A DNA stretch of 32,673 nucleotides. It comes from Spirochaetales bacterium. GTDB taxonomy: Bacteria; Spirochaetota; Spirochaetia; DSM-2461. Positions 1-32,673 of the stretch are shown piece after piece. The notes below the pieces were generated by a model, which saw only the letters and a program-made list of their open reading frames with translations, was not told the origin of the DNA and searched no databases. Each line of letters begins with the position of its first letter. The first letter of the stretch is position 1. The stretch covers positions 1 through 32,673 of the forward strand of contig JAFGXR010000053.1 of the NCBI GenBank assembly GCA_016936555.1. The letters are read 5' to 3'. The position numbers and the translations under genes are program-made.

Positions 1-1
1 G

Positions 2-73
2 CGAGGATGGAAACGACTCATTGACCTCGCCGAAGGCTGGGAGCTCGCCCTTAATCCCAAGACTTATGGGTAA
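2..73 (+). pseudogene. Possible 3' end of an ORF cut by the window edge
   Basis: One plus-strand frame is open from the left edge to a TAA at 71-73. It reads as 23 residues that look protein-like, for example RLIDLAEGWELALNP. I do not recognise a family. It could be the tail of a real gene or transposase outside the window, or a chance open frame next to the repeats that follow. Confidence 0.2.
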
Positions 74-280
74 TAGTATGCTCCCACGAGGAGAGGGGGG
101 CTGCTTTTTATGGGTTGCGAATACCTATATATAGAACAATCAAAGAACGCAGATCCTCTGATTTTTATCTTCAATTGAGGGCGGTAGGGGGGAGCCCCTG
201 TTTTCTATGATGGAACAGTAAAACCGGGGATTTCCATATCGAGAGATTCGACATAGGCTTCATTATAACATGACAAATCT

Positions 281-322
281 CCCCTCTCCTCTTTGGGGAG
301 AGGGGTTGGGGGTGAGGGCGGG
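281..322. repeat. CT/GA-rich palindromic intergenic repeat
   Basis: A 9-bp inverted repeat, CCCCTCTCC at 281-289 and GGAGAGGGG at 297-305, is followed by a G-rich tail. Translated, it gives the PSPLWGEGLGVRA string that recurs as a spurious peptide from intergenic repeats in many bacterial genomes. A degenerate copy of the right half lies at 371-402. Further relatives are at about 83-100 and at 580-612, where CCTCTC pairs with GAGAGG. Confidence 0.6.
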
Positions 323-370
323 AAAAAGCCCTCTCATAGTAAAGTTGTGTATAGAGTTTTCACACAGTCT

Positions 371-402
371 GACTGGGAGAAGGGCCGGGGTTGAGGGACG
401 GA
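371..402. repeat. Degenerate second copy of the GA-rich repeat
   Basis: This stretch aligns with 291-322 of the better-preserved copy, sharing the GGGAGA, GGGG and TGAGGG blocks. The left palindrome arm is missing. It directly precedes the transposase-like remnant. Confidence 0.45.
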
Positions 403-428
403 ATGGAATTATTCGACTTTTGCAACAG

Positions 429-521
429 CCCCCTCTCTGTCTCGATGAATTGATTTCCGAGAATCATGTTGTCAGATTTGTTGATATTACAACAGATAAT
501 CATATCGCCGTTGAATCATAG
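429..521 (+). pseudogene. Remnant of an IS1182-type transposase N-terminus
   Basis: The frame from 429 to the stop at 519-521 contains LDELISENHVVRFVD. It resembles the conserved opening of IS1182-family (IS4/IS5-like DDE) transposases, which typically read L-D-E-L-I-P-x-[DN]-H-x-V-R-x-[VI]-[DN] near residue 20. Nothing resembling the catalytic DDE core follows before the stop, so only a short decayed piece remains. The call rests on one motif and could be coincidental. Confidence 0.4.
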
Positions 522-841
522 ATTTCTGACGGACTAACTGGTTCGGGAAGCAGTTTGTAATCCCTTTTGCAGTAGCTTCATTCAGTCCTCTCCCTCCCCG
601 GTCTGAGAGGAGCGTTTCATCATCGGTGCTCAATTACTGGAAAACGCAATTTTATTCCGGTGTTAACAGAACGAAAAGAGTCTGTTCCTCTCTTCTCCTG
701 TTGGACCTGTCAGACACAGAAGCTTCCTGCTCGCCTATTCAGCCGAAGAGGAGGAGGACAGGAGAGCCCTGTATAAAGGGTTGCATTCGATCCTGATCAG
801 GGAGCATTTATTAATAGGATTCCCGGTAATTATCTTAAGCA

Positions 842-873
842 TAAAAAAGCCCGCAACGGTTTGCTGCGGGCTT
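842..873 (-). terminator. Rho-independent terminator of the GH17-like gene
   Basis: A perfect 9-bp stem is formed by AAGCCCGCA at 847-855 and TGCGGGCTT at 865-873, with a 9-base loop. Read on the minus strand, the stem runs into a T-tract complementary to the A-run at 843-848. It sits about 25 bases past the stop codon of the gene at 898-2571. Confidence 0.9.
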
Positions 874-897
874 GTCAATCTCTGATAATTAAAGACT

Positions 898-2571
898 TTA
901 TTCTGTCATATAAACAGCATCGGCCAGGGTGAAGTTTTCTCCGGCTTTGGCTGTGAAGGTCGATCCCGGCTGAGAGTAGATGGCGTAATTGGCCTGTCTG
1001 TCCTTGTCAAAAAGTCCCCATCCGTCATCACCGCCTTTCCAGGGCTCGTCAAATGCCTCGAAATAGAAGATGGCCATGGGCCCTTCCAGCGCGGCTGCTG
1101 CAGGATCGGGGTTGGTACTTCTTTCGGAACCGTATACCCAGTCCACCATGCTGTTGTAGTACATGGCTGCATTGACGGGGTGGGCCCGGTTATACATAAG
1201 GTTTTCGCTGCCGACCATATGTTTCCAGCCGGTTTCTCCGATTACAATGGGAAGAGCCGTCAAGCCGCTGTTGTCCATGGCGGTTCTGACCTGGTTATAT
1301 TCATCTTTGGCTCTGGCGACAGCCCAGTCATTCATGGCTGCGGCTCTTTCCGCTTCAGGTGTGTCCAGGCATTTCCATGTGGGGTCATTGACCAGGGCAT
1401 ATGCCGTGTCCAGGGCCGGATAGGTGTGGATGGCGAGATAGTCGATAACCTGGGCTACCTCGAGAGACCGGGGGGACGCTCCCGTGTAGGGGGAGAAGTT
1501 GTCGTCTGTTGTTACGGGCTGGGTTACATTGGATCTGACGTATTGAACGAATTGTCTGACTGTAGCCGGTGCCGCAGGGGCCCAGGTGTTCCAGTATACC
1601 GTGCACTCATTACCGATACTGATGGCGGTGATGATATCGGCGTAATCACCTGTCGCGAACCCGATGGCCGTATCGGCCTGCAGGATATTTTCTTCGGGGG
1701 CCGAATCCTGTATCCAGACTCCCAGCATGACTTTAAAATCGTCGGGGTAGCTGTTTTTGATGACGTTGAGCGTCCTTCTGGCATGAACCCCTGAGTCATA
1801 AAGCCTTAAAAAGCCGAAACCCGCCTGCTTCAGCAGACCGAGATCCTGAGCGATTTCATCCTCGGAAGGATAGGTCTGGGTATTGGGGCTCTGTCCTTCT
1901 CGGTATCCCGAATAGGAGACGGCCCTGAGGCTCAGTGTCTCGGGACTTACGGCTCTGCGGGTAGAGAATGAATAGGCGGGAACAGGGCCTGGCAGATTGA
2001 TGGTTTCGCTGTGGCCCAGAACGCTGACGGTAATGGAATCGGATCCGCCATCGAGAACCTTGAGCTTTCCATCTGAGTACGCAAAAGCTTCAGGTTCGAA
2101 AGTCAGTCCGTCGTCGTCGGCCAGTACGCTCGTGCTTCCGTCTCCGTGGATCAGCTCTACGGTCAGGGCTACGGAATCTCCAATCTCCAGCGAATCGAAA
2201 TCCGTTCCGTAATCCAGTGAAATTCCCGTTGAATTATCAACGGTGGATACGGAAATGGTCGTTACTTTTCCATCGTATTGTACAACAACCAGAGCTGAAC
2301 CGACCGACATGGCTTTGAGGATTCCGTCGGAGGAAACTTTAACGACTGAGTTATCTGAAAACTCGGCATTGCCGGTCACATTTTCCGTTGTGCCGTCGGA
2401 ATAATTCGCTGTGACGGTAACGGAAACCGAATCGGTTACCTGGAGGCCGCTTATCGACAGCGGGTCGACGGAAATGTTTTTCAACGTTACTGTCGTATCT
2501 GTCGGAGTTGAACAGGAATAGAATAAAATTCCAAGCAGAAGGGCAGACGTGAAGAATAATAACTTTTTCAT
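898..2571 (-). CDS. Lipoprotein with Ig-like domains and a GH17-like beta-1,3-glucanase domain
   Basis: A 557-residue predicted outer-surface or periplasmic glycosidase. Residues 1-20 form a lipoprotein signal with lipobox LFYSC, so Cys20 would be lipidated. Two Ig-like (BIG_2-like) stretches follow at about 30-110 and 115-190. From about residue 213 the protein resembles glycoside hydrolase family 17 and bacterial exo-beta-1,3-glucanase-like proteins. The proposed acid/base is Glu322 in SIGNE and the proposed nucleophile is Glu446 in IVIGETGWK; their spacing and sequence context fit GH17. The product would act on beta-1,3-glucans such as laminarin or callose. The start is supported by AGGAG five bases upstream. 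The gene lies 67 bases after the nearer ROK regulator, is probably read with it, and ends at a strong terminator. The substrate is inferred from the family. Confidence 0.8.
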   Translation of the reverse strand: MKKLLFFTSALLLGILFYSCSTPTDTTVTLKNISVDPLSISGLQVTDSVSVTVTANYSDGTTENVTGNAEFSDNSVVKVSSDGILKAMSVGSALVVVQYDGKVTTISVSTVDNSTGISLDYGTDFDSLEIGDSVALTVELIHGDGSTSVLADDDGLTFEPEAFAYSDGKLKVLDGGSDSITVSVLGHSETINLPGPVPAYSFSTRRAVSPETLSLRAVSYSGYREGQSPNTQTYPSEDEIAQDLGLLKQAGFGFLRLYDSGVHARRTLNVIKNSYPDDFKVMLGVWIQDSAPEENILQADTAIGFATGDYADIITAISIGNECTVYWNTWAPAAPATVRQFVQYVRSNVTQPVTTDDNFSPYTGASPRSLEVAQVIDYLAIHTYPALDTAYALVNDPTWKCLDTPEAERAAAMNDWAVARAKDEYNQVRTAMDNSGLTALPIVIGETGWKHMVGSENLMYNRAHPVNAAMYYNSMVDWVYGSERSTNPDPAAAALEGPMAIFYFEAFDEPWKGGDDGWGLFDKDRQANYAIYSQPGSTFTAKAGENFTLADAVYMTE

Positions 2572-2638
2572 GATTTCTCCTAAAATTAAATTATTGAAAA
2601 ACGCAGGGCAATATGTCCCTTGATAAAATTGAATATGC

Positions 2639-3823
2639 CTAAATACCGGTTCTTATTAATTTCGCCTCCTCGATAGCTTCAAGCAGCTCGATGCCCTTTC
2701 TGATTCCCTTTTCCGGTCGATTGTTCATTTCGGGCACACTGAAGAGATTTTCCAGAAACATGCAGGCCGCTCCATAGGCCACAGCCTGCTCCCCCTGGTT
2801 GGAGCAGTTGATAGAATAGGACATCTGATCCGGATAAGACCAGTTGTTACGGATTTCATGAGTTAACAGAACTTCAATTTCTTCCTTGTATTGCTCAATC
2901 TCGCCGCCGATGACTATATGGTTTATATTGAAAAAATTGATTATCAATGAGATATTCCGGGCCAGTTCACGGAATAGATCAGTCAGATCTTCCGGCTTGG
3001 TTTGAATATTTTCAATTTTTTCATCGGGAAGGGAGAACTGGCTGATGCTCGGTGCATCGCTGAATATGCTCTTGAACTCGCCTGCCGAGTGTTCCGGGCC
3101 ACTGTACACTTTTCCATTGACAACTATTCCGAATCCGATACCTATTCCCGAATAGAAGTTGTGATGATTTTCTACCTCTCTGAATTGGCCCAGCATGTAT
3201 AACATATTGTCCGGTCGATTGCACTTATTCGTGGTAAGTTCACCCCAGCAGCAGCAATTGGCATCATTTTCAATATATATGGGGACGGAAATTTTCGCTT
3301 TGGCCAGATTCTGGAAAGGATAGGACTCGCTTATGCTCATTGGATTCGATTTTTCAACGATACCTTCCTCGCTATTAATAATTCCGCACAAGCCCACGAC
3401 AATTCCGAGAAGGTTGAAGCTTTTTATAAAGGGATCAATGATCTGCAGTATTTCATTGACTATGTCGATCAGCTCTTTCTCGTCGAAATTGATTTTATCT
3501 TTATAGCTGAATATGATTTCGCCCTGAAGATTTATCAGTACGGCATTGAAGGTTTCGGTCTGTATTTCCATTCCCAGTATTGAACCGTAATTTATATTGA
3601 TGCAGAGGGGGACCGGCTTCCGCCCCCCCCGGGGGCTGGCGGTCCCCTCATCGAGAGCCTGGACTATACCCAGGTCTATAAGGCTCGAAACTATTTTCGT
3701 TACCGTGGATTTGTCCATTTGCAGCATCTCGGCTATACGGATTCTGCTTATTCCTTTGTTCAACCAGATGGACCGTAGAGCCTGAGACGCATTTATCTTA
3801 TTTAATTTGCTTTGTGTTGCCAT
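2639..3823 (-). CDS. ROK-family transcriptional regulator, copy 1
   Basis: A 394-residue NagC/XylR-type protein. Residues 10-55 form a winged helix-turn-helix, including AEMLQMDKSTVTKIVS. The remainder is a ROK sugar-kinase-like fold with the ENDAN motif at 185-189 and an HSAGEF segment at 245-250. The usual ROK zinc motif CxCGxxGC is absent: the expected region reads FSDAPSISQFS. Instead, three consecutive cysteines (190-192) directly follow ENDAN. Family members are repressors or activators of carbohydrate genes that respond to sugars. It is a close paralogue of the gene at 4009-5217, with 39 of the first 50 residues identical. The downstream glucanase suggests control of glucan or glucoside use, which is inference. 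Confidence 0.85.
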   Translation of the reverse strand: MATQSKLNKINASQALRSIWLNKGISRIRIAEMLQMDKSTVTKIVSSLIDLGIVQALDEGTASPRGGRKPVPLCININYGSILGMEIQTETFNAVLINLQGEIIFSYKDKINFDEKELIDIVNEILQIIDPFIKSFNLLGIVVGLCGIINSEEGIVEKSNPMSISESYPFQNLAKAKISVPIYIENDANCCCWGELTTNKCNRPDNMLYMLGQFREVENHHNFYSGIGIGFGIVVNGKVYSGPEHSAGEFKSIFSDAPSISQFSLPDEKIENIQTKPEDLTDLFRELARNISLIINFFNINHIVIGGEIEQYKEEIEVLLTHEIRNNWSYPDQMSYSINCSNQGEQAVAYGAACMFLENLFSVPEMNNRPEKGIRKGIELLEAIEEAKLIRTGI

Positions 3824-3880
3824 ATTTTCCCTGAGTATTGATATCGGCTAATTGAGTTGATAGGCGAAACCAACGTAAAT

Positions 3881-3909
3881 ATTTTCACACAGAAAAGTCC
3901 GGTAGTCAA
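3881..3909 (-). promoter_or_regulatory. Candidate promoter for ROK copy 1
   Basis: On the minus strand, TTGACT (3904-3909) is followed after 17 bases by GAAAAT (3881-3886). The -35 is good and the -10 is weak. The same TTGACT/17/GAAAAT arrangement occurs upstream of the chemotaxis gene at 5310-5338. A TTTTC/GAAAA inverted repeat (3882-3896) overlaps the -10. Confidence 0.35.
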
Positions 3910-4008
3910 CCTGTATCTGTCGATGGGGAAGTAAGATGACCTGCGGTTATTATCAGAGGATGCTTACGGGAGGTTCTTCCTCAGGAGAGAATAATTGGTG
4001 AGGATACT

Positions 4009-5217
4009 TCAGATGGGCGTGTAAGAGAAATCCGCTTCGTCCTGTTCTTCCGTATCGAGATCCTTTATGGATTCCAGCAATTCAATACCTTTAAGGAAGG
4101 ACGAGTTGTTGTTCTGGTTCATTTCCGGAACGCCGAAGAGGTTTTGGATAAACAGGCATGCCGCTCCGAAAGCGACGGCTTTTTCTCCCAGATTTGAATT
4201 GCGTACCGAATAGGTCATCTGATCGGGATGGAGCCAGTTTCTCTGGATTTCCTGTGAGAGCATCAGCTCAATCATATCTTTGTATTTTTCTATTTCGCCG
4301 CCAAGGACGACGTGGTTCAGATTGAAGAAATTCATCACCAGAGCTATATTCCTTGTCAGTTCCCTGAAAAGCACAGCCAGGTCTTCCGGTTTCTCCTGTA
4401 TTCCCTTAATGACTTCATCATCGAGAGAGAACTGACTGATTGCCGCCGTGTCGCTGAAAATGCTTTTAAATTCCCCTGCCGAGTATTCCGGGCCGCTGTA
4501 AACCTCGCCGTTCAATACAATTCCGAAACCGAAACCTATTCCCGAATAGTAGGTGTGGTGAGTTTCAACTTCACGGAATTCTCCCAGCATATAGAGCATA
4601 TTCTGGGGGCGGTTTAATCTGTTCGTCGTCAGTTCACCCCAGCAGCAGCAGTTGGCATCATTTTCTATGAATATGGGAACATCGAGCTTATCCTGTACCG
4701 CTTTTGTAAAGTGATAGTCTTTATAAATATTCAGAGGGTTTGATTTCCGGATAATCCCTTCATTGCTGTTTATAATTCCGCTCAAGCCGAGTACAATACC
4801 CAGAACGTCGTGCTTTTCCGCTTCGGGCAGAAGTTCTTCGAGGATATTCCAGAACACCTGTTCGACAGTAGACTCTCCGAAATCCACATCCCTGGAAGAA
4901 TCGAAAAGAATGGAACCGTCGAGATTGATAATGACGGCGTTATAGGAATCGGTCTGGATTTCTATGCCCAGAACACTTCCATAATCGCTGTTTATGCAGA
5001 GAGGAACAGGTTTTCTTCCGCCTTTTATCTTAATATCTTCCTCTTTCATTGTTTTGATGATACCGACGGAGAGGAGGTTGGAGACTATTTTCGTGACGGT
5101 GGATTTGTCCATCTGCAGGACTTTAGCGATTTGTATGCGACTAATTCCTTTATTCAACCAGATGCAACGCAGTACCTGGGATGTGTTAATTTTAAAAAGC
5201 TTGTTTTGAGTTGCCAT
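4009..5217 (-). CDS. ROK-family transcriptional regulator, copy 2
   Basis: A 402-residue ROK regulator with the same plan as its downstream neighbour: N-terminal winged HTH with AKVLQMDKSTVTKIVS, then a kinase-like ROK fold. It keeps ENDAN followed by CCCWGEL and likewise lacks the CxCGxxGC zinc motif. The C-terminal tail differs, being longer and acidic, and paralogue divergence is greatest there. The start is supported by a GGGG-containing SD-like sequence upstream and a good promoter at 5256-5284. It diverges from the chemotaxis receptor gene; the intervening region holds an 18-bp perfect palindrome. Tandem duplication is evident. Effector and targets are unknown. Confidence 0.85.
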   Translation of the reverse strand: MATQNKLFKINTSQVLRCIWLNKGISRIQIAKVLQMDKSTVTKIVSNLLSVGIIKTMKEEDIKIKGGRKPVPLCINSDYGSVLGIEIQTDSYNAVIINLDGSILFDSSRDVDFGESTVEQVFWNILEELLPEAEKHDVLGIVLGLSGIINSNEGIIRKSNPLNIYKDYHFTKAVQDKLDVPIFIENDANCCCWGELTTNRLNRPQNMLYMLGEFREVETHHTYYSGIGFGFGIVLNGEVYSGPEYSAGEFKSIFSDTAAISQFSLDDEVIKGIQEKPEDLAVLFRELTRNIALVMNFFNLNHVVLGGEIEKYKDMIELMLSQEIQRNWLHPDQMTYSVRNSNLGEKAVAFGAACLFIQNLFGVPEMNQNNNSSFLKGIELLESIKDLDTEEQDEADFSYTPI

Positions 5218-5255
5218 ATATCAATCCCCGTGAATAAAAAAGAAATAATCGAACC

Positions 5256-5284
5256 ATATTAAACCAATAAGTTTATTAAAGCAA
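5256..5284 (-). promoter_or_regulatory. Promoter for ROK copy 2
   Basis: On the minus strand, TTGCTT (5279-5284) and TAATAT (5256-5261) are separated by exactly 17 bases, a good sigma-70-type match. The spacer and -10 area contain TTGGTT, a string also present in the arms of the palindrome at 5330-5370, which would be compatible with autoregulation. Confidence 0.6.
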
Positions 5285-5329
5285 CTGCACCAATGGATCA
5301 AAGTGATCGTTGACTTCTTTAAGTTGTCA

Positions 5330-5370
5330 TGAGAAAATGTGTTGGTTGCAAAAACCAACACATTTTCTCA
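5330..5370. promoter_or_regulatory. 18-bp perfect inverted repeat ahead of the chemotaxis gene
   Basis: Arms TGAGAAAATGTGTTGGTT (5330-5347) and its exact complement (5353-5370) flank a 5-base spacer, GCAAA. The repeat lies between divergent genes and ends 18 bases before the ATG at 5389. If the TTGACT/GAAAAT pair at 5310-5338 is the promoter, the palindrome covers the -10 and start point like a repressor operator. If transcription begins further upstream, it would form a strong hairpin just before the SD. It lacks a proper T-run, so termination is less likely. Confidence 0.75.
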
Positions 5371-5388
5371 ATCTTTTACGGAGTCGTT

Positions 5389-7275
5389 ATGACTATCAAA
5401 GCAAAACTTATTTTTATTATTTCCATTTTCGGATTATCGATAATTCTTTCGGGTCTGATTAACCTCTATTCCCAGAAACGCAGTGAATTGATTCAGGAGG
5501 AAGCGGCTCAAATAGAAGCCCTCAATAACAGTATCCTTCATATGCGGCTGGCTCTCGGGCAGGTCGATTATACCGGCTTTAAAATGGCATATCAGCGGTA
5601 CCTTGACGCCGGCGCGGAAGCTGAAGGTTATTATGAAAATATCAAGACTCTTAAGTTGCTGCCCGGCCTGAACGGGAACCTTGGAAAAAATATTGCTACT
5701 GTCCTGAAACTCTATGAAATTTTCACTTCTGAAAAAAAAGTCATGGAAAACCGGTTGCTCGATATGGATAAGATGTTTGATAAACTTTACGGCAAAGCGT
5801 CGGATCTGAGCGTACAGCCGAATCTCTGGAATTCCAGTTTATTCGCCACCAATAAAGAATCAGATTATTATAAGATGACAGTGGCTCAGATAGGGCAGGT
5901 CATAACAGCTATGGGACCTTTGGATCAGGTTTTCGACCGTTATGAGAATTCCATGGCCGACCGGCTTTCCCAGATCAGCCGGGAGGTGATTCTTATTGAA
6001 AAAAAAGCCTTTTGGATTGGAATTCTGACAATGGTTGTATTTTTCCTTATCGCGGTCGTTATTTCCCTTTTTATCGGTTTCGGAATTGCCAGGTCCACGA
6101 AGGGGATCGCCGAGTCTATCGGCTTGATGGTTCAGAAAGATCTTTCCCGGCAGATAAAAATCAGAAGCCGCGATGAGATGAAGAGATTGTCCGATGATCT
6201 CAATGAATTGCGGATCATACTTGTATCCATTCTTCAGGCAATGAGCCGCATAGGGGAGGAAAACAGCGAAATTACTCAGCTCCTGTCCTCTTCATCGCAG
6301 GAAACTCTCGCCTCGTCGATACAAATCAAGGCCAATATCGGTTCTATCGATGCTCTGACGGAAAAACTCAATGATCTGATGCTGTTGTTCGGACGGAATA
6401 TGATTGATATGGAATCGGTCCTTGGTGATTTGATATTCAAAATATCAGGATTGTCCGGAATAGCCGGAATGACTTCACAATCGGTCCTTGAAATGAATCA
6501 ACATATGACTTCCGTCAGTGAAAAAGCGGAACGGATGAACCGTTTGGAAGAGTGGCTGGTCAAATCGTCGGTAAAAGGGAGGGAGAAGATCACTCTGGTC
6601 CAGGAACAGGTGAGCGTCGTTAACAACTATGTTAAAGATATCGAGTCCATAGCGGGAATTATTCAGGGAATCGCGGCTCAGACAAATCTTCTGGCTATGA
6701 ACGCCGCCATTGAAGCGGCTCATGCCGGTTCCTATGGCAGAGGCTTCGCTGTTGTGGCCGATGAGATTAGAAAACTCTCCGAAGCCTCCAGTTCCAATTC
6801 CAAAAAAATCAGCCAGACCATTAAAGAGGTAACATTGAAGATCGTCGGAACTTCTGAGGTGACCTCCAGTGCTTCAGACTCTTTTGCTGATATTGAAAAT
6901 GCTATTGCTAATGCCGGTACGGCCTTTGGCGAAATCAAAGAGACAACCGGTAATATGCGACAGGCCGGGGATCTTGTTACTTCGGCTATGGATAATCTTG
7001 CGGAGATCTCCCGTGAGCTTAAAGAGAGAAGTCATATAATCGGATCCAATATCCGGAGTCTCAAGGAGCGGGTCGGTGAAATCTCCCAGCTCACAACGGA
7101 AGTTTCTTCCGGTTCATCGGAGGTGACAAGCGGGATAGGCGAAATAACGTTGTCTATGGAGGAACTGAACAGCACTGCTGATAAAATCTCCAGAATAAAT
7201 GAGAGAATTAATTCTCAGGTGAGATCTTTTATCCTGAAAGAGGATGAATCCCTCGAAACAGTCAGCAGTCTGTAA
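5389..7275 (+). CDS. Methyl-accepting chemotaxis protein
   Basis: A 628-residue transmembrane chemoreceptor. The start is placed at ATG 5389, preceded by GGAG. An upstream in-frame ATG at 5329 would translate through the palindrome and is unlikely. TM1 spans about residues 5-27, an extracytoplasmic helical sensor region runs to about 207, and TM2 spans about 208-234. A HAMP linker follows, then a long coiled-coil signalling domain whose tip reads [20 protein letters not shown], with [11 protein letters not shown] after it, the hallmark CheA/CheW-binding hairpin. No sensory fold such as Cache is obvious, and the size fits a four-helix bundle. The ligand is unknown. The divergent ROK genes hint at carbohydrate sensing. 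Confidence 0.93.
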
Positions 7276-7328
7276 ACGGATTGTGATTTGAATAATTATC
7301 AAACTAAATTAATTGTACAGGAGAGAAA

Positions 7329-8666
7329 ATGAAAAAGTTCAAACTGACCGGTCATGCCGGTCTTGTATTATCTTTGTTTGCCATCTGCGCTTTTCTGCTC
7401 ATTCCGGCGGGTTGTACCACATCTGTAGAAGCTGTGGATCCGGCCGTTTCCGCTCCTTCTGCCGATTCCGGCGAAGGAATTCTTGACGGGGTGAAACTGT
7501 GGACGCTTCCCGATGCGCCCGACGGTTCCAAACCGGATCAGAGCTGGCTCGCCGTAGGGTCGGATCCCGAGGGAAACATCTACATTTCCGGGCACGACCA
7601 TGTATCCAATTCCATGCTCTATATGCTCGATGCCCGTGATGGTGTTCTCCGGTGGGTCGGCGATGCAAGAGAGGCTTCAACAAGGGCTGATAACTGGGAA
7701 TCCGGAGAGACTGCGGAGAAATTCCACACACGTCCTACCTATTTTGACGGACGTGTTTATGTAGCAACCCTTGACAAATCGAGCCTGGACAATGCTTTTC
7801 AGTCGACAAGAGGATTCCACTGGTATGCCTATGATCAGGTGAATCAGGAGTTTATCGATCTGAGCGCCGATGAACCTTCAGGTGTCGGAGCCGAGACACT
7901 TCAGATCGTTACCATACAGGTCGATCCTGTTTCCCGAACCATTTACGGAATGTCTATTCCGGAGAACAAGCTCGTCGCCTATGATATTGACGGGGGAACG
8001 ACTACGGTTCTGGGCAAGCCTGCTTCGTGGACAGGCTATTTTTACAGCAATCGCTTTATGTGGGTCGATTCCAGAGGCCGGCTCTATTTTACCGGCGGAA
8101 CGGAAAGGTCTCAATGGAATATGGGAGAACCGGAAGACCTTTTGGACCATGTGTGGTTTTATGATCCCGCAACAGGATTCGGAGAAACGGATTTCAGTCT
8201 TCAGGGCGCGTATGCAATCGAAGTAGGCCAGTGGGACAAGTATCATGAGCACCTCTATGCGAGCGATGATCTGGGCCATATCTACCGTTTCACTGATGAA
8301 AATGCCTCATGGGAATATCTCGGTAGACCCGGTTTCTACGAAGGTGAAGACAATCATTATAACAATAACAAAGTCTGGGTTTTCAATCTCTCCGATGAAA
8401 CAGGTAAGATCTATCTCGGCAGAAGCGATAACCGTGATTATTCCAATGAGATATGGGAATACGATATTGCCAGCGGCAGCTCATTTATGCTCTGCACGAT
8501 CGATGAGCTGGATGAAGCCGCGAGCCGCGAGGCTTTTATTACCGGTTATGATACCTGGGATGATAAAGGATTCTTTTATATCTCGGTATTTTCCATGTAT
8601 GATTTCCAGAATGTATTGCTGATGGGCATCAATCCTGAAAAGATCAAAGCTGCAAAAGGCTTATAA
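7329..8666 (+). CDS. Beta-propeller-like lipoprotein of unknown function
   Basis: A 445-residue lipoprotein. The signal ends in lipobox PAGC with Cys29 as the lipidation site, and the start is supported by AGGAGA six to ten bases upstream. The mature part carries repeated units such as DPEGNIYISG, DGRVYVATL, DSRGRLYFTGG and DLGHIYRFTD, which look like blades of a WD40/YVTN/SMP-30-like beta-propeller. There is no catalytic motif I recognise. It follows the chemotaxis gene by 53 bases in the same direction, so it could supply a periplasmic ligand-binding function for that receptor. This link is inference. Confidence 0.65.
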   Translation: MKKFKLTGHAGLVLSLFAICAFLLIPAGCTTSVEAVDPAVSAPSADSGEGILDGVKLWTLPDAPDGSKPDQSWLAVGSDPEGNIYISGHDHVSNSMLYMLDARDGVLRWVGDAREASTRADNWESGETAEKFHTRPTYFDGRVYVATLDKSSLDNAFQSTRGFHWYAYDQVNQEFIDLSADEPSGVGAETLQIVTIQVDPVSRTIYGMSIPENKLVAYDIDGGTTTVLGKPASWTGYFYSNRFMWVDSRGRLYFTGGTERSQWNMGEPEDLLDHVWFYDPATGFGETDFSLQGAYAIEVGQWDKYHEHLYASDDLGHIYRFTDENASWEYLGRPGFYEGEDNHYNNNKVWVFNLSDETGKIYLGRSDNRDYSNEIWEYDIASGSSFMLCTIDELDEAASREAFITGYDTWDDKGFFYISVFSMYDFQNVLLMGINPEKIKAAKGL

Positions 8667-8708
8667 ACCGGACAATATAATTTGATTTTATAGGCTCCGT
8701 ATCCGAAA

Positions 8709-8894
8709 ATGATAATTATGGAAGGTATATCCAATAATATTCAGAACCCCTACGCACTGCTGGAATTGACTTTGAAGCAGGCGCAGGAACAGGGTACGGA
8801 CCTGGCTGAAAAACTCATGAAGCTCAGCGCCGTGCAGCAGATCGATCAGTCCCAGCTTTCCTATATGGGGAATATCATAGACATGTACGTCTGA
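8709..8894 (+). CDS. Small protein, possibly YjfB-like (putative motility protein)
   Basis: A 61-residue protein with no signal or membrane segment. It is mostly helical, with an amphipathic stretch LLELTLKQAQEQGTDLAEKL and a C-terminal GNIIDMYV. The length and the ending loosely recall the short YjfB-type 'putative motility protein' family, whose members end near a G-x-x-I-D motif. The similarity is from memory and weak. Its position behind a chemotaxis gene fits a motility role. Either ATG (8709 or 8718) could be the start; neither has a clear SD. A TATAAT at 8676-8681 may be its -10. Confidence 0.45.
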   Translation: MIIMEGISNNIQNPYALLELTLKQAQEQGTDLAEKLMKLSAVQQIDQSQLSYMGNIIDMYV

Positions 8895-9123
8895 TGAATC
8901 TGAATTTTCTTAAATGAGATTCGTCTGCGTCACTCTCTGACAGTCCCCATAGGGGAATGAAGAGGGAAAATGCCCCTATTCTGGACCGGTGAAGCTGATC
9001 GTTTTGAGACTGGACTTCCATTTCTCCCTTATGATTTTCTGTAATAATAAAGTAGGATATGCTTAAACCGAGTCCTGTCCCTTTCCCGGGGGCTTTTGTC
9101 GTGAAAACGGCTCTTATAGTCAA
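8875..9123 (-). pseudogene. Fragment of a histidine kinase C-terminus
   Basis: The minus-strand frame contains FTTKAPGKGTGLGLSISYFI, the G2 box of a HATPase_c domain, followed by ITENHKGEMEVQS, and ends near SLFIPL, as sensor kinases normally do. The HisKA, N and G1 boxes that must precede it are absent, and the tail runs on into unrelated residues. There is no ATG and no SD. It is a decayed remnant of a kinase gene, occupying most of the 307-base gap between 8894 and the next start at 9202. Confidence 0.75.
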
Positions 9124-9201
9124 AAGAGGGGAACTTTCTCATCATAAACTAACAAAACAGTATTAGAATTGAGGCATAAAAAACAACAGGGAGTACCCTA
9201 T

Positions 9202-10482
9202 ATGCCCGATTCTAAAAAACTCACCAAAACAGAAAAAAGCTGGATTCTCTATGATGTCGCCAATTCCGCCTTCGTACTGATCGTTACCACGACGCTTATG
9301 CCCATTTTTCACAAGGACTTTGTTGCGGCCGGTTCAGGCGCCCGGTCGACGGCGGATTGGGGATTCGTCGTATCCCTGGCCTCTCTTATTCTCGCCGTTC
9401 TGGCTCCCGTTCTCGGTTCTATCGCCGACTACAGGGGGATGAAAAAGAAGTTTTTCCTTGGCGCCCTTTTTACCGGCGTGGCTTTTACTCTCTTTCTGCC
9501 GCTGATCCGGCAGGGACAGGTGCTCTTCGGGTTGACCCTTTATCTCGTAGCACGGGTGGCTTTCTCCGGCGCGAATATTTTCTACGATTCCTTTCTGACC
9601 GACGTCACGACCAACAGCCGGATGGATCGGGTGTCGACTCTCGGTTTCGGCTGGGGGTATATCGGGAGCTGCATCCCCTTTATCGCCTCCATCGGCCTGA
9701 TCGTGGGGTATCAGATGAGCACGGGGACTACGGAGATCTCTCCGCTTATGATGAAGATTTCCTTTGTGATCGTCGCTCTCTGGTGGTTCGTTTTTTCCAT
9801 ACCCATGATAAAAAACGTCCGTCAGGAATACGCCATCGAACCGGAGCCCCGAATGATAGGCAAATCTTTTTCCAGGCTCTGGAGCACTTTCAAGGATATT
9901 TCAAAATATAAAGTGACATTCGGTTTCCTCATAGCTTATTTCTTTTATATCGACGGGGTCGATACAATCATCTCCATGGCGACGGCATATGGAATCGATC
10001 TGGGGTTCGGCGCTACGACCCTGATAGCCGTTATTCTCTTTATCCAGATCGTAGCCTGGCCTTTCGCGCTCATCTTCGGAGCTCTGGCCAAACGCTATTC
10101 CGCCAAGAAAATGCTTTTCGCCGGAATCCTCGTCTATTCTGTAGTCACGCTCGTAGGCTTTCTTCTTCCTTCAATACAGTCCGCCTCTGTCAGAACAGGC
10201 GCCTTCTGGCTCATGGCTTTTCTCGTGGCAACTTCTCAGGGGGGAATTCAGGCTTTGAGCCGGTCCTTTTTCGGTAAAACTCTGCCCAAGGAAAAATCAG
10301 CCGAGTTTTTCGGGTTTTACAATATCTTCGGAAAATTCGCCGCTATCGTAGGGCCTTTCCTCATGGCGCTGTTTACGCGTTTTACCGGAGAATCCCGTTT
10401 CGGCGTTCTGTCTCTGCTTATTCTCTTTATCGCCGGAGCTGTTCTCCTGGCCAGGATCCCCGAGCCTGAAGCCGGCTCCTGA
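9202..10482 (+). CDS. MFS transporter, UMF1/Atg22-like family
   Basis: A 426-residue integral membrane protein with about twelve hydrophobic segments. The opening KSWILYDVANSAFVLIVTTT is characteristic of the UMF1 (vacuolar effluxer Atg22-like) branch of the major facilitator superfamily, as is the later QGGIQALSRSFFGKTLP segment. ATG 9202 is chosen because GGGAG lies about nine bases upstream; an upstream in-frame TTG at 9169 has no SD. Bacterial members are thought to export small molecules such as amino acids or sugars, but substrates are mostly unknown. It stands alone, with a promoter for tpx immediately after it. Confidence 0.88.
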   Translation: MPDSKKLTKTEKSWILYDVANSAFVLIVTTTLMPIFHKDFVAAGSGARSTADWGFVVSLASLILAVLAPVLGSIADYRGMKKKFFLGALFTGVAFTLFLPLIRQGQVLFGLTLYLVARVAFSGANIFYDSFLTDVTTNSRMDRVSTLGFGWGYIGSCIPFIASIGLIVGYQMSTGTTEISPLMMKISFVIVALWWFVFSIPMIKNVRQEYAIEPEPRMIGKSFSRLWSTFKDISKYKVTFGFLIAYFFYIDGVDTIISMATAYGIDLGFGATTLIAVILFIQIVAWPFALIFGALAKRYSAKKMLFAGILVYSVVTLVGFLLPSIQSASVRTGAFWLMAFLVATSQGGIQALSRSFFGKTLPKEKSAEFFGFYNIFGKFAAIVGPFLMALFTRFTGESRFGVLSLLILFIAGAVLLARIPEPEAGS

Positions 10483-10493
10483 AAAAAAAATAC

Positions 10494-10535
10494 TGGACAA
10501 AATGCAATGGCTTATTATATTAGATTAAACTAATA
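10494..10535 (+). promoter_or_regulatory. tpx promoter with overlapping near-palindromic operator
   Basis: TGGACA (10494-10499) and TATATT (10516-10521) are 16 bases apart. An 18-base palindrome, TATTAGATTAAACTAATA (10518-10535), pairs at 8 of 9 positions and overlaps the -10 and the expected start point, a typical repressor position. Fur-family peroxide regulators (PerR) control peroxidases through AT-rich palindromes, but the centre here has no odd base, unlike the classic 7-1-7 PerR box. Another regulator is therefore possible. Confidence 0.5.
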
Positions 10536-10554
10536 AGTATTCAAGGAGTCTTAG

Positions 10555-11055
10555 ATGGCTGAAATTACATTACAGGGAAATCCCGTTCATACAGAAGGTT
10601 CATTGCCGCCGGAAGGTTCGCCCGCACCTGATTTCAAACTGGTCGGTCAGGATCTTTCCGATGTGCAGCTGGGCGATTATAGAGGTAAATATGTTGTCCT
10701 GAATATTTTCCCCAGTCTCGATACGGCGACATGCGCCGCATCGGTGCGCCGTTTTAATAAAGAGGCTTCATCCAGGGACAATGTCGTTGTTCTCTGCGTT
10801 TCCGCCGATCTGCCTTTTGCAGCCGGACGGTTCTGTTCGACCGAGGGACTGAAAGATGTTCATACAGCATCGGTTTTCAGAAATACCCGGTTCGGAAAAG
10901 ATTACGGTGTCGCCTTTACGGACGGCCCCCTGATGGGATTGCTCTCCCGTGCCGTGGTTGTCGTCGATCCCGAAGGCAGGGTTGTCTATACCCAGCAGGT
11001 TCCGGAAATAGTCGATGAACCCGATTACGGGCCGGTACTGGAAAAGCTTCCCTGA
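10555..11055 (+). CDS. tpx: Thiol peroxidase (atypical 2-Cys peroxiredoxin)
   Basis: A 166-residue cytoplasmic or periplasmic peroxiredoxin that reduces H2O2 and organic hydroperoxides with electrons from thioredoxin. The peroxidatic cysteine is Cys60 in PSLDTATCAASVRRFN and the resolving cysteine is Cys94 in RFCSTEGL, almost exactly the E. coli Tpx positions (61 and 95). Length and motifs are full and canonical. AAGGAG precedes the ATG at a good distance. It is monocistronic, with its own promoter/palindrome upstream and a strong terminator downstream. Confidence 0.96.
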   Translation: MAEITLQGNPVHTEGSLPPEGSPAPDFKLVGQDLSDVQLGDYRGKYVVLNIFPSLDTATCAASVRRFNKEASSRDNVVVLCVSADLPFAAGRFCSTEGLKDVHTASVFRNTRFGKDYGVAFTDGPLMGLLSRAVVVVDPEGRVVYTQQVPEIVDEPDYGPVLEKLP

Positions 11056-11080
11056 TTAATTTCTGTATAATCTGATATTT

Positions 11081-11114
11081 AGCCCCGCGATTGATTCCGC
11101 GGGGTTATTTTTTT
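11081..11114 (+). terminator. Rho-independent terminator of tpx
   Basis: A GC-rich 7-bp stem, CCCCGCG (11083-11089) and CGCGGGG (11098-11104), with an 8-base loop, is followed by TTATTTTTTT. It lies 26 bases past the tpx stop codon and isolates tpx from the next operon. Confidence 0.92.
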
Positions 11115-11130
11115 GCTTTATGTATATCGC

Positions 11131-11182
11131 AATGAAATAATAGTAATTATTATTTGCATTAATAATATCAATTAGTTATATT
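11131..11182 (+). promoter_or_regulatory. Promoter and AT-rich palindromic operator of the XRE-cobalamin gene
   Basis: TTGCAT (11154-11159) and TATATT (11177-11182) are 17 bases apart. A perfect 8-bp inverted repeat, AAATAATA (11135-11142) and TATTATTT (11148-11155), flanks the spacer GTAAT and continues as AATG/CATT with a one-base slip. The repeat abuts and slightly overlaps the -35. The -10 ends six bases before the ATG at 11189, so the predicted start point coincides with the start codon and the mRNA may be leaderless; no SD is present. Confidence 0.65.
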
Positions 11183-11188
11183 TGTGAT

Positions 11189-12076
11189 ATGAGAGAATCT
11201 ACTTTCGGTGAAAAACTAAGGGATGCCAGAAAAAAATCAGGTTTGACTCAGAAACAGCTGGGAGAGCTGACCGGAGCCGGTCAGGTCGTAATCGCCAACT
11301 ACGAGAGAGGAGCCCGGTTTCCCGGTGAGGAAATGCTGCGGAAACTGGCGGAAAGCCTTCAGGTCTCCCTCGATTATCTGTTGTCTGTCCCTTCTCTGAC
11401 AGGTACAGCTGCCGGTCCGGATTTCAGTCCGGAACATCTCTTCGATCTTCTCCTCGGAGAATCGGTCGCCCGGTGCTGGGATTATATCAGTCAGTGGAAG
11501 GACCGGGGAAAGCACAGCGCCCTGGATGTCTATTCCGGGCTTCTTATCCCCCTCCTTAAAAAGACCGGGGATCTCTGGTTTACCGGGGATATTTCAGTTC
11601 TCGACGAACATCTGATCAGCGGAAAGGTGAGGGAGCTGATCACCTTGACAGCGGCTCATGAAAAGGGATGGGATAATCCACCAGAGCCCGGTCTGAGCTG
11701 GATGGGGCTGTGCGCTCCCGGAGAAGAGCACGATCTGGTTCTGCTGATGACCGCCCGCCTTTTGCGCCTTAGGGGCTGGGATGTCAGATTCGCCGGGACG
11801 AAGATGCCGGTCGGTGACCTGATTGCGGCGGTGGAATTTCACAAACCGCTCGTTCTCTCGTTGTCTGTGACCATGGACTCTTTCCGGAGCGGTCTGGAGA
11901 CCTATCTCCATGTGCTATACAAAAACAGAAGCTATCCCTACGGGATTATTCTCGGAGGATCGGCCGTTAAGGAGAGGGATGTTCATGATTTCCCCGGAAT
12001 CATCGGAACCGCCGGCACTCTGGAGGAAGGAATATCTCTCGCGGAAAAATACGCAAATGATAAAAGGAGCTCTTGA
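11189..12076 (+). CDS. XRE-type DNA-binding protein fused to a CarH-like cobalamin-binding module
   Basis: A 295-residue cytoplasmic regulator. Residues 5-65 are an XRE/Cro-type helix-turn-helix (KSGLTQKQLGELTG, then VVIANYERGARFPG). Residues 82-165 form a helical cap domain containing W130-x9-E140-H141, the signature with which CarH photoreceptors cap the adenosyl group of coenzyme B12. Residues 170-290 form a Rossmann-like cobalamin-binding domain with GEEH at 178-181; His181 would be the lower cobalt ligand (His177 in CarH). In CarH light breaks the Co-C bond, the tetramer falls apart and DNA is released. MerR-type binding domains are the known partner; here it is XRE. The stop TGA directly abuts the next ATG, so it heads the RND operon. 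Light sensing is inferred. Confidence 0.85.
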   Translation: MRESTFGEKLRDARKKSGLTQKQLGELTGAGQVVIANYERGARFPGEEMLRKLAESLQVSLDYLLSVPSLTGTAAGPDFSPEHLFDLLLGESVARCWDYISQWKDRGKHSALDVYSGLLIPLLKKTGDLWFTGDISVLDEHLISGKVRELITLTAAHEKGWDNPPEPGLSWMGLCAPGEEHDLVLLMTARLLRLRGWDVRFAGTKMPVGDLIAAVEFHKPLVLSLSVTMDSFRSGLETYLHVLYKNRSYPYGIILGGSAVKERDVHDFPGIIGTAGTLEEGISLAEKYANDKRSS

Positions 12077-13156
12077 ATGAAAAAAGTAATTATCATCTTA
12101 ATGTCGGTTTTTATCTTTACGTCCTGCGGCCCTGACGATGCCGATCAGGTCACGTCATCGAGCTGGGATCAGGCCGGTGAATATATTCCCATAGCAGTGG
12201 AAGTCCTGGAGGTGACGGAAGGGAAACTGATCCCCTATGTCGAAGCTTCCGGCATTATCAAAGGGATAAGGGAAGCCTGGGTCGTTTCCGCAGCACAGGG
12301 GCAGATAACCTCTATGGATGTCGCCCTTGGCGGAGAAGTGGAAGAGGGACAGGTTCTCCTGACTGTTGAAAACGATCTTCAGAAACTGAACCGCGATCTG
12401 GCTCTCCAGCAGTATGAATCGACACGCCTCGATTTTCAGGCACTTGAAAGTTCCTACAAAAAAGGGGGCCTGTCCCGCAGTGATTACAATAGCGCCAGGA
12501 CGAGGCTTCTTCAGGCGGAGACATCGTGGCGCGCTGCGGAAAAAAGCTACGGCGACACTTTGCTCAAAGCTCCTTTTTCCGGGAACGTCGCCCAATTGGA
12601 CAGTTCGCTGGTCGCGGGAGCGACTCTTTCTCCCGGTACACCTGTGGCTCTCATTATTGACCGGTCATCGATGAAGATGGAGATCGCTCTCGGGGAGAGA
12701 CAGATAGGTCTTATCGAAAAAGGTCAGAAGGCTCTGCTGACTGTCTCCAGTTCCGGGTCAGCGTCTGTCGAGGCTGTCGTTGCCGCTATCGGCACAGGCA
12801 GCGAGAGCGCGACAGGGAGTTTTCCCGTCATTATCACCTGGAAAAGCAATATCGACGATACCATGCGATCCGGTTTGTCAGCCAAAGTGCTGATGGAAAA
12901 TACGGCGGAGGAGCCGCAGATCATCATTCCCTCTTCGGCGCTGATCGTCAGGAACAGAAAAGAGTCTGTTATTACGGCGGTGGACGGTAGGGCTGTCATA
13001 AAAGAAGTCGTCACCGGCGAATCTCTGGGGGGCAATACAGTTGTCAAAGAGGGGCTGGCTCCGGGAGAAAAACTGGTCGTCAGCGCTCTCTCTTCTCTGG
13101 GAGATAATTATCTCATAGAAACTTCCGAAATCGGAAAAACAGGAGACTGGAGATGA
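12077..13156 (+). CDS. RND efflux periplasmic adaptor lipoprotein (HlyD/AcrA type)
   Basis: A 359-residue membrane-fusion protein linking an inner-membrane RND pump to an outer-membrane channel. The signal carries lipobox FTSC with Cys17. The order is typical: a lipoyl-like half (VVSAAQGQITSMDVALGGEV), a short coiled-coil hairpin (about residues 95-160), the second lipoyl half (APFSGNVAQLDSSLVAGA), a beta-barrel and a membrane-proximal domain. AAGGAG lies just upstream of the ATG, which immediately follows the stop of the XRE-cobalamin gene. The end overlaps the pump gene by ATGA. No outer-membrane TolC-like partner is in the window. Confidence 0.92.
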   Translation: MKKVIIILMSVFIFTSCGPDDADQVTSSSWDQAGEYIPIAVEVLEVTEGKLIPYVEASGIIKGIREAWVVSAAQGQITSMDVALGGEVEEGQVLLTVENDLQKLNRDLALQQYESTRLDFQALESSYKKGGLSRSDYNSARTRLLQAETSWRAAEKSYGDTLLKAPFSGNVAQLDSSLVAGATLSPGTPVALIIDRSSMKMEIALGERQIGLIEKGQKALLTVSSSGSASVEAVVAAIGTGSESATGSFPVIITWKSNIDDTMRSGLSAKVLMENTAEEPQIIIPSSALIVRNRKESVITAVDGRAVIKEVVTGESLGGNTVVKEGLAPGEKLVVSALSSLGDNYLIETSEIGKTGDWR

Positions 13157-16100
13157 CACTGGGTACTTTTTCCGTTAGAAACGGAGTCCTTATTAATATT
13201 CTGCTGGTAACCCTTCTCATTCTGGGGGTGTTCAGTCTCAGAAGACTGCCTCAGGAGCAGTTTGCCGAGGTTCCCTTTTACTGGGCCAATATCGCTGTCC
13301 CCTTTCCCGGTGTCAGCGCCGGGGATGTGGAGCAGCTTATCTCTGTTCCCATAGAAAATGAAATGCAGGGCCTCGATGATGTGGATGAGATCCGTTCCGT
13401 TTCCAGCGAGGGGCTGAGTCTCGTCTCGGTCCGTTTCGAAAGCGATATCTCACCGGAGCGCTTCGATAAGCTCTTTCAGGATGTCCGGACAAGGTTCAGT
13501 CGCGTCCGCCTTCCCGAAGGGGCTCTGCAGGAGAATATCAGCTCTTTTTCCTCCAATGATTTCGCTCCGGTTATCGAAGTCGTTCTATCCGGAGACAGAG
13601 ACTACGCGACCCTGGTGGAAACAGCCGAAGCCATGGCTGACGAAATGTCCCGGATTAATGAAGTCTCCTCTGTGGAACTGGTCGGCGCCCGGGACAGACA
13701 GGTCGCCATCGTGATAGATCAGAACCGTCTTGACAGTCTGGGGCTGACTCTCGACAATGTCGTGCTGGCTCTTCAGGCCAGGAACCTTAATATTCCAGGC
13801 GGTACGGTCAGTACCGGTTCCCGGGATTATCTGGTCCGGACTGTGGGAAGCGTGGAAGGCGTGGACCAGTTCGGCGATGTTATAGTCAAACGGGGCAGAG
13901 ACGGAAGCGGCATCGTAAAAATCCGCGATGTGGCTTCTGTTATCAGGGAATACGAGGATGACGGGAGCGAAGCGAGGTTCAACGGGGACTCTTCGGTTTC
14001 GATACGCGTGGCCAAGATCCCCCGGGGTAATTCCGTGAAAATCGCCGAAGAGGTTAAGCGGATCAGCGCCGAATGGGAGAACAGACTCACCGACGACATC
14101 AAAGTGACTCTTCTCAATGATTCGACCGTTCAGATCAGGGCCAGTCTCGACGTTCTGCTCAGCAACGCTCTTTTCGGGCTCCTTCTTCTGGTTCTCATAC
14201 TCTTCTTCTTCGTGGGATTCAGAAATGCCATGATGACGGCTCTGGGAATTCCCCTCACTTTCGCCATAACCTTTATGATTCTCGATATCATGGGAGAGAC
14301 ATTCAACTCCAACACCCTGTTCGGACTTGTCCTTGTTCTGGGTCTTATCGTGGACCACGCCATCGTCATTATCGAAAACAGCTTCCGCCTTCAGCAGGAG
14401 GGGCTTTCCCGCCATGAAGCGGCCATAAAAGGAACCGACCAGGTTGTTTTCCCCGTTATCGCCGCCACGGCTACGACGGTAGCGGCTTTCCTTCCCCTCA
14501 TGATTCTCCCCGGCACGATCGGGAAATTCCTGCGGGTCATTCCCCTGACAGTTTCCATCGCCCTGATCGCCAGTACTTTCGAGGCTCTCGTTTTCATTCC
14601 CTCCCATTATGCCGACTGGCCGGGGGGAAAGAAAATCCGGAAGGAAGGGAGATTTTTCGATCCCTTCAAAAGGGCTTACAGCCGTCTCCTCTCCAGACTT
14701 TATAAACGGAAAGGCCTATCTGTCGCCGGGGCCTTCATCATCATGTTCGGGCTTCTGGGGCTGGCCGGTGCCTTGAATATCGATCTGTTCAGCGCCGAGG
14801 ACTACACTTATTTCACCATCGATATCGAAATGCCTGCCGGAACAACCCGGGACAGGACGGACCGTGTCGTCCGGCAGTACGAGGAGCTCCTTTTTCCCCT
14901 GACGGGCAACGGAGAAGTTGTTTCCGTCAAAACCTCCATCGGCTTTCTCTCCTCGGGAGACGGCAATACGAGCCAGGGTAATATCGCCCAGATTCTGGTC
15001 GATCTGACGGAGCAGGATCAGGGGCGGGTCCGGTCCATCAGCGCCATTATGGGCGATGTCCGGGAAATGACCCGCCTTATTCCGGGACCTGAAAATGTCT
15101 TCTTCAGAAAAGCGGTCAACGGCCCCCCCCAGTCCGCGCCTGTCAGCTTTCAGCTCTTCGGCGATAATCTGGAGGGATTGAAAACCGTGTCGGAGAGCAT
15201 AACCGACAGGCTCAGATCCTATCCGGAACTTCTCAACATCGAAGATGATTTCAGCGGCGGATCGCCGGAGCTCCGGGTTATTGTCAATGAGGAACGGGCG
15301 GCGGCTTACGGGCTGAGCGTTCTGTCCGTCGGCCAGTATATCCGTGCCGCCGTGGACGGGATTCAGGCCACGACCTTTGTGGAGGACAATCAGTCCATCG
15401 ATGTCATCGTCCGTTATGACAGAGCGGGCCGGTTCCGGGCTGACCAGCTCGAACAGCTTCTCATTCCATCTCCCGTCGGAAGGAAAGTCCCCTTCAGCGC
15501 CGTTGCGAAAATCGAGGAAGCAACGTCCCTTTCCACCATTCAGCGCGTCGATGGAAAGCGGGTCGTATCCATTTCCGCCGGGGCCTATTCCAATGAATCG
15601 GTTCCGGATATTAATCAAGATATCGAAGAGCTGGTCGCCGCATATGCCGTATCCTATCCCGATCAGATCCTGGTGACGGGGGGTGAATTCGCCGATTTCG
15701 CAAATCTGCTGTTCGATATTCTCAGAATCTTTCTCATCGGAGTCTTTCTCATCTATCTGATTCTGGGGACGCAGTTCAAGTCCTATACGCAGCCCTTTCT
15801 CATTCTGCTCTCAGTGCCCATGGCTTTTGCGGGAATCATTCTCTATCTCTTCGTCAGCGGGACGCCCTTCAGCACGACTGTCCTCTATGCAGGGGTCGCT
15901 CTGGCTGGAATCGCCGTAAACGACGCCATTGTTCTGATCAGCTTTATCAACGAATTGCGGGAATCGGGCATGTCTGTGGCCGAGGCGGTCAAAGAGGCCG
16001 CGGCGACGAGACTGAGGCCCATCCTGCTGACGTCCCTGACCACTATCGCCGGTCTTCTCCCCACGGCTATTGGGATAGGCGGAGTGTCCGTGGTCTGGCA

Positions 16101-16218
16101 GCCTATGGCGAGTACAATAATTTTCGGTCTCTTATTCAGTACGTTGACCGCTCTGATCCTGATTCCCCTGATGTACGGCCTTTTATACGGGCGGAAGGAA
16201 AAACATGCAGAGATATAA
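13153..16218 (+). CDS. RND-family efflux permease (AcrB/MexB-like)
   Basis: A 1021-residue proton-driven efflux pump of the inner membrane, full length for the HAE family. TM1 is at about 10-30, followed by a large periplasmic loop, TM2-6 (about 330-490), a second periplasmic loop and TM7-12 (about 860-1015). In TM4 the proton-relay region reads GLIVDHAIVIIEN: Asp401 is kept, but the second Asp of AcrB (D408) is His402. TM10 reads GIAVNDAIVLI and TM11 RLRPILLTSLTTIAGLLP, as expected. It overlaps the adaptor by four bases and the next gene by fourteen. Substrate cannot be deduced; drugs, bile-like compounds or lipids are typical. Confidence 0.94.
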   Translation: MTLGTFSVRNGVLINILLVTLLILGVFSLRRLPQEQFAEVPFYWANIAVPFPGVSAGDVEQLISVPIENEMQGLDDVDEIRSVSSEGLSLVSVRFESDISPERFDKLFQDVRTRFSRVRLPEGALQENISSFSSNDFAPVIEVVLSGDRDYATLVETAEAMADEMSRINEVSSVELVGARDRQVAIVIDQNRLDSLGLTLDNVVLALQARNLNIPGGTVSTGSRDYLVRTVGSVEGVDQFGDVIVKRGRDGSGIVKIRDVASVIREYEDDGSEARFNGDSSVSIRVAKIPRGNSVKIAEEVKRISAEWENRLTDDIKVTLLNDSTVQIRASLDVLLSNALFGLLLLVLILFFFVGFRNAMMTALGIPLTFAITFMILDIMGETFNSNTLFGLVLVLGLIVDHAIVIIENSFRLQQEGLSRHEAAIKGTDQVVFPVIAATATTVAAFLPLMILPGTIGKFLRVIPLTVSIALIASTFEALVFIPSHYADWPGGKKIRKEGRFFDPFKRAYSRLLSRLYKRKGLSVAGAFIIMFGLLGLAGALNIDLFSAEDYTYFTIDIEMPAGTTRDRTDRVVRQYEELLFPLTGNGEVVSVKTSIGFLSSGDGNTSQGNIAQILVDLTEQDQGRVRSISAIMGDVREMTRLIPGPENVFFRKAVNGPPQSAPVSFQLFGDNLEGLKTVSESITDRLRSYPELLNIEDDFSGGSPELRVIVNEERAAAYGLSVLSVGQYIRAAVDGIQATTFVEDNQSIDVIVRYDRAGRFRADQLEQLLIPSPVGRKVPFSAVAKIEEATSLSTIQRVDGKRVVSISAGAYSNESVPDINQDIEELVAAYAVSYPDQILVTGGEFADFANLLFDILRIFLIGVFLIYLILGTQFKSYTQPFLILLSVPMAFAGIILYLFVSGTPFSTTVLYAGVALAGIAVNDAIVLISFINELRESGMSVAEAVKEAAATRLRPILLTSLTTIAGLLPTAIGIGGVSVVWQPMASTIIFGLLFSTLTALILIPLMYGLLYGRKEKHAEI

Positions 16219-16945
16219 AGCGGTCCTGACAGTATTTATTCTCTTATTTCTGTCCTCCGGGCTCTTCGCCATGACGGCCTTAGAGGCCCGGAGAAAATAC
16301 GATGGAATTATGTCATCCTGGATCGAAGGCCGCCGGAACGATCTTCAGGCGCTGGCGGAGTTCGGAAATCTCGAAAGGGAACTGGATTCCCTGGGCGACT
16401 CTGTTCAGAAGACGTACTGGATCGCCCGGGTCAGTCTCGCCGTCGGCCAGATCCGGTACTACCGGGACGAGGAGGAGCTCTCTCTCGATGCCCTGGAGAA
16501 AAGCAGGGACCTGGCGGGAGAGGCTGCCGCGGGGGGCGCCGGCGCCGGTGCCTGGAGAATCCAGTCCGAAGCGGGCAGCCTTATCATGATTCAGAAGGGC
16601 GTGGGGTATATCATCACCCATTCCGGTAGGGTTCAGGAACAGGCAGAGAAGGCTCTGTCCCTGGATAGCGGAAACGTCAGAGCGGCGCTTATCGTGGCTC
16701 AGGGGCTGATAAACGCGCCCGCTCTTTTCGGGGGAAACAGGAGAAAGGGACTTGCCGATCTGGAAGCTCTGAGCCTCAGAACCGGGCTCTCCCCCGAGGA
16801 ACGGTTTTTCGTCCTTATGGCTCTGGGCGAAATTTTTGCAAGGGATAAGGAAGGGGAAAAAGCTCTGGGATACTTCAGGAAGATTCTGGAATCCTATCCT
16901 CAAAACAGTCTGGCAAAAATGAGAATTGACAGGATGGCCCGCTGA
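16205..16945 (+). CDS. Exported TPR-like helical protein of the RND operon
   Basis: A 246-residue protein with an N-terminal signal peptide (about 1-22, ending LSSGLFA). The rest is helical, with a C-terminal TPR-like repeat (EERFFVLMALGEIFARDKEGEKALGYFRKIL) and an LFGGNRRKG loop that recalls TPR proteins of the TatT type associated with transport systems. It starts inside the pump gene, so it is translationally coupled. A role as a periplasmic accessory of the RND pump is inferred. I recognise no enzymatic motif. Confidence 0.65.
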   Translation: MQRYKAVLTVFILLFLSSGLFAMTALEARRKYDGIMSSWIEGRRNDLQALAEFGNLERELDSLGDSVQKTYWIARVSLAVGQIRYYRDEEELSLDALEKSRDLAGEAAAGGAGAGAWRIQSEAGSLIMIQKGVGYIITHSGRVQEQAEKALSLDSGNVRAALIVAQGLINAPALFGGNRRKGLADLEALSLRTGLSPEERFFVLMALGEIFARDKEGEKALGYFRKILESYPQNSLAKMRIDRMAR

Positions 16946-17002
16946 CAATATGCTTGATGATTGAATTTGAATTAGTTTTAACAAATATAAAAAGGTGTCA
17001 TT

Positions 17003-18082
17003 ATGAGAAAATTATCAAGCTTTCTGACAATCCTACTCTTCCTGGGGCTGCTCTTTTCCTGCGGCAGGAAAGAGGCTGAGACTCAGGAGAAAACTGTCGC
17101 TCAGACTGAATATCAGGGACAGGGCTGGTCCTCTCCCCACTACCGGGAGGATATGGCAGGAACAGTTCTCAATCTTTACGGAGTGACCGATAAGGTCCGT
17201 CCCATCCTCGATGTATTTACTGAAGATACGGGGATCAAAGTCGAGCATCTCACAATGAAAAACGGAGAGATCCTACAGAGGCTGACCCATGAGGCTGATT
17301 CGGGAATAGTCATTGCCGACCTCTGGTTCACCGGCGGCGCCGACACGTTTATCATAGCGGGGCAGAACGGCCTGCTCCTCTCTTATGAATCTCCTGAAGG
17401 AGCGGCCCTCGACAGCGATATGAAGGATCCCGGTCTCTACTGGTACGGCACATCGCTGACTCTTGTCAACTGGGTTGTCAATAAAGAGTTAGTTGAAGAG
17501 AAGGGGCTGAAAATGCCGGAAATCTGGGATGATCTTCTGCAGCCCGGTCTGAAGGGACAGGTTTCCATGCCCAATCCCGCCTCATCGGGCACAGCCTATA
17601 ATGTTGTCAGTGCTGTTCTCCAGACGAGAGGAGAGGAGAACGGCTGGGCCTACCTGAAAGATCTCATCGGCCAGGTCCCCTTCTTCACAGCCCGCGGAAG
17701 CGACCCCGCCAATATGGTCGTCAACGGAGAAGCCATTGTCGGGATAAACGCAAGCAACGGCGACAGGGAACTGGAAATCAATAATCCCCATATAAAGCTG
17801 GTCTATCCTTCGGACGGAACGGGATGGTGGCCCCAGCCTGCGGCAATTATCAAGGGTACGAAGCACGAAGAGGAAGCAAAGGTTTTTATCGACTGGATCA
17901 TTTCCAGGCGTGGTATGGAAACCGTCGCTTCGTCCCGTTACGCCGCAGTGGCCAGGAAAGATGTCAGAATCCCAGAAGGGATCGAGGATATCACCAGAAT
18001 TTCCCTCTTTCCCACGGATTTTCAGGCCAACGCTCTCGAGAGGGAGGCGATTCTGGCGAAATGGGCTGAATATGTAGAGTAA
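17003..18082 (+). CDS. ABC transporter substrate-binding lipoprotein (Fe3+/phosphonate/sugar-phosphate type)
   Basis: A 359-residue lipoprotein with lipobox LFSC (Cys20). The mature protein has a class II periplasmic binding fold typical of the FbpA/AfuA/PhnS-like group: LNLYGVTDKVRPILDVFTEDTG near the start, DLWFTGGADTFI, NWVVNKELV, PEIWDDLLQPGLKGQVSMPNP, and a C-terminal VFIDWIISRRGME. FbpA-type members bind ferric iron, AfuA hexose phosphates and PhnS 2-aminoethylphosphonate. I see no clear adjacent tyrosine pair typical of ferric binding. An AAGGTG SD precedes the ATG. It begins a five-part importer/phosphoesterase operon; the upstream 57 bases are AT-rich and probably contain its promoter. 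Confidence 0.88.
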   Translation: MRKLSSFLTILLFLGLLFSCGRKEAETQEKTVAQTEYQGQGWSSPHYREDMAGTVLNLYGVTDKVRPILDVFTEDTGIKVEHLTMKNGEILQRLTHEADSGIVIADLWFTGGADTFIIAGQNGLLLSYESPEGAALDSDMKDPGLYWYGTSLTLVNWVVNKELVEEKGLKMPEIWDDLLQPGLKGQVSMPNPASSGTAYNVVSAVLQTRGEENGWAYLKDLIGQVPFFTARGSDPANMVVNGEAIVGINASNGDRELEINNPHIKLVYPSDGTGWWPQPAAIIKGTKHEEEAKVFIDWIISRRGMETVASSRYAAVARKDVRIPEGIEDITRISLFPTDFQANALEREAILAKWAEYVE

Positions 18083-19731
18083 TGGTGAAAGCCGATCCCA
18101 TGAAAGCGGGGTACTACATCCTCGCTTCAGCGCTCTTCTGCTTTACCGCTTTACCGGTTCTCTCCGTTTTCCTCTACGGGCTGTTTCCTCTGTCGGCCCG
18201 TGGAGATCTGGGAAGCATGATTTTCCGGTCTCTTCCCTTTCTGAAGAACAGTATTTTTATCGCCCTGATCGTCACGCCGGCGTCGGTTCTCATCGGACTG
18301 GCTGCAACTCTTGCTGTCCACCGCTTTTCATCGCCACTGAACAGATTTTTCAAGCCGGTCCTTCTTCTCTCTCTGATCCATCCGCCCTTTGTGGGGAGCA
18401 TCGCCTTTATCATGCTCTTCGGGAAAAGAGGTCTGATCACCCATGATCTGCTCCGCCTGGACGTCAGTCCCTACGGCTGGCAGGGGATCGCCCTGCTGCA
18501 GTTTCTGGGAATGGGGTCCATGGCCTATCTCATTATATCCAGTTCGGTAGGGAAGACGAACTCTCATATCGAGGCCGCCGCGAGGAACCTCGGCATTCCG
18601 GAAGGGAAAATATTCCGGGACATCACGCTCAGGACCATGTATCCGGAGCTCTCCTCAGCCGCCATACTGGTCTTCCTGGCGTCGATGGCCGATTTCGGTA
18701 CGCCGTTGATAATAGGCGGTCCCTTTCAGACTCTGGCGTCCGATCTCTACATACAGATTACCGGCCTCTACGATATGCGGTCCGCTTCGGTCTCGGGGAT
18801 CCTTCTTCTCATACCGTGCATCGCTTTGTTCACCTATCAGAGGAGGCTTAACAGGAGGAAGGCCTATTACGCCATGGCCCTGTCGGACGGGTCTATCCGC
18901 TACCGCCATTACAGCCGTCCCGTCAGAGCCGCAGCTCTGACCATCACCCTGCTCTACACCCTTTTCATCTTTTTCAAATACGGTTTTATCTTTGTCGGCG
19001 CCTTTACGGAGCACTGGGGATATGACTACACTCTGACTCTGCGCCATCTGGTCAAAGTTCTGCAGAAAGATCTCTCCCCTTTTGTAAACAGCGTGCAGCT
19101 CGCCTTCTTTACAGCCCTTATGGCCTCAACGGCGGGTGTCTTCCTGAGCTATGCCGTCAAGAGGAAAAAATGGGCTTTTCTCACCCTGTCCGATGTTCTG
19201 GCGACTCTTCCCGCCGCCGTTCCGGGTATCCTGCTCGGGATAGGATATCTGGTGACATTCAAATATCCCGTTCTGGGAATAGGGCGGTTTGTCCTGAAGG
19301 AATTCCCCCCGTTCATTTTACTGGGTACCGGCATCATCATCTACATCATCTGCATTTTCCGCTATATGAATGTGGGGCTCAGAACCGGGTATGCCCTTCT
19401 GGAGCATATCAATCCCAATATCGAGGAAGCCGCGAGAAACCTGGGGCAGAGCGAAAACAGAATCTTTGCGGGAGTCATCATGCCCCTTCTTTCTCCTGCC
19501 TTCCGGACATCGTTTTTTAAAATTTTTTCCACGACCATGACCACACTGGGGGCGATTATTTTTCTCCTCCTTCCCTCCAATAAGGTGGCCGTTCAGTCTA
19601 TATTTCAAATCATAACCAGCAGCGAAAGAGGCGTCGCCGCTTCCATGGCTCTTCTTCTCTCACTGACGACAGCTCTCATGCTCGGTTTCTTCCGGCTGCT
19701 GAATTATCTGGTTACAAAGAAGAGACTATGA
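18082..19731 (+). CDS. ABC transporter permease, two fused permease domains (FbpB-like)
   Basis: A 549-residue inner-membrane protein holding two BPD_transp_1 domains in one chain, as in FbpB/AfuB-type importers. Each half has an EAA loop that contacts the ATPase: EAAARNLGIPEGKIFRD in the first and EEAARNLGQSENRIFAG in the second. About twelve hydrophobic segments are visible. The start ATG overlaps the TAA of the binding-protein gene by one base (TAATG), and the end overlaps the ATPase gene by ATGA, so stoichiometric coupling is expected. Confidence 0.93.
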   Translation: MVKADPMKAGYYILASALFCFTALPVLSVFLYGLFPLSARGDLGSMIFRSLPFLKNSIFIALIVTPASVLIGLAATLAVHRFSSPLNRFFKPVLLLSLIHPPFVGSIAFIMLFGKRGLITHDLLRLDVSPYGWQGIALLQFLGMGSMAYLIISSSVGKTNSHIEAAARNLGIPEGKIFRDITLRTMYPELSSAAILVFLASMADFGTPLIIGGPFQTLASDLYIQITGLYDMRSASVSGILLLIPCIALFTYQRRLNRRKAYYAMALSDGSIRYRHYSRPVRAAALTITLLYTLFIFFKYGFIFVGAFTEHWGYDYTLTLRHLVKVLQKDLSPFVNSVQLAFFTALMASTAGVFLSYAVKRKKWAFLTLSDVLATLPAAVPGILLGIGYLVTFKYPVLGIGRFVLKEFPPFILLGTGIIIYIICIFRYMNVGLRTGYALLEHINPNIEEAARNLGQSENRIFAGVIMPLLSPAFRTSFFKIFSTTMTTLGAIIFLLLPSNKVAVQSIFQIITSSERGVAASMALLLSLTTALMLGFFRLLNYLVTKKRL

Positions 19732-20765
19732 AGAAAATCAAGTTATCCATAAAAAACCTCGAACAGAGCTACGGCGGCATTCCCGTCCTGAAGGGTATTT
19801 CTCTGGACATATACGAAGGCGAAACTCTGGTGGTTCTCGGTCCTTCGGGCTGCGGGAAAACCTCCCTGCTCAAATCGGTGGCCGGCCTGATCCCCGTCGA
19901 GGGGGGTGAGCTGGTTCTCGACGGAAGAAATGTCGCACTTCTTCCGCCCCAGGAGCGGAAGACCGCCATGATTTTTCAGAATTACGCTCTTTTCCCCCAT
20001 ATGACTGTAGGCGAGAATCTGGAGTACGGTCTGAAAGTAAAAGGCCGGAAAGAGGGGAGAAACAGAGAAAAAATAAGGGATACCCTCGCTTTGTTTAAAC
20101 TCGAGGGGCTGGAAGACAGGCCCGTGACGGAACTGAGCGGCGGTCAGCAGCAGAGGGTCGCCATAGGCCGGGCCATGATCATCGGCCCTTCGGTCCTTCT
20201 CTTTGACGAACCGCTGAGCAATCTGGATGAAAATCTGAGAAAACAGATGAGAAATGAGATCCGGAGTCTTCTGCGACAAGCCAACGTCACGAGTCTCTAT
20301 GTTACCCACGACCAGAATGAAGCCCTGGCCATGGCGGACAGAATCGTCATTATGAGGGAGGGGGGCATCGAACAGATCTCCGCTCCCGCGGAACTGCATT
20401 ACAGGCCGGCAAGTGAATATGTGGCCCGTTTCCTCGGCTACGGCAATCTCTTTTCCGGAGAAAGGAGGAACGGCCGCTTTTTTCTCTTCGGGAAGGAGAT
20501 TTCATCGGCGCCGGAAAGCGGAAAGTTCCATACTGTTCTGATCCGCCCGGAAGACATCGGGATCGCGGCTGACGGCGATTCCGATGAAACCTTAGCCGGA
20601 ACGGTTGCCGATATCGAAATCCAGAGCAGTATAATCCGCTATCGTGTTAAAACAGATTTCGGGGATTTCGATGTCTCAATGCTCAATAGCAGAGGCGGGG
20701 CTTTCTATTCCCCCAATGATTCTCTGTATCTCAGGCTGAAAGAGGAGACTTTCCACTACCTATGA
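19728..20765 (+). CDS. ABC transporter ATPase (FbpC/PotA-like)
   Basis: A 345-residue nucleotide-binding subunit. It has Walker A GPSGCGKTS (about residues 38-46), the Q-loop in FQNYALFPHM, the signature LSGGQQQRVAIGRA, Walker B VLLFDEPLSNLD and the switch His in YVTHDQNEA. A C-terminal TOBE-like domain (about 240-345) follows, as in iron, spermidine and phosphonate importers. It overlaps both neighbours by ATGA. The length is normal and no key residue is missing. Confidence 0.96.
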   Translation: MKKIKLSIKNLEQSYGGIPVLKGISLDIYEGETLVVLGPSGCGKTSLLKSVAGLIPVEGGELVLDGRNVALLPPQERKTAMIFQNYALFPHMTVGENLEYGLKVKGRKEGRNREKIRDTLALFKLEGLEDRPVTELSGGQQQRVAIGRAMIIGPSVLLFDEPLSNLDENLRKQMRNEIRSLLRQANVTSLYVTHDQNEALAMADRIVIMREGGIEQISAPAELHYRPASEYVARFLGYGNLFSGERRNGRFFLFGKEISSAPESGKFHTVLIRPEDIGIAADGDSDETLAGTVADIEIQSSIIRYRVKTDFGDFDVSMLNSRGGAFYSPNDSLYLRLKEETFHYL

Positions 20766-21391
20766 TAATCGATCTGCATTTCCATACAGATACCTATTCG
20801 CCGTGCAGCCGGATCCCCCTGGAAAAAGGTCTGGAGCGGGCGGCTTCTCTCGGCCTGGACGCCATCTGCCTGACGGAGCACGATATCTTTCACGGTTACC
20901 GGGATATTCCCCGTCTTGAGAAGCGCTACGGAATCCGGGTTTTCACCGGGGTAGAGATTTTTACCGCACAGGGGGATATTCTCTGTTTCGGTCTCGACCG
21001 TATTCCCGGCGGAACAGTTCAGGCCCGGGATCTGGTGTCCCGGCTGGGGGAGGAGGGAGGCGCTTCCATTGCCGCCCATCCTTTCAGGAATAATGACAGA
21101 GGCGTAAAAGAGCTTATCCTCGATCTCCCGGGGCTTACGGCCGTAGAGGCCTGGAACGGCAATACCGATTATCTAAACAACCTGAAGGCCCATGTCATGG
21201 CGGAATCGGGAGGGATTCCCGTCACGGGGGCCAGCGATTCTCACAGACTTGAAAAAATAGGCTGCTTCGCCACGGAATTCGGAGGGAAGGTGGATACGGA
21301 CAGGGATTTAATTGCGGTTCTCCGGAGCGGGGATTTCAGACCGGTTCGATATGATAATGACACCGGCCGATTTGCTGAAATCCTGAACTAA
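20762..21391 (+). CDS. PHP-domain metal-dependent phosphoesterase
   Basis: A 209-residue protein of the polymerase and histidinol phosphatase (PHP) superfamily. The metal ligands are all visible: DLHFHTD (His6, His8, Asp10), TEHD (His40, Asp41), GVEIF (Glu65), AHPFR (His106) and GASDSH (Asp159, His161). Related enzymes hydrolyse phosphate mono- or diesters of nucleotides, sugars or histidinol phosphate. It overlaps the ATPase gene by ATGA and so belongs to the importer operon. This suggests that the transported substrate is a phosphorylated compound whose phosphate is removed after uptake. That link is inference. Confidence 0.88.
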   Translation: MIIDLHFHTDTYSPCSRIPLEKGLERAASLGLDAICLTEHDIFHGYRDIPRLEKRYGIRVFTGVEIFTAQGDILCFGLDRIPGGTVQARDLVSRLGEEGGASIAAHPFRNNDRGVKELILDLPGLTAVEAWNGNTDYLNNLKAHVMAESGGIPVTGASDSHRLEKIGCFATEFGGKVDTDRDLIAVLRSGDFRPVRYDNDTGRFAEILN

Positions 21392-21630
21392 CAGGACAAT
21401 TCCAGGGAGACGGCCGGATCCGGTTTCACAATGAAGAACCCCCGGGAGAAATCAATTCCGATTTCAGCGATGATCAATGCCAGAGAATCGTTATGTACAT
21501 GCTCCGCTATGGTCTTGATCCCCAGCTTCCTGGAAAAATCCACGATGGTTTCGATCATCAGGCGGGACCCGACGGGATATCGGATCAGTTGATCGCCTTT
21601 GCAATCATGGTGCACGTCAGCCCGCTGTAT
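21388..21630 (-). pseudogene. C-terminal fragment of an EAL-domain (c-di-GMP phosphodiesterase) gene
   Basis: The minus-strand frame reads MIETIVDFSRKLGIKTIAEH, then GIDFSRGFFIVKPDP, matching the end of EAL domains (typically ARxLGIxTIAEGVE, then GxDxxQGYxxxKP). The EVL and catalytic DDFG motifs that lie upstream in intact enzymes are absent. The frame is open back to a TAG at 21631-21633, the stop of the zinc-ribbon ORF. A GTG at 21613-21615 could start translation, but no active domain remains. Its 3' end overlaps the PHP gene stop by four bases. Confidence 0.75.
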
Positions 21631-21852
21631 CTAGCTCGTCATTTTGAAATAAATGATTCTGTTATGTATTCCCGGGGACATGTGAAAGGGCTTATTGGCC
21701 GTGAAACGGGCCCGGCAGAAGGGGCAGCTGATTTCCGCTGGATAACAAACAGTGTGCTTTTTAAAGAATTCACCGCATAAGGGGCATTCGAGTGTATAGG
21801 CGAGGTGACCATGCAATGAAGTGAATTCGATCTCGAAACGATTCTCTTTCAT
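21631..21852 (-). CDS. Small zinc-ribbon protein
   Basis: A 73-residue ORF with CPLC (Cys23, Cys26) and CPFC (Cys43, Cys46), a CxxC-x16-CxxC arrangement that should bind one zinc, plus an extra Cys36. A purine-rich SD-like stretch containing GAGG lies upstream of the ATG. The function is unknown; such proteins are often nucleic-acid or protein adaptors. Its stop codon is followed in the same frame by the EAL fragment, so it could itself be a product of a rearrangement. Confidence 0.5.
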   Translation of the reverse strand: MKENRFEIEFTSLHGHLAYTLECPLCGEFFKKHTVCYPAEISCPFCRARFTANKPFHMSPGIHNRIIYFKMTS

Positions 21853-21924
21853 CTTCTCTTTCCTCTATCGTTGGTTCTATAAATGATATTCATCCCGTTC
21901 AGGAATTCAAGAGCAAATATCTTC

Positions 21925-21953
21925 GTGAAAGTCGCCGGTCTCTTATCTATAAT
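21925..21953 (+). promoter_or_regulatory. Promoter of the GH36 gene
   Basis: A perfect TATAAT (21948-21953) lies 17 bases after GTGAAA (21925-21930), which matches the -35 consensus at four of six positions. The predicted start point is about 15 bases ahead of the SD GAGGG and the ATG at 21975. Confidence 0.6.
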
Positions 21954-21974
21954 TAAGACAGAGAGGGACTTCAT

Positions 21975-23924
21975 ATGAAAAAGCTGACCAGACAGGATCA
22001 CCTGAGCCGTTTTTTTCCGATGGCCAATGTGGAGCTTAAATTCGGTATCAACAGGAAGCGTTTTCCTCTCGGCATCGTCGAGAGCTCGCCGAAAAAGATA
22101 TTCTACCGTAACGAATGGATCGAAGTCGTCTGCGAGAAAAAGTCTATCGACCAGGGGGTCATCTACTCCCTGTCATTGACCAATATCAGCAGCAAGCACA
22201 TCCGGATCACCAGGCTGCGTCTTCCGGCGACCGACGGGATCGACTCCTTTCTGGAGAAGGTGAGCCCCCGGAGGATCTCCTTTCTGAGAAACGGCTACCA
22301 GTCCTGGTCGACAGCCAGAACCTACAGGATTTCGGAAAAGCCTCTGCGCCCCCGTTTCAAGCTCATGTCCCTGGCCACTTCCAATATGGCCAATCTGCCC
22401 TCCAATGTGCCGGGGATGCTCTCTTCCGATATGTATTCGCTTATAACGGATCTGGAAGACGGGCGCACCATGCTGGCCGGCCAGCTTCCCCCTTTCAACC
22501 AGTTCTTCTACATCGTCCTGACGGCCAACTCCCGGAAGGACAGGAGCTTTTTCGAGATGATATACGACTTCGGCAGGCAGATGCTCGAGCCGGGGAAAAA
22601 AGTGAAACTCGACGGGATCATGATCATACAGGGAACCCGTCCCCAGGTGGAGCAGATGTACTTTCACTACATCCGCGAGAAGATGAAAATCCAGCCTTCT
22701 GAAAAAAACTTCAGGGGATGGTGCTCCTGGTATCAGTATTACAATAAGATAACGCCGGAACTCCTTTACAGAAATCTGAAGGCCATAAAAGACCGGGGGA
22801 TGGATTTCGACTTTTTTCAGATCGATGACGGCTATCAGAAGGCTGTCGGCGACTGGCTGGATCAGAGCCCTCCCTTTGAGGGGCGGATGAAGGAGCTGGC
22901 CGATGCGGTCAGGTCGGCGGGCATGAAGCCGGGGATCTGGATCGCGCCGTTTTCCGCCGCCGCCAATTCGGAACTCTTCCGCTTCCATCCCGAATACATA
23001 CTCAAGAATGAATCGGGGAAAAAACTGAAGGCGAGCTACAACCCCTTCTGGAAGTGCTTCTATTACGGAGTCGATGTCACCCATCCCCGCTATGCCGAGT
23101 ATCTGCGGGAGTTTATCGACACCATTGTCAATCAGTGGGGGTTCGAGTATTTAAAATGCGACTTTCTCTTCACTGCCGCTCTGCGGGGGGCTGTCCATCA
23201 CGACCTCTCCCTGTCCAGGGCTTCGGTTATAAAGAAGGGGATGGAGATTATCAGAAACACAGCCGGTCCCGATACGAAGATCATCGGCTGCGGCATGCCC
23301 CTTTCGGCGGGAATCGGATCGGTCGACGCCATGCGGGTCGGCCCCGACACGGGGGATTTCTGGATCCACCACACGGCCAAGCTCGTGCGCACCGGAAGCA
23401 TGTTCGGCGTGCGCAACTCCATGAAGAACTTCATGGTCCGCAGTCCCATGCACAAGCGGCTCTGGCTCAACGATCCGGACTGCATCATGATACGCGATAA
23501 AGGGACGGGACTGAAGCCCGGGGAGAGGCAGTCCCAGATCGATGCCATCGCCCTGTCCGGGGGAATCCTTATCTACTCCGATGATTTTGAAACCCTGTCC
23601 GATAAAGCCCTGGCCGATATGGCCATGATCGATGAAGTCTCGGCCAACTGCTTTGCCGGCCAGGCTATCGCCGTCGACGTTATGGAACAGGAATTGCCGG
23701 AAATCTATTACAACACGGCCGGATATGTGGGGCTTTTCAATTTCTCCTCGACTCTGAGAAGGAGGACCTATGATCTGTCCTCCCTCGGGCTCTATCAGGA
23801 GGGGCGTCTCGAGCTGGAGGATGTGAGAACCGGTGAGGTTATCCCCGCAACGGAAAAGACGGTAATCGAGGGTCTCAGCCACAGGGGATCGCGGCTCTTC
23901 CGGGTAAAAAGCACCGGTTTATAG
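21975..23924 (+). CDS. Alpha-galactosidase, glycoside hydrolase family 36 (clan GH-D)
   Basis: A 649-residue cytoplasmic retaining alpha-galactosidase or related enzyme; no signal peptide is present. An N-terminal beta-sandwich (about 1-235) precedes the (beta/alpha)8 barrel that opens with FRGWCSWYQYY (246-256) and DFFQIDDGYQ (279-288). The catalytic nucleophile is predicted as Asp396 in YLKCDFLF, and the acid/base as Asp458 in RVGPD, the RxxxD element of the clan. A short C-terminal beta domain follows. It would hydrolyse raffinose- or melibiose-type sugars. The gene has its own promoter and a GAGGG SD, and its stop overlaps the convergent GNAT gene by six bases. Confidence 0.88.
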   Translation: MKKLTRQDHLSRFFPMANVELKFGINRKRFPLGIVESSPKKIFYRNEWIEVVCEKKSIDQGVIYSLSLTNISSKHIRITRLRLPATDGIDSFLEKVSPRRISFLRNGYQSWSTARTYRISEKPLRPRFKLMSLATSNMANLPSNVPGMLSSDMYSLITDLEDGRTMLAGQLPPFNQFFYIVLTANSRKDRSFFEMIYDFGRQMLEPGKKVKLDGIMIIQGTRPQVEQMYFHYIREKMKIQPSEKNFRGWCSWYQYYNKITPELLYRNLKAIKDRGMDFDFFQIDDGYQKAVGDWLDQSPPFEGRMKELADAVRSAGMKPGIWIAPFSAAANSELFRFHPEYILKNESGKKLKASYNPFWKCFYYGVDVTHPRYAEYLREFIDTIVNQWGFEYLKCDFLFTAALRGAVHHDLSLSRASVIKKGMEIIRNTAGPDTKIIGCGMPLSAGIGSVDAMRVGPDTGDFWIHHTAKLVRTGSMFGVRNSMKNFMVRSPMHKRLWLNDPDCIMIRDKGTGLKPGERQSQIDAIALSGGILIYSDDFETLSDKALADMAMIDEVSANCFAGQAIAVDVMEQELPEIYYNTAGYVGLFNFSSTLRRRTYDLSSLGLYQEGRLELEDVRTGEVIPATEKTVIEGLSHRGSRLFRVKSTGL

Positions 23925-24416
23925 GCGGCCGAATTCCAGAACCATATGAATATTGCCCGACTCTTCCTCTCCGGTTACGGCGAAACCCGATTTTTCATAA
24001 AAAGCCACGAGCCGCTGTCCCCGGTGATTGATTCTCTCCGTATCGAGCTCTATTCCTTTCCAGCCATCCTTTTTTCCGGCGGAGATCAGGGCTGCAAGGG
24101 TTTTTCTCCCCAGTCCGCTCCCCTGATTCACCGCGGCAAGGGTATCGAGATAAAGAAACCCCGGTTCACCGTCGCGGTAAAGAATCAGAAGAGAGGCGGT
24201 AAGGCCTCCGCGGAAGGTTATCATGGCTTCGAAATCCTCTTTTCCCCCTCTCTCCACCAACTCCTCTTCGGTGTAGAGAAGCTCCGGAGGGAAACAGCGG
24301 ACTTCGGCACTCCGGTAGAGGTCCAGGAGCCGGCGGTCCCAGCTCCGGAAAACCTCTATGGCGAGGTCTCTCTCCGAACGAGCCAGAATGTCCGCCGCCC
24401 TCTCGAGGACCGTCAC
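23919..24416 (-). CDS. GNAT-family N-acetyltransferase, last gene of the PLP/PP-loop/ATP-grasp operon
   Basis: A 165-residue acetyltransferase. The acetyl-CoA pyrophosphate loop is NQGSGLGRKTL (about 116-126), a Q/RxxGxG/A variant, preceded by the beta-strand FLYLDTLAAV and followed by LVAFYEKSGFAV, the typical GNAT end. The substrate is unknown. Its ATG overlaps the ATP-grasp gene by four bases, so it likely modifies the product of that pathway, for instance by N-acetylation for maturation or self-protection, which is inference. The gene converges on the GH36 gene. Confidence 0.88.
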   Translation of the reverse strand: MTVLERAADILARSERDLAIEVFRSWDRRLLDLYRSAEVRCFPPELLYTEEELVERGGKEDFEAMITFRGGLTASLLILYRDGEPGFLYLDTLAAVNQGSGLGRKTLAALISAGKKDGWKGIELDTERINHRGQRLVAFYEKSGFAVTGEEESGNIHMVLEFGRL

Positions 24417-25402
24417 AGGCCGCTTCGCTTTTCCGCCGATTTAACAAGAGCGGAAACGAGGCTGTTGTAATCGTATCCCGCTTTAAAGGCCATAAGCGTG
24501 TAGAAGGAGAAATCTTTGGTCGATTCGTCGAAATCCATTCCGGGCAGGGGATTGATTTCCAGAAACCAGGGTCTGTCATAGCGGTCTATTCTGAAATCAA
24601 GCCTGGCGAATTCCCTGATATTCAGGATCCGGCAGATTTCCTCCGTATCTTCTTTCAGTTTCTCTTCCAGTTTTTCGTCCAGAACGGCGGGGCAGATGTA
24701 ATTGTCCAGGTCGTCATAGACGGTTTTGGCGATCTGCCCGAAGACGTTGGACGCCGATTCGGGCATTCTGGAAAAATCCACTTCAAGCAGGGGGAAAATC
24801 TCAATTTCCTCTTCGGGGCGGACGATGACGCCGATGCTGATTTCCCGGCCCTCTATAAACTCCTCCGCCAGAATCTCCTCCCTGTAGAGATCTATCATAT
24901 CGCCGGCCTTGGCGATAAGGGATTCCCGGTCGTAGACCACATTGTCTTCGTTTATACCAATGGAAGAGCCCTCTCTGTTCGGTTTCAGAATCACCGGGAA
25001 GAGCAGATCAATCTCCCCGGCCTCTTCGACGGTGGATATGACGGAATAGGCCGGGGTGCTCACTTCCGATCCCCTTAGAAAGTGCTTGGTCCAGGCTTTG
25101 TTCAGGCAGACGGCCAGAGTGCCCGGTCCGGACCCCACATAGGGAATCCCCAGCATTTCCAGAATGGCCGGAATATGGGATTCCCGGCTTTCGCCCCTTA
25201 TCCCTTCGGCCCTGTTGAAAACAAGATCGGGCCATTCCTTCCTGAGCCTGTCCATCACATTCTCATCGGCTTCGATGAAGCTGTACTCATGACCCATATT
25301 CTCAATCGCTTTTTTTATCTGCTCAATCGTATGGGGCGGATCGAATTCCACCTGGAATTCGTCCTCTTCCTTTCTGGTGTTGAGTATAAGAGCTACTTTC
25401 AT
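24413..25402 (-). CDS. ATP-grasp ligase, D-alanine-D-alanine ligase-like
   Basis: A 329-residue carboxylate-amine ligase. The N-terminal domain has VFNRAEGIRGESRES (61-75), where Ddl enzymes bind the first substrate. The central ATP-grasp shows FPVILKPNREGSSIGI (135-150). Metal and product sites are in ARLDFRIDR and FLEINPLPGMDF, comparable to the EVNTLPG signature of Ddl. It differs from housekeeping Ddl in the N-terminal region and in having an acidic tail after the signature (DESTKDFSF), so amino acids other than D-Ala are plausible substrates. It overlaps both neighbours by ATGA. Confidence 0.87.
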   Translation of the reverse strand: MKVALILNTRKEEDEFQVEFDPPHTIEQIKKAIENMGHEYSFIEADENVMDRLRKEWPDLVFNRAEGIRGESRESHIPAILEMLGIPYVGSGPGTLAVCLNKAWTKHFLRGSEVSTPAYSVISTVEEAGEIDLLFPVILKPNREGSSIGINEDNVVYDRESLIAKAGDMIDLYREEILAEEFIEGREISIGVIVRPEEEIEIFPLLEVDFSRMPESASNVFGQIAKTVYDDLDNYICPAVLDEKLEEKLKEDTEEICRILNIREFARLDFRIDRYDRPWFLEINPLPGMDFDESTKDFSFYTLMAFKAGYDYNSLVSALVKSAEKRSGL

Positions 25403-26811
25403 GATTCCTCGTACTGGCGGATGAATCCGCTGATTTCTTCTTTATATATCTTCAGAACCTTCTCTTTCAGTTCCCCGGGGATCGAAATCGACGGGTAGAG
25501 TGAAACAAAACGCTCAAAAAGTTCTTTTTTCCTCTCCTCCGCTTCAGCCATAAGAGGCGAATGGCGGAATCTTTCCACCAGGGGCTCCTGCGAGCCGAAG
25601 CGGGCGGCGCAGTGAAAGGCGAACAGCTGCTCGTCCCTGGCCAGGTCCGTCCGGGCGTAGGGGAACTCGGTGCTGCCTCCGAAAAGGGCGAAGTAGCGGC
25701 TGTTCTCTTCGGTCAGCAGCGGCCCGGTCAGGCCTATGGCCGCCGGGTCCACAGCGCCGCCGATGCACATGAGATACATTTTCGCGCAAATGGAGCAATC
25801 GTGGCACCAGCGGTTATCCCGTCCCCCCTCGTTCTCGGCGAAGCAGCTCATCTGATAGGAGGCGTAGCGGGGATACCGGTTGACGATCATCCGCTGAATC
25901 ATCATATCCATAAGAGGTTCGATCAGGCTTCCCGTCCTCACAGGGCGTTCCGCTGTGAGAAGTGAGGTCATGGAGTTGATATGGGTCGTCCACATATGGG
26001 TCTGGTCGTAGCAGGGGTAGACGGTCCAGCGGCCCGTGCTGTCCCCGTAGAAGGAGCCGGCGGACTGCTCGTTGCCGAAAAAGATATAGTCCCCGCCGCA
26101 GGCTCTGGCATAGGGGAGCATCATAAGGGCGTATTCCGTGGACTGGAGACCCCATCCGTATTCGTTTTTATCGGTTCCCAGATGGAGATCGTCTCTCAGC
26201 AGCCCCGTGGAGTGTTCCAGTATCTTCAGTTCGACTCCGAACTCCTTCAGGAAGGCCGCCGCCAGGATTTCCTTGTGCATCCGTTCCCGGGAAAAGCCCG
26301 GTTCATCGACAAATACGGGAACCGGTTCCAGGCCGATTTCTTCGGCGACGGCGTAAGTCAGAAGCGAGTCTTTTCCGAAGGAGAGAGGTACGATGGCCTT
26401 TTCCCCCGGGACGGAGTCAGCCGGTACCGGCCATGGAGACGGAAGAGCCGGCGCCGAACCGGAAAAACGGAAATCGAGCCCGAGGAACCGTTCGATCTCT
26501 TCCGCCGTGGAAAACCCGTCCATATCGCAGCACGAGGGGATGTCGCCAATGAAGTTCTGGCGGAAGAAGGGCTCGAGAAAAGGCCGGCCCGTTGAGAAAA
26601 CCAGCCCTTTGAGATCCCGTATCTTCATGGGCAGATGCATCGCCGCGGCGAAGACGAGATTGTCCAGAAGCAGCTGCCGCGTTATCTCCGGCACGGCCTG
26701 CCAGACATCTGCCGGCCAGGAAACGGAATAGCTGTTTCCGCGGAAACCTATCTCGATGCCGCTTTCAATGAGTGAGCCTGTGACAGGTGCAAAAGATGGC
26801 CCGGCGATCAT
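25399..26811 (-). CDS. PP-loop ATPase with QueC-like cysteine cluster, function unknown
   Basis: A 470-residue protein. The PP-loop PLSFGKDSLLTY (142-153) shows an adenylating alpha-hydrolase fold as in QueC, asparagine synthetase and TilS. Near residue 335 the segment WCHDCSICAKMYL carries a CxxCxxC cluster like the zinc site of QueC-type enzymes. The N-terminal 110 residues look like a separate domain. Such proteins activate a carboxylate or carbonyl with ATP to form an amide, nitrile or thioamide, or to aid epimerisation. The MurL group (UDP-MurNAc-L-Ala-L-Glu epimerase) is one family of similar size to compare; I cannot confirm membership. It is coupled by ATGA overlaps to the PLP and ATP-grasp genes. 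Confidence 0.75.
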   Translation of the reverse strand: MIAGPSFAPVTGSLIESGIEIGFRGNSYSVSWPADVWQAVPEITRQLLLDNLVFAAAMHLPMKIRDLKGLVFSTGRPFLEPFFRQNFIGDIPSCCDMDGFSTAEEIERFLGLDFRFSGSAPALPSPWPVPADSVPGEKAIVPLSFGKDSLLTYAVAEEIGLEPVPVFVDEPGFSRERMHKEILAAAFLKEFGVELKILEHSTGLLRDDLHLGTDKNEYGWGLQSTEYALMMLPYARACGGDYIFFGNEQSAGSFYGDSTGRWTVYPCYDQTHMWTTHINSMTSLLTAERPVRTGSLIEPLMDMMIQRMIVNRYPRYASYQMSCFAENEGGRDNRWCHDCSICAKMYLMCIGGAVDPAAIGLTGPLLTEENSRYFALFGGSTEFPYARTDLARDEQLFAFHCAARFGSQEPLVERFRHSPLMAEAEERKKELFERFVSLYPSISIPGELKEKVLKIYKEEISGFIRQYEES

Positions 26812-27923
26812 GACTGCTTTCCTGTAATCACGGCGACGTATCTGTCGCCGGGGAGCCGCTCCGTATTGTGCCTGTTGATCAGGGCGATGAGACCGGCGGT
26901 GGAGGCGGGGAGAACAACCATGCCGTCGGTTTTTTTCAGGGTCGATACGGCTTCCTTCATGGCTTTGTCCGATACGTATGAGGCGAATCCGCCGCTTTCG
27001 TATATGGCGTCGAGGGCTTCATTGCCGTCGATGGAATGCCAGTTGATCAGAGGCTCGTTTACCTCCGTCTCCTTAATGGAGCCGGGATCGAGATCGATGC
27101 ACTGCCGGCTGCCCCGGACATAGGATTCGATGATGGGGTTTTTTCTGTAGGAGGATCCGGCTATGATTTTGGGAATCCGCGACGTCTTGCAGCGGCGGTA
27201 GAGGCTGAGAAATCCCAGATAGATCCCCGCCAGCGTTGTTCCGTTGGAGACGGAAACGGCGACGGCGGCGGGCGCATCCCTCAACTCATCGTAAATTTCA
27301 TAGGATATCTGGGCATAGGCTTCCAGCTGCAGGACCGTATTGGCTCCCCCGGGATTGGCGTCGTAGATCTCTCCTTCCGCTGCCAGGGTCCGGGAGAGAT
27401 CGCAGGAATCTTCGTAATCCCTTCCGGAGAAATGGATTTCCGCTCCGTACCGGGTCATATCGGCGAGCCGTTTGGTTTTATATCCCTCGGGAATGAAGAT
27501 GATGCATTTGAGCCCCGCCAGATTGCAGGCCAGAGCCATGGCCGCCCCGTAGTTCCCGCAGGTCGCGAGCGTTACCGCTTCATAACCGCGGCGCAGGGCG
27601 TCCAGAACCTGGGCGAAGGCGATTCTGTCCTTATGGGTCCCCGTGGGGTTGCCCCCCTCGAACTTGAGGTAGAGGTTTCTCAGGTTGATTTCCCTCTCTA
27701 TATTGCGGCCCCTTGTCAGGGCTGTGTCGCCGATTTCTCTGTCTATGATATCCCGGAAGGCGGAGATCCTGTCCTCTGTGGGATTTGAACGGTCCGAGGA
27801 AGTCAGAATCTGATTTTTCAGATCCGTATCGATAGGGGGAACGTGGGAAACGGCACCGTCCAGCAGCAGATCGTTTCCCGAAGGCGCGGGCTCATCAGCG
27901 GATGTATTCATCCTTAACCTCAT
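26808..27923 (-). CDS. Threonine-synthase-like PLP-dependent enzyme
   Basis: A 371-residue fold-type II PLP enzyme, first gene of a four-gene operon. The PLP lysine is predicted as Lys98 in GNPTGTHKDR (threonine synthase has NPTGSFKDR), followed by TCGNYGAAMALAC (the S/TxGNxG motif) and a phosphate-binding turn near VSVSNGTTLAG. The family performs beta- or gamma-replacement and elimination on O-phosphohomoserine, phosphoserine and similar substrates, making threonine, cysteate or diaminopropionate. The altered loops and the operon context argue against housekeeping threonine synthase. ATG 27923 has GGAG nine bases upstream; the ATG four codons later also has an AGG-rich SD and could be used instead. 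Confidence 0.83.
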   Translation of the reverse strand: MRLRMNTSADEPAPSGNDLLLDGAVSHVPPIDTDLKNQILTSSDRSNPTEDRISAFRDIIDREIGDTALTRGRNIEREINLRNLYLKFEGGNPTGTHKDRIAFAQVLDALRRGYEAVTLATCGNYGAAMALACNLAGLKCIIFIPEGYKTKRLADMTRYGAEIHFSGRDYEDSCDLSRTLAAEGEIYDANPGGANTVLQLEAYAQISYEIYDELRDAPAAVAVSVSNGTTLAGIYLGFLSLYRRCKTSRIPKIIAGSSYRKNPIIESYVRGSRQCIDLDPGSIKETEVNEPLINWHSIDGNEALDAIYESGGFASYVSDKAMKEAVSTLKKTDGMVVLPASTAGLIALINRHNTERLPGDRYVAVITGKQS

Positions 27924-27969
27924 GCGGATAACTCCAAGTCCTAAGGGGACGTATCCGCTACATACGCTT

Positions 27970-27998
27970 CAAATACATCTTATATTCACCAAAGTCAA
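27970..27998 (-). promoter_or_regulatory. Candidate promoter of the PLP/PP-loop/ATP-grasp/GNAT operon
   Basis: On the minus strand, TTGACT (27993-27998) and TATTTG (27970-27975) are 17 bases apart. The -35 is good and the -10 mediocre. A small hairpin (CGTAT/ATACG) lies in the short leader. No terminator separates it clearly from the kinase gene upstream, so read-through from that gene cannot be excluded. Confidence 0.4.
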
Positions 27999-28037
27999 GA
28001 GATAAAAAATCACTCTGTCAGAAAAGAACCGGGTCCT

Positions 28038-29639
28038 TCAGAATTGAGTCAGACCGGTAAAGCGCAGGCTCAGGAGGAGCCCCGGATCGAGAGCTCTGCT
28101 TTCAATGGTACCGCCGTATTTATAAACCAGATTGTAAATGATGCTCAGCCCCAGTCCGGCCTTCCCCTTATGCCGTTCCGTTGTGTAAAAAGGAGCGAAG
28201 ATCTTCTCCAGATCCTGTTCGTTGATTCCCGAACCGTTGTCCCGGTAATCGATAATGACCGTTTCGTTTTCCTTCCGTGAGTCCAGTCTTATTATGCCGC
28301 CTCCTCCGGATTTAAAACCGTGGATGAAGGAATTTTCGATAAGATTGGTAAAGATCAGGATGAAATCGCTCTGGCAGGCCTCGAAATGAAGCCGTTCATC
28401 GATATTGTTCTGAACGGTTACGTTTCTGTCCGCATATTCCGCGGAAAGGAGCTGATAGACACTGGAAAAGCATTCCTTGACATTAAACAGGGCGTAGTCT
28501 TCCGACGTGGTATTGATGGCGAGATTTTTGAAATCGGTGATATGTTCGTCCGTTCGGCTCAGAGAGTCGGCGATGATCTTCATGCTTTCCCGGAGCTTGT
28601 TGAAAAAAGCGATCAGTTTCGTTTTTGTCAGCGACCCTTCCTCAAAACTCAGCAGAGTGTTTTCTATCAGGTCGGAGAGATAGCTGTTTGCCGTAATCGC
28701 GATGCCCAGAGGGGTGTTTATCTCATGGGATACTCCCGCCACCAGCGAGCCGAGGGCGGCCATTTTTTCCGATTCGATAAGGTGCTTCTGGCTGATCCGC
28801 AGCTCTTCGGTTCTCTGCTCCACAAGCTCCTGGAGTCGGTTCTCCTGGCGGAACCGGCTGACGAAACGGCCGATCATGCGGGCCAGTTCTCCCAGAATCT
28901 CCTTTTTCCACTGAGGGAGCGGAGAATGTGTCAGAAGATTATCGCAGGCAATCCAGCCTACAGGATCCTCGCCGTCGAAAAACGCCGCAAGGGAATTCCA
29001 GCCCGTACCGACTTCGGCGCCCTCGTTTTTCAGCAGCCTGTCGAATTCGACCTGGACATTGTCCCGGCTTGCAATAGCTCCCAAAGCCCTTTTATCATCT
29101 TCCAGATCCGCTTCATAATGGCTCTGATCGATGATTTCCCCCCGGTCATTGGTTCCCCAGGAACCGAGCATTTTCTGTTTATCTTCCGATATGAGAATGA
29201 TGCCTATTCTGTCGATATGGAGTTCGCTGCGCCCCCATTCCACGATTTTCCGGTAGATATCCTTTTCCGAATGGCTGGTGCAGAGATCGGCGTAAATCCT
29301 GTTCAGGACTTTCTGCTCCCGTACGAAATCCTCCCAGTCCGAGGTTTCCCGTCTCATGGCTATGAGATAGTGCTTTTCCTTTATTAGATAGCTGACTTCG
29401 ATTTGATGAATTCTGTCCCATTTGTCTTTCAGGTCGAGGTTTTCTGTTTTATGGTTGAGGACCAGGTCGGGAAAAAGATCGGTAATATTGCCTATGACCC
29501 GGGCGGAAAAGACCTGTTCCGCTTCCTGATTGAGGTTGCAGCGGCTTCCGTCTTCATCACATAAGACAAGAGGAACAGGGGTTTTTTGAAAAACTGTTTC
29601 AAACAGGTCGATTTCATGGCCTCCTGATACAATAATCAT
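28038..29639 (-). CDS. Sensor histidine kinase with PAS and GAF domains
   Basis: A soluble sensor kinase of about 533 residues from ATG 29639. The open frame extends to 29828, but the extra residues are not protein-like and would overlap the divergent gene. Residues 10-100 look like a PAS domain, 110-265 a GAF domain and 270-300 a coiled coil. The HisKA motif AGVSHEINTP has His305, and HATPase boxes N (FTNLIENSF), G1 (DNGSGI) and G2 (GKAGLGLSI) follow. No response regulator is adjacent, so it is an orphan. No cysteine in the GAF domain sits in an obvious bilin-binding context. No membrane segment is seen. The start has only a weak SD. Confidence 0.88.
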   Translation of the reverse strand: MIIVSGGHEIDLFETVFQKTPVPLVLCDEDGSRCNLNQEAEQVFSARVIGNITDLFPDLVLNHKTENLDLKDKWDRIHQIEVSYLIKEKHYLIAMRRETSDWEDFVREQKVLNRIYADLCTSHSEKDIYRKIVEWGRSELHIDRIGIILISEDKQKMLGSWGTNDRGEIIDQSHYEADLEDDKRALGAIASRDNVQVEFDRLLKNEGAEVGTGWNSLAAFFDGEDPVGWIACDNLLTHSPLPQWKKEILGELARMIGRFVSRFRQENRLQELVEQRTEELRISQKHLIESEKMAALGSLVAGVSHEINTPLGIAITANSYLSDLIENTLLSFEEGSLTKTKLIAFFNKLRESMKIIADSLSRTDEHITDFKNLAINTTSEDYALFNVKECFSSVYQLLSAEYADRNVTVQNNIDERLHFEACQSDFILIFTNLIENSFIHGFKSGGGGIIRLDSRKENETVIIDYRDNGSGINEQDLEKIFAPFYTTERHKGKAGLGLSIIYNLVYKYGGTIESRALDPGLLLSLRFTGLTQF

Positions 29640-29690
29640 AGTACCGGATTTTTCAGGTTGCCACAAAATCGGTCGGTTCAAGGAGAAAAA

Positions 29691-30746
29691 GTGAAAGGGG
29701 AAATCAGAATTCTGAAAATACTGCTCGCCCTCTATATCTTTCTGTGTCTGCTTTTTGCGGGACTCAATTACGGCGTGGCGCCCGGAGCATCGGAAGAGGT
29801 GGCGGAGCTGATCAGAAATATCTGGCATTTTTATGAAAACTACTTCAAGACATTTCTCATTATTGCAGGATCATGGCTTACGCTCCGCATCACAGGAAAG
29901 AGATCCCGAATGCAGAAGAGAAATTTTACCGGATTCATTATGGCGGCTTTACTTGTTCATATCCTGGGACCGGTCCTGACGGGTAACCCCGATCTGTATT
30001 TTTTCGCCATGCCTCTTCCCTGGTCTTCCACGGCTCTGCAGGCCGCTGTGGAAGAATCTGCCTTCCGCTCTCATCATCTGCCCCTATGGGGGCTCGGGGG
30101 CTTAAGCGCTTCACTTGCGGTTTATATCCTCATCACGGTTGTTATTTTCACAGGAACGGTTCTTTTAGGCAGAAGGTGGCAATGCTCGACCCTCTGTCTG
30201 TTCAACGGGTTTATCTCCGAAACCTTCTCTCCTGCCTTTCCCCTCCTTGGAAAGAGATCCGCTCCCGGAAAAAAACTGAGGAAACTGTTTGTTGTTTTGA
30301 AGTGGGCTCTTCTGGCTGCCGCTTTACTCTTCTTTCTCTTCTGGTTTTACGTTCTCATCTCCGGGGATTACAGAGAGTCCTTGGCGGAACGGCTGGCCGA
30401 TATTGAGGTCTATAAATACCTTACGGTCGAACTTTTAATGGCCATGTTTTTCTGGGTGGCCTTTACGGGCAGGGGATACTGCTACTACTGTCCCCTGGGG
30501 ACGGTCCTGGGGTGGATTTCCCGTCGGGCCGGTCAGAAAATCCGGACCGATTTGAAGAACTGCATCCAATGCGGTAAATGCGATAGAACCTGTCCCATGG
30601 CTATTGAAATCCGCAAATATGCGCAGATGAAGAGAGATGTTGTTTCCTCCCGTTGTGTCGGCTGCGGCCACTGCGTCGATGCCTGTCCAACCGGAACTCT
30701 GGAGTATTCAACAGCATTTCTGGAAAAAATCAGGAGGGTAAAATGA
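29691..30746 (+). CDS. Membrane-bound polyferredoxin, NapH/NosR-like
   Basis: A 351-residue inner-membrane iron-sulfur protein, started at GTG 29691 with AAGGAG just upstream. Five or six membrane segments are followed by two ferredoxin-type [4Fe-4S] motifs: CIQCGKCDRTCP and CVGCGHCVDACP. Before them lie two CxxxC/CxxC elements at membrane ends, CSTLC after TM4 and CYYCPLG after the last TM, as in NapH, NosR and CcoG-like proteins. The family carries electrons across or along the membrane to a redox enzyme. The gene overlaps the bilin-reductase-like gene by ATGA, so that protein is the likely electron acceptor. It diverges from the kinase gene. Confidence 0.88.
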   Translation: MKGEIRILKILLALYIFLCLLFAGLNYGVAPGASEEVAELIRNIWHFYENYFKTFLIIAGSWLTLRITGKRSRMQKRNFTGFIMAALLVHILGPVLTGNPDLYFFAMPLPWSSTALQAAVEESAFRSHHLPLWGLGGLSASLAVYILITVVIFTGTVLLGRRWQCSTLCLFNGFISETFSPAFPLLGKRSAPGKKLRKLFVVLKWALLAAALLFFLFWFYVLISGDYRESLAERLADIEVYKYLTVELLMAMFFWVAFTGRGYCYYCPLGTVLGWISRRAGQKIRTDLKNCIQCGKCDRTCPMAIEIRKYAQMKRDVVSSRCVGCGHCVDACPTGTLEYSTAFLEKIRRVK

Positions 30747-31633
30747 GAAAATCCATAAGACTGGTCCTATCGGTGATGGCCGGGCTCCTTATTCTGCTGG
30801 CAGGAGCGGGCATATGGTTTGTCCTGTCGCCGGGAAGTTCCGACTACGGGACTTTTCTGAACATGAGGGGCTATCAGATCGGGGCATTGAACCGGTACGA
30901 TGGGGAAGAGAAGAGTATCAACCGGTATTTTGATAATTATAAACTCGATCTGCCGCTTCTCTATAAGCTTATGTTTAAAGCCGAGAATCTCTCGCTCTTT
31001 CTCAAAAGCTTCAGAGCGGAGAAGATCGATACGGCCTCGATCAATCAGCTGGAGATCGGAAACGGCACAGAGAATTTTTTTGATTTTACCTTTATGATCC
31101 GGCCCGATTACCGGTATAACGCCCCGCTATTTCACGGCGACGCGCTCAAAGCTCTTCCCGGCGTGACGAGCGCTTTGTATATGGATTTTTATTCGCTTAA
31201 TGACGATGTCGATCCGGAACGTTTCTTCTCTGTTTCAAGGGACAAACTGGAAAAAGCCCTGGAGCTGGCGCGGCCCTACTGGAAAACCGAAGGATTCGGA
31301 GAGCTGACCCCCCATCTCGATCCCTGGAAAAGCCCCTACCGGCTGGAGATGGTGGAGCCTGAAAAGGGGACGGAAGAGGAGAAAAGAGCCTATTTCGAAA
31401 CTGTCTATGCCTGTTTCGTGCTCTATTCCGAGGCCTATCTGGAAGCGCTGGACAATTGTTCCCGCGATGATGATCCTTCAGTCGAAGCGATCCGGGAAAG
31501 GGAAGTGAAGGATTTCGTATCCATCCTCTACGAGAAGGATATGGCTGTGAAGATGGGGAAAATGATCTTCCCCGAAGAGGATTTTGACCGATATTTCCTC
31601 GAGGGATTCTGGGGGACGGGACCTCTCGATTAA
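30743..31633 (+). CDS. Membrane-anchored protein resembling ferredoxin-dependent bilin reductases
   Basis: A 296-residue protein from ATG 30743, chosen because it overlaps the polyferredoxin stop (ATGA) behind GGAGGG. Residues 7-28 form one hydrophobic segment, either signal anchor or signal peptide. The rest reads like the PcyA/PebA/HY2 fold: FRAEKID (90-96), FMIRPDYRYNAPLFHGDAL (117-135, compare PcyA PLYGLPLFGCDIV), YMDFYSL (146-152) where bilin reductases have a VLDLxPL strand, and a C-terminal SILYEKDMAVKMGKMIFPEEDFDRYFLEGF that parallels the KND..VLEKAFGEAWAERYM..LFD end of PcyA. Asp133 aligns with the catalytic Asp105 of PcyA. The residues equivalent to PcyA His74 and His88 do not appear conserved. 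The comparison is from memory, so function as a tetrapyrrole reductase is a hypothesis. Confidence 0.6.
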   Translation: MRKSIRLVLSVMAGLLILLAGAGIWFVLSPGSSDYGTFLNMRGYQIGALNRYDGEEKSINRYFDNYKLDLPLLYKLMFKAENLSLFLKSFRAEKIDTASINQLEIGNGTENFFDFTFMIRPDYRYNAPLFHGDALKALPGVTSALYMDFYSLNDDVDPERFFSVSRDKLEKALELARPYWKTEGFGELTPHLDPWKSPYRLEMVEPEKGTEEEKRAYFETVYACFVLYSEAYLEALDNCSRDDDPSVEAIREREVKDFVSILYEKDMAVKMGKMIFPEEDFDRYFLEGFWGTGPLD

Positions 31634-31648
31634 AACGGTTCTGAACTG

Positions 31649-31987
31649 TCAGGCTTCGTGGCTCAATTTTGAATGGACCTCATGGCTGACATATCTGACT
31701 TCGATTTTATAGCAATCCCGCATGGTTCCTTCGCGGGTGTATCCCAGCCTGCGGGGAATGTTTCCCGACAGGATGTTTTCCTCATCGCAGCGGATAATGA
31801 TTCTGTGGAACCCTGTTTCAAAGAGAGCCTTTTCCAGGACGGCCACCGCTTCGCTCATGTAGCCTTTTCCCTCGAACTGACCGAGGATCCAGTACCCGAT
31901 CTCGCAGGTTTCGTTATTCCAGTTGAAATCAAAAGCGCCTACATTGCCCATATATTCGCACGAATCATTGAAAATGGGGAATTCATG
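31649..31987 (-). pseudogene. N-terminally truncated GNAT acetyltransferase (RimJ/RimL type)
   Basis: The minus-strand frame contains EIGYWILGQFEGKGYMSEAV, then IIIRCDEENILSGNIPRRLGYTREGTMRD, the acetyl-CoA-binding half of ribosomal-protein-serine/alanine acetyltransferases. Homologous-looking residues (EFPIFNDSCEYMGNVG) extend upstream of the first ATG (31951) right up to the stop codon of the STAS-like gene at 31988, in the same frame. The first 60-80 residues of a normal member are missing and there is no SD. This looks like a deletion junction rather than a complete small gene. Confidence 0.75.
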
Positions 31988-32398
31988 TCAGTAGCCTTCG
32001 GACAGTAGCCATTTTTTTGCTTCATAAGGATCCCTGAAATAGTGCTCGACGCAGAGATGTTCCGGATCGGCTTCGTAAACTCTGTTGAACTGGGTTTCTG
32101 TTATCCCCGCGCCTGAATCTTCCCTGTTTTCGTGGATGATGGCGATATGGCGGAGTCCCGATTCAATCCGCCATTTGTGCAATTCCTGAAGGAGAGGAAT
32201 GGAGTCCGGGGTATATATGCCCTGACCGTGGAGTCTGGCGATCATAGCCCAGGTCGATCCGGACAGATGCTCCGTTACCTGTTTCCGTACAATGCGGTCA
32301 AATTCCTGAGCGGCTTCCAGGTTCCAGGGGCCGTAGGCTTCAATAAAGAGGATTTTGTTTTCTACGGAAATCTCGTAATGTCCATGAGCGGAATACAT
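31988..32398 (-). CDS. STAS/SpoIIAA-like domain protein
   Basis: A 136-residue protein with alternating strands and helices and no signal. The opening HYEISVENKILFIEAYGPWN, then EAAQEFDRIVRKQV, and the later RHIAIIH and FRDPYEAKKWLLSEGY resemble the SpoIIAA-like/STAS-like domain of small uncharacterised regulators. No catalytic motif is seen. It has no SD; its promoter is so close that the message is probably leaderless. Its stop codon directly abuts the remains of a GNAT gene in frame, so the last residues may derive from a rearrangement. Confidence 0.65.
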   Translation of the reverse strand: MYSAHGHYEISVENKILFIEAYGPWNLEAAQEFDRIVRKQVTEHLSGSTWAMIARLHGQGIYTPDSIPLLQELHKWRIESGLRHIAIIHENREDSGAGITETQFNRVYEADPEHLCVEHYFRDPYEAKKWLLSEGY

Positions 32399-32404
32399 AT
32401 TTTA

Positions 32405-32433
32405 AAATTAATCTATAAGTGAACAGGTATCAA
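32405..32433 (-). promoter_or_regulatory. Promoter of the STAS-like gene (probably leaderless)
   Basis: On the minus strand, TTGATA (32428-32433) and TAATTT (32405-32410) are separated by 17 bases. The -10 ends exactly six bases before the ATG at 32398, so the predicted start point is the A of the start codon. No SD is present. Confidence 0.6.
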
Positions 32434-32615
32434 GTTTTTTCAAAATACAGGATGCGAGTAGATCCTCACTGCCTGATTTGCTATGTGAAGAGTCGGTTTT
32501 ATCATTCCTATTTTTCTTTTTTCTATTACTTCGTCAACGCTGGAGCCAGATTTATTTGTAAGTTTGTTCTCGATGAGGTGTCAGCCCTTTATTAGAGACT
32601 CTCTCCAAATAAATC

Positions 32616-32673
32616 TTGACAAATAATCTTCTTTACTATTATGTTTAACCATGTGGTCAAACATTTTGGTTAA
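32616..32673 (+). promoter_or_regulatory. Promoter and palindromic operator of a gene beyond the right edge
   Basis: TTGACA (32616-32621) is a perfect -35; TTATGT (32639-32644) follows after 17 bases, and TATTAT (32637-32642) is an alternative -10 with a 15-base spacer. From 32643 the sequence GTTTAACCA-TG-TGGTCAAAC forms a palindrome with 9-bp arms and one mismatch. A further TGGTTAA half-site (32667-32673) reaches the window end. The arrangement fits a repressor operator downstream of the -10. The regulated gene is not visible. Confidence 0.6.

Follow-up and report, generated by a model that had tools for sequence, protein, structure and literature searches.

The window, by which we mean the whole 32,673-base stretch of DNA analysed here, contains a gene that probably encodes an adenosylcobalamin (AdoCbl)-dependent, light-relieved repressor of its own RND-pump operon, in which a B12 module is joined to an XRE DNA-binding domain (Table 1). 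A sequence-only reading had proposed a CarH-like regulator of this kind, and every part of that interpretation that can be tested computationally, namely the domains, the pocket, the fold, the adenosyltransferases, the operator and the neighbouring genes, agrees with the analysis below and supports it. From these we infer AdoCbl binding, the response to light, a change of oligomeric state and the direction of regulation.

Domain architecture and cobalamin pocket

Three Pfam domains were found in the window protein, all above the curated cut-offs: HTH_3 at residues 10-64 (E = 9e-13; 48 bits against a cut-off of 23), B12-binding_2 at residues 103-144 (E = 3.5e-6) and B12-binding at residues 173-260 (E = 5e-8). 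Together with the open reading frame and the residue positions, these matches confirm the architecture read from the sequence, an XRE helix-turn-helix followed by a Wx9EH motif and a GEEH containing His181. They also agree with the proposal of a non-MerR DNA-binding fold, as Pfam gives no MerR match in this protein and HTH_3/XRE instead.

Table 1. Features of the XRE-CBD gene, its promoter and the adjoining pump operon
Feature	Position	Strand	Evidence and remarks
Gene of the predicted XRE-CBD repressor, 295 aa	11189..12076	+	ORF; Pfam HTH_3, B12-binding_2 and B12-binding; AlphaFold pLDDT 92.2, pTM 0.81
XRE / HTH_3 type of DNA-binding domain (residues 10-64), with the recognition helix at ~32-39 (QVVIANYE)	11216..11380	+	Pfam; model helices 6-16, 21-28, 32-39, 47-56, 61-65
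Four-helix-bundle B12 cap, residues 81-156	11429..11656	+	B12-binding_2 at 103-144; helices 81-90, 93-107, 111-131, 137-156
W130, paired with CarH W131 (adenosyl-group cap)	11576..11578	+	Alignment; W in 56/56
F131, where CarH has His132 as upper ligand in the light state	11579..11581	+	Alignment; His in 0/56 sequences; His132 function as given in PMC10442372
E140-H141 (Wx9EH motif)	11606..11611	+	55/56 each
Rossmann-type B12-binding domain, residues 173-260	11705..11968	+	Pfam; model resembles CarH and photocobilin domains
H181, predicted lower cobalt ligand (CarH H177)	11729..11731	+	Alignment; 56/56
Terminator-like hairpin belonging to the redoxin gene upstream	11080..11107	+	
Second, weaker operator candidate TATATCGCAATGAAATA	11123..11139	.	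41 bp upstream of the first; second-best window site with the clade matrix
-35 box TTGCAT	11154..11159	+	17 bp before TATATT; in the consensus scan the frame is shifted by one base, to 11153
Predicted operator AATATCAATTAGTTATA, 17-bp palindrome, TATAAC-N5-GTTATA type	11164..11180	.	Top site of 32,673 bases, even with a matrix excluding it
-10 box TATATT, overlapping the operator	11177..11182	+	ATG 7 nt downstream
RND efflux periplasmic adaptor	12077..13156	+	ATG abuts the regulator stop codon; TIGR01730 144 bits over cut-off; Pfam HlyD_3
RND efflux permease (AcrB family)	13153..16218	+	Pfam ACR_tran 639 bits
246-aa protein	16205..16945	+	After the pump also in L037 and L038 (neighbour cluster c12); weak TPR matches below cut-off

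In a phmmer alignment to Thermus CarH (5c8a/5c8d), W130, E140, H141 and H181 pair with W131, E141, H142 and H177, which bears out the equivalences claimed from the sequence. The SignatureFinder signature of light-responsive B12 domains, GxxW / EH / GxxH / GxxxP (PMC11796333), is complete in the window protein (G127-W130, E140-H141, G178-H181 and G203-P207). The B12 motif ExHx2G...SxV/T...GG is likewise found with the right spacings (E179-x-H181, S226-x-T228, G256-G257); the glycine of ExHxxG is valine (V184) here and in 10 further sequences among the 56 compared, a departure that counts against the AdoCbl reading. Judged from the conservation across these 56 sequences, the match of the pocket residues is more than chance. 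The window protein is not a member of CarH, because it has no MerR domain, reaches only 41.6 bits against the NCBIfam CarH equivalog NF052513, far under the cut-off of 400, and lacks His132. A biliverdin-binding globin-like domain behind the B12 domain is absent as well; the chain is complete at residue 295, and the Rossmann domain is its last part.

A confident AlphaFold model, for which 38 family members were aligned, has a CarH/photocobilin-like fold, in agreement with the sequence-only reading. Its best match is the photocobilin 8j2w (model residues 76-294; Z 24.0, with 204 residues superposed at 2.4 A), and its C-terminal part also matches CtMerR (8jbt, Z 21.9) and CarH (5c8e, Z 19.4). 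In the model, W130 lies at the end of helix 111-131, E140-H141 at the start of helix 137-156 and H181 in the loop behind strand 170-175, and these residues are thereby predicted to occupy the expected cap and lower-ligand places of the cobalamin pocket. The charge pair at positions 180/205, which corresponds to the R176-D201 dimer contact of CarH, covaries as expected (E-K, K-D; shuffle p 0.009, kinship ignored), which may be taken as a hint.

Structures of MetH also match the model (9cbo, Z 21.8; 1bmt, Z 21.5), and the fold by itself therefore leaves the function unsettled. A B12 domain with this common fold could instead report the cobalt oxidation state or the level of a methyl-corrinoid and control efflux under oxidative stress, to which efflux and lipid genes would be suited; the partial similarity to the methyltransferase corrinoid proteins MtgC and MtbC points the same way. 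We consider such a redox or corrinoid sensor improbable, since MetH is without the Wx9EH adenosyl cap (PMC8156234), and those corrinoid proteins of the source genome that were included in the tree described below also lack the cap and form a separate clade there.

Distribution and phylogeny of the XRE-CBD family

The XRE-CBD fusion forms one clade in Spirochaetota and Clostridia. Genome contigs queried with an alignment yielded 47 loci, against 0 in an earlier scan that used a single protein as query, and across the 395 genomes of the class we counted about 36 full-length copies (rows covering both domains), spread over 34 genomes. Relatives in the family and class of the source have the whole architecture in common at 24-81% identity. 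A scan of named genomes located further XRE-CBD proteins in Spirochaetota and in many Clostridia, the latter including Clostridium tetanomorphum, C. tagluense, C. bowmanii, Fusibacter bizertensis, Natronincola peptidivorans and Thermohalobacter berrensis. The viral contigs searched hold no relatives with both domains, and the plasmids searched no full-length relatives. In a tree of B12 domains, 26 XRE-CBD rows fall on one side of a branch with a support of 91, and the MerR type, corrinoid proteins and other B12-domain proteins lie outside it. By these comparisons, the window protein is a member of a widespread clade and not an oddity. The earlier remark that no XRE-type member has been characterised holds for the open literature that we searched: the SignatureFinder study mentions HTH fusions of B12 domains only generically (PMC11796333), and in a 2012 survey of proteobacteria, 35 of the 37 transcription factors that contain a B12 domain were of the MerR type.

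Among 56 non-identical sequences (54 XRE-CBD and 2 MerR-CBD; identity to the window protein down to 23%), W130 and H181 are invariant, while E140 and H141 occur in 55 each. The Wx9EH motif, the lower His and the complete light-responsive signature thus vary hardly at all between members from two phyla, and the cap and the lower ligand are under purifying selection. The exception with regard to E140 and H141 is L095 (L095:8989-9912), an XRE-CBD protein in which E140-H141 is changed to A-M and which, from these substitutions, is probably a B12-independent derivative, in parallel to CarA. Such a protein, along with PmlR2 (PMC9758184) and CarA (PMC8156234), sets a precedent for regulators that need no B12 and keep the fold only for dimerisation or protein-protein contact, like CarA or class II LitR. 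For the window protein, whose pocket is intact and composed of residues nearly invariant in the family, we regard this explanation as highly improbable.

Further arrangements of B12-domain genes were observed in these genomes. In G018 (contig C207, L041), convergent genes about 2 kb apart encode an XRE-CBD and a MerR-CBD regulator, so that both DNA-binding solutions could be compared directly within one cell. In L082, another B12-domain protein, of 219 aa, is encoded divergently from the XRE-CBD gene. A second B12 protein with the full signature, of 389 aa (LWENGRISVAEEH, NEYHEI; L003:1069-2238 (-); contig C7 of the source genome), has an N-terminal segment of 175 residues that matches no Pfam family, and the gene on contig C7 has no match to the operator described below. 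In L003, it stands just before the gene of a GGDEF diguanylate cyclase (149-1069, -), near a 2-thiouracil desulfurase-DUF1722 gene; the 389-aa protein and the cyclase are a possible light-controlled c-di-GMP pair.

Predicted operator, pump operon and candidate regulon

A de novo motif search in the 120 bp upstream of 49 XRE-CBD genes recovered the palindrome TATCACA-aat-TGTGATA, and XRE-CBD promoters hold the 17-bp palindrome TATCACAaatTGTGATA. The log-likelihood of the motif is 140 on 38 less redundant loci, compared with 21-34 in 12 dinucleotide-shuffled sets. Scores of at least 13 occur in 27 of the 49 XRE-CBD upstream regions versus 17 of 454 other genes, and several of these 17 sites are in fasciclin-sortase or chemotaxis-receptor promoters adjoining the regulator. 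In held-out loci where the regulator stands second behind a fasciclin gene, the site precedes the fasciclin gene in 7 of 8 cases (p <= 0.02); other held-out sites precede the lipocalin gene of L044, at a distance of 5 kb, and the PlsY gene of L040. Divergent relatives (L052, L053 and L093) carry one copy of the site facing each gene. Within seven new genomes, the test is passed at p = 0.005 by L142, whose site stands at precisely -25, and by L136, and L144 is marginal; some GC-rich members from these genomes gave no recognisable operator. At the MerR-type locus L056, no site was found before the lipocalin/PlsY-type genes tested. The sequence evidence for a palindromic operator of its own, as predicted here for the XRE-CBD family, is strong.

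In the clade of the window protein, the palindrome is of the TATAAC-N5-GTTATA type and lies at -25/-26 in 8 of 9 family members, as it does in a held-out member. The window copy scores 8.8 bits with the general matrix, weaker than most, and the layout of -35 box, operator and -10 box recurs upstream of the relatives' genes. As the ATG follows so closely on the -10 box, the regulator mRNA is probably leaderless. The adaptor gene begins immediately behind the regulator stop codon and the permease gene comes next, so that one operator can govern the regulator and the pump together. An AT-rich near-palindrome, AAATAATAGTAATTATTATTT (11135-11155), was also considered as the operator and rejected, as it misfits the family motif; it lies just upstream of the -35 box and is partly conserved in L037 and L040. 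Elsewhere in the window, two ROK-family repressor genes stand in tandem (2639-5217, -).

When the TATAAC-N5-GTTATA pattern was searched genome-wide in G000 with one mismatch, it gave 8 matches against 14 for the reversed-pattern control, and the other matches fall mostly within coding sequence. Because the matches are below the control, the whole regulon cannot be called, and we kept only a site conserved in two genomes at the same promoter position; on this comparison, only conserved, promoter-placed copies of the operator are informative. This site, TATAACGATATGTAATA, lies 49 nt upstream of an 81-aa gene in the source genome (contig C61) and in a congener. Homologues of the 81-aa gene adjoin XRE-CBD genes (L053:122-373 and L067:9933-10184, oriented loci). 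The ~81-83 aa proteins (W-x-GRG-x2-K; L119:1223-1528 (-), L118) have no Pfam match, and the family is a probable member of the regulon.

Throughout the family, XRE-CBD genes neighbour genes for RND pumps, class-II photolyase, lipocalin, DUF1295, PlsY and DegV-Dak2, and further for 2-thiouracil desulfurase-DUF1722, fasciclin and chemotaxis receptors. At L056, genes for lipocalin, DegV-Dak2, DUF1295 and PlsY likewise come after the MerR-type gene. In L129 and L130, fasciclin-like genes run divergently from the MerR-type gene; they were identified by their sequence similarity to the fasciclin of L071, which Pfam confirms. Comparable genes belong to known light regulons: PhrB belongs to the class II LitR regulons of Pseudomonas putida (PMC9758184), phrB is under LitR/LdrP in Thermus, and the carotenoid operon of C. 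glutamicum is surrounded by RND exporter, lipocalin and photolyase genes (PMC5401885). In L077, L084, L087, L088, L090 and L091, from Clostridium and its relatives, the XRE-CBD gene and a gene for a methyl-accepting chemotaxis receptor are arranged divergently, and several of the gaps between them contain operator-like sites; a chemotaxis response set by light is possible in these bacteria.

Photolyase is encoded in 17 of 30 XRE-CBD genomes versus 78 of 363 others (Fisher p=7e-5; kinship ignored, four taxonomic families), and in 7 of those 17 it lies within 7 kb of the XRE-CBD gene, 0.06 being expected. No photolyase gene was found in the source genome (95% complete) or in three congeners, and the link to light thus rests on relatives. 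The source genome has no MerR-type CarH, and it encodes two types of cobalamin adenosyltransferase, so AdoCbl should be available.

The same pocket evidence would fit a sensor of B12 sufficiency, for which AdoCbl is a co-repressor, its concentration the signal and photolysis incidental. Many members come from anaerobic sediments or gut-like Clostridia, and the source genome has several B12-dependent proteins next to its adenosyltransferases and no photolyase. Nevertheless, the genes found around the family are those of photolyase, lipocalin, fasciclin, RND pumps and lipid metabolism, not of B12 transport or synthesis, and the association with photolyase is strong. Moreover, the full Wx9EH cap marks tested light-responsive domains, and the signature-less HaAI-2E bound neither AdoCbl nor MeCbl (PMC11796333). 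These observations make B12 sufficiency an unlikely signal.

Proposed mechanism and comparison with known systems

For the preferred reading, a light-relieved repressor, we propose that in the dark AdoCbl, in base-off/His-on form, would be enclosed by the four-helix cap (W130, E140, H141) on one side and the Rossmann domain on the other, with H181 beneath the cobalt, and would keep the B12 domains as a head-to-tail dimer or larger assembly. The assembly would pair two XRE domains on the palindrome at 11164-11180 and thereby block the promoter of the regulator and the RND pump. Light would break the Co-C bond, the adenosyl group would depart, the E-H helix would move and the assembly would dissociate; the operon would then be expressed within a response to light or photo-oxidative stress. 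XRE domains bind palindromes as dimers. The sequence-only reading had asked how XRE dimers might couple disassembly to DNA release, and dark dimerisation of the B12 domains that pairs the XRE domains could be a simple candidate answer. Many XRE-CBD hosts are known anaerobes with perhaps limited exposure to light, and, by analogy to the CarH photocycle with its need for O2, this may count against the light reading.

Thermus CarH needs His132 for bis-His ligation, most of the H132A protein being tetrameric after light, and O2 is required to complete its photocycle (PMC10442372). As the XRE-CBD proteins have no equivalent of His132, this mechanism is not transferable to them. CtMerR has an Arg at this position, yet is converted from tetramer to monomer in light via a reoriented Glu and water (PMC11796333), and the light structure of the photocobilin SasPcob is water-ligated and monomeric (PMC10979010). 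With Phe at residue 131, the light state of XRE-CBD should, by analogy, be water-ligated and similar to that of CtMerR and SasPcob.

More tentatively, and at slightly less than even chances in our estimate, XRE-CBD may constitute a second family of B12 light repressors that arose independently and is spread mainly in anaerobes, without His132 or a bis-His light state completed by O2. In spirochaetes, XRE-CBD and MerR-type CarH would control overlapping targets through a common sensor but through unlike DNA-binding folds and operators. Already on the preferred reading, the B12 photosensor would be a portable module, attached by evolution to a quite different DNA-binding fold, and B12 light sensing would extend to Clostridia and spirochaetes, where the O2-dependent photocycle of CarH may not apply. 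In bacteria not considered light-sensing, RND pumps, fasciclins, lipocalins and lipid genes would come under the light response predicted here. A defined predicted operator, regulon and negative controls are available to probe the coupling, and a small repressor that responds to green light and recognises an ordinary palindrome would be useful for optogenetics.

CarH and class I LitR (Thermus, Myxococcus, Bacillus) have the Wx9EH cap, the lower His and the four-helix plus Rossmann module in common with the window protein. Both kinds of regulator adjoin their own light-type target genes, which for XRE-CBD are predicted targets, and in related spirochaetes (L056, L129, L130) CarH/LitR flanks a gene set that overlaps that of XRE-CBD. 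However, CarH/LitR proteins carry a MerR domain, with His132 in Thermus CarH, whereas the window protein carries XRE and no His132; their operator consists of 11-bp direct repeats in place of the 17-bp palindrome predicted by de novo search, and their B12 domains form a clade separate from XRE-CBD. CtMerR of Chloracidobacterium (8JBS/8JBT) resembles the window protein in its complete signature, the lack of His at position 132 and its close fold, but is of the MerR type; it is dissociated by light, and its crystal comprises the B12 domain only. The photocobilins SasPcob and AbDPcob share the W/EH/ExH motifs and give the best match to the B12 module, but they carry a C-terminal biliverdin-binding globin-like domain, whereas the output of the window protein is a DNA-binding domain. 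Finally, Xre/CI-type phage repressors (P22 C2, RstR, ICEBs1 ImmR) have the HTH fold, a palindrome near the -10 box and the layout of autoregulation in common with the window protein, but end in a CI dimerisation/peptidase domain where the window protein ends in a B12 domain.
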